A stretch of 64,000 nucleotides of DNA. It comes from Brevibacillus laterosporus DSM 25. GTDB lineage: Bacteria; Bacillota; Bacilli; Brevibacillales; Brevibacillaceae. Under the pieces are notes generated by a model that saw only the letters and a list, made by a program, of their open reading frames with translations, was not told where the DNA came from and did no database searches. Below, piece after piece: positions 1-64,000 of the stretch (within the stretch, counting starts at the first letter, position 1; each line of letters begins with the position of its first letter). The stretch covers positions 4,873,501 through 4,937,500 of the forward strand of contig NZ_CP017705.1 of the NCBI RefSeq assembly GCF_002706795.1, given 5' to 3'. The position numbers and the translations under genes were made by a program.

Positions 1-176
1 TCTTTCGCCTCCTTCGAGAAGACCGGACTGGAGATCGCGAACACCAGATTTCCGTCATTATCCAGATCCATTCCGATAAGCAACGACAGAGTCATATTCT
101 CGATCGTTGTATAGTTGCAGCCAGAAACCGGAAATAATGCGATCAGCAGAATTGCGATTGTGATTATCCGGCGCAT
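1..176 (-). CDS. gerC: Spore germination protein GerC (lipoprotein), N-terminal part only
   Basis: The reading frame begins with ATG at 176 and runs off the left edge, giving about 58 residues. The start is a short positive N-terminus (MRR), a hydrophobic stretch (IITIAILLIALFPV) and a lipobox ending VSGC, so the protein should be lipid-anchored at residue Cys20. In the GerA family the C subunit is the lipoprotein partner of the A and B membrane subunits in the spore inner membrane. The A of its ATG is the last base of the gerB TAA stop, so the two are translationally coupled. Identification rests on the lipobox and the gerA-gerB-gerC order; the diagnostic C-terminal domain is outside the window. 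Confidence 0.85.
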   Translation of the reverse strand, partial: MRRIITIAILLIALFPVSGCNYTTIENMTLSLLIGMDLDNDGNLVFAISSPVFSKEAK

Positions 177-1279
177 TAACGACTCGCCTCCTTAGGCGTT
201 ATCTTCTGGTAAATCTTGATGGATAGATATAGTAGAACAGGCAGGAGATAAGAAACTATCAGGCCGGAATAGCTTGCCCACTGATTCCAGCGTAACGATT
301 CAAACCAGGAAGGCTTCAGCCACGAGGCAAACAAGATTGTACTGATGCAGATTACGAGCACATACGGGCCATGGCTCTTTGTACCGAACAGGCTTGCTCC
401 GCTGACAGAGGCGCCATATATAAATGGAATCAGTGAGGTGGAGATGACAAATAGATACATAGCCAGGAAAATGATGTCGAACCTTTCCAGAAAGCGGAAT
501 TCGATGAGCTTCAGCAAGTTCAAAACCGGTTGATTGTAATCAAAAATCTCGTCCGGACTGAAAAAAATAAAGCAGACGAGCGTGCTGAACACATAAATAA
601 GCATAGTCAACGTATTGCCCAGCACGATACCGTGGACTGCCAGATCTTTGCGGCGCAGGTACGGATAGATGATAAATAAAATTTCAAATCCGAGATAAGC
701 TTTCGTCGTTGTCGGCATCGCCTGCAGGATGGGACTCCAGCCTTCTTTGAAAACCGGAAGCAGATGAATTAAATAGCCTTCACGCAATGGTATTAGCAGC
801 ACTGGAGCCATCCATAAGGTCAAGAAGAACACAATCTCACAATATCTAGCGATAGCAAGAATATGCTTCCTCGCTGTAATATAGGCGGGAATAACGACCA
901 ACAGCAAAATAAACGGAATAGGCGTCATAGTCAGGAACCATGCCTTTGTATACAACATGGTGGAGATGAATGTGGACCATGCCGAAAATGCAAAATGCAA
1001 CGCAATCAACGCAATAATGAACTTGCTGATAGCTTTACCAAAGAGCCGCCCCAACAATTCAAAAAAGGTATCTTCCGGGTATTGCCGCATTACAACAACC
1101 ATAATTACGCTGAAAACCAGATTAACCAGCCACGACAGCACCAGCGCAATCCAGCCGTCGGTCGAGGCTATCTCCGCAAGCTGACGTGGAAGGGACAAGA
1201 CGCTGGTCGCCACTTGAATGCCGTGAATCAGCAAGGTGTACTGCATAAAACTGATGGAGTATATGCGGTTTCCATTCAA
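176..1279 (-). CDS. gerB: Spore germination permease, GerAB family
   Basis: 367 residues, very hydrophobic, with about ten predicted membrane helices, matching the GerAB branch of the amino acid/polyamine/cation permease superfamily. In germinant receptors this subunit binds the germinant in the spore inner membrane. Translation starts at TTG (1279), which overlaps the TGA of gerA as TTGA; a GGAGA site lies about 10 bases upstream. It ends in a one-base overlap with gerC. Length and topology are normal for the family. The ligand cannot be told from sequence alone. Confidence 0.92.
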   Translation of the reverse strand: MNGNRIYSISFMQYTLLIHGIQVATSVLSLPRQLAEIASTDGWIALVLSWLVNLVFSVIMVVVMRQYPEDTFFELLGRLFGKAISKFIIALIALHFAFSAWSTFISTMLYTKAWFLTMTPIPFILLLVVIPAYITARKHILAIARYCEIVFFLTLWMAPVLLIPLREGYLIHLLPVFKEGWSPILQAMPTTTKAYLGFEILFIIYPYLRRKDLAVHGIVLGNTLTMLIYVFSTLVCFIFFSPDEIFDYNQPVLNLLKLIEFRFLERFDIIFLAMYLFVISTSLIPFIYGASVSGASLFGTKSHGPYVLVICISTILFASWLKPSWFESLRWNQWASYSGLIVSYLLPVLLYLSIKIYQKITPKEASR

Positions 1280-2751
1280 GATGAACTGTCTCCTTCCGGT
1301 TTATTATCCCCTTGCCGCTGTAACTGTTGAGGATGCGTTCCAGCAGGACGCGTCTTCATCAACCAGAGTGGGAAGCGTATGAACGTATCCTTCAGATCGG
1401 CAAAACGGATAGGAGCTAACGGGGTACCGTAGGAGACACCGAGTGATGTCAGCGAAGTCAAATGAGAGACGAGGAGCATGCCACCGCATACGATGCCAAT
1501 AAAACCATATAGAAAGGCAATCAGCATCATCGGAAAGCGCAGGAAGCGAATCGCAGTTCCCATATCGTAATTAGGCATGATGAAGGATGCGATTGCCGTA
1601 GAGGCAACGACGATAACCATGATATTGCTGACAATTCCCGCTTGGACGGCGGTCTGCCCGATAATAATACCCCCAACGAGTCCGACAGTTTGTCCGATCG
1701 GGGCCGGTAGCCGGATTCCCGCCTCCCTCATCATCTCCAATGTTACTTCCATAATGATAGCCTCCAGAAACGGATGGAACGGAACCCTTTCCCTTGATTC
1801 TGCGACGGATAGGATTAACTGAATGGGAATGACCTCGTAATTGAACGTAATGAAAGAAATGTAGATCGCTGGCAAAAACAGAGCAATAAAAAAAGCAAAG
1901 AAACGTAGCAAGCGGATGAAGGAAGCATAGATCCAGCGCATGCTGTAATCATCCACGCTTTGAAAGAACGAGACGAACGACACCGGCCCGACAAGCACAC
2001 TTGGCGAACGGTCCACAACGACGACATATCGACTTTGCAAAATATGAGAGGCGGCAGAATCAGCTCGCTCTGTTATCAATAGCTGCGGGAACGGAGAGAA
2101 TGCGCTATCCTCGATCAGCTCGACCAGTTCGCCCGTATTAATGATACAGTCGACATCTAGTCCTTCGATGCGTCGAACAAGCTCCTGCAAAACCTCTGGA
2201 TCGGCCACATCTTGCAGATATATAATGGACAGGTTAATCGGGCAGCGCACACCTGCTTTAACCTGCTTAATTTTGAGTTCACGGTTTGGAATATAACGCC
2301 GGATTAGGGCGATATTTTGAGAGGCCGTTTCGACGAATCCCTGATGAGAGCCGAGAATTGACGTTTCGATCGACGGATCAGTAATTGATCGTTGCGGCCA
2401 TCCGCTTGTATCAAGGATGTAAGCTTTCGTGGAGCCGGAAAGAAACAGCACGCTCTTGCCATTCAACAGCAAATTTTCGACTTGTGCCATATTGGATTCC
2501 GTTTTGATTTTACCCACGCTGACAGGGAGGGTTCCCTCTGTATTAGACAAGGATTCGATTAGCGGACGAAGGACATCATTATTAATTGAATTCATATCAA
2601 TCAAGCCTTCGAAATAGACAAGCATCGTTTCAGGTGCGTGCGGCGATTCGATGCTCCGGTAGACCAGATCAGGAGCGTCAGAGAAAATGGATTCCAGCAG
2701 TTGAATATTATCTGACATCCGTTCACTTACTTTACCGTACTGTTCTGGCAT
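1276..2751 (-). CDS. gerA: Spore germination protein, GerA family (GerABKA)
   Basis: About 491 residues from the ATG at 2751, which has a GAGGGTG ribosome binding site six bases upstream; an in-frame GTG at 2766 has no such site. The N-terminal ~270 residues form the soluble GerA domain. Several membrane helices follow from about residue 285 (for example FFAFFIALFLPAIYISF), with the conserved stretch LPAPIGQTVGLVGGIIIGQTA. The tail is charged and serine-rich. It is the first gene of the ger operon. GC content here is near 50 percent on sampled lines, higher than most of the window. Confidence 0.94.
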   Translation of the reverse strand: MPEQYGKVSERMSDNIQLLESIFSDAPDLVYRSIESPHAPETMLVYFEGLIDMNSINNDVLRPLIESLSNTEGTLPVSVGKIKTESNMAQVENLLLNGKSVLFLSGSTKAYILDTSGWPQRSITDPSIETSILGSHQGFVETASQNIALIRRYIPNRELKIKQVKAGVRCPINLSIIYLQDVADPEVLQELVRRIEGLDVDCIINTGELVELIEDSAFSPFPQLLITERADSAASHILQSRYVVVVDRSPSVLVGPVSFVSFFQSVDDYSMRWIYASFIRLLRFFAFFIALFLPAIYISFITFNYEVIPIQLILSVAESRERVPFHPFLEAIIMEVTLEMMREAGIRLPAPIGQTVGLVGGIIIGQTAVQAGIVSNIMVIVVASTAIASFIMPNYDMGTAIRFLRFPMMLIAFLYGFIGIVCGGMLLVSHLTSLTSLGVSYGTPLAPIRFADLKDTFIRFPLWLMKTRPAGTHPQQLQRQGDNKPEGDSSS

Positions 2752-2766
2752 TCTCTTCACCCTCAC

Positions 2767-3147
2767 GATTATTCATATGAGTGAAGTCTGCCTCACAAGT
2801 TTCCATTTTATTCTTCATAGAAGGAAAGTTGACAAGAAGCGATTATCTGATAATCTTTTCGAGGTGTCTTTTTTCAATGGATGTGATGACTCGTTATGCC
2901 AAAGCTGTCGGTGGCAAAAGTTGGGGGCCTTCACTTTCTGATACTAATGATTGATTCATTGATTGATCCTCACTGTACCATCAAGCGCTCCTAAACTTTT
3001 AACATAGATAGGAACTGCTGATAGGAACTGTTGATAACAACAAGTGAAACCCTAAAAATAAAAAAATTAGATGATGTAATCAATAAAAAATAGAAATTTT
3101 TGGTCCATAATTTTTGTTTTCGTCAAGCAAGTGTTCTCCAAGCGGTA
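2767..3147. other. Intergenic stretch upstream of gerA, no gene seen
   Basis: About 380 bases with no convincing gene. It holds a 15-base near-palindrome (GATTATC-T-GATAATC) around 2840, two side-by-side copies of GATAGGAACTG near 3010, and AT-rich DNA leading into the TetR remnant. The gerA promoter must lie here on the minus strand, but I could not find a convincing sporulation-type promoter. Confidence 0.4.
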
Positions 3148-3570
3148 TTACGTAGTTGAATGTTGAAAAATGCCGCCGAATAGGATTTCCCATGACGTTT
3201 CAAATTCATCATTTATATTTTCTTCCCTCCACTGTTTAGAAAAAGCAGGATGATAAAAATAAGACATCAGCCCAAAGATGGTAGTTGCTAATAATAAACT
3301 ATCTTGATCGTTTATTTCATTATTGTTTATCCCACGTTTGATAATGACATCTAACTGATTAATTCCCCCTTCCTCGTGCCTTTAAATGACTAGCCTATTT
3401 TTTTGAATCAATGAAGTGTTAAGAGCAAATAATTCCTCATTCTCTATAAGTTCCTTTTTTGAGCTGAAATAAGCGAAAGAAGAGTTTCTCGGCCTTACCT
3501 TCCTGTTTTGTAATTGCGTCAAGGGTATCCGAATATTTTAACAACCATCTTTCAAGAATCGCATCTCGGC
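3148..3570 (-). pseudogene. Decayed TetR-family regulator (C-terminal ligand domain remnant)
   Basis: Read on the minus strand in three successive frames, this stretch gives a TetR-like C-terminal domain: RDAILERWLLKYSDTLDAI first, then ELIENEELFALNTSLIQK, then LLLATTIFGLMSYFYHPAFS and a normal end at QHSTT-stop (3148-3150). In-frame stops and shifts lie at about 3430 and 3380. The N-terminal helix-turn-helix is absent: just upstream, at about 3572, the frame closes with stops where the headless epimerase begins. The gene is therefore truncated and frameshifted and should be non-functional. Assignment to TetR rests on the pattern of the C-terminal helices. Confidence 0.65.
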
Positions 3571-3579
3571 TAGCTTACT

Positions 3580-4065
3580 ATGGAAATAAGAATACAGCAC
3601 AACATGCTCTACCTTCAGCAAGTAATAGTAGTCACACAATTGACGTTTGAATTAGAGAAAGCGGTAGCAGAAATTCCTGAATCAGTTATCCTTCGATATG
3701 GGACACTTTATGGACCAGGTACGTGGTATGATTTACATGGAATGATTACCGAGAAGGTACACAGAAATGAAATGACAGCAACCGAGGGAGTGAGCTCTTT
3801 CCTTCATGTTGAAGATGCTGCAAGAGCTGCCTTCCTCGCACTAGATTGGCCATCTGGTCCAGTAAACATTGTGGATGACGAGCCAGCTTCAGGAACTTTG
3901 TGGCTACCTGCTTATGCCTCCATGATCGGCGCACCTCAGCCGACTATCCATTCTGGGAGCAATCGTGGTGAACGAGGTGCTTTAAACACCAAGGCACATA
4001 TTTACTATGACTGGAAACCGCTTCACCCTTCTTGGCGTGAGGGTTTCAAGAACGTTTTAAAATAA
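3580..4065 (+). pseudogene. Headless NAD-dependent epimerase/dehydratase (extended SDR) fragment
   Basis: 161 residues that match only the C-terminal half of an extended short-chain dehydrogenase/epimerase. Recognisable parts are ILRYGTLYGPGTWYDLHGM, the FLHVEDAARAAFLALDW segment and the PVNIVDDEPA segment. The nucleotide-binding Rossmann half with its GxxGxxG motif and the YxxxK catalytic pair are missing. The first ~25 residues do not look like the family, and no good ribosome binding site precedes the first ATG, so this is probably a remnant. ECF41 sigma factors commonly sit next to carboxymuconolactone decarboxylase, oxidoreductase or epimerase genes, so this is probably the broken partner of the sigma gene that follows. 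Confidence 0.7.
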
Positions 4066-4090
4066 ATATCATTTATGTACAAAATTGTGT

Positions 4091-4118
4091 ACCCTAGATA
4101 TACGTATCTAGGGTATTT
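4091..4118 (+). terminator. Hairpin terminator after the epimerase fragment
   Basis: Perfect 10-base arms ACCCTAGATA and TATCTAGGGT with a four-base loop, followed by ATTTT. It separates the epimerase remnant from the sigma factor gene. Confidence 0.7.
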
Positions 4119-4138
4119 TCAGCCTAGGAAGAGTTTTA

Positions 4139-5038
4139 GTGGAGTATAATTCGCGCTTTAATAACTTGAAGGTAGAGGAATTATATTTATCTTTTAAGCC
4201 CTATTTAATTTCTATCGCCTATCGGATGCTTGGTTCTTTAACTGATGCTGAAGATATTGTTCAAGATACCTTTATTAAATTACAAGGAAGTGACATTCCT
4301 CAAATTAACAATGTGAAATCCTATTTAAGTAAAATGGTGACAAATCGTTGCATAAATGAGATTAAATCGGTTCGAAAAAAAAGAGAAGCTTACCTTGGTA
4401 CTTGGTTACCAGAACCTATTGTACATGGACAGCTAGTAGATCCTTCAGAAAAAATGATCCAAGATGATTCACTTAGTTATGCACTTATTATTTTAATGGA
4501 AAAATTGTCTGCCATGGAGCGAGCAGTCTATGTTCTAAGGAAAGCATTCCAATTCGAACATCCAGAAATCTCTAGCATGCTGAATATTACCGAAGTAAAT
4601 TGTCGTAAAATATTCAGCAGAGCAAAGAAAAAAATAAAAGACCTTTCTGAGAAAAGTAGGATACCCTATCAAGTTCAGGAAGATCATACAGATAGATTTA
4701 TCTCCGCTTTATCAAAAGGGAACATTCAAGAAATTACGGATATTTTAGCTGATAATGTAACCTTTCTTGCAGATGGGGGAGGCAAAGTTGTTACTGCTAT
4801 TAATGAAATCGTGAGCAAGGAACGTGTCTTAACCTTACTGCATGCGATTGCAACCAAGTTTTTTACTGGAAAAACGGCACACGTAGTGAATGTAAATAAT
4901 CAAAAGGGAATAATCATCGTAAAAGATGGAAAACCAATAGGCGTATTTAGTTTTGTTTGGAATCCAAATACCCATAAAATCCACCAGTTGTTTTATGTTG
5001 TAAATCCTGCTAAACTCCAAAAAATCAATATTTCCTAA
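4139..5038 (+). CDS. ECF41-type RNA polymerase sigma factor with SnoaL-like tail
   Basis: 299 residues from a GTG start with an AGGAAG site upstream. Region sigma-2 is clear (AYRMLGSLTDAEDIVQDTFIK), followed by a WLPEP linker and sigma-4 near residues 120-180. The C-terminal ~100 residues are a SnoaL-like domain carrying the two marks of the ECF41 group: DGGGK (near residue 215) and NPAKL close to the end. ECF41 factors have no anti-sigma gene; the fused tail tunes their activity. The usual neighbour is an epimerase or oxidoreductase target gene, and here that neighbour is broken. A clear ECF41-type promoter was not found upstream. Confidence 0.88.
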   Translation: MEYNSRFNNLKVEELYLSFKPYLISIAYRMLGSLTDAEDIVQDTFIKLQGSDIPQINNVKSYLSKMVTNRCINEIKSVRKKREAYLGTWLPEPIVHGQLVDPSEKMIQDDSLSYALIILMEKLSAMERAVYVLRKAFQFEHPEISSMLNITEVNCRKIFSRAKKKIKDLSEKSRIPYQVQEDHTDRFISALSKGNIQEITDILADNVTFLADGGGKVVTAINEIVSKERVLTLLHAIATKFFTGKTAHVVNVNNQKGIIIVKDGKPIGVFSFVWNPNTHKIHQLFYVVNPAKLQKINIS

Positions 5039-5282
5039 TTCTAATGTTGAGGATTTCCAAGTATCGTGCCAAGGAATACCAACGTCGCTGTCACCAAGTA
5101 CCAACTCGATAAAAAGTAGTCATGGTTTTTACCTCTGGTCGTTTCCTCTCACCCGTTTCTACTTTACCAATGACCGCTTTTGCTTTCCCACGTTCTTCTA
5201 GATAATTATCATCTACTTATTCCTAATTCTATTCTTTCGTCTCCTACCAGTTCCCCAATGAAGTAAAAGTGATATAAAAAAT
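5039..5282. other. Intergenic stretch after the sigma factor
   Basis: About 240 bases without a supported gene. On the minus strand near 5120-5210 a short open stretch reads YLEERGKAKAVIGKVE, which looks protein-like but has no start, no ribosome site and an early stop. It may be a remnant; I do not recognise it. Confidence 0.3.
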
Positions 5283-5328
5283 ATAGGATGCCGTTCTCTC
5301 CCACACAAATGGTTTCACGGCATCCTAT
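5283..5328 (-). terminator. Terminator of the YknXYZ-like operon
   Basis: Perfect 12-base arms ATAGGATGCCGT and ACGGCATCCTAT, with an A-rich run on the low-coordinate side that reads as a T-run on the minus strand. It lies 39 bases after the stop of the ABC permease gene. Confidence 0.85.
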
Positions 5329-5366
5329 TTTCTATAATCTTCATCTTTTCCGAATTTTTCTCCAGA

Positions 5367-6557
5367 TTATTCGTAGCGCAATGCTTCAATGGCATCTAGC
5401 TTGGCTGCTTTGTTTGCAGGGTAGATTCCAAAGAAAATCCCGATTGCACTAGAGAAGCCAAATGCGATAAGAATACTTTCCCAAGATGTAACAGGAGGCA
5501 TGCCTGCAAATGAGATAATAATAGAAGCTAGTCCAAGACCAAGACCTACCCCTACACCACCACCAATTAAGCAGACAATAATGGATTCGATCAAAAATTG
5601 GGTCAAGATATCCCGTTTTTTAGCACCTAATGCTTTCCGAATCCCAATTTCGCGCGTACGCTCCGTCACAGAGACTAGCATGATGTTCATAACCCCGATA
5701 CCACCAACTAATAGAGAAATTCCGGCGATAACAGAGAAGACCATCGTAAGCATGTCAAGCATCTTCGTGATTTCTTTTAGATCATCGGCGCTGTTTTTTA
5801 CCATATAATGATCGTTATGCTTATGTACACGATTTAGATATTGTTTGGTAAAGTCCATGGCCGATTGAATGGTAGCATTTGATTTTGCTTGAATGTGGAA
5901 CATGTTCACGGTTGCTTTCTCATTATGATTGAGATAGGTTCGTGCAGGCATGTACACGAGATCCTGCATGCCACCGCCCATAAAGCCCTGCATATCATTT
6001 TTGAGGATTCCAATAACAACAAAGGAGGCATCTGACATGTAAATACGATTTCCTACAGCATTTCCCTGAGGAAACAATTTATCAGCTAAACCTTTGTCTA
6101 ATACAACTACATCACGTTGCTCTTTATCGTCGTCTCTGGTGTAGAAACGACCTTGGTCAATCTTATAGCTCGTATTTACTTCTAAAAAGTTACCTGTTGT
6201 ACCAAATACCTGGGCACTGATATCTTTTTTCTTATCCTTAATGGTTCCACTACCATAGATTTGAGCCATGACATTTTTTATGTAAGGATTAATTCTTTCC
6301 AACGTAACGGCATCATCGATGGTCAAATCATCATCTTGAACTGGTTCATCGCTCTCCCAGTTTATCCTTGTGGTAAACTTTGCATCAGCTACATTCCCGA
6401 ACTGACTTGTCATCATTTCTTTTCCGCCCTTACCCATCGTCATAATGGCAATGACGGAAGCGATGCCGATAATAATACCTAACATGGTTAAAATAGAACG
6501 TAATTTATTGGACCAAATCCCATCAATGGCAATACGAAAGCTCTCTATGAGGTTCAT
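5367..6557 (-). CDS. yknZ: ABC transporter permease, MacB/FtsX family (YknZ-like)
   Basis: 396 residues. One membrane helix near the N-terminus (SILTMLGIIIGIASVIAI), a long extracellular MacB core domain (about residues 45-270), then three helices in the FtsX domain. The conserved stretch SVTERTREIGIRKALGAKKRDI between the second and third helices is typical of MacB-type proteins. Such permeases do not form a classic channel but couple ATP hydrolysis to a periplasmic or extracytoplasmic adaptor. The start overlaps the ATPase stop as ATGA. The closest known system is B. subtilis YknXYZ, which protects against the SdpC toxin. Confidence 0.93.
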   Translation of the reverse strand: MNLIESFRIAIDGIWSNKLRSILTMLGIIIGIASVIAIMTMGKGGKEMMTSQFGNVADAKFTTRINWESDEPVQDDDLTIDDAVTLERINPYIKNVMAQIYGSGTIKDKKKDISAQVFGTTGNFLEVNTSYKIDQGRFYTRDDDKEQRDVVVLDKGLADKLFPQGNAVGNRIYMSDASFVVIGILKNDMQGFMGGGMQDLVYMPARTYLNHNEKATVNMFHIQAKSNATIQSAMDFTKQYLNRVHKHNDHYMVKNSADDLKEITKMLDMLTMVFSVIAGISLLVGGIGVMNIMLVSVTERTREIGIRKALGAKKRDILTQFLIESIIVCLIGGGVGVGLGLGLASIIISFAGMPPVTSWESILIAFGFSSAIGIFFGIYPANKAAKLDAIEALRYE

Positions 6558-7276
6558 GTAGTGAACACCTCGTTTTCATCTGTGACAGCGAAGAGTCGTT
6601 CTTTCACTTTTTCATCCTTAATAATGACACCATCTTTAAAGACAACAATACGTTCTGCGTGTTGGGCTGTATCCAATTCATGCGTAACAAGAATAATGGT
6701 AACTCCCTGAGCGTGTAATTTTTGAAAAATAGCCATAACCTCTGTTGTAGAACGGCTATCCAGGTTTCCAGTCGGTTCATCGGCTAGTAAAATAGCGGGT
6801 CGATTAACGAGAGAGCGTGCGATGGCTACACGTTGCTTTTGACCACCAGACATCTGTGGCGGCTTGTGATCCATCCGCTCTTTTAGACCTACACTAATCA
6901 GAGCTTCTTCTGCACGTTTTTTACGTTCACTAAGAGAAATGCCTGCATAGAGCATAGGTAATTCTACATTGCGAACCGCAGAAATACGTGGTAATAGATT
7001 AAATGCCTGAAAGACAAACCCAATTTTTTGGTTTCGAAGATCAGCTTGTTGATTTTCGTTTAACGTAGTGACCTCTACTCCGTCCAGTACATAAGAACCG
7101 GAAGAGGGACGATCCAGGCAACCCAGCATGTTCATAAAGGTGGATTTACCAGAACCAGAGGGCCCCATGATCGCGACGAATTCCCCTTTGTTAACGGTAA
7201 AATTAACTCCTTTTAGGATGGGAAGCTCAGAATCACCGTTCATAAAGGTTTTACGAATATCAGTAACGGTTAACAT
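6554..7276 (-). CDS. yknY: ABC transporter ATP-binding protein (YknY/MacB/LolD type)
   Basis: 240 residues with Walker A GPSGSGKST (near residue 39), the Q-loop, signature MSGGQKQRVAIARS, Walker B ILLADEPTGNLDS and the H-loop THE. The LDRPSSGSY and NQKIGFVFQAFNLLPR segments place it in the MacB/LolD group. It sits 14 bases after the adaptor gene and overlaps the permease by four bases, so all three should be made together as one exporter. Confidence 0.96.
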   Translation of the reverse strand: MLTVTDIRKTFMNGDSELPILKGVNFTVNKGEFVAIMGPSGSGKSTFMNMLGCLDRPSSGSYVLDGVEVTTLNENQQADLRNQKIGFVFQAFNLLPRISAVRNVELPMLYAGISLSERKKRAEEALISVGLKERMDHKPPQMSGGQKQRVAIARSLVNRPAILLADEPTGNLDSRSTTEVMAIFQKLHAQGVTIILVTHELDTAQHAERIVVFKDGVIIKDEKVKERLFAVTDENEVFTT

Positions 7277-7290
7277 CTGTTTCCCTCCTT

Positions 7291-8556
7291 TTATGCGGCT
7301 CCAGGTACGCCTGCTTCCATTGCCATTACCGGCATGCCTTCCATCAAATCAGCAGAAGGACTGCTAATGACACTGTCTCCTTCATTCAGACCGCTCGTGA
7401 TTTCTACATGTAAGTCGCTTTCGGTACCTGTTTTTACTGGACGTTTTTTCGCCAGACCGTCTTCTACTACCCATACAAATGAACCGCTTGGATCATTCAC
7501 AACGGCTTGGAAAGGGACAACAAGAATGTTGTTTTTATTGGTGATCATAATATCCACATCTACATTAAAGCCAGGCTTTAGCACAGAGACGGCTTGATCT
7601 AATTCCAATGTTACATTTACTTTTGTTTTTCCTGTCGTTTCGCCTTTTTGAATCTTCGTTGCCAGTGGCGAGATACGAGTTACGGTAGCTTCTGCTTTTT
7701 CTTTGCCCATAGAAGTACCACTTACGAGTGCTTTTTGCCCTACTTGAATATCTTTTACATCTGATTCGTTAATATCTGCGACTACTTGTAATTTTGATAG
7801 GTCACCCATCGTAATAATTTCTGTACCCTTCGTAACGGCTTGACCATTCTTAGCATCCACTTTCAAAATGGTACCTGTGAATGGAGCTACCACTGTGGAT
7901 TGAGAGCTTTGCTTCGCTAGCTCTGCTTTTTTTACGTTTAGCTGATTAATTTGTGCTTGAACAGAAGCAATATCTGTGCTTTTTGGACCTTTTTTATTTA
8001 GGGCTAATTCGCTCTGGGACATTGTAAGAGATGATTGCGCTTGTGATAAAGATTCCTTAGCCTTGTCCAATTCAGTTGCGGGAGAAGCACCAGCCTCAAC
8101 CAATTGTTTGGTACGGTTGTATTCCTTCTGGGCAGATGCAACCTTTTCTTTCTCCTGACGAACACGTTCCTCCTGTTGGGCAATCGTTTCAGGCTCTTTG
8201 CCTGATTTTACACGATTAAGTTCAGCCTGCTGCGAAGCGATTTGCGCATTAATAGAAGCGATTTCGCTTGATAGATCGGTTACATCTATACTACCAATAA
8301 CCTGGTTAGCAGTAACATTGTCCCCCTCTTGTACAGTAAATTGTAACAGGGTCCCATTATTTGGGGAGAAGAGCGTCACCTCTTGCTTTGCTTTAACCAT
8401 TCCTGATGCCATTACCTTGTTTTCAATGCTTCCTTTTGCAACAGGAGTGACGGAAACAGGAAGGCCCGTTGCGTCGACAGCGGTCATTTTAAAATAACCA
8501 TAGGCGCCGACGACTACTACTCCAGCTGCAATAACACCCCACCAACGTTTCTTCAT
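7291..8556 (-). CDS. yknX: Efflux adaptor protein, HlyD/MacA family (YknX-like)
   Basis: About 421 residues from the ATG at 8556, which has a GGAGG site; a longer frame from 8598 adds 14 residues without one. After a signal-anchor helix (WWGVIAAGVVVVGAYGYF) come the split lipoyl/barrel-sandwich domain, a long coiled coil rich in Gln/Glu/Lys (about residues 90-200), and the beta-barrel and membrane-proximal domains. This is the extracytoplasmic adaptor of the YknYZ transporter. It is the first gene of the operon and follows a 470-base upstream region with palindromes. Confidence 0.92.
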   Translation of the reverse strand: MKKRWWGVIAAGVVVVGAYGYFKMTAVDATGLPVSVTPVAKGSIENKVMASGMVKAKQEVTLFSPNNGTLLQFTVQEGDNVTANQVIGSIDVTDLSSEIASINAQIASQQAELNRVKSGKEPETIAQQEERVRQEKEKVASAQKEYNRTKQLVEAGASPATELDKAKESLSQAQSSLTMSQSELALNKKGPKSTDIASVQAQINQLNVKKAELAKQSSQSTVVAPFTGTILKVDAKNGQAVTKGTEIITMGDLSKLQVVADINESDVKDIQVGQKALVSGTSMGKEKAEATVTRISPLATKIQKGETTGKTKVNVTLELDQAVSVLKPGFNVDVDIMITNKNNILVVPFQAVVNDPSGSFVWVVEDGLAKKRPVKTGTESDLHVEITSGLNEGDSVISSPSADLMEGMPVMAMEAGVPGAA

Positions 8557-8950
8557 AATAGCCTCCTCAAAAAATTTCTTTACAAACAAATTACACACAA
8601 GTTTTTCAGCTGATTACACGTCTTCCAATTTTACAATTGCAGAAATTTTTCATTGGTCATTACGAGCCACATTTTTCTCAACGTCAAGCACACATTTCAC
8701 ATACTCCATAGAAATGCCAATACTGGTAATCTCAAAATTGAAAAACTTTTTAATTTTCCTTTCCTCACCATTCTTTTTGATTTTACATATTTTACTTGAA
8801 CAATTTGTATTCTAAGGCAAGGGGGAAATGTTTACAATTTAATAAGGTGACATTAGGATTACAAAATTGTAAGGTGGGGCTATTTGCACCCCCATTTGCC
8901 TTACTGGTGATCTTCTTAATGAAAGATCATGCTATCTAATTTTGGTTAAT
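8557..8950. promoter_or_regulatory. Upstream region of the YknX-like operon with TTACAA-type palindrome
   Basis: No gene. A perfect 14-base palindrome TTACAAAATTGTAA lies at 8859-8872, and the half-motif TTTACAATT recurs near 8830 and 8627. The repeated motif upstream of an exporter operon suggests operator sites for an unidentified repressor. No promoter could be fixed with confidence. Confidence 0.45.
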
Positions 8951-8978
8951 AAAAAAGGATGTAGCATAAACTACACCC
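8951..8978 (-). terminator. Terminator downstream of the BASS transporter gene
   Basis: Arms GGATGTAG (8957-8964) and CTACACCC (8971-8978), with six A residues on the low side that give a T-run on the minus strand. The solo IS end at 9025-9090 lies between this terminator and the transporter gene it probably serves. Confidence 0.7.
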
Positions 8979-9024
8979 TTGCATGAAGATTTTCGTTACT
9001 ATCTATACGGCATTTTTGTTTTAC

Positions 9025-9090
9025 ATGTGAGTGTATCCGTTAGGAGTGACTCCCCAAGAGTCCCCTGCCTTTAGGCATGGGGAGTGTCAA
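9025..9090 (+). mobile_element. Solo IS200/IS605 right end (66-base remnant or mini-element)
   Basis: Positions 9036-9090 match the right end of the complete element (complement of 16513-16567) with only two differences over 55 bases, including the terminal hairpin CCCCTGCC-TTTA-GGCATGGGG and the final TGTCAA. Both copies stop matching exactly after TCAA, which defines the cut end. On the other side the copy is preceded by TTTAC (9020-9024), the same tetra/pentanucleotide that flanks the left end of the full copy. It carries no transposase. Confidence 0.85.
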
Positions 9091-10046
9091 GTCATTTCAT
9101 CCATATTCACTTCATTCTTCTCTTTCATTCTACTAAAGATAGATGCCAATACAGAACCCGATATATTATGCCAGACGCTAAAAATAGCACTTGGAACTGC
9201 TGCTAAGGGAGAAAAATGCGCGGTTGCAATCGCGACTCCTAGACCAGAGTTCTGCATTCCTACTTCCATAGCAACGGCTTTTTGTTTGGCTAGATCCATT
9301 CCACAAAGGCGAGCAAACAGGAACCCCAACAGAAAGCCAAGTACATTATGAAGTACTACAACAGCAAAAATCATCAACCCTGCTGAAGCTAATTTTGCTT
9401 GATTACCAGCCACTACACCACAGATAATCATCACAATTGCCACTACCGACACCAATGGTAATGCTTTCACGCTGGCGGCTGCCTGCTTTCCAAAATATTT
9501 TTTCACAAAAAGCCCTAGAGCTAACGGAATGATAACCACCTGAATAATCGAATAAAATAAAGACCAGATATTTATATCTACCCATTTACTTGCTAGCAAT
9601 AAGATTAAAAACGGTGTAACAACAGGTGCAAGTAGCGTTGATACAGAAGCGATTGCTACAGCAAGAGCCACATCCCCTCTTGATAAAAACACCATTACAT
9701 TGGAAGCGGTACCGCTTGGACAGCACCCTACCAAAATAACCCCAACTGCAATTTCTGGAGGTAATTCTAAGAAATAAGCTAATAAAAATGCTAGTAGTGG
9801 CATTACAAGATAATGTCCAATTACACCTAATGCAACATCTTTTGGACGGCGAAATACTTCTTTAAAATCAGATGCAGAAATGGTTAAACCCATACCAAAC
9901 ATCACAATTCCAAGTAATGGAATCACATAAGCCCCGATCCATGTAAAATGTTCAGGATATACATAGGCGATGACAGAAAACAACAAAACCCAAACTGTAA
10001 ATGTCTTTCCTGCAAAAGAACTGATTCTCTCCACAAATCCCATCAT
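9087..10046 (-). CDS. Bile acid:sodium symporter (BASS) family transporter
   Basis: 319 residues with about nine membrane helices. Typical family stretches are GLTISASDFKEVFRRPKDVALG, the GCCPSGTASNVM motif and the EVGMQNSGLGVAIA motif, which form the crossed substrate/sodium site. In Bacillota such proteins (YocS-like) probably carry organic acids rather than bile acids. It follows a GntR/FCD regulator by 33 bases and is probably its target. The stop codon TGA (9087-9089) is formed by the last bases of a solo IS200/IS605 end, so the original C-terminus may have been different. Confidence 0.9.
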   Translation of the reverse strand: MMGFVERISSFAGKTFTVWVLLFSVIAYVYPEHFTWIGAYVIPLLGIVMFGMGLTISASDFKEVFRRPKDVALGVIGHYLVMPLLAFLLAYFLELPPEIAVGVILVGCCPSGTASNVMVFLSRGDVALAVAIASVSTLLAPVVTPFLILLLASKWVDINIWSLFYSIIQVVIIPLALGLFVKKYFGKQAAASVKALPLVSVVAIVMIICGVVAGNQAKLASAGLMIFAVVVLHNVLGFLLGFLFARLCGMDLAKQKAVAMEVGMQNSGLGVAIATAHFSPLAAVPSAIFSVWHNISGSVLASIFSRMKEKNEVNMDEMT

Positions 10047-10079
10047 AAAGCCTCCCTGTTGTTTCTCTATCTATATTTG

Positions 10080-10745
10080 CTACATGAGTGCATATAATTC
10101 TCGCATGGGTCTGAGAATGTTCTGTTTAATACTCAGTTCAAGTTTTTCTTTATCCCCAGTTTGTAACGCATGAATAATGTCCTCATGTTCATGAATGGAA
10201 GCTTGGTTCATCTCATACGGTTGCTTTAAAAATACATATTTAAAACGGCGGATATGATTTTGTAACGAAACATGAAATGAGCTCAGATACGGATTGTCTG
10301 CTATATCTGTGATTAGATTATGAAATTGTTCATCATACTCCATCGCTTGAAAAGGCTGTTCTCTGGAGATCGTCTCTGCAAATTTTGCATTCCATTCTTG
10401 CAACTGCTCAATATGTTGAGGCAAGATGTGTACAGAAGCAAATTCGGCTGCTAAGGCGTGTAATGTTGCAAGTGTAGGATAAACTTTTAAGATATCCTCC
10501 TTCTCAAGATTGCTCACTCTCGTCTCTTTTCCTGGTAGCATGTGAACCAATCCCTGTGCTTCAAGTAATTGCAGAGCTTCTCTGACAGGTGTTCTACTCA
10601 CGTTCAATGCTTCCGCCAGTTGAATGTCTACTAATTTCTCTCCTGGCTTTAGTGTTCCATCTATGATCCATCTTTGAATGTGAGAGAAGGCACAGTCTTT
10701 AGCGGACACTCTAATAGATGCTACATAATTACTAGGAATTGGCAT
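10080..10745 (-). CDS. GntR-family transcriptional regulator, FCD (FadR-like) subfamily
   Basis: 221 residues. N-terminal winged helix (LAEALNVSRTPVREALQLLEAQGLV) and an all-helical FCD domain with candidate metal ligands Asp/His in EYDEQFH and His residues in HEHEDIIHAL. FCD regulators respond to small organic acids. It starts at an ATG with an AGGAGG site and lies just upstream of the BASS transporter on the same strand, so it probably controls that transporter and itself. Confidence 0.9.
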   Translation of the reverse strand: MPIPSNYVASIRVSAKDCAFSHIQRWIIDGTLKPGEKLVDIQLAEALNVSRTPVREALQLLEAQGLVHMLPGKETRVSNLEKEDILKVYPTLATLHALAAEFASVHILPQHIEQLQEWNAKFAETISREQPFQAMEYDEQFHNLITDIADNPYLSSFHVSLQNHIRRFKYVFLKQPYEMNQASIHEHEDIIHALQTGDKEKLELSIKQNILRPMRELYALM

Positions 10746-10839
10746 GTCTTCCCTCCTTATTCATTCAATATGTAATATATCGCATACAGCTTGTACATTC
10801 AACCGAATTTTCAATCTATTCGCACTTCCAAATTATACA

Positions 10840-10880
10840 AAAGGACCACAGTTGGGTTTCATTTCCAACCATGGTCCTTT
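10840..10880 (-). terminator. Terminator of the nrdIEF operon
   Basis: Arms AAAGGACCA and TGGTCCTTT with partly paired inner bases (CAGTTGG/CCAACCA). T-rich DNA follows on either strand, so it may work both ways. It sits about 90 bases after the nrdF stop. Confidence 0.8.
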
Positions 10881-10966
10881 TTGTTAGTTTTCATTTACAA
10901 GTAACCGACCTAGTCGCTGCCTATTTGCGAGGTTTGTTACTCGACGTCAAGCATCACATAACTTTA

Positions 10967-11959
10967 CTAATAAGAAGTATCTTTAACACGCTGGTTCAAG
11001 AAATCAAAGTCTTGGTCGTGTAACGGCTCCACTTTCCCTTTTTGATAGCCGCTTCCTTTTGTGGAAAAGAAGTCATGCGTACTTGTTTCTGTACGAATAC
11101 CATTTAATACAACAGGGTGAACTTCTTCTTCATCAAAAATCGGCTCTACCCCTAAGTTCATAAGAGCTTTATTGGCATTATAACGAATATACTTTTTCAC
11201 TTCATGTGTTAACCCAATTGAATCATACAGTGTTTCCGTATACTCTAATTCATTCTTGTATAGTGCTTGAAGAAGTTCATCAACGAACAGGGTTGCTTCA
11301 TTCTGTTCAGCATCTGTTAATCTTGCAAAAACTTCTTGGGCTAACAACCCGACAAATACACCATGCACACTCTCATCACGAATGATCAGCTTGATAATTT
11401 CTCCACTGGCTACCATTTTCCCTTGACCAGCTAAAAACAGTGGATAGAAGAACCCGGAATAAAACAGGAAGCTCTCTAAGAATACAGAAGCTACCATCGC
11501 TTTATATAGGCTCATATCGTCGCCATCTTTGATATTTCTGTAGATTTCATCAATCACTGCTGTTTTATATTGTAGATGTTTATCTTCTTTTACCCATTGG
11601 AAAATTTCATGAATTCGTTCTGAACTAGCTACTGTTGTAAAAATAGTACTATAGCTCTTAGCATGAATCTCTTCCATCGCCGCTTGGAAAATCAGAATGG
11701 CTTTCTTTTGCTTCTCTTTCACATGCTGGGCAATCATTGGCATGCCAACATTTCCCTGTTCCGTATCAAGCAATGTTAATCCACCTAATACCTTCATGTA
11801 CGTATCACGTTCATTATCCGTGAGGTTCGTCCATGATTTTAAATCCTTCGAAATTGGAATCTCTGTATCTAACCAGAACTGAGATGTATTTTGCGTCCAT
11901 AACATCTCGGTATACTGGGTTTCCGGTTCATTCCAGTTCACTGCTTCAAATTTAGACAT
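10967..11959 (-). CDS. nrdF: Class Ib ribonucleotide reductase, beta subunit NrdF
   Basis: 330 residues, the usual length. Metal-binding ligands are visible in MEEIHAKSYSTIF and RDESVHGVFVG, the E-x-x-H pairs of the ferritin-like fold. The protein carries the dimanganese or diiron tyrosyl radical that starts ribonucleotide reduction. It lies 15 bases after nrdE with an AGAGGAG site. Together with NrdI this marks an oxygen-dependent class Ib enzyme. Confidence 0.97.
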   Translation of the reverse strand: MSKFEAVNWNEPETQYTEMLWTQNTSQFWLDTEIPISKDLKSWTNLTDNERDTYMKVLGGLTLLDTEQGNVGMPMIAQHVKEKQKKAILIFQAAMEEIHAKSYSTIFTTVASSERIHEIFQWVKEDKHLQYKTAVIDEIYRNIKDGDDMSLYKAMVASVFLESFLFYSGFFYPLFLAGQGKMVASGEIIKLIIRDESVHGVFVGLLAQEVFARLTDAEQNEATLFVDELLQALYKNELEYTETLYDSIGLTHEVKKYIRYNANKALMNLGVEPIFDEEEVHPVVLNGIRTETSTHDFFSTKGSGYQKGKVEPLHDQDFDFLNQRVKDTSY

Positions 11960-11974
11960 TGCGATACTCCTCTC

Positions 11975-14074
11975 TTATACGCTGCAACTAACGCATTCCT
12001 CAATGGTTTTTTTCTTTGTACGGGTATAATACAGCGTCTTCAAACCTTTTTTCTGAGCATAGATATAATACATAGCCAGATCCCGTGTGGTCGCGTCATC
12101 TTTTACATACAAAATAGTAGAAATCGCTTGGTCTATATGCACCTGTACTTCTGCTACTAGGTCAATTACATTGAACATGTTCATATCATATGCCTCTTTA
12201 TAGTAGAAGAAATTATCATCATCTAAGAATGGCATTGGATAAATGGTTTTGGAATCACCATATTCGCGCTCCTCGATACGTTGTGTAATCGGTGCGATTG
12301 ATGCTGTAGAGGATTGCAGATAAGAGATGGAGCCCGTTGGAGCAATCGCTAAACGATAGGCATGGTAGAGTCCATAGGTTTGTACTTCATCCTGCAAACG
12401 AGTCCAGTCTTCCTTTGTTGGGATATGGTGACCTTCGAATAATTGTTGAACTTTTTCTGTTTTTGGTGAGTAATCATGTTGCTGATAGCGTTCAAAATAA
12501 CTACCTGATGCATATTCACTACGTTCAAAATCTAGGAAAGTAATTCCTCGTTCTTTTGCAATAAGCATAGATCGTTCTAATGAATAAAAATTCAAGATCA
12601 TAAAGAATGTACGTGCAAAATCAATTGCTTCTTTCGATTCGTAAGGAATCTTATTTTTAGCCAAATATCCGTGTAGATTCATTGCTCCCAACCCAACAGA
12701 ATGAAGCTCGCAGTTTGCTTTTGCTACAGATGGAACGATCGAAATATTTGTACGGTCACTCACTTCTGTAAGAGCATCCATTGCTAAATGAATCGTTTCT
12801 TTCATTCTCTTATTCGCCATTACATTTACAATATTAAGCGAACCCAGGTTACAAGAGATGTCCCGGTTAATAACATCGTCCACCCCATAATCATTAATGG
12901 TGGAAACTTCGCTAAGTTGGGCAATTTCACTGCACAGATTAGAGAATTTAACTCGACCAATCTCTTTTAATGCGTGATATTCGTTGACATTATCAACATA
13001 CATAATATATGGATAACCAGATTCCATCTGGATTTGGGCTAATTTCATAATCAGATCACGTGCTCCGATTTTTTTCTTACGGACACGTGGGTTATTTACC
13101 AGCTCGTCATATATACTAGTGATATCCATATCGTCTAAGTGCTGACCATACTCTTGGAACACAGTATGAGGATAGAACAGGTACATGTCTTTATCTTTTT
13201 CTACCAGCTCAAAGAATTTATTAGGAGTAACCACGCCAAGTGACAAGGTTTTAATCCTGATCTTCTCATCGCTGTTGATTTTTTTTGTATCTAGGAATTC
13301 TTGAATGTCCGCATGGAAAATATTGAGATAAACAACACCACTACCATCGCGTTGACCTAGCTGATTTGCGTATGAGAACGCATCTTCAAACAGCTTCATC
13401 ACAGGAAGAACACCACTAGCCTTACCATCTAGTCCTTTGATCTGCTCTCCAGCCGCACGGATTTTGCTAAGGTTCAAGCTCACACCGCCACCAATTTTGC
13501 TTAATTGCAAGGCCGAATTAATAGAGAACCCAATCGAATTCATAGAATCATCTACTTCAAGTAAGAAACAGCTAACTAGCTCTCCACGTCTCTTCTTACC
13601 TGCATTTAAGAAGGTAGGAGTAGCAGGTTGGTATTCTTGCGAAATTAATAAGTCTGCATATTGCAGTGCTTTTTCGCTATCCCCTTTTGCTAAGAATAGG
13701 GAAACTACAGCAATCCGATCCTCGTAACGCTCAAGAAATTTACTTTCATCATTTGTTTTCATAGCATAGTTATGATAAAACTTGAACGCACTCATGAAGG
13801 ATGGGAAGCGGAATTTTTTATCATATACATAGCGATAGACCCGTTCGATATCGGCAAATTCATAGCCTTCAAACACTTCAGCTTCATAGTAGTCATTTTC
13901 AATCAAGTAGTTAATCTTCTCGCGTAAGTTATGGAAAAAGACTGTATTCTGATTTACGTAATCAACAAAATAACTCTTCGCTGCCTCTAAATCTTTATGA
14001 AACTGAAATTTCCCGTCTTTCTTCACCATAATTTCGTTGTTCAACGTGATCCATTGTGGTAGTTGCGTGGACAA
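11975..14074 (-). CDS. nrdE: Class Ib ribonucleotide reductase, alpha subunit NrdE
   Basis: 699 residues, very like B. subtilis NrdE throughout. Visible hallmarks are the redox cysteine in RGELVSCFLL, the thiyl-radical cysteine in FSNLCSE, the LAIAPTGSISY loop and the C-terminal cysteine pair in CVSCSV, which is re-reduced by NrdH/thioredoxin. The start is TTG at 14074 with a GGAGG site nine bases upstream, inside the last 80 bases of nrdI; the same overlap is known in B. subtilis. It reduces ribonucleoside diphosphates to deoxyribonucleotides. Confidence 0.97.
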   Translation of the reverse strand: MSTQLPQWITLNNEIMVKKDGKFQFHKDLEAAKSYFVDYVNQNTVFFHNLREKINYLIENDYYEAEVFEGYEFADIERVYRYVYDKKFRFPSFMSAFKFYHNYAMKTNDESKFLERYEDRIAVVSLFLAKGDSEKALQYADLLISQEYQPATPTFLNAGKKRRGELVSCFLLEVDDSMNSIGFSINSALQLSKIGGGVSLNLSKIRAAGEQIKGLDGKASGVLPVMKLFEDAFSYANQLGQRDGSGVVYLNIFHADIQEFLDTKKINSDEKIRIKTLSLGVVTPNKFFELVEKDKDMYLFYPHTVFQEYGQHLDDMDITSIYDELVNNPRVRKKKIGARDLIMKLAQIQMESGYPYIMYVDNVNEYHALKEIGRVKFSNLCSEIAQLSEVSTINDYGVDDVINRDISCNLGSLNIVNVMANKRMKETIHLAMDALTEVSDRTNISIVPSVAKANCELHSVGLGAMNLHGYLAKNKIPYESKEAIDFARTFFMILNFYSLERSMLIAKERGITFLDFERSEYASGSYFERYQQHDYSPKTEKVQQLFEGHHIPTKEDWTRLQDEVQTYGLYHAYRLAIAPTGSISYLQSSTASIAPITQRIEEREYGDSKTIYPMPFLDDDNFFYYKEAYDMNMFNVIDLVAEVQVHIDQAISTILYVKDDATTRDLAMYYIYAQKKGLKTLYYTRTKKKTIEECVSCSV

Positions 14075-14420
14075 AGTGAAATACCTCCTGCTTAAAAGTT
14101 TCTACATCTCTTTTGGTACCGCTCAATTCAAATTTCATGATTAATGGCACATTGTATTGGTCGGCAATCTGGTCAGCTGCTAATCCGTAGCGAGTCCCCC
14201 AATTCATGTTCCCGCTAGTTGCAACCCCCTTCATCCATTGAGAGTGTTGAGTTAGAAATTGTCGTGTCGTTTCAGGAACTTGTCCAAATCCCGTTGTATA
14301 TGTAATCAGAATGAAAGGTTCGTTTATGACGATATCATCGGAAATTTGTATACATCGAAAATCTAGTTTTTGGACGAAACGTTTCACATTTCCTGTTTTG
14401 GAATCATATACGATCAGCAT
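13995..14420 (-). CDS. nrdI: Flavodoxin-like NrdI
   Basis: 141 residues. N-terminal flavodoxin phosphate loop (VYDSKTGNVKRFV) and the TYTTGFGQVPETTRQFL segment typical of NrdI, which supplies oxidant for assembling the manganese cofactor of NrdF. First gene of the operon, with a GGGGGG-rich ribosome site before ATG. The leader upstream carries a cobalamin riboswitch and a terminator. The C-terminus overlaps the start of nrdE by 80 bases. Confidence 0.95.
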   Translation of the reverse strand: MLIVYDSKTGNVKRFVQKLDFRCIQISDDIVINEPFILITYTTGFGQVPETTRQFLTQHSQWMKGVATSGNMNWGTRYGLAADQIADQYNVPLIMKFELSGTKRDVETFKQEVFHFVHATTTMDHVEQRNYGEERREISVS

Positions 14421-14502
14421 CGATACACCCCCCTTTCATGTATAAAGGACATAAGATGGTAGTAAGCTGACTGCTGATAAATGCTACTTTTTGCCAACAT
14501 AA

Positions 14503-14530
14503 AAAGCTCATCCCTTCATGGGTGAGCTTT
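14503..14530 (-). terminator. Terminator in the nrd leader (riboswitch expression platform)
   Basis: Arms AAAGCTCA and TGAGCTTT extended by CCC/GGG, followed on the minus strand by TTTTATG. It lies between the cobalamin aptamer and nrdI, where B12 binding would decide between termination and read-through. Confidence 0.75.
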
Positions 14531-14627
14531 AAAACGGCACAAAAAAAGAAAAAATAGCAAAGCAAATAGCCGCTACTATTTAATCCCAGTACCGTTTCAA
14601 CTTCCCACTCCCCGAAGATGCGAAACT

Positions 14628-14800
14628 AAGAGAATGGGCAGGTCTACTGACTTGTGTTTCACTTTACTTTGAGCCCTTCCCATATAAGTCGCCTGAGACA
14701 TGCTTATACAGTGGTCTGCTCATTTCATCCACACTTACAGTTGCGGGGACAGCTCTGGAATTTCACCAGATTCCCTATTAAGTCGCAAAATGACACCTAA
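14628..14800 (-). ncRNA. Cobalamin (B12) riboswitch upstream of nrdIEF
   Basis: On the minus strand the aptamer shows the conserved B12 box: GGGAATCTGGTGAAATTCC followed by AGAGCTGTCCCCGC and AACTGTAAGTG, then the 3' segment AGTCAGTAGACCTGCC. A GGTGTC element lies at its 5' edge (about 14797). It is 200 bases upstream of nrdI with a terminator in between. B12 control of a B12-independent reductase is known from bacteria that also own a B12-dependent class II enzyme; that partner is not in this window. Confidence 0.95.
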
Positions 14801-14833
14801 TTCTCGGCGGTAAAGTAACTTTTATCAGTATGT

Positions 14834-14862
14834 AGTATATAACATTCATATGAGACACTAAA
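14834..14862 (-). promoter_or_regulatory. Possible promoter of the riboswitch-nrd transcript
   Basis: Minus-strand TATACT (14834-14839) and TTTAGT (14857-14862) are spaced by 17 bases, about 35 bases upstream of the aptamer. The -10 is good and the -35 poor. Confidence 0.4.
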
Positions 14863-15162
14863 TGTAGTCTTGTCACCTAGCATACAATGTTTCTATCAAA
14901 AGAGCAAGCTACAAAATGCCTACAAGTCAAAAATAAAACTCGACGAACTGATAGGTAGGACAACCAGCTACACTTCATGTAAAAATTGCCTCTTTTATCT
15001 GTTTTTCCTCAATAATTACATCTCTACTCATGTAAAACGCAACGTTAACTTAGGTTGCTGCATCTTATCTAGTAATGTAACTATTACTTGAAAATTTCTA
15101 ACTAGTCTCCAATCAATAAGCGTAAAGGATAACAAAACCCCACGTATATGGCTTGTTAAATA

Positions 15163-15176
15163 AGAACAAATGTTCT
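15163..15176. promoter_or_regulatory. LexA (SOS) box-like palindrome
   Basis: AGAACAAATGTTCT fits the Bacillus LexA consensus core GAAC-N4-GTTC, differing only in the outer C/G. It lies 142 bases before xerS and about 300 bases upstream of the nrd aptamer, between two divergent units, so it could act on either. Confidence 0.5.
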
Positions 15177-15317
15177 ATAATCAATAGTAAGCTATCTACA
15201 GCCCTTACAGATATATCATTGTACCAGTATAAAGTCATTTTGATAACGGATTATTGAAATTTTTATATGTATTTATTTCGATATACGAAGTTGAGCAAAG
15301 GATAGGTGGTCATTCTC

Positions 15318-16439
15318 ATGTCTGTAACTAAACAACGGGATTCCTTACAACTCCTTGAGAGAATCCCTTCTTTTCCTTGGTTTGTTGAAAAATATGTGGA
15401 TCATAAAAGATCGAAACGCGCTTCCGTCTCGACTCTACTCGGCTATCTACGTGATTTTGAATTCTTTTTTCGGTGGCTAATGGCAGAGGGCCTCTCCACT
15501 GCCCAAGCAATGAGCGAGATTACACTCAATGAGCTAGAGGGACTACGCAAAGAAACAGTAGAATCCTATCTTCTCTATTTACAGGACTCTCATCTATTTG
15601 AGCGTTCGTTACTATTAACTAAACCCACTAAAAGTGCAAAAAAAGAATACAGTGACTTGACAATATCTCGCAAGCTTTCTAGCTTAAAGTCCCTGTTTTA
15701 CTATTTATCTGCACTCTCAGAGGATGAACATGGTGAATCTTACTTGCAACGAAACGTGATGGCAAAAATTGAGTTACATGTGGAAGAGGTTACACCGCTC
15801 GCTCGTGCAAACGCTATCCGCTCTAAAATTTTAGTAGATGATCAAATCCAAAAATTCGTCGATTTTGTATACCATGGCTACTTGCAGTTCTGTGATACCA
15901 AGAAAAAGCTACATTTTCATTATCGAAATCGGGATCGAGATGTCGCCATTATCGCGTTAGTCCTTTCTGGAGGATTTCGTGTATCTGAAATTGTTAATTT
16001 GAACCTTCAAAACGTGGTACTGGAGAAAAATCAGGTCCTAATGATTCGAAAAGGAAAAAAGGAAGATGCCCCATTCTTCAGTGATTGGGGAAAGGAATAT
16101 TTGCTCCGTTATCTGAATACACGTCAGAAGTATCAGCCACCTGCTAATGAAGATGCTTTATTTCTAACGGTATCACCTACAAAGCCAATCGGACACCGCA
16201 TCGATCTACGTTCCGTTCAGAAATTAGTAAAAAAATATGGAAGTGCATTTGGAATGCCAGACATTTCTGTACATAAGTTACGTCATAGCTTTGCTACCCA
16301 GTTTTTGCGATTAAACCCTGATCCTCATCAGCTTCAAGCTCAATTAGGTCATTCAAAAATAGATACTACGATGCAATATGCCCATGTACTAGATGATGCT
16401 TTGAGTAAAGCGGTAAATCGAACAACTCGTAAATTATAG
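15318..16439 (+). CDS. xerS: Tyrosine recombinase XerS-like
   Basis: About 373 residues from the ATG at 15318, which has an AGGTGG site; an in-frame GTG at 15306 overlaps that site. The catalytic set is complete: Arg in SGGFRVSE, Lys in RKGKKED, HKLRHS, LGHSKI and the Tyr nucleophile in QYAHV. The order of N-terminal motifs (VEKYVDHKRS, SVSTLLGYLRDFEFFFRWL, RNVMAKIE) follows streptococcal XerS, the single-protein chromosome dimer recombinase acting at difSL. I found no clear dif site beside it. It may instead be an accessory integrase, but no phage or island genes surround it. Confidence 0.85.
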   Translation: MSVTKQRDSLQLLERIPSFPWFVEKYVDHKRSKRASVSTLLGYLRDFEFFFRWLMAEGLSTAQAMSEITLNELEGLRKETVESYLLYLQDSHLFERSLLLTKPTKSAKKEYSDLTISRKLSSLKSLFYYLSALSEDEHGESYLQRNVMAKIELHVEEVTPLARANAIRSKILVDDQIQKFVDFVYHGYLQFCDTKKKLHFHYRNRDRDVAIIALVLSGGFRVSEIVNLNLQNVVLEKNQVLMIRKGKKEDAPFFSDWGKEYLLRYLNTRQKYQPPANEDALFLTVSPTKPIGHRIDLRSVQKLVKKYGSAFGMPDISVHKLRHSFATQFLRLNPDPHQLQAQLGHSKIDTTMQYAHVLDDALSKAVNRTTRKL

Positions 16440-16482
16440 AGAAAAGCCCTTCTTTGCATGTGGAACACCTACAACGCAAAAA

Positions 16483-17697
16483 CTACACACTATCTCCCAT
16501 ACACAAACCTCTTTGACACTCCCCATGCCTAAAGGCAGGGGATTCTTGGGTAGTCACTCCTAACGGAGTGAAATTTACCAAGCTATCCCTGTGTGTCCCA
16601 CAGTTCAGTTGGTTATGCCAACAATCGAAGTCCTTCTTGCTCAATATTGTGGCAGCGTTTTTGTCACGATCATGTTGTACGCCGCAGTTCGGGCATGTCC
16701 AATTACGCAAATTGAGATTCTTTACCTCTTTATTTTGGTATCCACAACCAGAACACAACTGCGAAGACGGAAATTGTTTCCCCACAATGGAAATTGTTCT
16801 TCCATACCAAGCTGCTTTGTATTCCAGCATGGTTCTGAATGCCGACCATGACGCATCTGCAATGCTTTTCGCAAGCTTGTGGTTCTTGATCATGTTTTCC
16901 ACACGTAAGTCTTCCAAGCAGATCGTTTGATTTTCACGAATCAGTTGAGTTGACAGTTTATGTAGAAAATCGTTTCGTGTGTTCGATATTCTTTCATGTA
17001 GACGAGCTACTTGTTTTCGTGATTTTTCTCGGTTCTGACCACCTTTTTTACGTCTGGACAGTTTCTGTTGCCAAGTAGCAAGCTTCTTTTCGTAGTAGCG
17101 AAGAACTTTGGGATTGGCTATTTTCTCACCTGTCGAAAGAATGGCAAAGTCTTTGATGCCAAGATCAACCCCAACAGTCTTTTCTGCTTGTAATAGGGGT
17201 TGAATCTCTGTTTCGCACAAAACAGATACAAAGTATGTGCCTGAAGGATTTTTTCTAACGGTAGCCGAGAGAATGCGTCCTTCGACTTCTCTTGACTTCG
17301 CAAATGTAACCCATCCAAGTTTAGGTAGTTTAATGCGATCCCCTTCCACTTTGATGTTCATCTTGCATGTGTAGGATTGCTTTGGATTCTTCTTGCTCTT
17401 GAATTTAGGATATCCTTTCTTTTCCTTGTAAAACTTTTTGTACGAAGAATCCAAATCTTTCAAAGTGGATTGCAGGGCAGTGGAATCTACTTCTTTCAGC
17501 CACTCTATCTCTTTTTTGAGTTGTGTGAGCAGGGCAGAGCAATCGTTGTAGTTGAGTGTTTTCTGTTCTTGTTCGTAAGCATCCTTTCGCTTCGCAAGAA
17601 AGTGATTGAATACAAAGCGAGTGCATCCGATAGTTTTGTTGATGAGTGTTGCTTGTTCTTTGTTTGGATACAAACGAAATTTGTAAGCTCTGTGCAT
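16483..17697 (-). CDS. tnpB: IS200/IS605-family TnpB, RNA-guided endonuclease
   Basis: About 404 residues from ATG 17697 (AAAGGAG site); an in-frame TTG at 17701-17703 overlaps the tnpA stop. It has the OrfB N-terminus ([12 protein letters not shown]), the RuvC motifs [18 protein letters not shown] and HDRDKNAA with the three acidic residues, and a CxxC...CxxC zinc finger (CSGCGYQ, CPNCGVQ). It should be an active nuclease guided by a right-end RNA. The reading frame continues through the element's right end and stops 30 bases outside it (16483), adding about ten host-encoded residues. Confidence 0.93.
16513..16640 (-). ncRNA. Predicted omega RNA (TnpB guide RNA scaffold)
   Basis: In IS200/IS605 elements the RNA scaffold overlaps the 3' end of tnpB and the right end. 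Here that region holds two hairpins: CACTCC-GTTA-GGAGTG and the terminal CCCCTGCC hairpin. The guide would begin just outside the end, at 16512 reading down (AGAGGTTTGTGTATGG). The 5' boundary is a guess. Confidence 0.55.
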
Positions 17698-17699
17698 GT

Positions 17700-18113
17700 T
17701 CAATCACTCCTTTCTTTTTGTGACTCAATGTATTGTTTAATCACATCCAGTTGAACAGTCCCAACTGTGGCAACAAAGTAAGAGTTTGTCCAAAGTGAGG
17801 GGAGTCTACTTTTGAGATGTCTAAATTCCATCCGCAAAACTCTGGATGTATAGCCCTTCAAATGTTTCACTATTCGGTGGATTCCGAATTGAGGATCGCA
17901 TGTGATGAGCAAATGAACGTGATCGGGCATGATTTCCATCTCAACCACTTCAGCACGCAATTCCTGTGCTTTTTCAAGAAACAATTCCTTTAATCGAACA
18001 TCTACTGGTTCAATCAAAACCTTTTTGCGATACTTTGGACAAAAGACAACGTGGTATTTACAATCAAATACGATATTGTGGTTACTTTCCACTGATCTAC
18101 TCAAAGCCATCAC
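17700..18113 (-). CDS. tnpA: IS200/IS605-family Y1 transposase TnpA
   Basis: 137 residues, normal length. The HUH motif is HVHLL (near residue 65) and the catalytic tyrosine lies in the C-terminal helix (VIKQYIESQ). The family start [14 protein letters not shown] is present. It performs single-strand excision and insertion using end hairpins. Start is GTG 18113 or ATG 18110. It overlaps the possible TTG start of tnpB as TTGA. Confidence 0.95.
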
Positions 18114-18198
18114 CTATGGCTAATTATACCACATGTCGTTAGATACATTTAGCATATCTAACGTAAATCCGCGAAAAAAAAAGTACTCAGAGTGTTGA

Positions 18199-18230
18199 AA
18201 AAGCCTCCTGTCGCAAAAAAGAGGGCTTTT
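18199..18230. terminator. Hairpin terminator next to the IS left end
   Basis: Arms AAAAGCC and GGCTTTT around an A-rich loop, just outside the IS. T-runs are possible on both strands. It could be the original xerS terminator, now 1.7 kb away because of the insertion. Confidence 0.6.
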
Positions 18231-18294
18231 CATCTGTTTTTATGGGGTACAAAGCAAGGGGTTTTACGGCACGGTTGATAATATTAAGGTATAT

Positions 18295-18337
18295 AAAAAA
18301 GCAGGCAGCATCCTTCCTTCGAATGATTGCTGCCTGC
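18295..18337 (-). terminator. Terminator of the ABC-F gene
   Basis: Perfect 10-base arms GCAGGCAGCA and TGCTGCCTGC followed by a T-run on the minus strand, 26 bases after the ABC-F stop. Confidence 0.9.
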
Positions 18338-18362
18338 TCTTGCTTAGTATACTGGGTTCAAT

Positions 18363-20414
18363 CTATTCTTCTCCTTGCATAGCATACCAAATTTCATAAA
18401 GCTGCTTGATCTCTTGTTCTTGTTCTGCTATTTGATTCTGGTAGTGAAGAAGCTGTACATAGTCGTTCTTACCTTGCTCCATTTCCCGCTGCCACTGCTC
18501 ACATTGCGCTTCTTTTTGAGCAATCTCAGTTTCTAATTGCTGAAGTTTAAAAGGATTCACTTTAGGTACTCTTGCTTTATTGAGAGGAGCTAATTGTACC
18601 TGTTTCTTATTCTCTGTTTGACTAACTTGATATACAAATTCTACAGTTTCAGCTTGGTCATCAGGTACCTTTTGGAGCTGATCATTATTACTCTGTCCTT
18701 TGTTTTGTGTATCTTGTACATGTAAGCTTTTTTGCTTGTATTTTACCATTGTATGATTGTGAGCTAATTGGTGCTTTTTGCGCTTTTCTCTCGCTTCTTC
18801 ATAAGTTCCTTCATAATGGGTCAAGTGCTGATTATCAATCCAGTAGACACCCTCAATCATTTTTTGTAAAAAATATCGATCATGGGATACGATGAAAAGT
18901 GAGCCTTGGTATTGAAGTAGGGCTTCTTCCAATGTTTCTCTCGCTTCAATATCTAAATGGTTAGTAGGCTCATCTAGTATAAATAGATTAATGTCTTGAT
19001 TCATCAACTGAGCCAGCCGTAGTCGCATCCGCTCTCCGCCACTGAGTTGACCAACTTTTTTAAATACATGCTCACCATAAAACAAAAACCGAGCTAGCAT
19101 ATGCCGTGCTTGTGCTTCTGTTACAATCGCGACTTCTCGAAACGCATCAATCACACGCCGGTTAGGATCTCCCTCTAAAGCCTGTTGTGATAAATATCCA
19201 ACCTTTACTTGGCTTCCTAGCATTATATTACCTGCGTCCGGTTCTAGCTCCCCTAAAATCATTTTAAGAAATGTAGATTTACCGCTACCATTGGAACCCA
19301 GCAAAGCTTTCCGCTCACCATATCGCATAGAGAAATTCGCTTCCTGTAAAAGACACACATTCCCAAAAGCTTTCGTCACAGCATTCATTCTTATTACATC
19401 TTGACCACTTCTATCTACTCTTCGGAAAAACAAGTCCATTTTATCAGCTTCGAGACGTGGACGTTCAATTTTCTCCATTCGTTCCAATGCCTTCTCCATA
19501 CTCTTGGCCCGGCGATGAAAAGAATCGTTGGGAGGATTAGCCTGGTTTCCCCATTCTCTTAGTCGCTTAATTGCTTCTTTCATTTTCTTGATTTTCTTTT
19601 GTTGTTCTTGATAATCCGCGAATTGCCGTAATAAACGTTCCTCTTTTTCCTTGACAAACTCGCTGTAATTCCCTTGATAGGTTTGTAGTTCTCCACTATC
19701 CACTTCCCATATGCTTGTAGCCACTGCATCCAAAAAGTAGCGATCATGGGAAATGAGTAAAATAGTGCCCGGATATTCACGTAAGAATTGCTCTAACCAT
19801 TCCATTGATTCTACATCCAAATGGTTAGTAGGTTCATCTAAAAGGAGTACATCACTTTTTTCGCATAAAATTTTTGCCAAGCCAATCTTTGTTTTTTCTC
19901 CCCCACTAAGCAAAGAAAAAGGGGTTTCAAGTAACGACGTGGACAATCGCAGACCATCTACTACCTTCTGAATCCTAGCTTCCACCATATATCCGTCTAG
20001 TTGTTCGAAAGTATCCTGCAATCGTTGATAGCGAAATAATAATTTTTCCTGTTCCTCAGTTGATAATTTTTGATACTCGTCGATATTTGACATGAGTTCT
20101 TGACACGATTGCATGGACAACTCTATTTCTTGTACCTTGGCAAAGGCACTTTCAATGACATTACGTCCCGTCCATTCCTTAGGATATACAGGTTGTTGTG
20201 GTAAATAAGCAAAGGTAGCATCCTTCGCTCGAAAAATAGTTCCTGAATCTGGGGTATCCAAGCCCAGTAGCAAGGTGCAAAGTGTGCTTTTTCCCGCCCC
20301 ATTTGGTCCAACAATACCAATACGTGACAACCGGTCCACTTCACATGTGATATCCGTTAATACCATATTGGCTCCGAATGATTTTGAAACAGAGTTTGTA
20401 GCAAGAATGATCAT
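18363..20414 (-). CDS. ABC-F family ATPase (ribosome-acting)
   Basis: 683 residues with two ABC cassettes and no membrane domain. First: GPNGAGKST, LLSGGEKTKIGLAK, LLLDEPTNHLD. Second: GSNGSGKST, QLSGGERMRLRLAQ, LFILDEPTNHLD. An alpha-helical linker rich in Lys/Glu (about 240-320) and a C-terminal coiled-coil tail complete the ABC-F plan. These proteins act at the ribosomal E site, as translation factors or as antibiotic protection proteins. The upstream region has a strong promoter, a 47-codon frame and a terminator hairpin before the gene, a layout shared with antibiotic-inducible members, but the subfamily cannot be fixed by eye. Confidence 0.92.
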   Translation of the reverse strand: MIILATNSVSKSFGANMVLTDITCEVDRLSRIGIVGPNGAGKSTLCTLLLGLDTPDSGTIFRAKDATFAYLPQQPVYPKEWTGRNVIESAFAKVQEIELSMQSCQELMSNIDEYQKLSTEEQEKLLFRYQRLQDTFEQLDGYMVEARIQKVVDGLRLSTSLLETPFSLLSGGEKTKIGLAKILCEKSDVLLLDEPTNHLDVESMEWLEQFLREYPGTILLISHDRYFLDAVATSIWEVDSGELQTYQGNYSEFVKEKEERLLRQFADYQEQQKKIKKMKEAIKRLREWGNQANPPNDSFHRRAKSMEKALERMEKIERPRLEADKMDLFFRRVDRSGQDVIRMNAVTKAFGNVCLLQEANFSMRYGERKALLGSNGSGKSTFLKMILGELEPDAGNIMLGSQVKVGYLSQQALEGDPNRRVIDAFREVAIVTEAQARHMLARFLFYGEHVFKKVGQLSGGERMRLRLAQLMNQDINLFILDEPTNHLDIEARETLEEALLQYQGSLFIVSHDRYFLQKMIEGVYWIDNQHLTHYEGTYEEAREKRKKHQLAHNHTMVKYKQKSLHVQDTQNKGQSNNDQLQKVPDDQAETVEFVYQVSQTENKKQVQLAPLNKARVPKVNPFKLQQLETEIAQKEAQCEQWQREMEQGKNDYVQLLHYQNQIAEQEQEIKQLYEIWYAMQGEE

Positions 20415-20522
20415 GATCTATTTCCTCCTTGGAAAACAGCCCCTCACAAGCGCTACACAAGCGTTAACATCCCCCATGAATCATTTCATATCATTAGTGC
20501 CTCGTACATTTTATGAGAACAC

Positions 20523-20552
20523 AAAAAGCCACAGGCACCTACCACCTGTAGC
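20523..20552 (-). terminator. Leader terminator (attenuator) upstream of the ABC-F gene
   Basis: Minus-strand arms GCTACAGG and CCTGTGGC with a nine-base loop and TTTTTG after. It lies between the leader frame (ending 20603) and the ABC-F start (20414), so full-length transcripts must read through it. Confidence 0.75.
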
Positions 20553-20602
20553 ATCTTTTTTCCTCTTAAATCAGGATGATCGAATAATGAATGAAAGGGA
20601 GG

Positions 20603-20746
20603 TTATGAATGCATGGTACGCGTTAATGGAAACTGTTCGGTTTTGATAGTAGAGTGAAAAATGGACAGACTTCTCCCGTTGTTAACGAAATCATGTGTCT
20701 GACTGGACATTTCTACCACAAACCACGCTTGAACAGCTCCTGACAT
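20603..20746 (-). CDS. Possible leader peptide of the ABC-F gene
   Basis: A 47-residue frame starting MSGAVQAWFVVEM at an ATG with an excellent AAAAGGAGGTG site, 32 bases downstream of the -10 element. It ends 50 bases before the leader terminator. It resembles no protein I know. The strong ribosome site and the placement suggest a translated leader that senses stalled ribosomes, although 47 codons is longer than typical antibiotic-resistance leaders. Confidence 0.55.
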   Translation of the reverse strand: MSGAVQAWFVVEMSSQTHDFVNNGRSLSIFHSTIKTEQFPLTRTMHS

Positions 20747-20778
20747 GTACCTGCACCTCCTTTTGTAAACTTTTCCAT

Positions 20779-20807
20779 AGTATACAGAACGGTTTACCAA
20801 TTGTAAA
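20779..20807 (-). promoter_or_regulatory. Promoter of the ABC-F transcript
   Basis: TTTACA (complement of 20802-20807), 17-base spacer, TATACT (complement of 20779-20784). A close match to the housekeeping consensus, located between the ecsC-like gene and the leader frame. Confidence 0.75.
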
Positions 20808-20848
20808 GTAGATTTTTCAGCTAATACTCTGCAATGCTTACATTTGAT

Positions 20849-21646
20849 TTATAGGTTCGCTCTGTCTTGTTCTGCTAATCTCTGTAAGATTCTCCGCTTC
20901 TTGTAGAGCATCTGCCCTGTCATCGCTATGTCTGCAATCTGTGTACGATTCGTATATGCACCAAAAAACATACCAACTATGGGGATTAACTGAAATAACT
21001 TCTTCCATGCCATATTATCCATGTATGTCAAGCTCACTTCGCGCCAGCCTTGTAGCTGAGCAATCATTTCTTGATGTTTTTCTCCCTCATCAAAAGCTGC
21101 CAGCTCTTCTAAAATTGCCTTTTTACCAACTACATCTGCAGAGGTAAATTGCAAACATTTAATAATAAAAATACGTTCCACCTTATCATGCGGGTCATAG
21201 CCATACGTAAGTGCCATCTCCTGCAATACTTTTAAGGAAAGACCTATGATAACTGGTATGTCTATCGCAAGTGTAAACATACCGCCAAAGCCTGTAGTAG
21301 CGCCTTGAACCATCGCAACATTCGTGCGCGATTCCGTTAATTGAAGGGCTACCTGATCCATTTCCTGTAGAGGTCTTATTTGCACTTGCTCGATCGTATT
21401 TGGTGGGTTGTTAAACCGGCTCCAAACATCTTGATTCTTGATTAGATATTTCCCGCCCGTCTGGATATAGGCACCTAATTCGTTTAACAAATCTCCTACC
21501 TTTTCTTTTAAAACTTTTGGGACAGCTCGATCTAACCATACAAACGGAAGGCGCCCTATTTTCTCCCAGAACCATAGATCTTTCTGCTCTTGTTCCCACA
21601 CTTCAATGTTACGGAACTGTTGTTGCAATTCCTCTACGCTTTCCAT
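20849..21646 (-). CDS. EcsC-family protein
   Basis: 265 residues with the EcsC pattern: LPFVWLDRAVPKVLKEKV near the start, a Gly/Thr-rich hydrophobic centre (VQGATTGFGGMFTLAIDIPVI) and a second hydrophobic stretch (FQLIPIVGMFFGAYTNRTQIADIA). B. subtilis EcsC is the third gene of an ABC transporter operon, but stand-alone copies like this are common and of unknown role. Probably membrane-associated. No ecsAB is near. Confidence 0.85.
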   Translation of the reverse strand: MESVEELQQQFRNIEVWEQEQKDLWFWEKIGRLPFVWLDRAVPKVLKEKVGDLLNELGAYIQTGGKYLIKNQDVWSRFNNPPNTIEQVQIRPLQEMDQVALQLTESRTNVAMVQGATTGFGGMFTLAIDIPVIIGLSLKVLQEMALTYGYDPHDKVERIFIIKCLQFTSADVVGKKAILEELAAFDEGEKHQEMIAQLQGWREVSLTYMDNMAWKKLFQLIPIVGMFFGAYTNRTQIADIAMTGQMLYKKRRILQRLAEQDRANL

Positions 21647-21695
21647 GAATTATGCCCCTTTCACTACACCGCCCTCTTGTCTCACACTCATCAGA

Positions 21696-22970
21696 TTAGG
21701 TAGCTAATCGACAAACCGCTTCATACAAATACTCTACGCCGAGACAAATATCTGAAGCATGGGACCACTCGTCAGGATGATGACTAATCCCATCCTTGCA
21801 ACGAACAAATAGCATCCCCATTTGTGTTATCTCAGACAGAATCATCGCATCGTGACCTGCACCACTATACATCTCTGGCAGTTCGTTCTGTCTTCTCAAG
21901 CCAATCTCTCGAAACATCTGTACAAGTTCAGCGGCGGCATCCGCCTTTTTTATCGCCAACACATTCTCAATCTGATATTCTAGCCCACGTCGCAAGGAAA
22001 TTTCTGAGAGGAGGGCCTCTATATCTGTCAAAATCTGCAACAACCGACTCTCATCTATATCTCTAATATCAACTGTCAATTCAACCGAGCCTGGTATTAC
22101 ATTGCAAGCACCTGGTTCTATCCCAATTGTACCCACTGTCCCCACGGTAGGTTTGCTAGCATCAGCACTACATATTTTTTCTATTCCCAAAATTGCTTCG
22201 GCTGCAGCCATGATTGGGTCGTGTCGCATGTTCATTGGTACTGTACCTGCGTGACCTGACTGCCCCATCAATTTGATGGACAGCAATTTCACTCCCATAA
22301 TGCTGGTAACAATCCCAACAGGCTCATTCACTGCTTGTAGATATGGACCTTGTTCGATATGTAGTTCTAGATATGCCTTTATTTCCTCAGAACTCAGCAC
22401 ATCTGATCCTGATTGTTGAGAAGGAAAGCCACATTGCTGTAGGGCTTCCATTCTGGTCATACCCTGATTGTCGTGTCTTTCCATATCCTCTGGGGTAAGC
22501 TTGCCACACATCCCCCTACTCCCAAAAAAACCATCTGAAAAGCGAACTCCTTCTTCATCACAAAAAGCAACTACTTCAATAGGGTGGTCATGTTGCACAT
22601 TATTTTCACGTAAAACCTGAACAACCTCAATTCCTCCAATTACTCCAACCGTACCATCGAATCTACCACCATTAGGAACTGAATCGATATGGGAACCAAG
22701 CATTACGACAGGAGCATGGGGATTGTTGCCTTCTTTTCTACCAATTAAATTCCCAAAACAATCTTTACGAACACGCATTCCAGCTTCTTCCATCCAACTA
22801 GCAACTATACGTTGTGCTGCCATATCTTCAGCTGTCAACGCCAATCTCGTAACGCCCTGTTCCATCGTCCTACCAATTTCACCTAATTGTCGTAACCTAC
22901 TGTCAATTCTTTGCTCTTTTATCTGTACGGGCGAATCCAGAACATGTTTCTGTTTTTTATAGGTATCCAT
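21696..22970 (-). CDS. M20-family Zn-dependent amidohydrolase (allantoate/N-carbamoyl amino acid hydrolase type)
   Basis: 424 residues. Metal and catalytic motifs are in place: LGSHIDSVPNGGRFDG, FCDEEGVRF with the paired acidic residues, ELHIEQGP, GQSGHAGTVPM and SHHPDEWS near the end. This matches the hydantoinase/carbamoylase branch that includes allantoate amidohydrolase and beta-ureidopropionase. The substrate cannot be fixed by sequence; no purine-degradation genes are adjacent. It is transcribed alone or with the small frame at 23051-23155. Confidence 0.9.
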   Translation of the reverse strand: MDTYKKQKHVLDSPVQIKEQRIDSRLRQLGEIGRTMEQGVTRLALTAEDMAAQRIVASWMEEAGMRVRKDCFGNLIGRKEGNNPHAPVVMLGSHIDSVPNGGRFDGTVGVIGGIEVVQVLRENNVQHDHPIEVVAFCDEEGVRFSDGFFGSRGMCGKLTPEDMERHDNQGMTRMEALQQCGFPSQQSGSDVLSSEEIKAYLELHIEQGPYLQAVNEPVGIVTSIMGVKLLSIKLMGQSGHAGTVPMNMRHDPIMAAAEAILGIEKICSADASKPTVGTVGTIGIEPGACNVIPGSVELTVDIRDIDESRLLQILTDIEALLSEISLRRGLEYQIENVLAIKKADAAAELVQMFREIGLRRQNELPEMYSGAGHDAMILSEITQMGMLFVRCKDGISHHPDEWSHASDICLGVEYLYEAVCRLAT

Positions 22971-23050
22971 AGCACCAAATCTCCTCTATCTAGATGAAAT
23001 AGAATGCAGTAGTAATTCTTGATTATTATTTCATGGAATTGCTTTTTTTA

Positions 23051-23155
23051 CTATCCAGAAAAAGGCGAAATGCCGATCCCCCCTATGTTAGAGGAAATCG
23101 GCTCTGCTAATGCGGCTACTAGAAGCACCGCCGGAATCCATGTTGTCTTATTCAT
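23051..23155 (-). CDS. Small secreted-type peptide, 34 residues, unknown
   Basis: ATG at 23155 with an AAAGGGG site nine bases upstream. The product starts MNKTTWIPAVLLVAALAEP, a signal-peptide-like start with a Lys, a hydrophobic core and an ALA-E cleavage-like site, and ends NIGGIGISPFSG. A TATACT sequence lies about 45 bases upstream. It looks like a short exported peptide or pheromone precursor, but no Rap-type receptor gene is nearby and I know no homologue. Confidence 0.5.
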   Translation of the reverse strand: MNKTTWIPAVLLVAALAEPISSNIGGIGISPFSG

Positions 23156-23310
23156 GATCGTTATCCCCTTTTTCTAGCTTGTTCATTTCACACGAGTATA
23201 ACGAGCTACACTACAGAAGGTTACATAACCATTAGGAGTTCCTCTCCGTATCCCATGACCAGCTTTACATACCAGGGCGAAGTGTATCAACTACTACAAA
23301 TGCATCTTTA

Positions 23311-24279
23311 TCAGTAATCTCTCCCTTTTCCAGAGTCTCCTAAATCAATTAATTCCTCAGGATAAGGTTCAAAAAAGCGTTGCTGTAACAAATATTCTTG
23401 TTCATATCGAAATACCCACGATTTCAAAAGACTGGTCATACTACTGAGTGGCAATTTTCGTTCTCGATACCGATGTAATAAATGTTTAAAGTGCTCCTTT
23501 TCCTTTGTAGAAAGCCTCTTGCTAAAATAGCCCATAATATGTTCACAGACATTAATGTTGGAGGTATACCGAGCTGTACGCTTAAACATGTTAGGTAATA
23601 AGGTAGCATACTCGTCCCAGACCTGTTGCTCTGCTTTTTTGTCGTGATTTGCAACAATCTTACCTAATTCTTTTGTTAGCTTTTGATTATATGCCATAAA
23701 TAAATATTTGTTTTCAGCATGAAATTGAATGAGCTTCCGAATAGTAGGTTCCATTCTTAGCTGACGAAAATAAGCTTGCGTAAACAGCTTCGTAAAGAAA
23801 TGTTCTCGAATGGTAAAGTTTTTTAACCTGCCTTCTTCCTCAATAGCCGCATGAGGAAAATACGCGTTTACCTTAGCACCAAAGAAACCGGGAGCACTTT
23901 CGACAACAGGTGCTTTTTCCCAACCACTATATACTTTGACATCTTTTACTCCGCAGCTTGGAGAACGATTTTTCAAAATAAAACCATCCACTTCTCCTAC
24001 ATTTTGTAAGAAGGTATCGGCAAAGGCATCCATCTGTTGGCTAAGATCTACTCGTGTTGAAGGCTGGACGAGCCGGTGCTGCTCACCATCTTTAATGATT
24101 CGAATGGTTTCACGCGGGATCCCCAAACCGATCTCAATCTCGGGACATACAGGAATAAAAGTCACAAAAGGAGCCAGGCTTCGAACGGTTACATCCGAAA
24201 GCACATCTCCATTGTAACGACACTCCGCAAATTCCAAACATTTACTTACAACAACAATCGGTTTGGTTGTTATCTCCAC
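23311..24279 (-). CDS. TudS-like (DUF523) plus YbgA (DUF1722) two-domain protein
   Basis: 322 residues. Residues 1-150 are DUF523, whose studied member TudS is an iron-sulfur thiouracil desulfurase with three conserved cysteines; here these are Cys14, Cys45 (VCPE) and Cys109 (SPSCG). Residues about 170-310 are the helical DUF1722/YbgA domain (FHAENKYLFMAYNQK). The fusion is common in bacteria. A role in removing sulfur from thiolated pyrimidine or a related compound follows from TudS and is not shown for this fusion. Confidence 0.88.
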   Translation of the reverse strand: MEITTKPIVVVSKCLEFAECRYNGDVLSDVTVRSLAPFVTFIPVCPEIEIGLGIPRETIRIIKDGEQHRLVQPSTRVDLSQQMDAFADTFLQNVGEVDGFILKNRSPSCGVKDVKVYSGWEKAPVVESAPGFFGAKVNAYFPHAAIEEEGRLKNFTIREHFFTKLFTQAYFRQLRMEPTIRKLIQFHAENKYLFMAYNQKLTKELGKIVANHDKKAEQQVWDEYATLLPNMFKRTARYTSNINVCEHIMGYFSKRLSTKEKEHFKHLLHRYRERKLPLSSMTSLLKSWVFRYEQEYLLQQRFFEPYPEELIDLGDSGKGRDY

Positions 24280-24456
24280 ACTTGCCCCTCCACCCGTTGG
24301 AAATCTTCTTTATTTTATCCGTTTTTTTCCACGCTATACGAACAGCTCTTTCTTACAGAAGTGTAAGTTGCTTGTAAGCTAGATGCATTTTGTTATATCC
24401 ATAAACCGAGTAGACTTGTACTCAACACTACTTGAAATATGTTTGGGAGGTATTTT

Positions 24457-24828
24457 GTGTCTATTAACAAATTTGTAATCATCCTAGCATCCATCGTAGC
24501 TGGGATACTCCTTCTTCTGTTTGCTCTAAGAGGTCAATCTGTTATGCTTGATCGTCTCAACCCTACTATTCCGGTAAAGCCTTACTATACGGTCGTGGAA
24601 ACTGATGGTAAAAAGCTAAACGATACACAGTGGGAATATCAATTCGTTGGATACGATGATCAAGGAGAACAAAATACCTTTATCATGATCGCTTCTAAAA
24701 ACCTGCGTAAAGGTGCATATTTAGAGGTTTATGCGAAAGGCTTAAATGGAAAAGGCTGGACGGAAGTAACTCCGGCAGGTGTTCCTGAAAAAGCACAGAT
24801 AAAACTAAGTACTCCAAAAGAGTCCTGA
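24457..24828 (+). CDS. YxeA-family (DUF1093) membrane-anchored protein
   Basis: About 123 residues from a GTG at 24457 with a GGGAGG site; an upstream ATG at 24439 overlaps that site. One N-terminal helix (FVIILASIVAGILLLLFAL) anchors an OB-like beta domain typical of YxeA proteins, with PYYTVVETDGKK and YLEVYAKGLNGKGWTEV. Function unknown; some homologues sit near peptide-stress ABC systems. It stands alone between divergent neighbours. Confidence 0.8.
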   Translation: MSINKFVIILASIVAGILLLLFALRGQSVMLDRLNPTIPVKPYYTVVETDGKKLNDTQWEYQFVGYDDQGEQNTFIMIASKNLRKGAYLEVYAKGLNGKGWTEVTPAGVPEKAQIKLSTPKES

Positions 24829-24841
24829 AAATAAAGTTCAA

Positions 24842-24893
24842 AAAATAGGCCATTTCCTGCAGGTTTACCCCTAGCACGAAACGGCCTATTTTT
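24842..24893. terminator. Bidirectional terminator between the YxeA-like and MFS genes
   Basis: Arms AAAATAGGCC and GGCCTATTTT with T-runs on both strands. The convergent genes end on either side. Confidence 0.88.
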
Positions 24894-24919
24894 ATTAATG
24901 TTAGTTTTACCTTTATTGA

Positions 24920-26155
24920 TTAAATTCGATCTCTAAGACTGCCATATAACGGGCGATCATAAAAGAGATAACAAAGGAGGGGTAACACACAAATTGCAAT
25001 CATCACGTACAGCATAAAGACTGGTGAGAAGCTTTCGTACAAAAGCCCCCCGATGAATGGACCAATCATACGCCCTGCAGTTGCTGAACCACTCACAGCT
25101 CCTTGGAATAATCCCTCTTTACCGGGAATCGAAAGTTCTGCTGCCGCGGCTGGCACTGCTGGCCATAATAGCATTTCTCCTAAAGTTACGATTATCATAC
25201 CCCACACAAAATGACTATAAGCTTGATCGAACGCTAAAACACCCATTCCACAAACAAAGATAAACAAGCCACCGATCATCTGAGAACGAAGATTAGATAA
25301 ATAGTGACGTGTGACATAAGCACACAGCGGCTGAGCTAGGATTATCAATGCTCCGTTAATCGTCCACAACAAACTATATTGGGATAACGAGTAGCCTAAC
25401 TTCGTCATGTAAGAAGATAAATTGGTCGACCATTGCACATAGGGAATCCAAGTTATCGCAAACCCTAAGCCAAGAATGATCAAGGATAAGCCAGAGGGTG
25501 TTTTCCAGATGGAGGGTTCATCCTTGGAAGCTTTGTTAGCTTTCTCTGTCTTTCTTTGCAAATTTCGCGCAGCTGTCTCTGCCGCAATCTTCTTTAAATC
25601 TAATCCAAAGCCAATCACGGCTAAAAAGATTAAATTAGTTGCACCATTCACTAAAAAAACAAACATAAACGATACGCTAGCAACCACTCCACCCAACGCA
25701 GAACCAACCGCTACACCTAAATTTTGCGACAAGTATAACAAGTTAAATGCGCGTCGTCCCCCTTCTGGCCAGACACTTCCAGCCATCGCATTGAGGACCG
25801 GGAATACCATGCTATTACTAAAGCCAAGTACGCCCATCATACAAACATAAAATGGCCATACTCGGAAAAAAGCTAGCGAGGTAACGCAGGCAGCTGAGAT
25901 AAGTACCCCAGCAAAGATGGTTTTAATTCCGCCTATCTTGTCATGTAAAATGCCACCTGCCATACTTCCGATGATTCCCATACCAGCATGAAGCATCAAG
26001 ACGAGTCCAGCTACCGTAGCTGGTTTACCCAATACCTGGGTGATATAAATATTGTTTAGAGGCCAAATAAAAGACATCCCCGTTACATTAATAATGGCCC
26101 CTATCGCCAAAATCCACAAGGTTCGAGGATAGGTGGATAACATTTTGGAAAACAC
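24920..26155 (-). CDS. MFS transporter
   Basis: 411 residues with twelve predicted helices and the MFS loop-2/3 motif (GGILHDKIGGIKTIFAG). Start is GTG at 26155 with GAGGAGAG upstream. It belongs to the drug/unknown-solute exporters with a short central loop rich in Lys and Ala (residues about 195-215). The substrate is unknown. It follows the IPP isomerase gene by 100 bases on the same strand. Confidence 0.9.
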   Translation of the reverse strand: MFSKMLSTYPRTLWILAIGAIINVTGMSFIWPLNNIYITQVLGKPATVAGLVLMLHAGMGIIGSMAGGILHDKIGGIKTIFAGVLISAACVTSLAFFRVWPFYVCMMGVLGFSNSMVFPVLNAMAGSVWPEGGRRAFNLLYLSQNLGVAVGSALGGVVASVSFMFVFLVNGATNLIFLAVIGFGLDLKKIAAETAARNLQRKTEKANKASKDEPSIWKTPSGLSLIILGLGFAITWIPYVQWSTNLSSYMTKLGYSLSQYSLLWTINGALIILAQPLCAYVTRHYLSNLRSQMIGGLFIFVCGMGVLAFDQAYSHFVWGMIIVTLGEMLLWPAVPAAAAELSIPGKEGLFQGAVSGSATAGRMIGPFIGGLLYESFSPVFMLYVMIAICVLPLLCYLFYDRPLYGSLRDRI

Positions 26156-26254
26156 GCTCGTACTCTCCTCTCATGCTGTAAAAATCTACCGAAACAATTT
26201 AACGAATACAACCAAATAAAATAACAGAAGAGTTCATTTTGGTCAATTCATTTT

Positions 26255-27316
26255 TCATCGTTTACCTCGATTGATTTTTAATTCACCTATCGACCATAAG
26301 CGATCTGTAGCTGACAGACCTTCAATCGTAGCCACACCAATTCCAAACATCGCTGCACGGCACTCAAACTCTACTCGTTCCATAAGTGCCACCACTTCTT
26401 TAACGGATGTCGTAGCCGCTTCAAGTAGAGCACGACCAAATCCAACTAAATCAGCTCCCAAAGCAATCGCTTTTGCCGCTTCAACCCCGTTATGAATACC
26501 ACCACTTCCGATTAAAGGGAAGAAAGGAAGCTCTTCTCGAATGGTTTGTAAGGAAACAGCTGTCGGAATACCCCAATCCCGAAACGCTTCTGCGGCAATT
26601 TGCTTCATTGTTTCATTGGATCGGTGCTTTTCAACCTCGATCCAGGATGTACCCCCTGCCCCTGCTACGTCAATAAAGGAAACTCCAGCATCCACGAGGC
26701 GTCTAGCTGTTTGCGAATCAATGCCAAACCCTACTTCCTTCACCCCGATTGGAATTTGACTCGCCTTACAAACCTGCTCAATCTTTGGTAGTAGATGCCC
26801 AAAATCATGATCTCCGCCAGGTTGAAAAATCTCCTGCATACTATTTACGTGTAATACCAGCGCATCAGCTTCAACCAGCTCTACGCAGCGAAGACATTCT
26901 TTGACCGTGTAGCCATAATTTAGTTGAACAGCGCCTAAATTTGCGATGATTGGAATCGTTGGAGCGTGTTCTCTCACTCTAAAGGTTTGAGCAAGCTCAT
27001 CACTCTCCAATGCAGCACGTACGGAACCAAGTCCCATGGCCCACCCTCTAGCCTCAGCAGCAATAGCTAGTTTGGTATTTATTTGTTCAGCATTCTTCGT
27101 TCCACCCGTCATGGAACTTACAAGAAAAGGAGTCCCCATATGTTTTCCTAAGAAAGTGGTATGTAACGAGACATCAGCAAAATGAATCTCTGGAAGGGCC
27201 GCATGTAAAAAATGATACTGCTCTAGACCTGTGGTCAACCGGTTGGCTACCTCTTTATGTAAACAAATCTCAATATGTTCTGATTTACGTTTTTCAATCT
27301 CTGACTGATGCGTCAC
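26255..27316 (-). CDS. fni: Type 2 isopentenyl-diphosphate delta-isomerase
   Basis: About 353 residues from GTG 27316 (AGGTG site); the longer ATG frame from 27340 has no ribosome site. FMN-dependent TIM-barrel isomerase: RKSEHIEICL start, FLVSSMTGGT, the NLGAVQLNYG segment, the HVNSMQEIFQPGGD loop and GSGGIHNGVEAAKAIALGADLVGFG phosphate site. It interconverts IPP and DMAPP for isoprenoids. Confidence 0.95.
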   Translation of the reverse strand: MTHQSEIEKRKSEHIEICLHKEVANRLTTGLEQYHFLHAALPEIHFADVSLHTTFLGKHMGTPFLVSSMTGGTKNAEQINTKLAIAAEARGWAMGLGSVRAALESDELAQTFRVREHAPTIPIIANLGAVQLNYGYTVKECLRCVELVEADALVLHVNSMQEIFQPGGDHDFGHLLPKIEQVCKASQIPIGVKEVGFGIDSQTARRLVDAGVSFIDVAGAGGTSWIEVEKHRSNETMKQIAAEAFRDWGIPTAVSLQTIREELPFFPLIGSGGIHNGVEAAKAIALGADLVGFGRALLEAATTSVKEVVALMERVEFECRAAMFGIGVATIEGLSATDRLWSIGELKINRGKR

Positions 27317-27558
27317 TACAATCACCTTCCTGCATGTCATTCTTCTTCTTTTCCTGCATTGCCATACTCTATTCTACTACTCTGATTCTAGCTTGTAAAA
27401 AAATAAGCTTACTGACAGAAAAAACTTTTTGCTTGTTGCCTAACTTTTCAACGAAGTGAGACTTATACTTCTTTCTTCATTTTTGAATAAAAAGACCTCT
27501 GGAAGGTTTAGGATAAAAGGCATAAGAGTTTCGCAAAGAAGCTTGGAGGTGTTTTGCA

Positions 27559-27741
27559 ATGTATTATTCTCGCAAACAAGAAGAGCCGGTAGAAGATGTT
27601 GAAACCTCTATCTGGGCATGTACCAAAGATGATTGTATCTGCTGGATGAGAGAAAATTTATCTTTTGACGAAGTACCGGTTTGTCCGATTTGCAGCTCCT
27701 CTATGGTTAAAGATTCAAAAATGCTCCCCCCTATTGCTTAA
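27559..27741 (+). CDS. YdjO-like small zinc-ribbon protein
   Basis: 60 residues with the B. subtilis YdjO layout: basic/acidic start, IWACTKDDC then CPIC, forming a four-cysteine zinc site. YdjO is described as cold-inducible; the biochemical role is unknown. A clear GGAGGTG site precedes the ATG. Confidence 0.88.
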   Translation: MYYSRKQEEPVEDVETSIWACTKDDCICWMRENLSFDEVPVCPICSSSMVKDSKMLPPIA

Positions 27742-27752
27742 GATGAGTACAT

Positions 27753-27794
27753 GGGAAGCGTGTCTCTTACTAGAGAGGCAGGCTTCCCTTTCTC
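27753..27794 (+). terminator. Terminator of the YdjO-like gene
   Basis: Arms GGGAAGC and GCTTCCC with inner TCTC/GAGA pairing, followed by TTTCTCT. Confidence 0.75.
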
Positions 27795-27880
27795 TATGAT
27801 TTCATCCACAGGAAGCTTATGGTATACTTTTTCATGATATGTATAGTATATCTCGAAGATATAGAACCACGGAGGATTGC

Positions 27881-28360
27881 ATGCTAACTTTTGAACAAAA
27901 AAAAGCGATTATTGAATCGTTCCCAGAACTAACAAAAAAAGAGGTTTCTCTAGGGCGCCTGAACTATCATTTTGAAGGAAGCCTACGTGACAAAAAGATT
28001 GTTGTGAACCATCTTCATCCAAACGGAAATGGCTTTGTCTATGCTGGCCACCTTCCGAAAAAAAAGACTGGTCCAAAAGGTATGGTCAATATCCGCGATT
28101 ATTCCGAAGAGCAACTGCGTAGCTTGGTTGCTGACTCTATCGCACATTTATCAACAGAATATGTAGCAAACGAGGATGCACTGGATTCGGCTGATCCAAT
28201 TGAAGAGATTTGGGTAAATGAAAAAGGTGATACGCTACGATTGCTACAAGAGGATGAATTGTTTAACGTATATACGGGAAACAATCTAGAGGATTCCTAC
28301 AACTCGTATAAAGGTGCGGTAACGTATTTGCACAGTGAGAATTTTAAACGCCAAGAGTAG
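27881..28360 (+). CDS. Conserved hypothetical protein
   Basis: 159 residues from ATG 27881 (GGAGG five bases upstream); an earlier in-frame ATG at 27839 lacks a site. Soluble, acidic, no membrane segment. It reads MLTFEQKKAIIESFPEL then a beta-rich part (VNHLHPNGNGFVYAGHL). I do not recognise a domain of known function. It has its own terminator. Confidence 0.75.
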   Translation: MLTFEQKKAIIESFPELTKKEVSLGRLNYHFEGSLRDKKIVVNHLHPNGNGFVYAGHLPKKKTGPKGMVNIRDYSEEQLRSLVADSIAHLSTEYVANEDALDSADPIEEIWVNEKGDTLRLLQEDELFNVYTGNNLEDSYNSYKGAVTYLHSENFKRQE

Positions 28361-28367
28361 AATGGGA

Positions 28368-28392
28368 GGCCCTTGATTAAGGGCCTTTTCTT
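28368..28392 (+). terminator. Terminator of the 27881-28360 gene
   Basis: Arms GGCCCTT and AAGGGCC with loop GATT, then TTTTC. Confidence 0.85.
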
Positions 28393-28430
28393 TCACAAAT
28401 AACTTTATCCAATTGGATTTTCCTAAAGCA

Positions 28431-28466
28431 AAAAGCTTTCCATGAAAGGTTATCTGGAAAGCCTTT
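28431..28466 (-). terminator. Terminator of the YcnK-PepSY-YtkA operon
   Basis: Arms GCTTTCC and GGAAAGC with a T-run on the minus strand, about 115 bases after the lipoprotein stop. Confidence 0.7.
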
Positions 28467-28582
28467 TGCCCTTACTAATCTTAGCTATAACTCCGCTCAT
28501 AGCGTTCAGACTTACCTCAACCTATTGGTCTGAAAATACCCGGTAGATTGCTATTTTAGTAAAAACGAAACGACAATATTTA

Positions 28583-29119
28583 TCAATGATGGTGTGAGTG
28601 ATCATGTTGGGCTTTATTTCCCTGCTGATCCCTTTCTTTTTCCAGGCCTAGTTGCTCTTCTTCTGACAAGCTTCCAACAATTACACGCTTGGTAGGAAGT
28701 AAATCTACTCCATGTGCTTTGACATAAGCTTGTATGTAATAGATGCCGTCCTCTTGAAAAATTACGTTACTTTCATAAATCCCATCTGAATCTCCTTGAT
28801 GATCTATCTTACTTGCTATAAAGCTACTATTTGATTTATCGCCCTTTAATGTCGCTGTATAGCGCTTACTCTCCTGCTCCTGATTCGCCCTCCAAATTTT
28901 CAATTGCACATCTTCTGCATCGGATAAGGGCTGATTATTTTGTGTCAGTCTCACTTGCAACGATCTCATTTGGTTGGATTGAATGTTTTCAGGAATGGCA
29001 ACGTCCACATTGATATCTGTTGGTTTTAGTGTGTTTTCCGTTTGAGTAATGGTAGCGGAACAAGCAGATAATAAAATGAAAGCACTGATAACGATGCAGG
29101 TGATAATCATGTTGCGCAC
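28583..29119 (-). CDS. YtkA/FixH-like lipoprotein with His-rich tail
   Basis: 178 residues from a GTG with an AAAGGAGAG site. Signal and lipobox end at Cys20 (FILLSAC). The body is an Ig-like YtkA/FixH domain with the pattern DGIYESNVIFQEDGIYYIQAYVKA. The tail HDHSHHH may bind metal. The neighbours, a YcnK-like copper regulator and a PepSY membrane protein, point to copper or iron handling at the cell surface, which is inference. Confidence 0.82.
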   Translation of the reverse strand: MRNMIITCIVISAFILLSACSATITQTENTLKPTDINVDVAIPENIQSNQMRSLQVRLTQNNQPLSDAEDVQLKIWRANQEQESKRYTATLKGDKSNSSFIASKIDHQGDSDGIYESNVIFQEDGIYYIQAYVKAHGVDLLPTKRVIVGSLSEEEQLGLEKERDQQGNKAQHDHSHHH

Positions 29120-29153
29120 ACGTAATTCTCTCCTTTCTCAAAGCTGATATCTA

Positions 29154-30557
29154 TTAGGGATGCAGGTCCTTTGCTCCTGCTTTAACTCGAAGAATTACAA
29201 AACGATCGAACAAGAAAACTACAATCAGTGAAATTCCTACCAGAGGCATACAAAGACCCATAATCACCATCAAGAAAAATATCATTTTTGTGATTTTTGC
29301 TTGTTTAGGTTTTGAGGGTGCGCCCCATTTCCCTTCAGGCTTACGCTTCCACCACATGATAAAGGAACTAACCACAATTCCGATCAATCCCAAACATGCA
29401 ACTAGGCCAATTAATTGGTTTGCCCAACCAAATAATCGTCCTTCATGTAGTGCAATACCTAACGTAATTCCTTTCGCTAATAAACCATAGTCACTATAAC
29501 GAACCTCACTTAAGACCATGCCCGTATATTGATCAATATGCAAGGTTGCTTCCTGCCCTGGTTTTGTATGTGCTGTTGTTAGTGTGTATACACCCTTTTC
29601 ATTCTGAGGCAATGAAATGGTATAAGGTTTCGTGATATTCTGTTGCTTGGCCACCCACATCACATCCTCTAGTGACAACGGTACATATTGATTATGCAAC
29701 GATTGCGGTACTGGCAAATTTTCTGCTGCCCAAGGTACGTCTTTTACTACGTCCTTTGTTTTCACTATAGACTCAGGCTTCTCTCCAAAGCTGAATGAAT
29801 AAGAAGGGTAACCAGTCTTAGTAGAAGTCGCAAGCTGATTAATCCCCTCTCCCATCACACCAGACCATGGAAGTCCTGTGAGGATGAGCATCAGAATCAA
29901 AATCGATAACCAAAAAGCTGGAACGGCATGCAAATCACGCCAAAACAGCTTACCTTTCTTATGAAGGCGCGGCAGAATAGTTCCCCATATCGATGCTTTA
30001 TTTCTTGGCCACCACAGATATAACCCCGTTACCAATAAGATAACAGCCCAGCAGGCAGCCAATTCCACTAACCGATTGGCAATCGTTCCACCTATAATGA
30101 GCTCACTATGCAATTTTTTGATGATTTCCGTAAACTTCTCATCGACTTGAAGCGTCCCATTACTTACTCCTCGATAGGGATCCATAAAAATACTGGTCAT
30201 CTGATTATTTCCCATTGTCATTACTTCTGTAGTCCTTGAAGGATCATCATAAAATGTTAAGGCCGTGATGGTTTGATTGGGATACTGCTCTTTGATAATC
30301 TCCATCTGCTTGAAAACAGGTAATGCTTGTTGCCCCACTTCTTGTACCTGATAAAGATGTTGATATAAATATGCTTCAATTTGTGGTTTAAATAAATAAA
30401 CGGCCCCACTAAAAGCTAAAACAATTAAAAATGGAGAAAAAAGAAGTCCCGCATAAAAATGCCATCTCCACACCATTTGATAAAGGAGAGCAGATTTATG
30501 CTTTTTTGTGATAAGAGATTCATGCGATGCTGATTTTTCTAACGTACTATGGTTCAT
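29154..30557 (-). CDS. PepSY-associated membrane protein (PepSY-TM family)
   Basis: About 467 residues from ATG 30557 (AAAGGAG site). It shows four main helices in the PepSY-TM layout: the first at WHFYAGLLFSPFLIVLAF, a second pair enclosing extracellular PepSY domains, and a C-terminal pair. Conserved motifs are DLHAVPAFW and ALHEGRLFGWANQLIG. Family members are linked to iron-siderophore reduction and metal uptake. It overlaps the end of the YcnK-like gene, so the two are co-translated. Confidence 0.88.
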   Translation of the reverse strand: MNHSTLEKSASHESLITKKHKSALLYQMVWRWHFYAGLLFSPFLIVLAFSGAVYLFKPQIEAYLYQHLYQVQEVGQQALPVFKQMEIIKEQYPNQTITALTFYDDPSRTTEVMTMGNNQMTSIFMDPYRGVSNGTLQVDEKFTEIIKKLHSELIIGGTIANRLVELAACWAVILLVTGLYLWWPRNKASIWGTILPRLHKKGKLFWRDLHAVPAFWLSILILMLILTGLPWSGVMGEGINQLATSTKTGYPSYSFSFGEKPESIVKTKDVVKDVPWAAENLPVPQSLHNQYVPLSLEDVMWVAKQQNITKPYTISLPQNEKGVYTLTTAHTKPGQEATLHIDQYTGMVLSEVRYSDYGLLAKGITLGIALHEGRLFGWANQLIGLVACLGLIGIVVSSFIMWWKRKPEGKWGAPSKPKQAKITKMIFFLMVIMGLCMPLVGISLIVVFLFDRFVILRVKAGAKDLHP

Positions 30558-30570
30558 TTTCGTTGCTCCT

Positions 30571-31146
30571 TTAGGTTTCCTTGTGACAACAAGCACTTCC
30601 AGTCATTTCAGTCTGAATCGCTACGATGGCACCTTCAAAATCATAAATCGCTCCGCCAAATCCTTTCTGAAACTGCTGTGCCTGATGAACGGATTCAAAA
30701 GGAAGAGCCTGTGGTTGGCAACAATGAAGATTGATGTCTGTATGTAACAGAAAACAAGCCATTTGGGCGCTTATGGTGGTGTCTGTTAAAAAGTCACGGC
30801 AAATGATTTGTAACACATCTTCTCTACAATCCTGATAGCGAAGCAAAGCACAATGTGCACAGCACGTCTGCTCTACCAGTTGGTTGGACTTGATTAATTG
30901 CACTGATAATCTACTATGGGATACTTTATGGCAATAAGAACAACAGGTAGAAAGCATCTGCTGCCGTGGAACCAATCTAATTCCATTGGAAGTCTTACTT
31001 ACTTTCTGTTGATCTAGCAACGGCTTAATATCACGATAGATGGTCATTTCTGAAACTTCCAATCGTTTGCTAATTTCTGAAATCCGCAAATATGCCTCCT
31101 GCTCTAACCACAACAAAATTTGTTGTCTTCTCTCAATAGGTAACAT
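30571..31146 (-). CDS. ycnK: YcnK-like copper-responsive DeoR-type repressor
   Basis: About 191 residues from ATG 31146. A DeoR winged helix (RISEISKRLEVSEMTIYRDI) is followed by a cysteine-rich NosL-like domain: CCSYCHK, CCAHCALLRY, LHCCQPQALPF and FQKGFGGAIYDF. This matches B. subtilis YcnK, which represses the copper importer gene ycnJ and senses copper through the NosL-like part. Here the downstream genes are different (PepSY membrane protein and YtkA-like lipoprotein). Confidence 0.9.
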   Translation of the reverse strand: MLPIERRQQILLWLEQEAYLRISEISKRLEVSEMTIYRDIKPLLDQQKVSKTSNGIRLVPRQQMLSTCCSYCHKVSHSRLSVQLIKSNQLVEQTCCAHCALLRYQDCREDVLQIICRDFLTDTTISAQMACFLLHTDINLHCCQPQALPFESVHQAQQFQKGFGGAIYDFEGAIVAIQTEMTGSACCHKET

Positions 31147-31387
31147 GATATCCCACCATTCAATAGTAATAGGGATTGCTTTCATATCCTATTTGATTTG
31201 AACGATGTATACAAGCAACATTTGATATAAAATGTGAAAAAATGTTGAAAATCATCACTAATTGTTCTAAACTCTGTAGAGTGTTGGGGCCCATCAGAAG
31301 AGCGTAAAAGCTACAACAATAGAATCTATTTCCCAGTCTTCTATCCGTCTGAATCAGAAATATGGCTGTAAAAATTACATAAGTAAA
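31147..31387. other. Upstream region of the YcnK-like operon
   Basis: No gene seen. AT-rich, containing the operon's promoter in principle, but no clear -35/-10 pair or copper box could be fixed. Confidence 0.3.
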
Positions 31388-31423
31388 AGCGCCTGACCTC
31401 CTATAAAAAGGATTTCAGGCGCT
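31388..31423. terminator. Terminator downstream of the DUF2625 gene
   Basis: Nine-base arms AGCGCCTGA and TCAGGCGCT with T-rich sequence on both sides. It closes the minus-strand cassette 31520-34167. Confidence 0.8.
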
Positions 31424-31519
31424 CAATTTTTCATTCACTTCAAGGTTCCTATAGTTGTATCTTTGAAAAAACAGTAAGCCTGTTTGTTTTGAAATGCCCA
31501 GCCCTTTTCAGGCCGCTAC

Positions 31520-32119
31520 TCATATAACGTTGCTCATCTCAAGCTCTATTCGAACAATCTCTTCTAGTGATACGACTTTTTTACTTCTTTGATCGATTGT
31601 TGTTTCCTCCAGCCACAAGAACGGAAAACAGGATATTCCTTCTGTTATCTGTAAACGCTCTACATCTTCCTTCCAAGAATCCCATCTGAACAACTCATAA
31701 AATAGGTTAAGATTACCTTCTGCTAGCCATTGTATAAATTCTGCATAGGAGATTTCAAGATCCTCCCATTCAAGGCTATCAGGAGCAAAATAATGGATTG
31801 TACTAGCTTTGTCCAGAAACGCAAATAAGCCACCTAATACATCATCTGCTACAATGATTGCATTAGGAAGACCTAGCTTCTCGTTCCAAGTAAGGATATC
31901 CCTTTCACCCGAACCTAGAACCCGTATCCAATCATCAATCAGGATTCCACCCGTTTGATAAACGATATTACCAATGAAAGAATCCTCTGGAATATTATAT
32001 TTTTCTTTGATTTTCTCTATTTTCTGTTCTTGTGCTTCTACTATATGAATTTTTCGTAATGATGCGGCGAAGCATTGTTTCCAATCGCTCAAGTGCTGAT
32101 CTTTTCTTTGTTCGTCCAC
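31520..32119 (-). CDS. DUF2625-family protein
   Basis: 199 residues with the DUF2625 pattern: IVYQTGGILIDDWIRVLGSG, NAIIVADDVLGGLFAFLD, an aromatic YFAPDSLEWEDL segment and a second half on FLWLEE. Soluble. The family has no known activity; the fold pattern resembles SUKH-type immunity proteins. It overlaps the previous gene by 31 bases and is the last of a four-gene set. Confidence 0.8.
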   Translation of the reverse strand: MDEQRKDQHLSDWKQCFAASLRKIHIVEAQEQKIEKIKEKYNIPEDSFIGNIVYQTGGILIDDWIRVLGSGERDILTWNEKLGLPNAIIVADDVLGGLFAFLDKASTIHYFAPDSLEWEDLEISYAEFIQWLAEGNLNLFYELFRWDSWKEDVERLQITEGISCFPFLWLEETTIDQRSKKVVSLEEIVRIELEMSNVI

Positions 32120-32610
32120 AATGTAACCTCCGAGATTCTCGCAATATAGTCAGATGTCATTTCACTTAGCATCTTAGCATGACGAGTAGACAATAATTGC
32201 TCAAAATATGTCTTGTTGGTCTCTAGAAATAAGAGTAGCTGCCTCTTGTTTTGGGGCAATTCTTCTACACTGATATGATCGAAACCACATAAGCATAGGA
32301 CACGTAAAGATTCCCAGCGTTTGAGATCGTTCTTTCCTGGAACTCTCACTTGTAGACCCACTCTTGTCATAGGAATACTGCAATTGGGACATTTAACTAC
32401 CCGATTATAGTATGTACGATAGGTCTCTATCACTTTTTTCGTTTTTTCTTGATGTCCAAGAGAAGGCAGCACGGTTTTGCCATACTGCCTTGCTAAGTCG
32501 TATGGATTTGGTTGCTTACATGCTGTTCGACATGTAAAACACACATAGTGGAGCTTATAGATTTTGGATTCCCGATTGTATCGATAAGCTTTCATTCCTT
32601 GACTATTCAT
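32089..32610 (-). CDS. Cysteine-rich hypothetical protein (zinc-ribbon-like)
   Basis: 173 residues. Cysteines come in groups: CFTCRTAC near residue 24, CPNC near residue 74 and CLCG near residue 106, suggesting one or two zinc sites. I do not recognise the family. Start ATG 32610 has an AAGGAG site. Part of the 31520-34167 cassette. Confidence 0.7.
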   Translation of the reverse strand: MNSQGMKAYRYNRESKIYKLHYVCFTCRTACKQPNPYDLARQYGKTVLPSLGHQEKTKKVIETYRTYYNRVVKCPNCSIPMTRVGLQVRVPGKNDLKRWESLRVLCLCGFDHISVEELPQNKRQLLLFLETNKTYFEQLLSTRHAKMLSEMTSDYIARISEVTLWTNKEKIST

Positions 32611-32647
32611 ACGGATTGCTCCTTACTTTCTGTATATCATAGCCGTC

Positions 32648-33073
32648 TTACAGAATGATTTGACGTTTAGAGTGCTGCAATTCACCCTGTGGAATTCTCT
32701 TCTCTTGATACTCATTCCATAGACCGTTTAGCCATTCATCCCTATATTCCAACACTACACTATCTAAGATCAATCCAAAATCGTCTGAGATATATGCTGC
32801 CAAATCATCAGCCGAAGTAATTTCTAGCACCTTCAAAAATATGATCTTGCGCAGCCCTTCCTCCATGGAAGCATATAAAGAAGGCAGGCTTTCCATTTTC
32901 TTGATATGAGAAATTTCAGCGTAAACCCGCATCCATTCCTCTGAGAAGGCAGGATCATCCCGCTTATCTAGTAGGGCATCAATGTTAGTTTCATCCAATT
33001 CTTCTAAAACAGAAGCCACATAAACATGAAAATAATCCAATAGTTTCTTTTGAACGGTATCGATACTGTTCAT
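32648..33073 (-). CDS. Hypothetical acidic protein
   Basis: 141 residues, acidic and mostly helical, no cysteines, no membrane segment. ATG 33073 has an AAGGAG site. Unrecognised. It lies in the same direction and spacing as the cassette neighbours. Confidence 0.65.
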   Translation of the reverse strand: MNSIDTVQKKLLDYFHVYVASVLEELDETNIDALLDKRDDPAFSEEWMRVYAEISHIKKMESLPSLYASMEEGLRKIIFLKVLEITSADDLAAYISDDFGLILDSVVLEYRDEWLNGLWNEYQEKRIPQGELQHSKRQIIL

Positions 33074-33243
33074 AGTTTATTCTCCTTCATTGTGTTTATC
33101 ACTGATTCTTTGTTTATGTGCTGAGAGTACATGAACATCTCATTATACTTTTCGCGTTTCTCTTGAAAACCTTGGTTTACATAAAAAATCGATTCTTCTA
33201 TTCTATAGAATCTTGATTCTTTCAAACCAAGTATCTTAAATAA

Positions 33244-34167
33244 CTAGACTTCTCTCTTATCATCAGGGTAATAGATAATTCGAATATAATCCGAATCCCT
33301 TGAATCCATATCTCCTAAAAACATTCGCTGATGCTCGGGTACAAGTTCATACTTTTCTTGAAGCCTAGCTCGATTAAACTCAGACGGATCTTCCAAATAA
33401 GCATAGTATGCCTGTCTACATAGATCAAATGAAGTCTTTTCTCCTTTGAGTTTCTTATGCATATCCTGCAATTCATCATACTTATCATTGATTTCAGTTG
33501 CATACTGAGTTGTTGAGAATGTAACCTCGCCTAAACGATCAATTACGATGGTAGTTGGCTCTTCAAACGAAGTGAATAAGACTTTATTGTCCCATAGTTC
33601 CTTAACACTCTCGATGCTGTATTCATATGTAAAGAATGAATTGTAACAGACCACAACATCATCCTTATATACAACAATTCGCACCAGATAGTTCTTCCCC
33701 TCATGCTTCATGAATGCTGTGAATCCTTGACCAGCTACAGTGTCATAACCAATTTCATGATTGACACGGAAGTCTTCGGGGGTTGGAGAATGTAGGACCT
33801 TTCTGGTCTCCCATAACTCCTTCTCTTCCTCAGAGATACGATAGATATTGCTGTGTGAAGGATTAAGTTGTTTGACCGTGTCGTGAATCAGGTTAATGTA
33901 TTGATCTTGATCAAAATTCCACTGTGCATCCGCCACCTCATACGAACCCAAGCCGAATATAGAGATCGCTCCACCTTGTGGGACACTAGGGACAAGCCAA
34001 TTGCTATTCAGTTTATGAACCAATCCATCTAAATCTACCAGCTCCCAACAATTGACCATCCCATCCTCATAAACGTCTACATTAATAAAAAAATAACTCC
34101 CTCCATTGCATATAAAGCCAGGTACCTTCGTTCCTTCTATCGTTTTCGTTCTGCGGATTTTTTGCAT
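33244..34167 (-). CDS. Hypothetical protein with duplicated beta-rich domain
   Basis: 307 residues. The N-terminal part (FICNGGSYFFINVDVYEDGMVNCWE) and the middle part (YLVRIVVYKDDVVVCYNSFF) look like two copies of a similar beta unit, each ending in a V-x-C segment. The C-terminal ~70 residues are helical and charged. ATG 34167 has a TAGGAG site. No known domain recognised. First intact gene of the cassette. Confidence 0.7.
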   Translation of the reverse strand: MQKIRRTKTIEGTKVPGFICNGGSYFFINVDVYEDGMVNCWELVDLDGLVHKLNSNWLVPSVPQGGAISIFGLGSYEVADAQWNFDQDQYINLIHDTVKQLNPSHSNIYRISEEEKELWETRKVLHSPTPEDFRVNHEIGYDTVAGQGFTAFMKHEGKNYLVRIVVYKDDVVVCYNSFFTYEYSIESVKELWDNKVLFTSFEEPTTIVIDRLGEVTFSTTQYATEINDKYDELQDMHKKLKGEKTSFDLCRQAYYAYLEDPSEFNRARLQEKYELVPEHQRMFLGDMDSRDSDYIRIIYYPDDKREV

Positions 34168-34212
34168 ATACGTCTCCTATCTACATTCATGTTGGAAAGC
34201 AACATCTCTATA

Positions 34213-34432
34213 TCACAAAGATGGCATCCGATGATGAAACATTGTGTACTCCAGCCATTCTACAAGCTCTAATCTGCTTCTGAGTAGCCTTAAACAATAC
34301 AGAACCATAAAACCAAGTTTATATCCTCAGGTAATGGATCAACTTCGAATATTACATTTTCCCACAGTCCATCTGGAGGAAATCCTCAAAGGGTGCAATT
34401 TCATCGTTATGTATGCCTCTCTTGTGAATATT
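34213..34432 (-). pseudogene. Frameshifted small gene between NADAR and the cassette
   Basis: On the minus strand, protein-like segments in different frames follow one another: DEIAPFEDFLQMDCGK, then VIFEVDPLPEDINLVLWFC, then LELVEWLEYTMFHHRMPSL-stop (34213-34215). Frame changes near 34370 and 34270 and internal stops break it. It begins directly after the NADAR stop codon. Unrecognised, similar in feel to the small acidic cassette proteins. Confidence 0.55.
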
Positions 34433-34999
34433 CTAGCATTTATTTATACAATCCCGGAATTGTTCTCTTACCAGCATAAGTGCAAAGCCTAGTAAATTCT
34501 CCCCTCTCCAGTGCTGTGGACGTTCAGCATCAGGATGATCCTGTGCGAGTCCAATCCCCCAAACTCTGTCATAAGGGCTTGCTTCCACTAGAACTCGATT
34601 ACCTGTATGTAGTAGATAAGATTTCAACTCCGGATGTTGACTAAATTTCAGTAGATTGGCTTGTCTAACAATGTCAAGCTTATGTCCATTCCACACCCTA
34701 TCATCAAAAGCTTGAACCCTACGCCCCAGTGCTTTTGCTTGATTCGGATGCTTCTGCTTTATAATCTGGTCACGCATCGCCGTATCGCCAAACAATTCCG
34801 CTTTTTTCGCCATCATATAATGCTCTGCGGTTGCGTAAATAATGCCATCCTCTTCAAAGGGAGCAGGATACCACTGGCTGAAACAAGATTTGTCTACCAT
34901 TCCGTCCTTCTTCGGGGTATTCCCCCAGAAAAATAAATATTTTACCTGTTTTTTGTGTGATTCCCTGATCAGTGTCCGTACATCTTGTATTATCTCCAT
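34433..34999 (-). CDS. NADAR-family N-glycosidase (YbiA-like)
   Basis: 188 residues with the NADAR pattern: FFWGNTP, CFSQWYPAPFEEDG, TAEHYMMAKKAELFGD, the VWNGHKLDIVRQANLLKFSQHPELK segment and ASPYDRVWGIGLAQDHP. The family cleaves N-glycosidic bonds of ADP-ribose-linked substrates. Members reverse guanine ADP-ribosylation by DarT-type toxins, and YbiA acts on riboflavin intermediates. No DarT gene is adjacent. ATG 34999 has a GAGG site. Confidence 0.92.
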   Translation of the reverse strand: MEIIQDVRTLIRESHKKQVKYLFFWGNTPKKDGMVDKSCFSQWYPAPFEEDGIIYATAEHYMMAKKAELFGDTAMRDQIIKQKHPNQAKALGRRVQAFDDRVWNGHKLDIVRQANLLKFSQHPELKSYLLHTGNRVLVEASPYDRVWGIGLAQDHPDAERPQHWRGENLLGFALMLVREQFRDCINKC

Positions 35000-35264
35000 C
35001 TATTCAACCTCTTTCAAAAATCCTAGAACATTCAAGAACATAGAATAATTGTTACAACATGCTCACCCCATGTAATCTCTTATTCAGGTTTACCTTAGAG
35101 TTTTACGCAATTCAGTCAGCTGTCAATTTGATAATAAGGCTATTCAGCCTTTGTTGATCATAAACAGCTGTTTTTTCCCTCTTTAACATAAAAAATTTCT
35201 TTCGTTCATCATATCCAAAGAGGAAATACGGTTCAACTTTATTTTAAATCTCCATGTACATTTT

Positions 35265-35410
35265 TACTTAATCAAATTAAAATTGTTTTTTCGTCGCTTC
35301 ACGGTCAAACTCAATTCATCAAGACGTAAGGCATCATGAATTTCGCAGAGCCTCAGCCAATCTTCAGGGGTATTACCATTCGATGCAGGCTTCAGTAATA
35401 TTTTGCTAAA
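35265..35410 (-). pseudogene. C-terminal remnant of an unidentified gene
   Basis: Minus strand reads NTPEDWLRLCEIHDALRLDE and ends VKRRKNNFNLIK-stop (35265-35267). The sequence is strongly protein-like but there is no start or ribosome site upstream, and the rest of 35000-35492 is AT-rich without a gene. I do not recognise the family. Confidence 0.45.
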
Positions 35411-35492
35411 TTTTCAAAATAATATAGACAATTATAGAATATTTTAATAATATTTATTTGTAATAAAATACATATTAAGGAGTGATTTGTAA

Positions 35493-35906
35493 ATGAAAAA
35501 AATAATTGGAATTGCTTCCGTTTTTGCTTTACTAGTTTCGGCTTCTCCTGTTATCGCAAAAGAAGCCCAACCTGAGAGTGCCGCTGTAGTGATAGCTTCT
35601 ATTTATAACAAAAGCTTAACACTTGATCCAGAGGAAAGACGTGATACACCTAGATTTACAGCTTCAAGCAATAGTCTGACTCTTACTGTATATCAATCAT
35701 CCGATGGTTCTAGAACACATTTTAGATATACTCTATGGGATGATAATGGTAATCAGGTAGGTAAGGTATTTAAGGTAGAAAAAGATGGTTCTGATTCAAC
35801 TACATGGGATGTAAAAAAAGGAAAAAAATATTTTTTACAAATAAGCAATCGTAGTACTCACAATGGCATTTTCATCGAAGCCTCCACTGAAATCTCCATC
35901 GATTAA
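35493..35906 (+). CDS. Small secreted protein, unknown
   Basis: 137 residues starting with a classical signal peptide (MKKIIGIASVFALLVSASPVIA, cleavage likely after AKE-adjacent Ala). The mature part is a beta-rich domain of about 110 residues (LTLTVYQSSDGSRTHFRYTL, KKYFLQISN) suggestive of a beta-sandwich. AAGGAG site and terminator are present. Function unknown. Confidence 0.8.
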   Translation: MKKIIGIASVFALLVSASPVIAKEAQPESAAVVIASIYNKSLTLDPEERRDTPRFTASSNSLTLTVYQSSDGSRTHFRYTLWDDNGNQVGKVFKVEKDGSDSTTWDVKKGKKYFLQISNRSTHNGIFIEASTEISID

Positions 35907-35928
35907 GCAAAGAAAGAAAAAGAGACTT

Positions 35929-35960
35929 TCCTTCTATGATCGGACAGTCTCTTTTTTTTT
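35929..35960 (+). terminator. Terminator of the secreted-protein gene
   Basis: Arms AAAGAGACT and AGTCTCTTT followed by a nine-base T-run. Confidence 0.9.
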
Positions 35961-36152
35961 GCCCCACATAATAGAGATATGCTTTATCAAAATAAGTGTA
36001 CCGTTATGCAAACATCGTTTTATTAACGAGTACCGTGTACCGAAATGCTCAGTTAGTGAGAAAGTTTTGACGACAAGGCATAACGTTATTGAGGCTTGAA
36101 GCCATTAACAAAGCACTAATGTTTGTTTTTTATGTATGGAAATGTTATTCGT

Positions 36153-36881
36153 TCATGAGATGAAACTACTAGATAATATCAAAAACTGTACGGCACCTAT
36201 TATTTCAATAATTCCTGCCTTCCATGGACGCATGGCCTTGCCAGCGTAGACAAAAGCTCGCACAGTTGAAAAAATATAAGCAATCGTCATCCAGGGAAAG
36301 CCTGTTAACCACGGAACAAATAGCAGTAGTCCATGATAGACATGAGCATACACGGTCCAACGTTTGTTCTCTCGTTCACGAAAGACTGACTTTACAAAGA
36401 ATGCACTACCCATAAAATGTAAAAAACTGAACAATACAATAGCTGACATTGTGAAATCAAATTCCCCACCAGCGAAAAGGTACGAAGCCGCTCCTCCCAT
36501 TGAGAAAATAAGAATGGCACATAAATCGTTAATGATCGCCCTCTCGCTTTTACGTTTTGCATGCCATACATTTACCAAAAGCAGAATGAACAGCGGTAGT
36601 CCAAAATAAAAAAGGCATGGATTGCTTATGAGTGGTGGTACCAAACATATAAGGGCAAGTAAACCATACAATAATCCCCATTTCACCCAGTGTTCAGCTC
36701 TTGTGTTTCTTTTCACATATTGAAGAAACGGATACGACGACAAATAGAGAAACAACCAAGCAAGAAATAAAAGGATATGCATCCATTGAGGCTTTCCAGC
36801 CAGCATTCCGAAAAGAAACGGGACGCTAACCATTGCCCAACCGCCATGTTCATGGGGAATTACAATACTACTCTTTTTCAC
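36153..36881 (-). CDS. YwiC-like membrane protein
   Basis: 242 residues with about seven helices. It begins SSIVIPHEHGGWAMVSVPFLFG, the YwiC signature, and ends in a hydrophobic helix. B. subtilis ywiC lies near nitrate-respiration genes; no such genes are here. Role unknown. Confidence 0.88.
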   Translation of the reverse strand: MKKSSIVIPHEHGGWAMVSVPFLFGMLAGKPQWMHILLFLAWLFLYLSSYPFLQYVKRNTRAEHWVKWGLLYGLLALICLVPPLISNPCLFYFGLPLFILLLVNVWHAKRKSERAIINDLCAILIFSMGGAASYLFAGGEFDFTMSAIVLFSFLHFMGSAFFVKSVFRERENKRWTVYAHVYHGLLLFVPWLTGFPWMTIAYIFSTVRAFVYAGKAMRPWKAGIIEIIGAVQFLILSSSFIS

Positions 36882-37243
36882 AGAGTTATCACTCCTTTAC
36901 AACAGAACCAAATCGTATTTTTATTCTTAACATCCGTCTTTTAAAACTTTTTTCATCTGAAGCATTCTACAAAAAAATCAATATTTTACATACTTCCTGA
37001 CTACAGAGCGAAGTATAGCATTTCAAAGAGCAGTTTTCCATTCCTTAGACCAATCTGCCACAAGAAAGCCAAACATAGTAAAGTATTAGGATAGAAATCC
37101 AATATGTGCAAACAATCAATTTTTCTCTAGTAGAATGCACCCTGAAAAAAGCATAAGAACAAAGGGAATATGGATAAAAGAAATACATAACCCTACTTAC
37201 ACAAAATAACTAATATAAATATAAGAGAAGACTTTTAATAAAA
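36882..37243. other. AT-rich intergenic stretch, nothing recognised
   Basis: About 360 bases with no reading frame of note and no clear structure apart from the terminator that follows. Confidence 0.4.
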
Positions 37244-37289
37244 AAATGGTGGAAAATGTAGTTTTCACTAAACCACCTTTCCACCATTT
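37244..37289 (-). terminator. Terminator of the 37312-38508 MFS gene
   Basis: Twelve-base arms AAATGGTGGAAA and TTTCCACCATTT with a T-run on the minus strand. Confidence 0.88.
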
Positions 37290-37311
37290 CCTCTTTTACT
37301 TGCAATCATCA

Positions 37312-38508
37312 CTAGTTGTTTTTTATAGCTATTTGTTGTACATCAAGCCCACGATGCGTGCTCCAGACATACATTGACAGCAAAGCAATCACAAAGAATG
37401 CTAACCAATAAGGAGCTTCCGGCTGGATTCGGTATAATGCCGTTCCAACGATTGGGGCTACAAAGGAGCCCACCCCTGTTGCCGCCGTAGTCAATCCTGC
37501 TGCTGCTCCCTGTTCCTCTTCTCCTGATGCCATGGAAACACCTGCCGTATAACCCGGTATTGCGAACCCACCTCCAACACCGAGCAGTAAAAAAGAGAGG
37601 ACAAAGCCGAACAAATGATCAATAGAAACAAGAAGTAACAGACCTGTCCCTAGTATCGGGAGACCAATACGGAGCAAGGTACGAGGCATGAAGGAGCGTT
37701 TCCGAATGACTGCCATTTGGACCAATGCCATCATAAAACCAACGCAAAACAGACTAATACCAACCCATAGTGCCGTATCTTTGGAATTTAATCCAAATTT
37801 ATCCTGCACATAAAAACCTGCTGTCACCTGTAGCATAACGAGAGCGCTCATCAGACACAAAGCAATCAATAAATAAGGTCGTATGCCTGGCTTACGTAGG
37901 TTCAGCTTGTTTCTCTCACCAGATGACTTCGGTGTAAAACGTGGAATACGTGCATACACCAAAAGGGCCGCAAATAGTGATAGAACAGCAGCAACGACAA
38001 TCGGAAACAAGAGATGAATCCCTGCTAGTGCTGCGCCCATGGCTGGACCGATCAGAAAACCAATCCCGCTCGCCGCACCAATCATCGCCATTCCTGCCGC
38101 CCGCTCATTCAACGGAGTTAAATCGGCTATTAAAGCCTGCCCGGAGGAAGTCATTGCGGGGAAAAACAGACCGAACAGCGTCCGTGAAAGCAACAATAGG
38201 ATAAAAAGGAAAGTAAGTTCTATTTTTCCCTGTAAACCAATCCAAGCGAGCCAAGCAAATAGAACCAAACTGAATGTAAACCCAATCAATCCTATAATCA
38301 TAATTGGTTTACGTCCGAACCGATCACTCTGATGCCCCCATATCGGAGCACTAAGCAACAAGACGAGAGCAGAAGCTGATATGATCCATCCTGCATGCAT
38401 TTCGTCGAGGCCTATCTCACGAATCAACGGGGCCAGAACCGGATTGATAACACCTAAGCCGATATAACAAATCATTAACGATAGGAAAATAACACGTTTG
38501 GGTTCCAT
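37312..38508 (-). CDS. MFS multidrug/tetracycline-type transporter
   Basis: About 398 residues from ATG 38508 (GGAGGTGG site). Twelve helices; loop 2-3 motif GHQSDRFGRKPIMIIG and the antiporter motif GAASGIGFLIGPAMGA in helix 5 mark the drug:proton antiporters (DHA1 type). Alone in its transcription unit. Confidence 0.9.
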   Translation of the reverse strand: MEPKRVIFLSLMICYIGLGVINPVLAPLIREIGLDEMHAGWIISASALVLLLSAPIWGHQSDRFGRKPIMIIGLIGFTFSLVLFAWLAWIGLQGKIELTFLFILLLLSRTLFGLFFPAMTSSGQALIADLTPLNERAAGMAMIGAASGIGFLIGPAMGAALAGIHLLFPIVVAAVLSLFAALLVYARIPRFTPKSSGERNKLNLRKPGIRPYLLIALCLMSALVMLQVTAGFYVQDKFGLNSKDTALWVGISLFCVGFMMALVQMAVIRKRSFMPRTLLRIGLPILGTGLLLLVSIDHLFGFVLSFLLLGVGGGFAIPGYTAGVSMASGEEEQGAAAGLTTAATGVGSFVAPIVGTALYRIQPEAPYWLAFFVIALLSMYVWSTHRGLDVQQIAIKNN

Positions 38509-38763
38509 ATAACCACCTCCATTGGTAATTTGTAATTCTTGCAACAATCGTCACACTTGATTCATAGCAACTCTACAGCAAAAGAGAACGACCCTTTTGC
38601 TTCTATTTTTTGTTCACCTTAGAGTATTTTCCACTCCAATAAGCTCTGATCGCCTCCCTATTACCTCAAATCTGTATTTATTATCAAGAAAATTTGAATG
38701 CTGTTCCGCCTCTAAACGGATGATTCTTGACGTTTAACGGATTATTTTTTTATCGCTCATAAT
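38509..38763. other. Intergenic stretch upstream of the MFS gene
   Basis: About 250 bases, no gene. The MFS promoter should be here, but no operator or clear promoter could be fixed. Confidence 0.3.
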
Positions 38764-38832
38764 AAAAAAGCGAGAAGTCCTGCATCATCCTGTCTATCTG
38801 AACAGAATGCATACAAAAACCTCTCACTTTCC
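38764..38832 (-). terminator. Terminator of the M20 amidohydrolase gene
   Basis: Arms AGCGAGAAG and CCTCTCACTT (with a G-T pair) and a T-run on the minus strand; the loop is long and could fold further. Confidence 0.55.
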
Positions 38833-38868
38833 CTTTTTCTTCCTATCCTATTTCCTACTATTCCTATA

Positions 38869-40092
38869 CTACGTCTCTAATCCCACCTTCGCTTCCTGTG
38901 CCTCCGGTAGTATTTTTCCCTCAGTCAGATAGTTCATAACCGCAGAAATAAACAGCTTGCCAGTCACAAGCATCGAGCGTTCATCCACGTCAAACATGGG
39001 GTGGTGATGTGGATAAATTGCCTGAATTTCTGGGTTTCGCCCTCCCACATAAAAGAACGTACCTGGTATTTTCTGGAGATAATAAGCAAAATCCTCCGCA
39101 CCCATTCGAGCCTCTAGTACCTCTGTATGCTCTTCACCTACTAAAAGCTTGGCAAGCTGATGAATACGCTCTGTCTCTGTCTCATCGTTACATACGGCGG
39201 GATATCCTCGTTCATAGTCGACTGTTACCGTTGCCCCCGCCCCCTCACAGGTGGTTTTAGCAATTTGTTGAAGTGAGGTTTCAATCTTTTGCCGGACATT
39301 CTCATTAAAGGTACGTACCGTTCCAGATAAGGTAACAGTATGCGGGATTACATTAAACGCTTTACCTGCTTGAAAGCTACCTACTGTCAATACTGCCGCT
39401 TGAAGAGGATCAACTCGTCTACTGACAATTTGCTGTAGGTTTAGTACCAATTGACTTCCAATCACTAACGGATCAATCGCTTTATGCGGATAAGCGCCAT
39501 GTCCCCCTTTACCAGTTATCTCAATGTAGAAAGAATCTGCTGCTGCCATCATATAGCCAGCTTTTACACCAATAACTCCTACAGGATGATCTGAAGAAAC
39601 ATGAGCACCGTAAATTACATCTACTCCGTCAAGACATCCAGCTTCGATCATTGAGACTGCACCACCAGGCAATAACTCTTCTGCAAACTGGTGAATAAAG
39701 ATTACTGTTCCTGGCAAGTATTCACGATACTCGCTCAAAACCTTAGCGACACCAAGTAACCCTGCTGTGTGAATATCATGGCCGCATGCATGCATAACCC
39801 CTGGTACGCGGGACTTATATATGACATCCTTTTCATCTTGAATGGGAAGAGCATCGAAATCAGCACGCAGAGCAACAGTTTTCCCTGGCTTGCCTCCTTT
39901 TAACACTCCAAGCACACCATTGCCGCCTACCCCCGTTTTTACCTCCAGTCCTATTTTGCTTAAATATTCTGCTATTTTAATAGGTGTATTTACTTCTTGA
40001 AAGGACAGCTCTGGATACATGTGTAAATCTCGACGAAAATCAATTAACTCAGGAAAAAGCTGTTCCAAGCGCTCGAACATTGGCTGTAACAT
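38869..40092 (-). CDS. M20-family amidohydrolase (N-acyl amino acid/peptide deacylase type)
   Basis: 407 residues. Motifs: RRDLHMYPELSFQE, ALRADFDALPI, HACGHDIHTAGLLG, FAEELLPGGA with the catalytic Glu, and the dimerisation part GKGGHGAYPHKAIDP. This is the AmhX/IAA-amino acid hydrolase group that also includes N-acetyl-diaminopimelate deacetylase. The exact substrate is unknown. A decayed oligopeptide-binding protein gene lies just upstream, suggesting a former peptide uptake-and-cleavage unit. Confidence 0.92.
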   Translation of the reverse strand: MLQPMFERLEQLFPELIDFRRDLHMYPELSFQEVNTPIKIAEYLSKIGLEVKTGVGGNGVLGVLKGGKPGKTVALRADFDALPIQDEKDVIYKSRVPGVMHACGHDIHTAGLLGVAKVLSEYREYLPGTVIFIHQFAEELLPGGAVSMIEAGCLDGVDVIYGAHVSSDHPVGVIGVKAGYMMAAADSFYIEITGKGGHGAYPHKAIDPLVIGSQLVLNLQQIVSRRVDPLQAAVLTVGSFQAGKAFNVIPHTVTLSGTVRTFNENVRQKIETSLQQIAKTTCEGAGATVTVDYERGYPAVCNDETETERIHQLAKLLVGEEHTEVLEARMGAEDFAYYLQKIPGTFFYVGGRNPEIQAIYPHHHPMFDVDERSMLVTGKLFISAVMNYLTEGKILPEAQEAKVGLET

Positions 40093-40171
40093 TAAAAAAC
40101 AACCTCCTTTGGTTATTTGACCAGATCATTTTTGAATGTACTTTTTCGCAGCTTATTTAACAGATCGCGGC

Positions 40172-40450
40172 TTACTTTTTCGGCAACGTAAATGTCCGAA
40201 TAATTCCGTCTGGCACATGCTCAAAACCATCCAGCTTCTTAGAAAGACCAAACACATTGTAGTCATGATAAAAGTATATATACGGGAGATCCTCGTTAAT
40301 TACCTGCATGGCAGTATCATATTTTTCATTCGCTGTAGCTTTTAATAATTCATCAATGCTTATGACTGTTTAAGCCAATGTCTACTAATCGATCAAATAT
40401 ACTCTGTTGTACAGCTTCACCAAAGCGTTGAAAATGACGTGTCCAGGTTT
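40172..40450 (-). pseudogene. Remnant of an OppA-type peptide-binding protein gene
   Basis: Minus strand: ISIDELLKATANEKYDTAMQ, NEDLPYIYFYHDYNVFGLSK and HVPDGIIRTFTLPKK-stop (40172-40174) match the C-terminal end of substrate-binding proteins of peptide ABC transporters. A stop and frame change lie near 40370, and the upstream part (HVIFNALVKLYNRVY) is out of frame. The N-terminal two thirds are gone. Confidence 0.75.
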
Positions 40451-40523
40451 AGTTGGATCAGCACTGCTTTTGTATAACTATACGTTTTGTATTTTTAATC
40501 AACTGAAAATTCAGTTTTTAAAT

Positions 40524-40544
40524 AACAAGGATCAATGCCTTGTT
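40524..40544 (-). terminator. Hairpin at the 3' end of the eut operon
   Basis: Arms AACAAGG and CCTTGTT, about 30 bases after the eutQ stop; the T-tract on the minus strand is weak (ATTTAAA). A second small palindrome AACTGA/TCAGTT follows at 40501-40516. Confidence 0.5.
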
Positions 40545-40573
40545 GAAACGGCTATCGATCCCTCTTCTTATAA

Positions 40574-41032
40574 TCAATCAAGCTCTTGCCAATTTGCTGG
40601 ATACGTAACATATAAAAACTTCGCATAGGTTGGTACCGAGAACTGGATGCTCGTATTTTTGGGAATGAGGATAATATCACCTGCGTTTCCGATAATACGA
40701 CGACCATTTATTACAATTTCTAGTGTTCCTTCTATGATATAATCGATTTCATCATATTTTAGAGTCCAGTCGAATGTGGTCTCTTTCATCTCCATCAGTC
40801 CACACCCAAGCCGAGGACTCTCTTGTAAATGTAGTGCATCTTTCAAATATACGCGATCACCTGTTTTTCCCGTATCAAAAGGTTCCAGTTTCATAGTGTT
40901 TACTTTCACTGACATTACGCCGCTCGGATCAATATTCTTTTCTACTACATCAGGTGATTTGTTAAGTTGTTTCAGCTTTTCCAACACGATCTTACGAACT
41001 AACGCTTCAAGAGTTGCTGTATCTGGTTGCAT
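40574..41032 (-). CDS. eutQ: EutQ, cupin-domain ethanolamine utilisation protein
   Basis: 152 residues. C-terminal cupin (YDEIDYIIEGTLEIVINGRR, GDIILIPKNTSIQFS). The N-terminus ATLEALVRKIVLEKLKQL is an amphipathic helix like microcompartment targeting peptides. EutQ has been reported to act as an acetate kinase in Salmonella. Last gene of the operon, directly abutting eutH. Confidence 0.93.
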   Translation of the reverse strand: MQPDTATLEALVRKIVLEKLKQLNKSPDVVEKNIDPSGVMSVKVNTMKLEPFDTGKTGDRVYLKDALHLQESPRLGCGLMEMKETTFDWTLKYDEIDYIIEGTLEIVINGRRIIGNAGDIILIPKNTSIQFSVPTYAKFLYVTYPANWQELD

Positions 41033-42133
41033 TTATTTCTCCTCACTTTCCGCCGCTAGCTTTGATTTAGAAGCGATTAGGATGGCAACTAGCACTGCGG
41101 TGACTCCACCCGCCAGTTTCCCTACGATCATTGGGAAAATAAGATCTTTTTCTACACCAGCTGTAAACCCTAGATGATCCCCAAAGGTAAACGAAGCGCT
41201 AACCGCAAAGGCGATATTTATTATTTTTCCCCGTGTATCCATTTCTTTTAACATGCCAAACATTGGTATGTTATTGGCAAGAGATGCTACTAGTCCTGCT
41301 GCTGCTTTATCATTCATACCAAGTAATGAACCTAGCTTCAGTAATGGTTTTTGGAAAAATTTAGTAATGACATACACCATTGGAAATGCACCAGCCAGTA
41401 CGATAGCAATAGAGCCTACGATTTCTATACCATCCCAAATAGGAGTCATTCCAGGAATAATTACTACACCTGTTAAGGTTTCAATAATGATAGCCGCTAG
41501 TGCCAGCGTAATAACAATGACAACACCTTTGCCAAAGACGCTAAAACCTTTTATCATTCCATTCGGGGCTAGCCATAGTCCAACACCAATGATTAGTGCT
41601 ACCAGAATGATCGGGACCAGATTACGTAAGATCATCCCAAGGTCATAGCCAGCAACCAATCCACCTACCAAGCAACCGATGGGAATTGTCATGATTCCAG
41701 CTAGAACCCCCGTAGCGAGAAATTTACGATCTTCTTTTTTAATGATGCCAAGTGCAACAGGAATAGTAAATACAATAGTAGGTCCGAGCATGGAACCAAG
41801 AATAATACCCGCAAAGCGTCCTGCTTCCGGATTGCTTGCCATCTGCATTGCTAACGGATATCCTCCCATGTCATTCGCTAGCAAAGTGGTGGCAAACATG
41901 GCGGGATCAGCACCTAATGCCGTATAAAGAGGCACAACGATGGGTTTTAACAGCGTCGCCAGGACAGGTGCCAATGAGATAACCCCCACCATCGCGAGCG
42001 TAAGCGATCCCATCGCCATAATTCCTTCCTCGAACTTATCACCCAAATTCAATTTATTATCCAAGCATTTGTCAATTGCCCCTAAGGTCATAAAGATTAC
42101 CATTATGTAAATGATAATTTCATTAATACTCAT
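41033..42133 (-). CDS. eutH: Ethanolamine transporter EutH
   Basis: 366 residues with about ten helices and the EutH patterns NDMGGYPLAMQMA and GDHLGFTAGVEKDLI. Imports ethanolamine when its concentration or the pH is low. It overlaps eutN by four bases. Confidence 0.95.
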   Translation of the reverse strand: MSINEIIIYIMVIFMTLGAIDKCLDNKLNLGDKFEEGIMAMGSLTLAMVGVISLAPVLATLLKPIVVPLYTALGADPAMFATTLLANDMGGYPLAMQMASNPEAGRFAGIILGSMLGPTIVFTIPVALGIIKKEDRKFLATGVLAGIMTIPIGCLVGGLVAGYDLGMILRNLVPIILVALIIGVGLWLAPNGMIKGFSVFGKGVVIVITLALAAIIIETLTGVVIIPGMTPIWDGIEIVGSIAIVLAGAFPMVYVITKFFQKPLLKLGSLLGMNDKAAAGLVASLANNIPMFGMLKEMDTRGKIINIAFAVSASFTFGDHLGFTAGVEKDLIFPMIVGKLAGGVTAVLVAILIASKSKLAAESEEK

Positions 42134-42420
42134 ACACTGTCCTCCTTACACGAGTCTCTAAGCTCATAGCTATCAATAATACCAACGATCGTTGCATCAA
42201 TGGGTGCTTTAACTTGATCAAAAGCTGCTCTTGCCGAGCCACCCTTCGTTACCAATACCAAATCACCAATACCAGAGCCTGCACCGTCCGCGGCTACAAA
42301 GGTTTTCGTTGGTTCACCACCAAAAATTTCGGAGGGAGAAACAATCATAAGTTTAAGACTATCTAATTTTGCGTCTTTTCTTGTGGCCCAAACGTTACCA
42401 ATGACTTTTCCGATAATCAT
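42130..42420 (-). CDS. eutN: Microcompartment vertex protein EutN/CcmL
   Basis: 96 residues with MIIGKVIGNVWATRKDAKL and the VAADGAGSGIGDLVLVTKGGSAR pattern of the pentameric vertex family, which caps the shell corners. Overlaps both neighbours. Confidence 0.95.
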   Translation of the reverse strand: MIIGKVIGNVWATRKDAKLDSLKLMIVSPSEIFGGEPTKTFVAADGAGSGIGDLVLVTKGGSARAAFDQVKAPIDATIVGIIDSYELRDSCKEDSV

Positions 42421-43262
42421 GCGTTTTTGCCCTCCTGCTTTGTTTTCTTGACAATAAGTTGATTCATACGTACGAAATCTCTAGCCAGTGGAGTTAAGAT
42501 GGCATTCGGTAAAATGGTAAACGATTGAGCCCCTTGTAAAAATAACTTTTTTAATACTGATTCAGATATCACTCTTTGCTTGATATGCCACACCTCTTCT
42601 GGGGCATGCATAAGTGTACGTTCCCTACTCAAATGAATATCATGCTCTTCTGCACCATTTGAGTGTATTGTTTTAACGGAGGAAGATACGTGATCATCAA
42701 GTTGTTCAGAAGATATTTTGCCTATTACCTGTGTCTGCTGTTTCTCCAGATGACTACCTTCCTGACCTAAAAGATGGATGTCTGCTTTTTTGATCAAAGT
42801 CACTCCAAAGGTAACAAGCTTCTGTTCGTATGATTGATACAGTTCATATAAATGAGCTGAAGCTGTATGACGATATTGCCGATATTCGAGTCCTTCTTGC
42901 AATAGGTATACCTTTTTTCCTTGTAACAAAGCTTGAGTAATTACGTTATCAGAGGTATTTAGCCCTAATGCTACTGAAGCTAATGTACAGCAATGCAATC
43001 CCGTTAGCAGGATGAAGGAAAAGGATTGAACATTACATTCCAAGGGGTCATCAGAGTACTCTTGTGCACATGGTAAATCATTAGCCACAACAGAATGAAC
43101 ATCAAATTTTTCAGTGAGGAACGATTTTATCGCAAGCCATTCGCTTTCATTCGGAGAGAAAACGAATATTTTAGGCTTTTTCTGCAAGCGAAGCGTGTCC
43201 AATCGAGTAATAACCTCATTGGTAATAGCTTCGATGAGCTGCTGTCTTTCCAAACTCGTCAC
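42417..43262 (-). CDS. Ethanolamine utilisation protein of the TIGR02536 type
   Basis: 281 residues. Found in Bacillota eut loci between pduL and eutN, which is the arrangement here. Residues 1-110 resemble a flavoprotein-like fold (PKIFVFSPNESEW, SFILLTGLHCCTLASVALG). The start has an amphipathic helix (RQQLIEAITNEVITRLDTL) similar to cargo-targeting peptides. The biochemical role is not known. Confidence 0.8.
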   Translation of the reverse strand: MTSLERQQLIEAITNEVITRLDTLRLQKKPKIFVFSPNESEWLAIKSFLTEKFDVHSVVANDLPCAQEYSDDPLECNVQSFSFILLTGLHCCTLASVALGLNTSDNVITQALLQGKKVYLLQEGLEYRQYRHTASAHLYELYQSYEQKLVTFGVTLIKKADIHLLGQEGSHLEKQQTQVIGKISSEQLDDHVSSSVKTIHSNGAEEHDIHLSRERTLMHAPEEVWHIKQRVISESVLKKLFLQGAQSFTILPNAILTPLARDFVRMNQLIVKKTKQEGKNA

Positions 43263-43891
43263 TTCCTCACGAGTCTAGCAACTGTACCTTTGTGATAACC
43301 ACATGCGTTAGCTTCATCAAAATCGAGATGCATAAATGTACGAAAATGTGGACTCACCCGAATGGTTACATCTTGAAATATAACCGGTCTTGTTCCAAGT
43401 ACTTCCACACATACATTTTGCTTATCGGAAAGACCAAACCATTGAGCATCTTCAGCCGACATGTGAATGTGACGTTTGGCAATGATTGCAGCTTTGACGG
43501 GAATGGATGCAAGCTGTGTAGCCAACGTAATCTCTGCGCTTTCTGCTAAATTCCCTGATTCGCGAAGAGGTGGTCTAATCCCTAGAGCAACTGCATCCGT
43601 TAAAGAAACCTCCACCTGGGTATTTTGCCTTTCCGGCCCCAATACAGCCACATTTTTAATCGTTCCTTTAGGACCAATCAAATCTACACGCTCCACGCAG
43701 CTAAACTGCCCTGGTTGGGACAATTCCTTAGCTTTTGTAAGTGCATATCCTTCTCCAAATAGGATGTCAATGATCTTTCGAGATAAATGCACATGCCTTC
43801 CTGAAGCTTCAACGGGAATGAACAGTTTTTGTTTAATTCCAGCCACTACTTTTTCTGCGATTTGATCAAATTGATTTTGTATCAATTCCAC
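43259..43891 (-). CDS. pduL: Phosphate acyltransferase PduL type (Eut pathway)
   Basis: 210 residues. The two PduL domains each carry the metal-binding histidine motif: SGRHVHLS (first) and KRHIHMS (second), plus HLDFDEANACGYH. It converts acetyl-CoA to acetyl phosphate inside the compartment and recycles CoA. In this locus it replaces the Pta-like EutD of enterobacteria. Helical N-terminus FDQIAEKVVAGIKQKLF fits a targeting peptide. Confidence 0.94.
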   Translation of the reverse strand: MELIQNQFDQIAEKVVAGIKQKLFIPVEASGRHVHLSRKIIDILFGEGYALTKAKELSQPGQFSCVERVDLIGPKGTIKNVAVLGPERQNTQVEVSLTDAVALGIRPPLRESGNLAESAEITLATQLASIPVKAAIIAKRHIHMSAEDAQWFGLSDKQNVCVEVLGTRPVIFQDVTIRVSPHFRTFMHLDFDEANACGYHKGTVARLVRK

Positions 43892-43920
43892 ACCTTCTTT
43901 TCAGTCATATGTAAAGAGGG

Positions 43921-43985
43921 CATACTATCCGCTGTAGCCTTCAGCAAACATTTCCATCAAATGAAAGCTTCTAAGGGATAGTATG
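43921..43985 (-). other. Long-loop hairpin between eutM and pduL
   Basis: Perfect 10-base arms CATACTATCC and GGATAGTATG separated by 45 bases, in the 100-base gap between eutM and pduL. No T-run follows, so it is more likely an RNA processing or stability element that lets the shell gene be expressed more than the downstream genes. Confidence 0.5.
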
Positions 43986-43994
43986 TTCCTGTAA

Positions 43995-44288
43995 TTAGGC
44001 TTGTTGTTGCCTCGATTTGGGAAGAATGCTATCCACCTCAGTGTGAGGACGTGGAATAACGTGTACAGAAATCAATTCTCCAATTCGTTCTGCTGCCGCT
44101 GCTCCAGCATCTGTTGCTGCTTTTACTGCCCCAACATCTCCACGAACCATCACGGTTACCAAGCCGCCTCCAACCTGCTCTTTACCAACCAGTTCTACAT
44201 TGGCTGCTTTCACCATGGCATCTGCTGCTTCAATCGCGCTCACAAGTCCTTTTGTCTCGATCATACCTAACGCATTTGTACTTGCCAT
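43995..44288 (-). CDS. eutM: Microcompartment shell protein EutM/PduA type
   Basis: 97 residues from ATG 44288 (GGAGG site); an in-frame ATG at 44309 is upstream of that site. Single BMC domain: [57 protein letters not shown]. The main hexameric facet protein. Confidence 0.96.
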
Positions 44289-44331
44289 TTCAATTCCTCC
44301 GTTTTTCATGTCATCTGATTACAACAAAATG

Positions 44332-45813
44332 CTACGAGATGCAGTTGCTCTGCCTCAATTCCAGCAGGATTTTCTGGATTATGGAATTCACCAAATCATC
44401 ATTGACCCCAAATCCTCCCTGAGTGTTACAAGACGCTTGATGTGGGCGTAGGGCCTCTAGTTCCCTAACCCCATAAGCAATGCGACGGATATTTATTAAA
44501 TTCATAGGTCCTACGTTATCTGAAGTAGAATTGTTGCCCACTGCTCCACAGCCCAATGTTAAAGCAGGAACTAAATTGGTTGTGCCCCCGATTCCACCCA
44601 ATGCTGCGGGTGTATTTACTAAAAAGCGGGATACAGGTTGACGTACACCGAAATAACGAATAACTTCCTCATCTTGCGCGTGAATAATGCAGGTATGACC
44701 TGCACCCTCATGTAACAAAATTTCCACACATAAATCACACGCTTTCTCCATACTGTCGGCTGTGTAGAAACCTAAAATAGGAGCCAGTTTTTCCCGTGAA
44801 AAAGCTACTTTATAGCCCACCTCTGTTTCTTCTGCGATTAAAAGTCTTGCGCCAGCGGGAACGGTGATCTTAGCTAAATTGGCAATATGTTGTACGCTTT
44901 TCCCAACGATTTGCGGATTCATTGAACCATTTTCACGCATAATGAATCGTCCAACTTTTTCCTTTTCCTCTGGGTTTAGAAAATAAGCTCCCTGCTTTTT
45001 AAATTCTGCTATTACTTTCTCTTTCATGCATCTTTCAACGACAACTGACTGTTCGGAAGCACAAATTGTTCCATTATCAAAAGTTGCACTATCGAAAATA
45101 CGCTTGACCGCATTCTGCAAATCAGCAGATTTATCAATGTAAGCAGGCCCATTACCTGATCCAACACCGATTGCTGGAGTTCCAGAACTGTAGGCTGCTT
45201 TTACCATTGCAGAGCCGCCTGTTGCTAAAATCAATTGAACGTCTTTGTGCTTCATCAACTCGTTGGTTCCTTGAATAGTAGGCATTTCCATACAAGTTAC
45301 GATATCTTCAGGACCACTAGCAGATGTAATTGCTTCCCTAATAATCTTTATTGTTTCCAAAATACATTTCTTCGCATTTGGATGAGGGGAAAAAATAATG
45401 GAATTCCCTGCTTTGATGGAAATAAGAGATTTATATAGGACAGTAGAGGTTGGGTTTGTAGAAGGAATTAATCCAGCAATCACCCCTACTGGCACACCTA
45501 CCTCGATAACTTTTTTTACTGTGTCCTCGTTTAAAATTCCAATTGTTTTCAAATCCTTGATATGCTCATACACGACCTGGCTTCCAAACAAATTTTTTAT
45601 TACCTTGTCTTCCCAGATACCAAACCCAGTTTCTTCTACTGCTAGCTTTGCCAGACGGTTTGCATGAACAACACCAGCATTTGCCACTGCTTTTACGATT
45701 GTATCGATCTGTTCCTGGGACATCTTGCTCAAAGCTTTTTGAGCCGTGTTCGATCTTTTAATGAGATTTCTTACTTCCTGTACAGAAAGTAAATCTTTAT
45801 CAGAAAGCGTCAT
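44332..45813 (-). CDS. eutE: Acetaldehyde dehydrogenase (CoA-acylating) EutE
   Basis: 493 residues, aldehyde dehydrogenase fold. Catalytic Cys in FDNGTICASEQ, cofactor site VPVGVIAGLIPSTNPTST. The helical N-terminus (LLSVQEVRNLIKRSN) is the usual cargo-targeting peptide. Converts acetaldehyde, CoA and NAD to acetyl-CoA. ATGA overlap with the BMC-SAP gene. Confidence 0.95.
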   Translation of the reverse strand: MTLSDKDLLSVQEVRNLIKRSNTAQKALSKMSQEQIDTIVKAVANAGVVHANRLAKLAVEETGFGIWEDKVIKNLFGSQVVYEHIKDLKTIGILNEDTVKKVIEVGVPVGVIAGLIPSTNPTSTVLYKSLISIKAGNSIIFSPHPNAKKCILETIKIIREAITSASGPEDIVTCMEMPTIQGTNELMKHKDVQLILATGGSAMVKAAYSSGTPAIGVGSGNGPAYIDKSADLQNAVKRIFDSATFDNGTICASEQSVVVERCMKEKVIAEFKKQGAYFLNPEEKEKVGRFIMRENGSMNPQIVGKSVQHIANLAKITVPAGARLLIAEETEVGYKVAFSREKLAPILGFYTADSMEKACDLCVEILLHEGAGHTCIIHAQDEEVIRYFGVRQPVSRFLVNTPAALGGIGGTTNLVPALTLGCGAVGNNSTSDNVGPMNLINIRRIAYGVRELEALRPHQASCNTQGGFGVNDDLVNSIIQKILLELRQSNCIS

Positions 45814-46466
45814 GTTGTTGTTACTCCTTCTTTATGCAATTTGGTAATCTCCTGAACAAGCTGAGCTTTTTTTGCCTGTTTCACTTGTCTATTATTAATC
45901 GTCGCGATTCCTAGCCGTTTGGCTTCCTCTCTTAACTCACCTACTGTCATACTCTCCAGTTGTTCCACAGGGCTGTTAGGAGATATAATTAGAGAGTTTG
46001 CCGAGTTAGTCAATGCTCCTGATATTACAGTAGGAATAGACTCTTTAGGAGCGGAAGGCGTTTCATTATCTAGGCGTTGTACCTCTTCGATTGTCATTGA
46101 GTTGTCCGCTACTTCAAGCGCTTTAGTCTTTGGTGGAGCTTGAGTCATTTGTGTGTTCTGCCTGTTATCTTTTGTGTGGAATGGTAGAACATGTGGTTGA
46201 TCAACTATCCCATACAAACTATCATCTGGATTTGAGATCACATGTTTCGAAATTAATGTGCCAAATCTGTTCACCGCTTCTGCCCCTGCTTCCACAGCAG
46301 AAGTAACCGCTGATACATCTCCAGTAATTTTTACGGTAACAAAACCATTCTTTATTTTCTCGAAACCAATCAACGTAACATTAGCTACCTTCATGGCCGT
46401 ATCTGCTGCTTCTATTGACGCTAACAAACCTTTTACCTCAATGAGCCCTAAGGCATTTTTTATCAT
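45810..46466 (-). CDS. BMC shell protein with SAP/Rho-N-like C-terminal extension (EutK-like position)
   Basis: 218 residues. Residues 1-90 are a BMC hexamer domain (ALGLIEVKGLLASIEAADTAM, VTVKITGDVSAV). Then comes a low-complexity linker of about 85 residues rich in Pro/Ser/Asn/Thr, and a C-terminal 45-residue helix-helix unit (MTVGELREEAKRLGI, QAKKAQLVQEITKLHKEG) that looks like a SAP or Rho N-terminal domain, i.e. a nucleic-acid binding type. E. coli EutK also has a BMC domain plus a helix-turn-helix-like tail. The fusion point and charge pattern are clear; nucleic acid binding is inference. Confidence 0.85.
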   Translation of the reverse strand: MIKNALGLIEVKGLLASIEAADTAMKVANVTLIGFEKIKNGFVTVKITGDVSAVTSAVEAGAEAVNRFGTLISKHVISNPDDSLYGIVDQPHVLPFHTKDNRQNTQMTQAPPKTKALEVADNSMTIEEVQRLDNETPSAPKESIPTVISGALTNSANSLIISPNSPVEQLESMTVGELREEAKRLGIATINNRQVKQAKKAQLVQEITKLHKEGVTTT

Positions 46467-46482
46467 AGGATCACCTTTTTAG

Positions 46483-47136
46483 TTAGTAACTCTGTGGATT
46501 CTCAGCAACGTATTGGACAGCCTCGGCAAATGCATCACAAGCTGCTATACAAGCTGATTGACTTCCAGTTAGTAGCGCACCACCAAAGTTGGTCTCAGAG
46601 GGTGGGCCGTAAAATGTAGCCAGCTTAACATCCGCTGCTTTTAAAGCAGCATCAAGGGCATACATCGCTTCCAGAGGCGGTGCGATCAAGTAGGCAATGG
46701 CTTCTGCATCCTGTAAGTTAGCCATCTTGGAAAGATACGTTCCTGGTCGAGAAACGCAATGGGCAAAGTAAGCGATAGAATCATCGTCATTAGCACTAGT
46801 AAAATGAGCTCCATTTTGGATGAAATCGACCGCCGTATGTAAGCCACTTCGAATTTCTGCTGGATTAGGACCTGCCAATATTCCAATTACTTCTCCAGCC
46901 AGTTTTGAGTTAGCATTAGCTGCCCCTGCGTACATTGATTTGGCGTACACGACATCAACAGCTGCCTCTTTCGTCGCTTCATCCAGAGCTGTATAGGTCA
47001 CATCATCGCTGTCAGCCGTGATAATCCCTAAACTTTTTTGATTTGGTTGCAACTGAAATGCTTTTACCATATCGGGAGCCACATTTGGGATGATTTTTAC
47101 ACTCAACACATTCGCCCGAAGTGCATCATTCTTCAT
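46483..47136 (-). CDS. eutL: Microcompartment shell protein EutL
   Basis: 217 residues, tandem BMC domains with the EutL patterns VVYAKSMYAGAANA, LAGPNPAEIRSGL and GPPSETNFGGALLTGSQSACIAACDAF. Forms trimers with a gated central pore. AGGGAGG site before ATG. Confidence 0.96.
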   Translation of the reverse strand: MKNDALRANVLSVKIIPNVAPDMVKAFQLQPNQKSLGIITADSDDVTYTALDEATKEAAVDVVYAKSMYAGAANANSKLAGEVIGILAGPNPAEIRSGLHTAVDFIQNGAHFTSANDDDSIAYFAHCVSRPGTYLSKMANLQDAEAIAYLIAPPLEAMYALDAALKAADVKLATFYGPPSETNFGGALLTGSQSACIAACDAFAEAVQYVAENPQSY

Positions 47137-47167
47137 TCAAAATTCCCTCCTAAGGACAATGGGGAGT

Positions 47168-48100
47168 TTATAGTTTTAAATCGATTCCACTTGCTTTTTT
47201 CTCCAACATGGTCTTAATCAATTCTGCAATATGTGCACCTGCTTCTACAGGAGGTGTCCCGCCTTTATGAATATTGGAGATAACTGTGCGACGTGCTTCT
47301 GGCATGTTAATTGTGGCCTTGTAGGCGATATAAGCACTCATCGACTCTGCTGTGACCAGACCTGGACGCTCACCGATTAGTACACAGGTTACATCGGCTC
47401 CAAGTACCTCGGAGATTTGATCCATGGCACCAACACGACCCAATTTAACAAAAAATGGTGTTCCTACCTGAATTTTATAACCTTCTAATCCTTGTATAAT
47501 GGCTGGCAAAATATCTTTCGCATTCGCTTCTACCGCAGCTGAGCTTAGCCCATCAGACACATAGATTTGAACTTGCGGCTGCTTCTGGCAGTTTTCCTTT
47601 ATCTTTTGCAAACCTTCTTCTGATACTTTTCGCCCTAAATCAGGTCTCGTTAAATATTCATCCTTATCCTTGCAAAGTGTCTGTACGCTAAAGAGATTCA
47701 TATCTTGTAAGAACTGCTCATCTACATTTGAAAACACGGCATCCTGTGCCGCAGCATGGTCTGCCCGAAAGCGAAGTGTAGTTTCTGTCTTATAACGTGG
47801 ACCTGCACGCCAAATTCCTAGGCGAGCGGGTGTCCGCTCTTTCATTTTCAAATAACCTCTGGCATCTACTGGATTAGGCACTAACAATTGGCTTTTCAGA
47901 TCAATTTCCGTAATGTCATCGATAGCCCCATCGGAAGGCATCTGCTGCTGGACAGTCCATCCACCCCCAACATTGGATTCAGGTCGTGGCTTGGCCGATT
48001 TAATTTCAATTTTTCCTTCCGTTCTCCCTACACCTGTATTGGAGGTCATTTCCGCTAAAACCTGTTCTACTACTTGTCTGATGTCATTTTCTTGAAGCAT
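47168..48100 (-). CDS. eutC: Ethanolamine ammonia-lyase small subunit EutC
   Basis: 310 residues with [21 protein letters not shown]-type start of the core, [17 protein letters not shown] and [20 protein letters not shown]. It completes the adenosylcobalamin site of EutB. Residues 4-19 ([17 protein letters not shown]) form the compartment-targeting helix. Overall length normal. Confidence 0.96.
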
Positions 48101-48117
48101 GTTCTAACCTCCATTCC

Positions 48118-49491
48118 TTATGCTAGGAAAACAGATGCATCCCCAGCACGTTTTGTCAACTTTCCATTCTCGATGAATCCCATTTTTTCCATCCATTTTT
48201 CAAACTCAGTAATTGGTCTTAATTGAAGTAGCTCGCGCAGAGTTGCTGTTTCGTGATAACCGGTTGTTTGATAGTTCAACATCACATCATCTCCATGAGG
48301 AATGCCCATAAAGTAGTTACATCCAGCTGTCGACAAGAGAACCGCCAAATTCTCAATATCGTTTTGATCCGCTTTCATATGGTTCGTATAGCAAGCATCG
48401 CATCCCATGGAAATACCGGTTAGTTTCCCCATGAAATGATCTTCCAAACCTGCGCGAATTACCTGTGTACTGTTGTACAGATACTCAGGTCCAATGAATC
48501 CAACTACTGTATTTACTAAGAATGGATCATACTTTTTTGCAAAACCATAGCAACGTGCTTCCAGCGTTACCTGATCCACACCATGATGAGCTTCAGAAGA
48601 CAGTTCAGAGCCTTGTCCTGTCTCAAAATACATGACGTTCGGTCCTGTTGCCGTTCCTTCTCTTTGTGCCAACTGACGTGCCTCTTCAATCATGTCTCCT
48701 GAAATTCCAAAGGCTTCATTTCCTTTTTGAGAGCCCGCAATACTTTGGAAAATAAGGTCGGCTGGTGCTCCCTTACGTATTGCTTCCATCTGGGTAGTTA
48801 CATGTGCCAATACACAGTTTTGTGTAGGAATTGACCACTTTTGCTTGAAATCCTCAAATCTCTTCAATACTCGACTTACACTTTCAACAGAATCATCCAC
48901 AGGATTTAAGCCAATAACAGCATCACCAATGCCAAATGTAAGCCCTTCCATTAAGGAAGCTGTAATTCCATCTGGGTCATCTGTAGGATGGTTAGGTTGT
49001 AATCGTGCTGATAGGGTGCCCTCATAGCCAATTGTTGTATTACAGTGGGCCTGAATACGAATTTTTCGGGCTCCATAAATGAGATCCAAATTGGACATAA
49101 GCTTAGCAACTGCCGCAACCATTTCACTGGTTAGACCTCTACTGATTCTCTTGATATTTTCCTCTGTGGTATTTTCATCAAGTATCCATTCACGTAGCTC
49201 AGAAACTGTCCAGTTCTTTATTTCGTTATAAATTTTTTCATTGATTCCATCTTGAATGATTCGTGTCACTTCATCTTCTTCATAGGGGATTGCTGGATTA
49301 TTACGCAAATCTGCTATTGTAAATTCACTTAGCACAATTTTAGCTGCTACCCTCTCTTCGGAGCTTTCTGCAGCGAGACCAGCCAATTTATCTCCTGATT
49401 TTTCTTCGTTTGCTTTCGCCATGACATCCATAACATTTTTAAATTGATATGCCTTGCCGAAAAGGGTTGTTTTAAGCTTCAACGCCGTCAC
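48118..49491 (-). CDS. eutB: Ethanolamine ammonia-lyase large subunit EutB
   Basis: 457 residues, TIM-barrel catalytic subunit. Recognisable segments are ADLRNNPAIPYEEDEVTR, IQAHCNTTIGYEGTLSARLQPN, GLNPVDDSVESV and GCDACYTNHMKADQND. It uses adenosylcobalamin to split ethanolamine into acetaldehyde and ammonia. Confidence 0.97.
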   Translation of the reverse strand: MTALKLKTTLFGKAYQFKNVMDVMAKANEEKSGDKLAGLAAESSEERVAAKIVLSEFTIADLRNNPAIPYEEDEVTRIIQDGINEKIYNEIKNWTVSELREWILDENTTEENIKRISRGLTSEMVAAVAKLMSNLDLIYGARKIRIQAHCNTTIGYEGTLSARLQPNHPTDDPDGITASLMEGLTFGIGDAVIGLNPVDDSVESVSRVLKRFEDFKQKWSIPTQNCVLAHVTTQMEAIRKGAPADLIFQSIAGSQKGNEAFGISGDMIEEARQLAQREGTATGPNVMYFETGQGSELSSEAHHGVDQVTLEARCYGFAKKYDPFLVNTVVGFIGPEYLYNSTQVIRAGLEDHFMGKLTGISMGCDACYTNHMKADQNDIENLAVLLSTAGCNYFMGIPHGDDVMLNYQTTGYHETATLRELLQLRPITEFEKWMEKMGFIENGKLTKRAGDASVFLA

Positions 49492-49501
49492 CTCATAACT
49501 G

Positions 49502-50935
49502 TTAGGAATGAAATACTAGAGTTTTAATGATTACAGGTAGTACACGGCCGTTTGCCAGTGGTTTCCCTATATCGATGTAATCGCCGTTTTCTAAGCGGAT
49601 ACTATCAATGCATATGACCTCTCTAGAAAATTGCAGTTGCTTATGCATCGTTTGACCTAACACTTTGGCAAAATCCATTTCAACAATTACCACCAAGGGC
49701 AAATCTGCTTTTATTAATGCCTCCATACCACCGATTAATGCTTTTGCAAGCTCCTGAATCTCTGTGAAGCTTGGACTTTTTTTCCCACGAATAGCAATGG
49801 CTACAGGTTGCCACTCGTTTTCTAATATGAACCAGCGTAATTTTTCTTGTAAGACATCCTGTAGATGAGCAAAGCCTTGAGACTCATCCTCTCCTGTTAG
49901 CTTTAAAATAGGCAGATTTTTCATAGGAAAGTTTTCTTCTGTGTATGTAATCGTGCTACCACTAATCTCGGTTGTATGCGTACCTGCTCCTACGACCGTT
50001 GCCCGAATGGTTTCTTCAGCTTGCACCAATTTCATTTTTTCACAAAGAGATGATTGGCGAATTGCCTGTCCTAGCAAAATTCCTATATCCCCGTATGCAA
50101 GTACATCATTTGTTTCTGGATGATAGACATAATCAGCCACTCCACCAGAAAAAGAGATGTATTGCGGGTGAATACTATCGTCAATTCCATGATGGGTGAC
50201 AATGGTTGTATAAAATGGGGTACGCTGTATCAGGTTGACGGACTGTTCCAACAGGCTTACCATTTCAATGACTACTTTTTGCAACTGCTCGATATCAGCT
50301 GTATCACCTTCTTTCACCTGTATGTTCCTCGCGTTGATTAACTGTTTGATTTTATCGGCAATGTAGGTAATTTTTCGTGAAGAAGGTTCTATTTTTATGA
50401 GTCTACCGCCAATATCCAAACACCCCGTATTCACCAACTCTCCCTCGTTGAATACAGCTAGATTGGTGGTACCACCACCAATATCCAAATTGACAACAGT
50501 AGCCCCCTTTTCTTCCGATACCTTGTCAATTCCAGCCCCCTTTGCCGAAATAATGGATTCTAAATCAGGGCCTGCCGTTGCTACAACAAAATCTCCAGCA
50601 AAACCACTCAAACGTTGCAAAACATCTCGTGCATTCTGTTTTCGAGCAGTCTCACCTGTGATAATGACAGCCCCGGTTTGTACGTCTTCAGGCTGTACAT
50701 GCGCCAGTTGATACTCTTTTTCTACAATCCTCCGAACCTCGTCACTATCAATCTCGGTTTGCGAAAGTAGCGGAGTAAAATGAATATCACTTCGATAGAT
50801 AATCTCTTTATCCACGATTTTTATTCGAGGAACACCAAAGGCAGATGCTGTATTTTCGATGCCAATCTTGCTAAATACCAACTGTGTGGTTGATGTCCCA
50901 ATGTCAATACCGACACTAAGCACTTCTTCTTTCAT
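49502..50935 (-). CDS. eutA: Ethanolamine ammonia-lyase reactivase EutA
   Basis: 477 residues, actin/Hsp70-like ATPase fold (GIDIGTSTTQLVFSK at the start, NLDIGGGTTNLAVF). It removes inactivated cobalamin from EutBC at the expense of ATP. Ends 10 bases before eutB. Confidence 0.95.
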   Translation of the reverse strand: MKEEVLSVGIDIGTSTTQLVFSKIGIENTASAFGVPRIKIVDKEIIYRSDIHFTPLLSQTEIDSDEVRRIVEKEYQLAHVQPEDVQTGAVIITGETARKQNARDVLQRLSGFAGDFVVATAGPDLESIISAKGAGIDKVSEEKGATVVNLDIGGGTTNLAVFNEGELVNTGCLDIGGRLIKIEPSSRKITYIADKIKQLINARNIQVKEGDTADIEQLQKVVIEMVSLLEQSVNLIQRTPFYTTIVTHHGIDDSIHPQYISFSGGVADYVYHPETNDVLAYGDIGILLGQAIRQSSLCEKMKLVQAEETIRATVVGAGTHTTEISGSTITYTEENFPMKNLPILKLTGEDESQGFAHLQDVLQEKLRWFILENEWQPVAIAIRGKKSPSFTEIQELAKALIGGMEALIKADLPLVVIVEMDFAKVLGQTMHKQLQFSREVICIDSIRLENGDYIDIGKPLANGRVLPVIIKTLVFHS

Positions 50936-50947
50936 TCTGTTACCACC

Positions 50948-51388
50948 TCAAGTGTTTCTTGCGAGCAAATCTTTGATTTTTTCGAGACCTTGTTTCTCAT
51001 AGCTACTCACATGAAAGACCTGTTCTGCCCCTGCTTCACGTAAAAAACGTTCGGCACGCGTCAGCTCTTCCACTTGATTGCACCGATCTACTTTGGTAAC
51101 AATCCCAATCACCGGTTTTGCAAAGGCACTAGCAAATTGAACTGGGAACAAACTAGCTTGATCCGTGCAAGCTTGTACGAATCCAATCAAATCACACTCT
51201 GCTGAGGTTACAATAAGTGCCCGGTAATAATTTCGGTTCTCGATATACTCACCAGGTGTATCAATAATATTTTCTACCGTTTCAATCATCTGCGTTTTGC
51301 GGTAGCTGAGTTCGGTATTCATGAGGGCTTGAGTGAGAGTTGTTTTTCCACAGCCTGTCCTACCTACTAGCATCATTATTTTTCCCAT
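50948..51388 (-). CDS. eutP: EutP, P-loop protein of ethanolamine utilisation
   Basis: 146 residues with Walker A GRTGCGKTTLTQ and the ETVENIIDTPGEYIENR and VTKVDRCNQ motifs of the small GTPase-like EutP/PduV family; it has been reported to have acetate kinase activity. One base separates it from eutS. Confidence 0.94.
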   Translation of the reverse strand: MGKIMMLVGRTGCGKTTLTQALMNTELSYRKTQMIETVENIIDTPGEYIENRNYYRALIVTSAECDLIGFVQACTDQASLFPVQFASAFAKPVIGIVTKVDRCNQVEELTRAERFLREAGAEQVFHVSSYEKQGLEKIKDLLARNT

Positions 51389-51389
51389 A

Positions 51390-51734
51390 CTATGACCTCG
51401 TTATGGATGTAGCTGAAAAATGTAATACTTCAGAGAGCATATTCAACACTTCTCGAAGCGCAGATTCCACACTTGAAATATCGCCGGTAATGACAAGCGA
51501 TCCGCTGAATCTATCTACGAAACCAATGGAAACATCTGCTGATTTTGTGGCTACATCTGCGGCAATGATGGATGCCTCGCTTGGTGTTATGGTCAGGATT
51601 CCAATCGCCTTGATATTTTCAGAGAGAAGCCCCAGTTTCTTATACAGATCAGGATTGGGATTCGCAATCAAGTGGGCTAGGGTCACCTGCTTTCCTGGAA
51701 CATATTCTTGTATGACACGTTGTTTCTCTTCCAT
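51390..51734 (-). CDS. eutS: Microcompartment shell protein EutS
   Basis: 114 residues, single circularly permuted BMC domain: [55 protein letters not shown]. Hexamer with bent symmetry. First gene of the minus-strand operon, 217 bases from eutG. Confidence 0.95.
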
Positions 51735-51782
51735 ACTTCATCACCCACTTCATAGTTATTATGATTGTTAGCTAGACAAAGT

Positions 51783-51826
51783 ATGCTTTTTGTAAAACAT
51801 GCTTTTTTGTAAAACATGCTTTTATG
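51783..51826. repeat. Tandem 16-17-base repeats between eutS and eutG
   Basis: Two full copies, ATGCTTTTTGTAAAAC (51783-51798) and ATGCTTTTTTGTAAAAC (51799-51815), and a partial third ATGCTTTTATG (51816-51826), in the divergent promoter region. Phased like a regulator-binding array; the regulator is unknown. The full unit contains the half palindrome GTTTTAC. Confidence 0.7.
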
Positions 51827-51898
51827 AAAAATTGGTTGAAATAAATCAGGCTAATGAAAGCCAAAATAACGCTATGCCTCCTAGAAAAGGAGAAAGTG

Positions 51899-51937
51899 AT
51901 GAAATCAGAGACATTCCTTGTAATAGATATATGTTGA
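51899..51937 (+). CDS. Twelve-residue reading frame upstream of eutG
   Basis: MKSETFLVIDIC-stop, started by a ribosome site identical to that of eutG (AAAGGAGAAAGTGATGAA is present twice, about 52 bases apart). It could be a leader peptide, or the copied start of eutG after a short duplication. Confidence 0.35.
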   Translation: MKSETFLVIDIC

Positions 51938-51954
51938 TTTGAAAGGAGAAAGTG

Positions 51955-53112
51955 ATGAATCATTTTCAAATAAAAACGCTCATTCATTTTGGGACAGACG
52001 CATTATCTAGCCTTCGAAGTATAGAGAATAAACGTATTTTCGTGGTGACAGACCCTTTTATGATTAAATCGGGGATGATTGATAAAGTAAAACTACAGCT
52101 CGAAGAAAAAAACGAACATATCACTATTTTTCATAATATCGTGCCAGATCCTCCACTTGAAAACATCGTGAATGGCATACAGGTCATGAGTGCAGCCGAT
52201 CCTGATATCGTGATTGCTTTAGGTGGTGGATCAGCTATTGATGCGGCAAAGGCAATTTGTCTTTTTAACAATCGTATGAATCAGAAAGAAACAACTGCAA
52301 AAGAAGTAACATTCATCGCAGTGCCAACTACGAGTGGAACTGGTTCTGAGGTAACGAATTTTTCAGTGGTTACAGATAGTAACAAAAATGTAAAATACCC
52401 CCTTGTTTCTGATGAAATGCTACCAACTGAAGCGATCCTAGACCCTGAGCTCGTAAAAACTGTTCCTTCCTTCATAACAGCTGATACTGGGATCGATGTC
52501 TTAACTCATGCGCTGGAAGCCTATGTATCAACACTTGCTTCGGACTTTACAGACGCTTTTTCAGAGAAAGCCATTCGTCTTGTTTTTGCCTATTTAGAAA
52601 AATCGTTCCGGAATGGAGAAGATCGTCTAGCACGTGAGAAAATGCATAATGCCTCCTGTATAGCCGGTCTCGCCTTTAATACTGCCTCACTTGGGATCAG
52701 CCACAGTATGGCACATATCATTGGTGCAAAGTTTCATATCCCTCATGGAAGAAGCAATGGCATTGTGTTGCCATACGTTATTGAATACAACGCCCACATT
52801 AAAGGATATACGGATCGAAATTTTAGTATCGCGTCCAATAAATATGCAGAGATTGCTAAACTTTTGAATTTACCTTCCTCCGATACACGAAACGGAGTAA
52901 AGAATCTAATTATCGCAGTGAAAAAACTTCGAAAAGATCTAGGAATGCCCGCATCTCTTAAAGAAGAGGGGGTAAAAAAAGAGGATTTTTATCGAGAGCT
53001 AGATAGTTTAGCCGAGGTGGCTATGCAGGATAAATGCACAATTACGAATCCACGTCCCCCTAGTGTTGGAGAACTAAGGAATCTATTTGAACAAGCTTAT
53101 CTAGGAAATTAA
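51955..53112 (+). CDS. eutG: Iron-containing alcohol dehydrogenase EutG
   Basis: 385 residues from ATG 51955 (GGAG six bases upstream; GTG 51952 is possible). Group III alcohol dehydrogenase: GGGSAIDAAKA nucleotide site, PTTSGTGSEVT, and iron ligands in HALEAYVS, SHSMAHIIGA and HIPHGRSNG. It reduces acetaldehyde to ethanol and regenerates NAD inside the compartment. Divergent from the rest of the locus. Confidence 0.93.
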   Translation: MNHFQIKTLIHFGTDALSSLRSIENKRIFVVTDPFMIKSGMIDKVKLQLEEKNEHITIFHNIVPDPPLENIVNGIQVMSAADPDIVIALGGGSAIDAAKAICLFNNRMNQKETTAKEVTFIAVPTTSGTGSEVTNFSVVTDSNKNVKYPLVSDEMLPTEAILDPELVKTVPSFITADTGIDVLTHALEAYVSTLASDFTDAFSEKAIRLVFAYLEKSFRNGEDRLAREKMHNASCIAGLAFNTASLGISHSMAHIIGAKFHIPHGRSNGIVLPYVIEYNAHIKGYTDRNFSIASNKYAEIAKLLNLPSSDTRNGVKNLIIAVKKLRKDLGMPASLKEEGVKKEDFYRELDSLAEVAMQDKCTITNPRPPSVGELRNLFEQAYLGN

Positions 53113-53183
53113 GTAAAACGACAGGTTTATTTGCCTAACAAAATCATTTTTTCACCTATTTACTATCAAAATTTATTTTGCTA

Positions 53184-53212
53184 TTGACAATTACGAATTG
53201 TTCCAGTATGAT
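53184..53212 (+). promoter_or_regulatory. Promoter of the mgtA leader transcript
   Basis: Consensus TTGACA (53184-53189), 17-base spacer, TATGAT (53207-53212), about 15 bases before the M-box. Confidence 0.85.
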
Positions 53213-53224
53213 TCACATAACAAT

Positions 53225-53397
53225 TAAGTCCTCGTTAGGTGAGGCTCCTATACAAACATAGGCCACTGCCCAGAAATATCGAAAGATGCCCATGGGTAGA
53301 ACAGGAACTGTCGGATTAAGGCTTTTCTTAAGGTGGCTAAGAGATCGTGTAAGTCTCTTTACGTTGTATAGTGCCAAAACTCGACTAGGGGGAACGA
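53225..53397 (+). ncRNA. M-box (Mg2+) riboswitch
   Basis: Clear M-box elements: CTCGTTAGGTGAGGCTCCTA, then CATAGGCCACTGCCCAGAAA, then CGAAAGATGCCCATGGGT, then GTGCCAAAACTC near the 3' end. It precedes a P-type Mg2+ ATPase, the classic target. High Mg2+ folds the RNA and favours the terminator at 53425. Confidence 0.97.
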
Positions 53398-53424
53398 AAA
53401 TGCTTATTTTGGTATGCATACTTC

Positions 53425-53455
53425 AAACCCTCTAGTTATCCTAGAGGGTTTTTCA
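53425..53455 (+). terminator. M-box terminator
   Basis: Arms AACCCTCTAG and CTAGAGGGTT followed by TTTTC. Confidence 0.95.
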
Positions 53456-53478
53456 TTTTGTAAAGGGGGGATTTCCAC

Positions 53479-53631
53479 ATGGAAGGCAGTCCTAGTAGTC
53501 AATATAAACAGCTGTATCAACATTCTGTAACAAGAGAGAAGCATATTTTCTATGCTCTTACATGTTTGCTATGCTCTTTTTTTCGCCCTCCTTTACCAAC
53601 ATCGTGGGTGTATTTAAGTATGCGTATGTGA
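53479..53631 (+). CDS. Possible leader peptide of mgtA (50 residues)
   Basis: ATG 53479 follows an AAAGGGGGG site. The product begins MEGSPSSQYKQLYQHSVTRE, contains a Cys-rich hydrophobic stretch (ALTCLLCSFF) and then RPPLPTSW. It ends 30 bases before a second terminator. Proline-rich leaders (MgtL) control mgtA in enterobacteria; a match in design, not in sequence. No known homologue. Confidence 0.5.
   Translation: MEGSPSSQYKQLYQHSVTREKHIFYALTCLLCSFFRPPLPTSWVYLSMRM
53533..53583 (+). promoter_or_regulatory. Alternative hairpins within the mgtA leader frame
   Basis: AGAGAAGCATA (53535-53545) can pair with TATGCTCTT at 53551 or with a second copy at 53570 that runs into a seven-base T-run (53577-53583). 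Two competing partners for the same arm are the mark of a switch. Confidence 0.45.
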
Positions 53632-53661
53632 CATGCGAGTGCATAGAAAAATAGTCAGCTC

Positions 53662-53689
53662 ACTCTCTCTTACAGGGAGAGTTTTTTTG
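53662..53689 (+). terminator. Second terminator upstream of mgtA
   Basis: Arms ACTCTCTC and GGGAGAGT (one G-T pair), loop TTACA, then a seven-base T-run, ending 36 bases before the mgtA ATG. Confidence 0.85.
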
Positions 53690-53724
53690 TGTCTATTTTT
53701 CACACTCGGGAGGTACTTACTAAC

Positions 53725-56328
53725 ATGAAACAAGCTAAACATCTCAATAATAAATCGTTGAACCACGACATTTCTTCTCGTCTAATTAAGGCATCGACTT
53801 CGAATATTGATAATCTTCTGCAATCGTTGAACACAACTGTGACGGGACTATCAGAATCCGAAGTCAATAAGAGATTAAATCAATACGGCCAAAACCAAAT
53901 TGCCCAAGAGAAACAGCCAGCATGGTATGTACAACTTCTTTCATGCTTCAAGAATCCGTTTATTCTGATTTTGCTTGGGTTAGATATATTCTCCTATTTT
54001 TCAGATGATATAGAAGCATCCGTCATCATTAGCACAATGGTTTCCATCAGTGTACTTATTACCTTTACTCAGGAGTTCCGTTCCAAACGAACCGCAGAAA
54101 AATTGAAAGCGATGGTCAAAACAACTGTAACCGTAACCCGTCTATCTATAAAGCAAGAAATCGACATGGAGAAGCTGGTACCTGGTGACATTATTCATCT
54201 GTCCGCCGGAGATCTTGTTCCAGCGGACGTTCGAATTCTCAATTCCAAAAATTTGTTTATTAGCGAATCGGCTCTCACTGGGGAAGCATTTCCCGTAGAA
54301 AAACAAGCTACTGCTGATCAATCTCTTCACGCCTTAGAGCTTTCCAATCTTTGTTATATGGGAACAAACGTGATAAGTGGAACTGCCACTGCCCTAGTGA
54401 TTTCAACCGGTTCTTCTACCTACTTCGGTTCCATGGCAAAAACATTGATAGATAAGCGTCCGTTGACAAGCTTTGATAAAGGCGTGAACAGTATCACCTT
54501 TGTCCTTATTCGCTTTATGTTGATTATGGTCCCCATCATTTTTTTCATAAACGGTTTTACAAAAGGTGATTGGATGGAAGCTTTTTTCTTTGGATTATCC
54601 GTCGCTGTTGGCTTAACACCAGAAATGCTTCCCGTTATTGTAACGGCTAATCTGGCCAAAGGTGCAATCAGCATGGCACGAAAACAGGTAGTTGTGAAAA
54701 AACTGAATGCTATCCAAAATTTTGGAGCTATGAATATTCTATGCACCGATAAGACTGGAACACTTACAGAAGATAAAATCGTTGTAGAAAAACATGTAGA
54801 TATTCTCGGAAATCCCAATGTGAACGTGTTGAGATATGCTTATTTGAACAGTTACCATCAAACAGGATTAAAAAACTTGTTAGATGTTGCGATCGTCGAG
54901 CATGCCCAACGAATGAACCTTCTGGAAGACGAGAAAAATGTTCAAAAAATAGATGAAATCCCCTTCGATTTTAATCGCCGCCGTATGTCAGTCGTACTAA
55001 AAAACAACGAAGAACATCTTCTCATTTGTAAGGGAGCTGTGGAAGAAATTCTGAGTAATTGTACTCTAGTATCTAGTAATGGACAGATCATGCCCCTCAC
55101 ATCGGAAATTGTGGAAAACATAAATAAAGTGGTACATGATTTAAATACGGATGGTCTGCGCGTCATCGCCGTTGCCATCAAGCCTTCTGATCCACGCGAA
55201 CATGTATACAGTGTCAAAGACGAAAGTGAAATGATCCTTGTAGGGTATATTGGATTCTTAGATCCACCAAAGGAAAGTGCCGCGAGTGCAATACAAAAAC
55301 TGCATGCAAACGGCGTCGATGTGAAAGTGCTTACAGGTGATAATGCAGTGGTTGCTCGTAAGGTTTGTACAGATTTAGGTTTACAGGTAGATCAGGTTAT
55401 CATTGGAGGAGAAATTGATGATGTAACGGATGAGATGTTAGCTGATCTAGCAGAAAAGACAACAGTCTTTGCCAAACTAAATCCGTTACAAAAGGCAAGA
55501 ATCGTACGCGTACTTCAAGACAAAGGACACACCGTGGGGTTTATGGGGGATGGAATCAATGATGCTGCATCTTTGCGTGAGGCAGATGTGGGAATTTCGG
55601 TTGATTCAGCAGTCGATATCGCAAAAGAATCAGCAGACATCATTTTGTTAGAGAAAAGCTTACTGGTATTAGAAGATGGAATTATGGAAGGACGTAGAAC
55701 GTTCGGAAACATCATTAAATATATCAAAATGACCGCCAGTTCTAATTTCGGTAACGTGTTTAGTGTTTTGGGTTCAAGCTTATTTCTACCTTTCCTTCCC
55801 ATGTTACCCATTCATTTATTAATTCAAAATTTGTTTTACGATATTTCACAGCTATCCATTCCTTGGGACAATATGGATAAAAAGTTTTTACAGACTCCAA
55901 GAAAATGGGATGCGAAATCGGTGGGGCGATTCATGATTTTCATTGGTCCAATTAGCTCGATCTTCGATTATGCCACCTATTTCGTCATGTATTATGTATT
56001 TGCAGCCAACACTATTGCTGATCAATCCTTATTCCAATCTGGCTGGTTTATCGAAGGATTATTGTCTCAGACTCTCATAGTGCATATGATTCGTACGGAA
56101 AAAATACCATTTATTCAAAGTAGAGCTAGTTTTCCGGTTTTACTTTTAACCAGTATTATTATAATAGCAGGAATCTATATTCCCTTCTCTGCATTTGGAG
56201 CAAGTGTTGGATTACAGCCGTTACCACTGGAATATTTCCCATGGCTAGTAGGGATACTACTTAGTTATGCACTTCTCACCCATTTCATAAAAAAATGGTA
56301 CATTCGTACCTTTGATGAATGGCTGTAA
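53725..56328 (+). CDS. mgtA: Magnesium-transporting P-type ATPase, MgtA type
   Basis: 867 residues from ATG 53725 (GGGAGG site); the GTG at 53689 lies in the terminator T-run. P-type IIIB features: TGEAFPVEK, the phosphorylated Asp in CTDKTGTLTE, the hinge GDGINDAASLREADVGIS and about ten helices. It moves Mg2+ into the cell. Expression should rise when Mg2+ falls, through the M-box and the second control point. Confidence 0.95.
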   Translation: MKQAKHLNNKSLNHDISSRLIKASTSNIDNLLQSLNTTVTGLSESEVNKRLNQYGQNQIAQEKQPAWYVQLLSCFKNPFILILLGLDIFSYFSDDIEASVIISTMVSISVLITFTQEFRSKRTAEKLKAMVKTTVTVTRLSIKQEIDMEKLVPGDIIHLSAGDLVPADVRILNSKNLFISESALTGEAFPVEKQATADQSLHALELSNLCYMGTNVISGTATALVISTGSSTYFGSMAKTLIDKRPLTSFDKGVNSITFVLIRFMLIMVPIIFFINGFTKGDWMEAFFFGLSVAVGLTPEMLPVIVTANLAKGAISMARKQVVVKKLNAIQNFGAMNILCTDKTGTLTEDKIVVEKHVDILGNPNVNVLRYAYLNSYHQTGLKNLLDVAIVEHAQRMNLLEDEKNVQKIDEIPFDFNRRRMSVVLKNNEEHLLICKGAVEEILSNCTLVSSNGQIMPLTSEIVENINKVVHDLNTDGLRVIAVAIKPSDPREHVYSVKDESEMILVGYIGFLDPPKESAASAIQKLHANGVDVKVLTGDNAVVARKVCTDLGLQVDQVIIGGEIDDVTDEMLADLAEKTTVFAKLNPLQKARIVRVLQDKGHTVGFMGDGINDAASLREADVGISVDSAVDIAKESADIILLEKSLLVLEDGIMEGRRTFGNIIKYIKMTASSNFGNVFSVLGSSLFLPFLPMLPIHLLIQNLFYDISQLSIPWDNMDKKFLQTPRKWDAKSVGRFMIFIGPISSIFDYATYFVMYYVFAANTIADQSLFQSGWFIEGLLSQTLIVHMIRTEKIPFIQSRASFPVLLLTSIIIIAGIYIPFSAFGASVGLQPLPLEYFPWLVGILLSYALLTHFIKKWYIRTFDEWL

Positions 56329-56370
56329 GCAAACCTACAAATTCAGAGGAAAGCTGTTTATGAAGAGTTC

Positions 56371-56400
56371 GGGTCCATATGTTCCATTCCATATGGACCC
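56371..56400 (+). other. Strong hairpin 3' of mgtA without T-run
   Basis: Perfect 11-base arms GGGTCCATATG and CATATGGACCC with an 8-base loop. The following sequence is AAAGGAGGTTTTAGC, so termination would be weak; it may protect the mRNA end. Confidence 0.5.
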
Positions 56401-56524
56401 AAAGGAGGTTTTAGCAAACTCGTAAATGATTTCCATGGATCACTCATTTGAAGAGCATCTGGTCTTGTCATCATTTGTTAACGGTAAACTACGTCAGCTG
56501 AGACAAATTACACCGTTGCTCCTC

Positions 56525-56899
56525 TTATGATTTTTGTCTGACTGCCAAAACCACAAACAACCAGCCTAATAAAAAACAGACACCACCGATCGGAGTGATT
56601 GCACCTAGCATTTTGACTCCTGTTACACATAAGAGATACAAGGAACCTGAGAAAATGAGAATACCAGCTAATAAAAAGGTACCAGCCCATTTCAACAAAG
56701 CAGATTCCCCTACTTGTTTTCCTAACAGCCCTACGAATAACAAGCCCAATGCATGGTACATTTGGTAGCGTACTCCGGTTTCAAAAGTGGCTAAACCTTT
56801 AGCATCTAGCATCTTTTCTAGTACATGAGCACCAAAAGCTCCCAAGGCTACACCTAACAATGCTAGTACGGCGCCCGCTGTTACGTAACGTTTTAGCAT
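56525..56899 (-). CDS. DUF423 membrane protein (YwdK-like)
   Basis: 124 residues, four helices. The family start ALLGVALGAFGAHVLEKML and QMYHALGLLFVGLLG are present. Function unknown. ATG 56899, with a GGGGGA site. Confidence 0.9.
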   Translation of the reverse strand: MLKRYVTAGAVLALLGVALGAFGAHVLEKMLDAKGLATFETGVRYQMYHALGLLFVGLLGKQVGESALLKWAGTFLLAGILIFSGSLYLLCVTGVKMLGAITPIGGVCFLLGWLFVVLAVRQKS

Positions 56900-57257
56900 A
56901 AAATCCCCCTAATTTTTCTCTACTCTCTTATCATTTTTTGTCAAAAACACGTATGAGCCTATCATAGCATGTATTCCCATTTGGAAAAAACAGAAGTGAC
57001 CCATAACCCATGGAGAAACCGTGACGTAAAATATATCCTATTACCCATTGGTTTTTATACACCTAAGCAGTTATCTTTACAACTATATATGGGGGGTGTT
57101 CAAATGAGAATCTCCTCAGAGCATCACTTAAAGCGGGAAAATAAGGATTAACCTCTCATGGCTAAAGTCACGAGTGTTGTTTGTTTAAATCTCCCAAAAA
57201 ATACAGCTACACGAAGCCCTGTATTAATTGCAAGGCTTTTTAGATTTTCATTTTTGA
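56900..57257. other. Gene-poor stretch with a 15-codon frame and weak hairpin
   Basis: A short frame MRISSEHHLKRENKD (57104-57151) has a GGGGGG site seven bases upstream, and a weak hairpin AAGCC/GGCTT with TTTTT follows at 57214-57241. This could be an orphan attenuator or chance; no gene follows directly. Nothing else was recognised. Confidence 0.3.
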
Positions 57258-57313
57258 GAGCATGTAGTAAGAGTAGTATTTATTTATTTATTATCTACTC
57301 TCACTACATGCTC
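57258..57313. repeat. Nineteen-base inverted repeat with AT-only loop
   Basis: Arms 57258-57276 (GAGCATGTAGTAAGAGTAG) and 57295-57313 pair with a single mismatch across an 18-base loop made only of A and T. No T-run follows on either strand. Position is just after the 3' end of the decayed gene at 57323. Confidence 0.75.
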
Positions 57314-57322
57314 AACTTGCAT

Positions 57323-57778
57323 TCAACAGAAATCCTTATCGTTCTTTAGCTTAATCTGTTGAGACGTAGTATCAAGCTTTTCTATCCATCCTGGCGCTGT
57401 TTCGATTACTCCCCTATCCCCTTTTGTAGCTTTCCAAGGTAGTCTCTGTTTAAAAATCGATTGTGTCATGTCTTCCCATACCGGTGATCCATCGGTAGCA
57501 TTGTTGCTTACCTCTACCAGTAGTCTCGCTGAAGTAGCCCAGCCTCAGCAATGCCTGCCTTTTCTCTACCAAAAATAGATGTACACTCTGATTCATGATA
57601 TTTAATATAGTTTTTAAGGACGAATTGTAGAGTTTCTTGCCCAAAGTTTAAACTGAAGAATTCCGAAAGACAGTCCTTGTCTATCAAAATTACCAGTCAC
57701 AGTAGAAAATCCATCTATCACCTTATTCTCCAAACGGAGAGCCATCCTACCGCCAATATTCCGCCATGTAGCTGTAGC
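57323..57778 (-). pseudogene. Decayed gene for a peptidoglycan/chitosan-hydrolase-like protein
   Basis: Minus strand in three frames: GNFDRQGLSFGILQ, then NFGQETLQFVLKNYIKY, then PVWEDMTQSIFKQRLPWK up to NDKDFC-stop (57323-57325). The run NFDRQGLSFGILQ-NFGQ resembles a glycosidase/lysozyme-like signature (NFDGQGLSFGILQWNFGQ). At least two frameshifts and an internal TAG make it inactive. Confidence 0.55.
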
Positions 57779-57914
57779 TTAAAAATAAAAGTTTGGTCAA
57801 AATTCTGTATTGATGATGCTAAATTTTTTGTTCTTATTGTACTATAGAGACAGTTTAATTGATTAAGGAAACGTGATGTTTAATTAAAATTAACATAAAT
57901 TGGAGGAACTAAAA

Positions 57915-58241
57915 TTGAGTGGAATTGCAAAAACTCCTCATCCCCCCTACTATGCGGTGATATTTGCTTCGCAACGAACTGAGGGCGACAGAGGTTATGG
58001 AAAAATGGCTGAAAAAATGGTAGAGCTAGCGTCTAAACAGAAAGGATTTTTAGGTGTAGAAAGTGCCCGTGATGAAGGTCTGGGAATAACTGTTTCATAC
58101 TGGGAATCTTTAGATGCGATAAAGAATTGGAAGGAACATTCAGCACATCAAGTTGCACAGGATAGAGGTAAAAATGAATGGTACAAAAACTTTGCACTAA
58201 GAATATGTAAAGTAGAAAGAGATAATATTTTTGGAATCTGA
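57915..58241 (+). CDS. ABM-domain (antibiotic biosynthesis monooxygenase-like) protein
   Basis: 108 residues from TTG 57915, preceded by GGAGG; the longer TTG at 57900 overlaps that site. Pattern YYAVIFASQRTEGDRGYG, LASKQKGFLGVESARDEG and VSYWESLDAIKNWKEHSAH matches the small ABM dimeric ferredoxin-like fold. Function unknown; family members range from quinol oxygenases to heme-degrading enzymes. Confidence 0.85.
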   Translation: MSGIAKTPHPPYYAVIFASQRTEGDRGYGKMAEKMVELASKQKGFLGVESARDEGLGITVSYWESLDAIKNWKEHSAHQVAQDRGKNEWYKNFALRICKVERDNIFGI

Positions 58242-58364
58242 TATTTGTAGACTTTCTTTATGCCTGTTTCCCATAAACACAACTAAGAATAGTATTCGAC
58301 TTTCCACGTTTTCTTTATAAGTTTTAGATTTGCTCTATTTAAAATTACAAAAAGAGGTGAAAAT

Positions 58365-58724
58365 ATTAAAAAAATAGGAATTAGCATCTTAATAGTCTGT
58401 TTATACTGTTTTCCATTTGTCTATTTTTCGATGCACCAAGACTTTGCTAAACGCTCAATGCTTGGCTATTTAATAATGATTGTAGCGACTTCGCTTCTTG
58501 CTTTCTTCTCCAAATTCTTTAGTAACTCAATTCCTCTAATTATTGGCAATCTAGTATCTGAAATAATTTCATATTATTTCATCAGCAAGATGATGGGAAA
58601 CGAACAATGGGGTGGCTATTTTAAGCCACTAGCTCCATATCAAATATTCATGTTGGTCAGTTTTTTGAATTTGATTCCTCAGTTCCTCGCTTTAAAGTTA
58701 ACATATAGATATAAAAATAGATAA
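58365..58724 (+). CDS. Small membrane protein, possible ATT start
   Basis: The frame is open from 58353; the first ATG (58431) has no ribosome site, but ATT at 58365 follows AGAGGTGAA by a normal distance and adds KKIGISILIVCLYCFPFVYF, a complete first helix. The whole then has three or four helices in 119 residues. ATT starts are rare in bacteria (known in infC). Unrecognised family. Confidence 0.6.
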   Translation: MKKIGISILIVCLYCFPFVYFSMHQDFAKRSMLGYLIMIVATSLLAFFSKFFSNSIPLIIGNLVSEIISYYFISKMMGNEQWGGYFKPLAPYQIFMLVSFLNLIPQFLALKLTYRYKNR

Positions 58725-58866
58725 AGATAAAGATTAATTTATTGAAGAGAGTAACTTCTTTGAATTAGAAGTTCTCATTTCGTTAAACATATCAACAATA
58801 TTCTTTAACATGGCCTTATAAAAGAAGATTCAATTACATACAGAAAGAGCATGAATTGATCAATCT

Positions 58867-59019
58867 TTATTCAAAACATGCTCTTAGTTGCTGTTGTATA
58901 TACGGATCGTCCTCTTTTCCTCCACTTGTAAGCCAATCACCTACACGTTGATTAATGTCTTTTAATACAGCTAGTGGGAGTTGTCCTGCGATTTTATTTA
59001 TTTGCTCCAAATAAGTCAT
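58867..59019 (-). CDS. DUF6877-like small protein
   Basis: 50 residues from ATG 59019 with a GGAGAAGG site (an upstream ATG at 59031 has none). Reads TYLEQINKIAGQLPLAVLKD, then QRVGDWLTSGG and DDPYIQQQ. This pattern (LP, VLKDIN-R-GDW-SGG, DPYI) matches the small phage-and-Bacillota family DUF6877 from memory. Function unknown. Confidence 0.65.
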   Translation of the reverse strand: MTYLEQINKIAGQLPLAVLKDINQRVGDWLTSGGKEDDPYIQQQLRACFE

Positions 59020-59102
59020 TGCCTTCTCCATTACCGTATTGTTACATACATTAGGTCAATTTGTATGTTATAATTTCCTAAAAAAGGAACTTGGTGAGTC
59101 TA

Positions 59103-59348
59103 ATGAAAAAGAACCCTCTTTGGTTTAACGTTATTTCAATAATAACCATTGTAATTACAATAGCTTCCCTTATAACAGATGCTCCTTTCTTAAGAATATT
59201 TACTATGCTGGGCTTAGCTGTTATCATGGCTTCTTTAGGGTCATTTGAGTTGAACAAAAACCGTACGATGTCTTTTTTGTTTTTTTGTGTTTCCGCATTA
59301 CAAGTTTTCGTATTGATTGATTGGATTTACGTTTTAGTAGAAAAATAA
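59103..59348 (+). CDS. Small membrane protein, two to three helices
   Basis: 81 residues from ATG 59103 (a GTG at 59091 is alternative). Hydrophobic segments at residues 5-25, 27-45 and 55-78. Two charged loops and a C-terminal Glu-Lys. No known family. Confidence 0.65.
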   Translation: MKKNPLWFNVISIITIVITIASLITDAPFLRIFTMLGLAVIMASLGSFELNKNRTMSFLFFCVSALQVFVLIDWIYVLVEK

Positions 59349-59485
59349 CTATTAAGTAAAATCAGCTTTTACCCCCTCCTTATCTCCCCACAACATTATG
59401 TTACCTTTCTTTATTTTCAAAAAGGATAACTCATGATAAAATATTTCAATATTTGTAATACATTACTTTTGTAAAGAGGGATAAC

Positions 59486-60286
59486 ATGTCGCTTAAGAAA
59501 AAATTACTTTCTATAAAATCGAATGACTTTGAAGCACCGCCTAATGCTTTTGAGTTAGCCTTGGAAATGACCTCAAGTATTGGTTCACCAGATCCCCAGT
59601 TGCGCGACGAGTTAATCTATTCAGTGTTTTCAAAATGGATCTTGGATGGCGTGCTTTCTCCAAAAGAAATGAGCAAACTACTTACCATCATTCTGAACGA
59701 TCAGCACTTGTTTTACCGTATTGGCGAAACTGGTACTGATTCGGTGTTCACACGTTCTTTTTCCGTATTATTAATCCCGTTAATCCTGATCGCACATAAA
59801 AACAATCCTTTTCTGAAAGGAGAAGAAATTCTTCAGATAAAAGAAAATCTGTTTAACTACATAGCACAGGAAATAGATCTTCGTGGGTATGTCGCCGGAA
59901 AAGGCTGGGCCCACGCAACGGCTCATGCTGCAGATGCTCTCGATGATTTAGCGCAATGCCTAGAGATTGAAAAAGCTGATCTTCAAAAAATTCTTGATGT
60001 TGTACGAGTAAAAATCACAGTCACACAAACGACTTATTTACATGAAGAAGATGAACGAATGGTAACAGCAGTTTTATCTGTGTTGAAGCGAGATGTTTTT
60101 ACAAACAATGAAATCGATCTGTGGATCAAAAGTTTTTTCGATCAGCTCGATGATGATTTTTCGATAGGTTCTTATGCACAGAAGATCAATGTAAAAAATT
60201 TTTTTCGGAGTCTCTACTATCGCCTGCATGAGCAAGGTAAGTACCCTACAATAATCCAAACTCTTTTTAATTTGAGTAAATATTGA
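59486..60286 (+). CDS. DUF2785-family protein
   Basis: 266 residues, all-helical. Family patterns LRDELIYSVFSKWI, RIGETGTDSVFTRSFSVLLIPLILIAH and GYVAGKGWAHATAHAADALDDLAQ. Function unknown. GAGGGATAAC site before ATG. Confidence 0.88.
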   Translation: MSLKKKLLSIKSNDFEAPPNAFELALEMTSSIGSPDPQLRDELIYSVFSKWILDGVLSPKEMSKLLTIILNDQHLFYRIGETGTDSVFTRSFSVLLIPLILIAHKNNPFLKGEEILQIKENLFNYIAQEIDLRGYVAGKGWAHATAHAADALDDLAQCLEIEKADLQKILDVVRVKITVTQTTYLHEEDERMVTAVLSVLKRDVFTNNEIDLWIKSFFDQLDDDFSIGSYAQKINVKNFFRSLYYRLHEQGKYPTIIQTLFNLSKY

Positions 60287-60576
60287 TAGATAATTCTGAT
60301 TTTTACAGTAGTTCTGTACGAGATGGTGGGCAAGTGTTTCCACCTGTTGAATTGATAAGTTTTGTTTCATCGTTAATCTCGATCCATGATGTACTCAGAA
60401 GGAAATCCCTGTGCGGCGAACAGTTAAACAGGAAAACGATATTTCATAAGCCTTGGTCCTATTCATCAAAAATGAATACTAATAATAGGCTTACTTGGGC
60501 CATGTTTAATGGTTTCGTATCAGCTTGATTTTATGATGAAAACATCTTCAACTCCAAAAATAATTAGCTTATGTTT
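60287..60576. other. Intergenic stretch, possible remnant
   Basis: About 290 bases. A plus-strand frame ends FHKPWSYSSKMNTNNRLTWA but has no start; it looks protein-like, origin unknown. No other feature seen. Confidence 0.3.
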
Positions 60577-60604
60577 ACTTTCTATATATGATAATATAGA
60601 AAGT
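60577..60604. promoter_or_regulatory. Ten-base palindrome upstream of the MBL gene
   Basis: Perfect arms ACTTTCTATA and TATAGAAAGT with an 8-base spacer, 32 bases before the ATG. No T-run follows, so it is more likely an operator than a terminator. Confidence 0.5.
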
Positions 60605-60635
60605 ATTAAAAATACTGCTATTTAGGAGGCTACAT

Positions 60636-61460
60636 ATGTTACATTTCATCTGCACTACCTGCGGAGTTCAATATCCAAAAAGCAAGGAAGCTCCCCCTTT
60701 TTGCCTGATCTGTAAGGAAGAAAGACAATTCGTGAACCCTATTGGACAAGCCTGGACAACACTAGAAGAGCTACAGCAACATGCAGACTATACGAATGAA
60801 ATTGTACAAAAAGAAGACGGATTATTCAGTATTACAACGAAACCCAAATTTGCTATAGGACAAAATGCGTACCTCCTACAGAGTAATGGTTTTCAGCTTT
60901 TGTGGGATTGTATAACCTTTTTGGATCAATCAACCATTGAGGAAATAGAGAAGCTAGGTGGAATCCAAGCAATCGCCCTTTCCCATCCACATTATTACTC
61001 CACTCAAGTGGAATGGGCTGAAATCTTTAACGCCCCTATCTATGTTCATGAAGATGATAAAGAATGGATTACTCGTCCCAGTGAACATATCGTGTATTGG
61101 TCAGGAGAATCTCATTCCTTGACGGATCAATTGACTATTCATCGTTTAGGAGGACATTTTAAAGGCGGGTCTGTCTTGCATTGGAAGGATGGAAATAACG
61201 GAAAAGGTGTCCTTTTAACAGGAGATATCATTCAAGTGGTGGCAGACAATTCTTGGGTAAGCTTTATGTACAGCTATCCCAATTTGATTCCATTACCTGC
61301 TAATAAAGTAAGAGCAATGGCCGATAAAGTAAAGGATTTGCCATTTAATCGTCTATATAACGCGTTTCATGGAATCGTAGCTGAGCATGCTAATGAATCC
61401 GTGCAAAATTCTGCTGAACGATATATCAAGGCGTTAGAAGGACAGTTGTTTCAAACATGA
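60636..61460 (+). CDS. Zinc-ribbon plus metallo-beta-lactamase-fold protein
   Basis: 274 residues. A rubredoxin-like CTTCGVQY...CLICK finger opens the protein. The MBL domain has SHPHYY where the family motif is HxHxDH, lacking the Asp-His half, then HRLGGHFKGGS, LTGDIIQV and a late His (AFHGIV). The enzyme may bind one metal only or have lost activity. TAGGAGG site before ATG. Confidence 0.85.
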   Translation: MLHFICTTCGVQYPKSKEAPPFCLICKEERQFVNPIGQAWTTLEELQQHADYTNEIVQKEDGLFSITTKPKFAIGQNAYLLQSNGFQLLWDCITFLDQSTIEEIEKLGGIQAIALSHPHYYSTQVEWAEIFNAPIYVHEDDKEWITRPSEHIVYWSGESHSLTDQLTIHRLGGHFKGGSVLHWKDGNNGKGVLLTGDIIQVVADNSWVSFMYSYPNLIPLPANKVRAMADKVKDLPFNRLYNAFHGIVAEHANESVQNSAERYIKALEGQLFQT

Positions 61461-61487
61461 GTAGTCAACATAGTAGATTTCAAAAGT

Positions 61488-61522
61488 AAACAAGGCTGGT
61501 TGGGATGCCAGCCTTGTTTGCT
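61488..61522. terminator. Bidirectional terminator between MBL and YhdH-like genes
   Basis: Nine-base arms CAAGGCTGG and CCAGCCTTG, with T-rich sequence on both strands. Confidence 0.85.
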
Positions 61523-61623
61523 TTGTTTCTTATTAAAATAAAGTAATATCAGATTGTCGTAGATGACACCTAGTGTTTTGATGCTATTTATTCCTCAGAT
61601 TTTCGTTTCAATTTAGATTTCAA

Positions 61624-62613
61624 CTACAATCTTACAATCGTCCGTCCACGTATTTGACCCTCTAATATTTGAGAAAGTGTCTTCGGCAATTCTTCTAATG
61701 AAATTTCATTAACCATCCGATCTGTCAAATGCTGTGGTTTTAGATCAGACGCTAGACGTTGCCATACCACTTTACGTTTATCCATCGGGCAATAGACCGA
61801 ATCGATTCCAAGTAGATTCACTCCACGTAAAATGAAGGGGTATACACTTGTAGACACATCCGCTCCCCCCGTTAATCCGCTTACAGCAACAGAACCCCCA
61901 TACTTGATGGTAGAAAGGAGATACTCTAATGTTTTCCCCCCAACTGGATCTACTGCTCCTGCCCAAAGCTGTTGGCGCATTGGTTTTTCATCCGTAGCAA
62001 TAACCTCATTACGATGTAAAATATTTGTGGCGCCCAGTTCTTTTAAATAGGCATGCTCACTTTCTTTTCCAGTACTGGCCGTTACCTCGTATCCATTTTT
62101 CGCCAAAATATCAACAGCAACACTACCAACACCACCTGTGGAACCAGTCACCAGAACCGGCCCCTGATCATTCGACAAACCATTCTCCTCTAGCCGAATA
62201 ATAGATAGGGCTGCTGTAAAGCCGGCTGTACCCAGAATCATAGCTTCCTGCATCGTCAAGCCTTCTGGTAAAGGCACAACCCATTTAGCTGGAACCCTAG
62301 CAATTTCGCTAAATCCACCTGGGTGAGATACACCTATTTCATAGCTCGTAGCAATCACCTGATCGCCTATTTGGTAGCGTTCATCCGTAGAAGCGATTAC
62401 TACTCCTGCTAAATCAATACCTGGAACCATTGGGTATTTGCGAATGATGCGATTCGGAATTGTCGCCATGCCATCCTTGAAATTAACACTGGAATAGGCA
62501 ACACGAATCGTCACTTCTCCATCTGGTAAATCAGCTATAGTCTGTTCTTGTATCTGCATGTTGGATTGACCATTTACAACATCCAGCACGAATGCGCGAT
62601 AGATATCCTGCAT
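61624..62613 (-). CDS. YhdH/AcuI-type NADPH quinone or acrylyl-CoA reductase
   Basis: 329 residues from ATG 62613 (AAGGAG site). Medium-chain dehydrogenase: VAYSSVNFKDGMA, PMVPGIDLAGVV, GTAGFTAALSI, the nucleotide site VTGSTGGVGSVAVDIL and a C-terminal ILEGQIRGRTIVRL. No zinc ligands. YhdH/AcuI members reduce acrylyl-CoA; the physiological substrate here is unknown. Confidence 0.92.
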   Translation of the reverse strand: MQDIYRAFVLDVVNGQSNMQIQEQTIADLPDGEVTIRVAYSSVNFKDGMATIPNRIIRKYPMVPGIDLAGVVIASTDERYQIGDQVIATSYEIGVSHPGGFSEIARVPAKWVVPLPEGLTMQEAMILGTAGFTAALSIIRLEENGLSNDQGPVLVTGSTGGVGSVAVDILAKNGYEVTASTGKESEHAYLKELGATNILHRNEVIATDEKPMRQQLWAGAVDPVGGKTLEYLLSTIKYGGSVAVSGLTGGADVSTSVYPFILRGVNLLGIDSVYCPMDKRKVVWQRLASDLKPQHLTDRMVNEISLEELPKTLSQILEGQIRGRTIVRL

Positions 62614-62755
62614 GAAATCCACTCCTTACTTAATTGCTTTCCCTAGAAGTATAAATTGAATTCCCTTTTGTGAAAAGAAAACATCTAGCAAACTTTTATG
62701 TATCAATCAATTATTTTTCATTTATGCAAAAAAGAGTAAGTCCGTTTTTTGAGGT

Positions 62756-62796
62756 AAAAAGGACTCTACCCAAACAAAGAGTAGAGTCCTTTTTCA
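62756..62796 (-). terminator. Terminator of the symporter gene
   Basis: Arms AAAAAGGACTCTAC and GTAGAGTCCTTTTT; T-runs on both strands. Confidence 0.9.
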
Positions 62797-62799
62797 TTA

Positions 62800-63999
62800 T
62801 TATAGGATAGCTTCCATCTGTTCTACAGGCTCCTGTACTTTTCGCCCGCCTTTAATACGATCCACTATAATTGCAATCGCTCCATCACCTGTTACGTTGC
62901 ACGCTGTTCCAAAACTATCCTGTGCAATATAAAGAGCAATCATTAGTGATGTCAACGATGGGCTAAATCCAAGCATGGTTTGCAATAGACCAAGTGCTGA
63001 TATTACGGCTCCACCTGGAACACCTGGAGCAGCCACCATGGTAATGCCCAGCATTAGAATAAAGGGAAACATTATTCCGAAAGAAGTAGGCATTCCATTC
63101 AACATCATTACAGCCATAGAACAGCTGACCAGTGTTATCGTACTTCCAGATAGATGAATAGTTGCACATAAGGGAACTACAAAGTCTGCGATCTGGTCAC
63201 TTACCTTATTTTTCTTCACTTGACGTAAGGTTACAGGTATTGTAGCCGCTGAAGATTGTGTTCCGATCGCTGTCATATAGACAGGAAGCATATTCTTCAT
63301 TAAAGAGATAAAGTTTTTACGTCCCAGTTGTCCAGCAATAAAATACTGCACGATGAGATACAAAATATGCATGGCAATAATAATAATAAAGACTTTAAAG
63401 AATACAGAGATAATCATTTGTACTTGTCCAGCATATGTCAGATTCGTAAACACACACATGATATGCACAGGCAATAGTGGTACGATAACAGAGGAAATTA
63501 CTTTTTCAACAATTCCCCTAAGATCAACCATTACTTTTAGGAGGGTATCTCCCTTGAGGGCCGCAGATCCTAGTCCCAAGGTAAAAGCAAGTATAAGTGC
63601 ACTCATTACTCCCATAATAGGTGGGATTTCAATCGTAAAGTAAGCCTGAGTTAATGCTTCTTCTGGATTTTTGAAAGCACTAGTTAGTGTCCCAACTTCT
63701 ATAATATGTGGGAAAAAGCTGGTGCTTACAAAATAGGCGGACAATCCTGCTACAATCGTAGAACCATATGCGATTGCTGTCGTTAATCCTAAGAGCTTTC
63801 CAGCACCCTTTCCAAGCTCCCCAATACCAGGAGCAATAAATCCGATGATAATCAATGGAATAATAAAGTCAAGAAAATTACTAAACATACCACTAAATGT
63901 TGCAGTGCCTTTGACGATCCATTCAGGCGAGAAGGAGCCAATAATTACCCCTAAAATGATACCTAGAATAATTTTGGGTAAAAGTCCTAATTTCTTCAT
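62800..63999 (-). CDS. Dicarboxylate/amino acid:cation symporter (DAACS family)
   Basis: 399 residues from ATG 63999, the last codon start in the window, so an upstream start outside cannot be excluded. Eight helices plus two re-entrant loops; serine-rich motif TAIGTQSSAATIPVTLRQ, HLSGSTITLVSCSMAVMM, and QDSFGTACNVTGDGA. It takes up a dicarboxylate or an amino acid with Na+ or H+. Confidence 0.92.
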   Translation of the reverse strand: MKKLGLLPKIILGIILGVIIGSFSPEWIVKGTATFSGMFSNFLDFIIPLIIIGFIAPGIGELGKGAGKLLGLTTAIAYGSTIVAGLSAYFVSTSFFPHIIEVGTLTSAFKNPEEALTQAYFTIEIPPIMGVMSALILAFTLGLGSAALKGDTLLKVMVDLRGIVEKVISSVIVPLLPVHIMCVFTNLTYAGQVQMIISVFFKVFIIIIAMHILYLIVQYFIAGQLGRKNFISLMKNMLPVYMTAIGTQSSAATIPVTLRQVKKNKVSDQIADFVVPLCATIHLSGSTITLVSCSMAVMMLNGMPTSFGIMFPFILMLGITMVAAPGVPGGAVISALGLLQTMLGFSPSLTSLMIALYIAQDSFGTACNVTGDGAIAIIVDRIKGGRKVQEPVEQMEAIL

Positions 64000-64000
64000 C

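Follow-up and report, generated by a model that had tools for sequence, protein, structure and literature searches.

The window is a 64,000-nucleotide stretch of the Brevibacillus laterosporus DSM 25 genome, and it carries an mgtA gene whose product matches the Mg-translocating P-type ATPase family TIGR01524 with 1298.2 bits (cut-off 610.75). As the first-pass annotation had described, the leader of this gene contains a promoter, an M-box riboswitch, a terminator, a 50-codon open reading frame (ORF) with its own ribosome site and a second terminator, the T tract of which ends 36 nt before the mgtA ATG at 53725. The features are as follows.

53184..53212, + strand: sigma-70-type promoter-like TTGACA-17-TATGAT, 11/12 consensus matches
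53224..53399, + strand: M-box (Mg2+) riboswitch aptamer RF00380, 155.7 bits (cut-off 44), E 1.1e-35
53385..53392, + strand: CTAGGGGG, probable stage-1 antiterminator arm, complementary to CCCTCTAG in terminator 1
53425..53454, + strand: terminator 1, M-box expression platform, stem 53425-53451 with 11 pairs, T-rich tail
53465..53470, + strand: Shine-Dalgarno (SD)-like GGGGGG of the leader ORF, 8 nt before its ATG
53479..53631, + strand: leader peptide ORF, 50 codons, MEGSPSSQYKQLYQHSVTREKHIFYALTCLLCSFFRPPLPTSWVYLSMRM; M-[D/E] ORF at the same place in relatives
53482..53496, + strand: conserved codons 2-6 (E G S P S), proposed sensor, coding-type selection
53532..53539, + strand: arm A, AAGAGAGA, base of the putative antiterminator, predicted to pair with arm C (species-swap duplex energies, compensatory changes)
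53546..53566, + strand: arm B, predicted to pair with arm F (species-swap duplex energies, compensatory changes)
53606..53624, + strand: conserved element E, GGGTGTATTTAAGTATGCG, near the hairpin tip, conserved as RNA
53630..53650, + strand: arm F of the putative antiterminator hairpin, coevolving with arm B
53662..53688, + strand: terminator 2, 5' arm C 53662-53670, 3' arm D 53674-53682, T tract to 53688
53725..56328, + strand: mgtA, SD GGGAGGT at 53708-53714

The stem of terminator 2 (53662-53682) has 9 pairs and a loop of 3, and is followed by six T. Terminator-like sites are in excess (6 found, 1.7 +/- 1.4 in shuffles). Promoter-like sites as a class show no excess there (5 found, 6.6 expected).

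The M-box is the single RF00380 match in the whole genome. Both by the covariance model and by its platform, with a terminator and an alternative pairing read from the sequence, stage 1 is a normal M-box member, and Mg2+ switching is predicted from family membership. CTAGGGGG is probably the antiterminator arm of this stage, by analogy with the known M-box platform. Hairpins resembling terminator 1 were seen by eye at the same place among the relatives listed. No second known RNA family was found 3' of the M-box at the curated cut-off. The best match below it was EF3314_EF3315, which lies over terminator 1 (27.7 of 100 bits, E 0.00015), and Phe_leader was likewise below its cut-off (20.7 of 55 bits).

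An ORF starting M-[D/E] follows the M-box in all 34 M-box mgtA leaders of the wider group to which the window belongs (32 + 2). Among 31 distinct leaders the start codon is ATG in 26, TTG in three and GTG in two, an exchange that argues for translation, and the SD region forms a low-entropy block at -16 to -10; from these sequence features we infer that the leader ORF is translated. Residue 2 is D in 22 and E in nine of the 31, P5 is present in 20, and codons 3-7 often specify Ser (mostly as AGY) or Pro. Conservation within the peptide falls on its acidic N-terminus, M-[D/E]-[G/S/D]-[S/G]-[P/S]-S. The synonymous-site check proposed in the first-pass annotation gave a coding signal for these first codons: the amino acid similarity of codons 2-6 was reached by only 11 of 5000 column permutations, and the third-position entropy gave p = 0.0026, so that codons 2-6 show the signature of protein-level selection.

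Frame conservation was not found for the ORF as a whole; in several species its 3' part changes frame or meets an early stop (L087, L170, L172). The stop codon lies within or just past element E, at E+9 or E+23 in 27 of 32 leaders, and from its middle onwards the ORF is under constraint as RNA. The RPPLP stretch that had been pointed out in the window's ORF is present there, but it is not conserved, and PP occurs in only 6/32 ORFs. Proline sensing via RPPLP was therefore ruled out; the conserved run of a sensed amino acid that marks a proline attenuator was not found.

The group test drops L005, taken as the same contig as L087 and with the same leader, L163, with the same leader as L007, and L185, a 55% paralogue in G1024 without the M-box motif. 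The structure tests omit L140 (another family, with a match that begins at residue 196), M-box mgtA leaders from other families, and L179 and L181, which have longer leaders and both encode MDGSPSPKTQ.

Beyond its first codons the ORF forms one strand of a hairpin of about 140 nt that includes the 5' arm of terminator 2. The region 53453-53725 folds with z = -3.16 (1/200 shuffles as good) and the hairpin recurs in relatives, bearing out the competing hairpins suggested within the frame. We used flexible duplex and species-swap tests in place of covariation in a sequence-only alignment. The A:C duplex has -15.0 kcal/mol with arms from the same species vs -12.3 kcal/mol with swapped arms, and B:F has -26.1 vs -18.0 kcal/mol, in both cases with 0/20000 permutations. 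In a thinned set of 13 the coevolution of A:C and B:F remained (p = 4e-5 and 0/50000). RNAalifold recovered the hairpin from six leaders of the window's family, with 6/40 pairs changed on both sides, and also from four other leaders.

Two results were negative: RNAalifold found no pair in the sequence-only alignment of 22 sequences, in our opinion because arm F shifts register, and the fixed-register A:C count was weak, being reached by 51/5000 shuffles. Terminator 2 itself was found in 32/32 relatives, 30 placed by the algorithm and two by hand. Both the frame and terminator 2 are kept in M-box relatives, the loss of which the first-pass annotation had named as grounds against its reading. 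With arm D present, terminator 2 is in the best fold of 26/32 leaders, the window's own not among them, so that antitermination would have to be kinetic in most species; in the best fold without D, arm C is not paired with the ORF in 5/32, by the set criterion. Control of terminator 2 seems to lie with a single long antiterminator hairpin.

The coding signal at codons 2-6 and the coevolving hairpin that contains the 5' arm of terminator 2 make stage 2 look like a leader-peptide transcription attenuator. At high Mg2+ terminator 1 would form, the ordinary M-box step. Where terminator 1 is passed by, a ribosome would begin on the 50-codon ORF. Once beyond the first residues it would open A and B, the 5' strand of the antiterminator, and on reaching the stop codon next to element E it would cover strand F, leaving C free to pair with D, so that terminator 2 would stop transcription before mgtA. 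A ribosome lost or halted at the acidic start (M-E-G-S-P-S) would leave the hairpin undisturbed; A would then capture C before transcription reaches the end of D, terminator 2 could not form and mgtA would be transcribed. Early loss of the ribosome would most likely be brought about by low Mg2+, as reported for E. coli MgtL. From this arrangement we infer which way the control runs, that Mg2+ is the stage-2 signal and that ribosome destabilisation is its cause.

We consider it probable that the leader holds two serial transcription switches, the M-box and then a leader-peptide attenuator that most likely senses Mg2+ by ribosome loss. The earlier proposal of a Mg2+ sensor in series with a ribosome-dependent one, MgtL-like but in a Gram-positive, is thus supported as the best reading, with stage-2 Mg2+ sensing as its conjectural part. 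As to the second sensor, the attenuator stood, whereas its conserved part is the acidic N-terminus and not RPPLP, and its structure appears to be one long antiterminator hairpin.

The association with M-boxes extends beyond the window's group. The stage-2 module also lies 5' of mgtE and mgtC, i.e. within the Mg2+ regulon, and peptides of this type are encoded ahead of mgtE, mgtC, corA and a RodA gene. The M-box loci read were 29 from the phylum sample and 30 from the Paenibacillaceae sample. Acidic-start ORFs stand behind 16/29 M-boxes of the phylum sample when unfiltered, with 0.88 of 29 expected from shuffles; this replaces a first, motif-filtered count of 10/22 (0.45 expected), which had dropped 7 loci. 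D/E stands at residue 2 of an ORF in 16/28 M-box leaders, one further short locus being omitted, vs 1/27 SAM-riboswitch leaders, three short loci of 30 being out. In an 87-locus count the SD list excluded GGGGG sites, and most leaders of the window's group were consequently uncounted. Other families show acidic starts too, one of them with a different downstream RNA, and elsewhere in the phylum MgtL-like starts stand behind M-boxes (MDPDPGSS, MDADPEPQ); these two and IDDHPEP resemble the EPDP motif of MgtL. G715 and G850 have an M-box and no stage-2 match, and outside the group the script did not find an M-[D/E] ORF in the M-box mgtA leaders L117, L141 and L144. Inspection by eye shows such an ORF, behind a weaker SD, in L141 and L144.

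The same attenuator could answer to another translation-linked signal, such as amino acid or charged tRNA supply, ATP, elongation-factor state or general translation stress, so that mgtA would need both low Mg2+ and that signal. A serial pair of Mg2+ sensors looks redundant, tandem attenuators for different signals are described in Salmonella mgtCBR (PMC3641672), and Ser and Pro codons are common in positions 3-7. Yet the one residue kept group-wide is acidic and neither Ser nor Pro, proline runs are unconserved, and the module tracks M-boxes and Mg2+ transporter genes, which makes this reading rather unlikely.

That stage 2 is a structured RNA sensor working without translation, with the ORF incidental, would fit the conservation of the long hairpin and element E as RNA and the frame shifts at the ORF end, but it is hard to square with a kept SD and start, the ATG/GTG/TTG exchange, the third-position variability and the acidic starts in other families, including the one with different downstream RNA; we regard it as improbable. 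Small Mg2+-linked proteins are known in enterobacteria, and the ORF might encode a small protein acting in trans on MgtA, with terminator 2 as a mere block to leakage. This has very little likelihood, as conservation is limited to the first codons while the C-terminus is variable, out of frame or truncated, the same peptide type stands before mgtE, mgtC, corA and a RodA gene, and arms A and B come from the ORF body.

The two-switch reading suggests that many Gram-positives use a ribosome-based Mg2+ sensor in series with an RNA sensor. In its wider form, to which we give an even chance, the M-box of many Bacillota would be only the opening half of a device with two sensors, completed by a widespread class of acidic leader peptides, related to MgtL or convergent with it, which sense Mg2+ via the stability of the translating ribosome. 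At least two wirings would exist, a long antiterminator hairpin holding the ORF (the window's group) and a pairing between the start region of the leader itself and a terminator region (L105, L107-L109, L111); the device could lack the M-box (L243), and mycobacterial M-box uORFs would be of the same kind. M-box riboswitches are taken as single-step Mg2+ switches. If they often precede a ribosome-based Mg2+ sensor, this view of Gram-positive Mg2+ control misses a step, and nascent-chain destabilisation would be a Mg2+ sensor of general use, no longer peculiar to enterobacteria.

Stage 1 is like other M-box (ykoK) riboswitches with an intrinsic terminator, the difference being the second, apparently translation-dependent terminator before the gene. 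Amino acid attenuators (trp, ilvB type) share the leader ORF, antiterminator and intrinsic terminator, whereas the window's group lacks a conserved run of any single sensed amino acid and conserves an acidic start instead. The ORF of MgtL has about 17 codons, against 50 in the window. Further differences are that the window's ORF follows an M-box, that its antiterminator is the hairpin of about 140 nt containing most of the ORF, and that its terminator is intrinsic (intrinsic terminators being what was searched), whereas that of MgtL is Rho-dependent.

According to the sections consulted of a study of MgtL, ribosomes dissociate on its EPDP motif at low Mg2+, and leader translation is linked to termination and drop-off to expression (PMC11282234). 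Like MgtL of E. coli and Salmonella mgtA, as seen in those sections, the window has a short ORF before mgtA with an acidic residue directly after Met; this ORF is SD-preceded and lies between the promoter and the Mg2+ transporter gene, and A:C and B:F against C:D provide computed, coevolving alternative structures. As to an MgtL-type start with acidic residues and prolines, D/E2 occurs in 31/31 and P5 in 20/31, yet 28/32 peptides of the group, the window's included, have a single acidic residue among residues 2-10, which is weaker than EPDP. Stage 2 most likely senses Mg2+ through ribosome stability in the manner of MgtL; the likeness is one of logic, the peptides being too short for homology, and we do not claim common descent. 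In Pectobacterium, mgtA leaders encode MDEHPRWPGKPHPLE or close variants in 7/7 loci, presumably MgtL orthologues.

In Salmonella mgtQ (mgtC-mgtB), Asp2/Glu5 are reported to destabilise the ribosome and switch alternative stem-loops (PMC8092293), and mgtM/mgtP are tandem attenuators in one leader (PMC3641672). This system is Gram-negative, mgtQ acts on mgtB translation, and the portions of text consulted make no mention of an M-box. The nearest published case is that of the mycobacterial M-box uORFs (Rv1805A; M. abscessus mgtE), where, as in the window, a uORF stands behind the M-box. In the consulted parts of these reports the uORF is expressed and has a conserved N-terminus with Pro7; the authors described a translational platform with Rho and regarded the peptide, whose role they left open, as mycobacteria-specific, and a leader-peptide attenuator of the window's kind was not found proposed there (PMC12810186, PMC4974804). 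If the two-sensor reading is true, it would offer a function for these uORFs.

In the window, mgtA (53725-56328) lies behind two candidate regulatory stages, an M-box riboswitch with terminator 1 (stage 1) and a leader ORF with a predicted antiterminator hairpin and terminator 2 (stage 2). Direct reading and scanning of the leader gave the following layout, in which A, B, F, C and D are the pairing arms of stage 2.

53184-53212: promoter-like site ahead of the M-box
53224-53399: M-box aptamer (155.7 bits, cut-off 44)
53425-53451: terminator 1, 3' of the aptamer
between terminator 1 and the leader ORF: Shine-Dalgarno-like run GGGGGG
53479-53631: leader ORF, 50 codons
53532-53539: arm A, inside the ORF
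53546-53566: arm B, inside the ORF
53630-53650: arm F
53662-53682: terminator 2 (5' arm C, 3' arm D), with six T after the stem
53725-56328: mgtA

mgtA encodes a Mg-translocating P-type ATPase (TIGR01524, 1298.2 bits, cut-off 610.75). Its M-box is the sole M-box match in the genome, and a sequence model of stage 2 found one place there, this leader. The fold also showed that the Shine-Dalgarno region, GTAAAGGGGGG (53460-53470), is complementary to CCCTCCTTTAC (53586-53596) within its own ORF; this complementarity is present in three same-genus leaders (L085-L087) and not obvious in the other leaders compared. Elsewhere in the window, a Cobalamin riboswitch aptamer (RF00174, 105.9 bits) is found at 14620-14815 on the minus strand.

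The mgtA orthologues were drawn from named contigs and from several genome samples that overlap: 5 genomes of the same genus, 39 at order level, 398 at class level, 398 at phylum level and 344 of one further family. We took this family as Paenibacillaceae; the leader of one member, G788, is identical to that of P. terrigena (L007). Within the genus the whole leader is present in three of five genomes, the window's own counted, and that of G004 is the same as in B. laterosporus MSSRFCCT15 (L005). Orthologue and model searches of G001 and G002, both of this genus, gave neither a close mgtA orthologue nor a stage-2 module. In the wider group (the window's family, Paenibacillaceae and one further family), 34 leaders had both an M-box motif and upstream sequence that could be read. 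Every one carries an ORF starting M-[D/E], 32 in the main set plus two longer leaders whose ORFs both start MDGSPSPKTQ. An algorithm located terminator 2 in 30 of the 32; in L138, where it gave none, and L166, where it gave a wrong place, the terminator was placed by hand. M-box relatives keep the frame and the second terminator, in line with the first-pass annotation.

That annotation also suggested examining the frame for synonymous-site bias. At codons 2-6, 11 of 5000 column permutations were as high in amino acid similarity as the leaders themselves, and variability is greater at third positions (p = 0.0026). Nucleotide entropy across 31 distinct leaders reaches its minimum at the Shine-Dalgarno sequence, the start and the initial codons; the start codon is ATG in 26, TTG in three and GTG in two, residue 2 is D in 22 and E in nine, and residue 5 is P in 20. 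The end of the ORF showed no protein-level conservation across 32 leaders. Its stop lies at E+9 or E+23, the distance from a conserved element E (53606-53624), in 27 of 32 leaders, a count in which E scored poorly in six. The ORF of L087 is frame-shifted: in L087/L005 (B. laterosporus MSSRFCCT15) the T run is one T shorter and the ORF ends in another frame, with the RNA hairpin retained. The RPPLP stretch is not the conserved signal, since a proline pair occurs in 6 of 32 ORFs.

Pairing of A with C and of B with F would form a single long hairpin with element E close to its tip, and pairing of C with D forms terminator 2. Over 32 species, the mean A:C duplex energy was -15.0 kcal/mol with arms of the same species vs -12.3 with species-swapped arms, and that of B:F -26.1 vs -18.0 (0 of 20000 permutations for each). 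The signal persisted in a thinned set of 13 with <65% identity (A:C p = 4e-5; B:F 0 of 50000). When arm D was removed, the best fold paired C with the ORF in 27 of 32 leaders (mean z -3.5). RNAalifold recovered the hairpin in six leaders from the window's own family (40 pairs, six changed on both sides) and in four of Paenibacillaceae. Against this, RNAalifold gave zero pairs on a 22-sequence alignment made from sequence only, and 51 of 5000 shuffles reached the observed A:C count in a fixed register. Taken together, the comparison of leader sequences supports the predicted attenuator architecture well, and we consider it highly probable.

Attenuators in general act during RNA synthesis. A further result against the hairpin is that, with arm D present, the best fold contains terminator 2 in 26 of 32 leaders, the window's own not among them; in most species, the window's excepted, antitermination would thus need to be co-transcriptional. 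The ORF would be the source of the antiterminator 5' strand, and its stop codon usually lies at strand F or next to it. A ribosome reading through the ORF would open the hairpin and cover F at the stop, so that terminator 2 forms. Were the ribosome lost or held at codons 2-6, 5' of arm A, the hairpin would stay intact and mgtA would be transcribed. If low Mg2+ causes ribosome loss, this sign of control suits a Mg2+ importer. We infer in which direction stage 2 controls mgtA and that Mg2+ is its signal, and consider it likely that stage 2 senses Mg2+ through early ribosome loss.

M-boxes were found in 17 of 118 Paenibacillaceae genomes, and 30 loci from those 17 were read. A script found an M-[D/E] ORF 3' of the M-box in 22 of the 30, and a stage-2 model match and separate ORF scan added one (L196). 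Besides mgtA, the stage-2 module precedes mgtE (L206), mgtC (L188) and a response regulator gene (L211); an M-box with an M-[D/E] ORF also lies ahead of an aldolase (L212) and an ABC permease-like protein (L189), some names being family matches and others read from translations. The stage-2 model matched L189 weakly, so not all such loci are close copies, and gave no match in L191, L212 and L214. Among 35 chosen genomes, the model detected stage 2 in 24 (E <= 0.01, some of them weak matches) and in none of the seven taken as M-box-negative; G715 and G850 have an M-box and no stage-2 match.

Several single loci show other arrangements. At L243 (G851), stage 2 lies directly 3' of a promoter-like site, without an M-box motif and with an mgtC-like gene next; an apparent remnant of the M-box start makes a natural M-box deletion possible. 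L235/L209 (G797) have a reversed order of M-box remnant, stage 2, full M-box and mgtE-like gene. M-boxes ahead of RodA-type genes at L242 (G488) and L202 (G797) suggest that a gene of cell-wall elongation is under Mg2+ control; L242, whose protein is just above the TIGR02210 RodA cut-off, also has a stage-2 module (ORF MDDSSSCRT), and the identity of L202 was read from its translation. In Paenibacillaceae, response regulator genes follow M-boxes at L211, which also has stage 2 (ORF MDSLPSIV), and at L193 and L205, both read from translations. The L212 aldolase-like gene (G797) is of class I fructose-bisphosphate type, and its small ORF is MDDDSHK.

Across the phylum, an M-box match was present in 104 of 299 genomes. 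An ORF preceded by a Shine-Dalgarno sequence with D/E at residue 2 occurred at 16 of 29 M-box loci read, vs 0.88 expected from dinucleotide shuffles; the same script found none at the other 13. In a control it gave 1 of 27 SAM-riboswitch loci vs 16 of 28 M-box loci. The peptides include MDPDPGSS (mgtE, L267), MDGDPSPYG, MDADPEPQ, MESDDDYLKK, MDSGPSPE and MDGSKGKDNSD (corA, L264). Of mgtA leaders of all kinds, 46 of 87 carry a strong Shine-Dalgarno ORF with D/E in residues 2-6 vs 6.0 expected, including M-box-less ones such as G010 (MEDGSSHM) and IDDHPEP leaders, at a guess streptococcal. Five mgtA leaders (L105, L107-L109, L111), perhaps clostridial, combine the same kind of peptide with a second wiring: their Shine-Dalgarno/start region is complementary, over ~12-17 nt, to a segment lying ~80 nt downstream, in or beside an apparent terminator. 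A scan of 33 named mgtA loci for acidic leaders revealed MDEHPRWPGKPHPLE or close variants in all seven Pectobacterium loci, matching the expectation for MgtL, and no acidic leader at most other proteobacterial loci.

In passages of PMC11282234, ribosomes are reported to dissociate more readily at the EPDP motif of E. coli MgtL when Mg2+ is low, allowing mgtA transcription, and expression of an mgtA fusion was not detected when Glu2 and Asp4 were changed. Asp2 and Glu5 of Salmonella mgtQ act alike, according to a passage of PMC8092293, and part of PMC3641672 describes tandem attenuators with different signals in Salmonella mgtCBR. The PMC matches listed, a set mostly without subscription papers and preprints, include no description of a Bacillota leader-peptide attenuator behind an M-box; excerpts of PMC12992588, PMC13009471 and PMC11611912 hold nothing on such an M-box attenuator, and that of PMC11109978 mentions just a Thioalkalivibrio mgtE motif. 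Judging from the available sections, the published cases nearest to the window's leader come from mycobacteria. One is an M-box followed by a conserved uORF whose role is unclear and which its authors term mycobacteria-specific (PMC12810186); the other is the M-box and ribosome-protected uORF of M. abscessus mgtE (PMC4974804).
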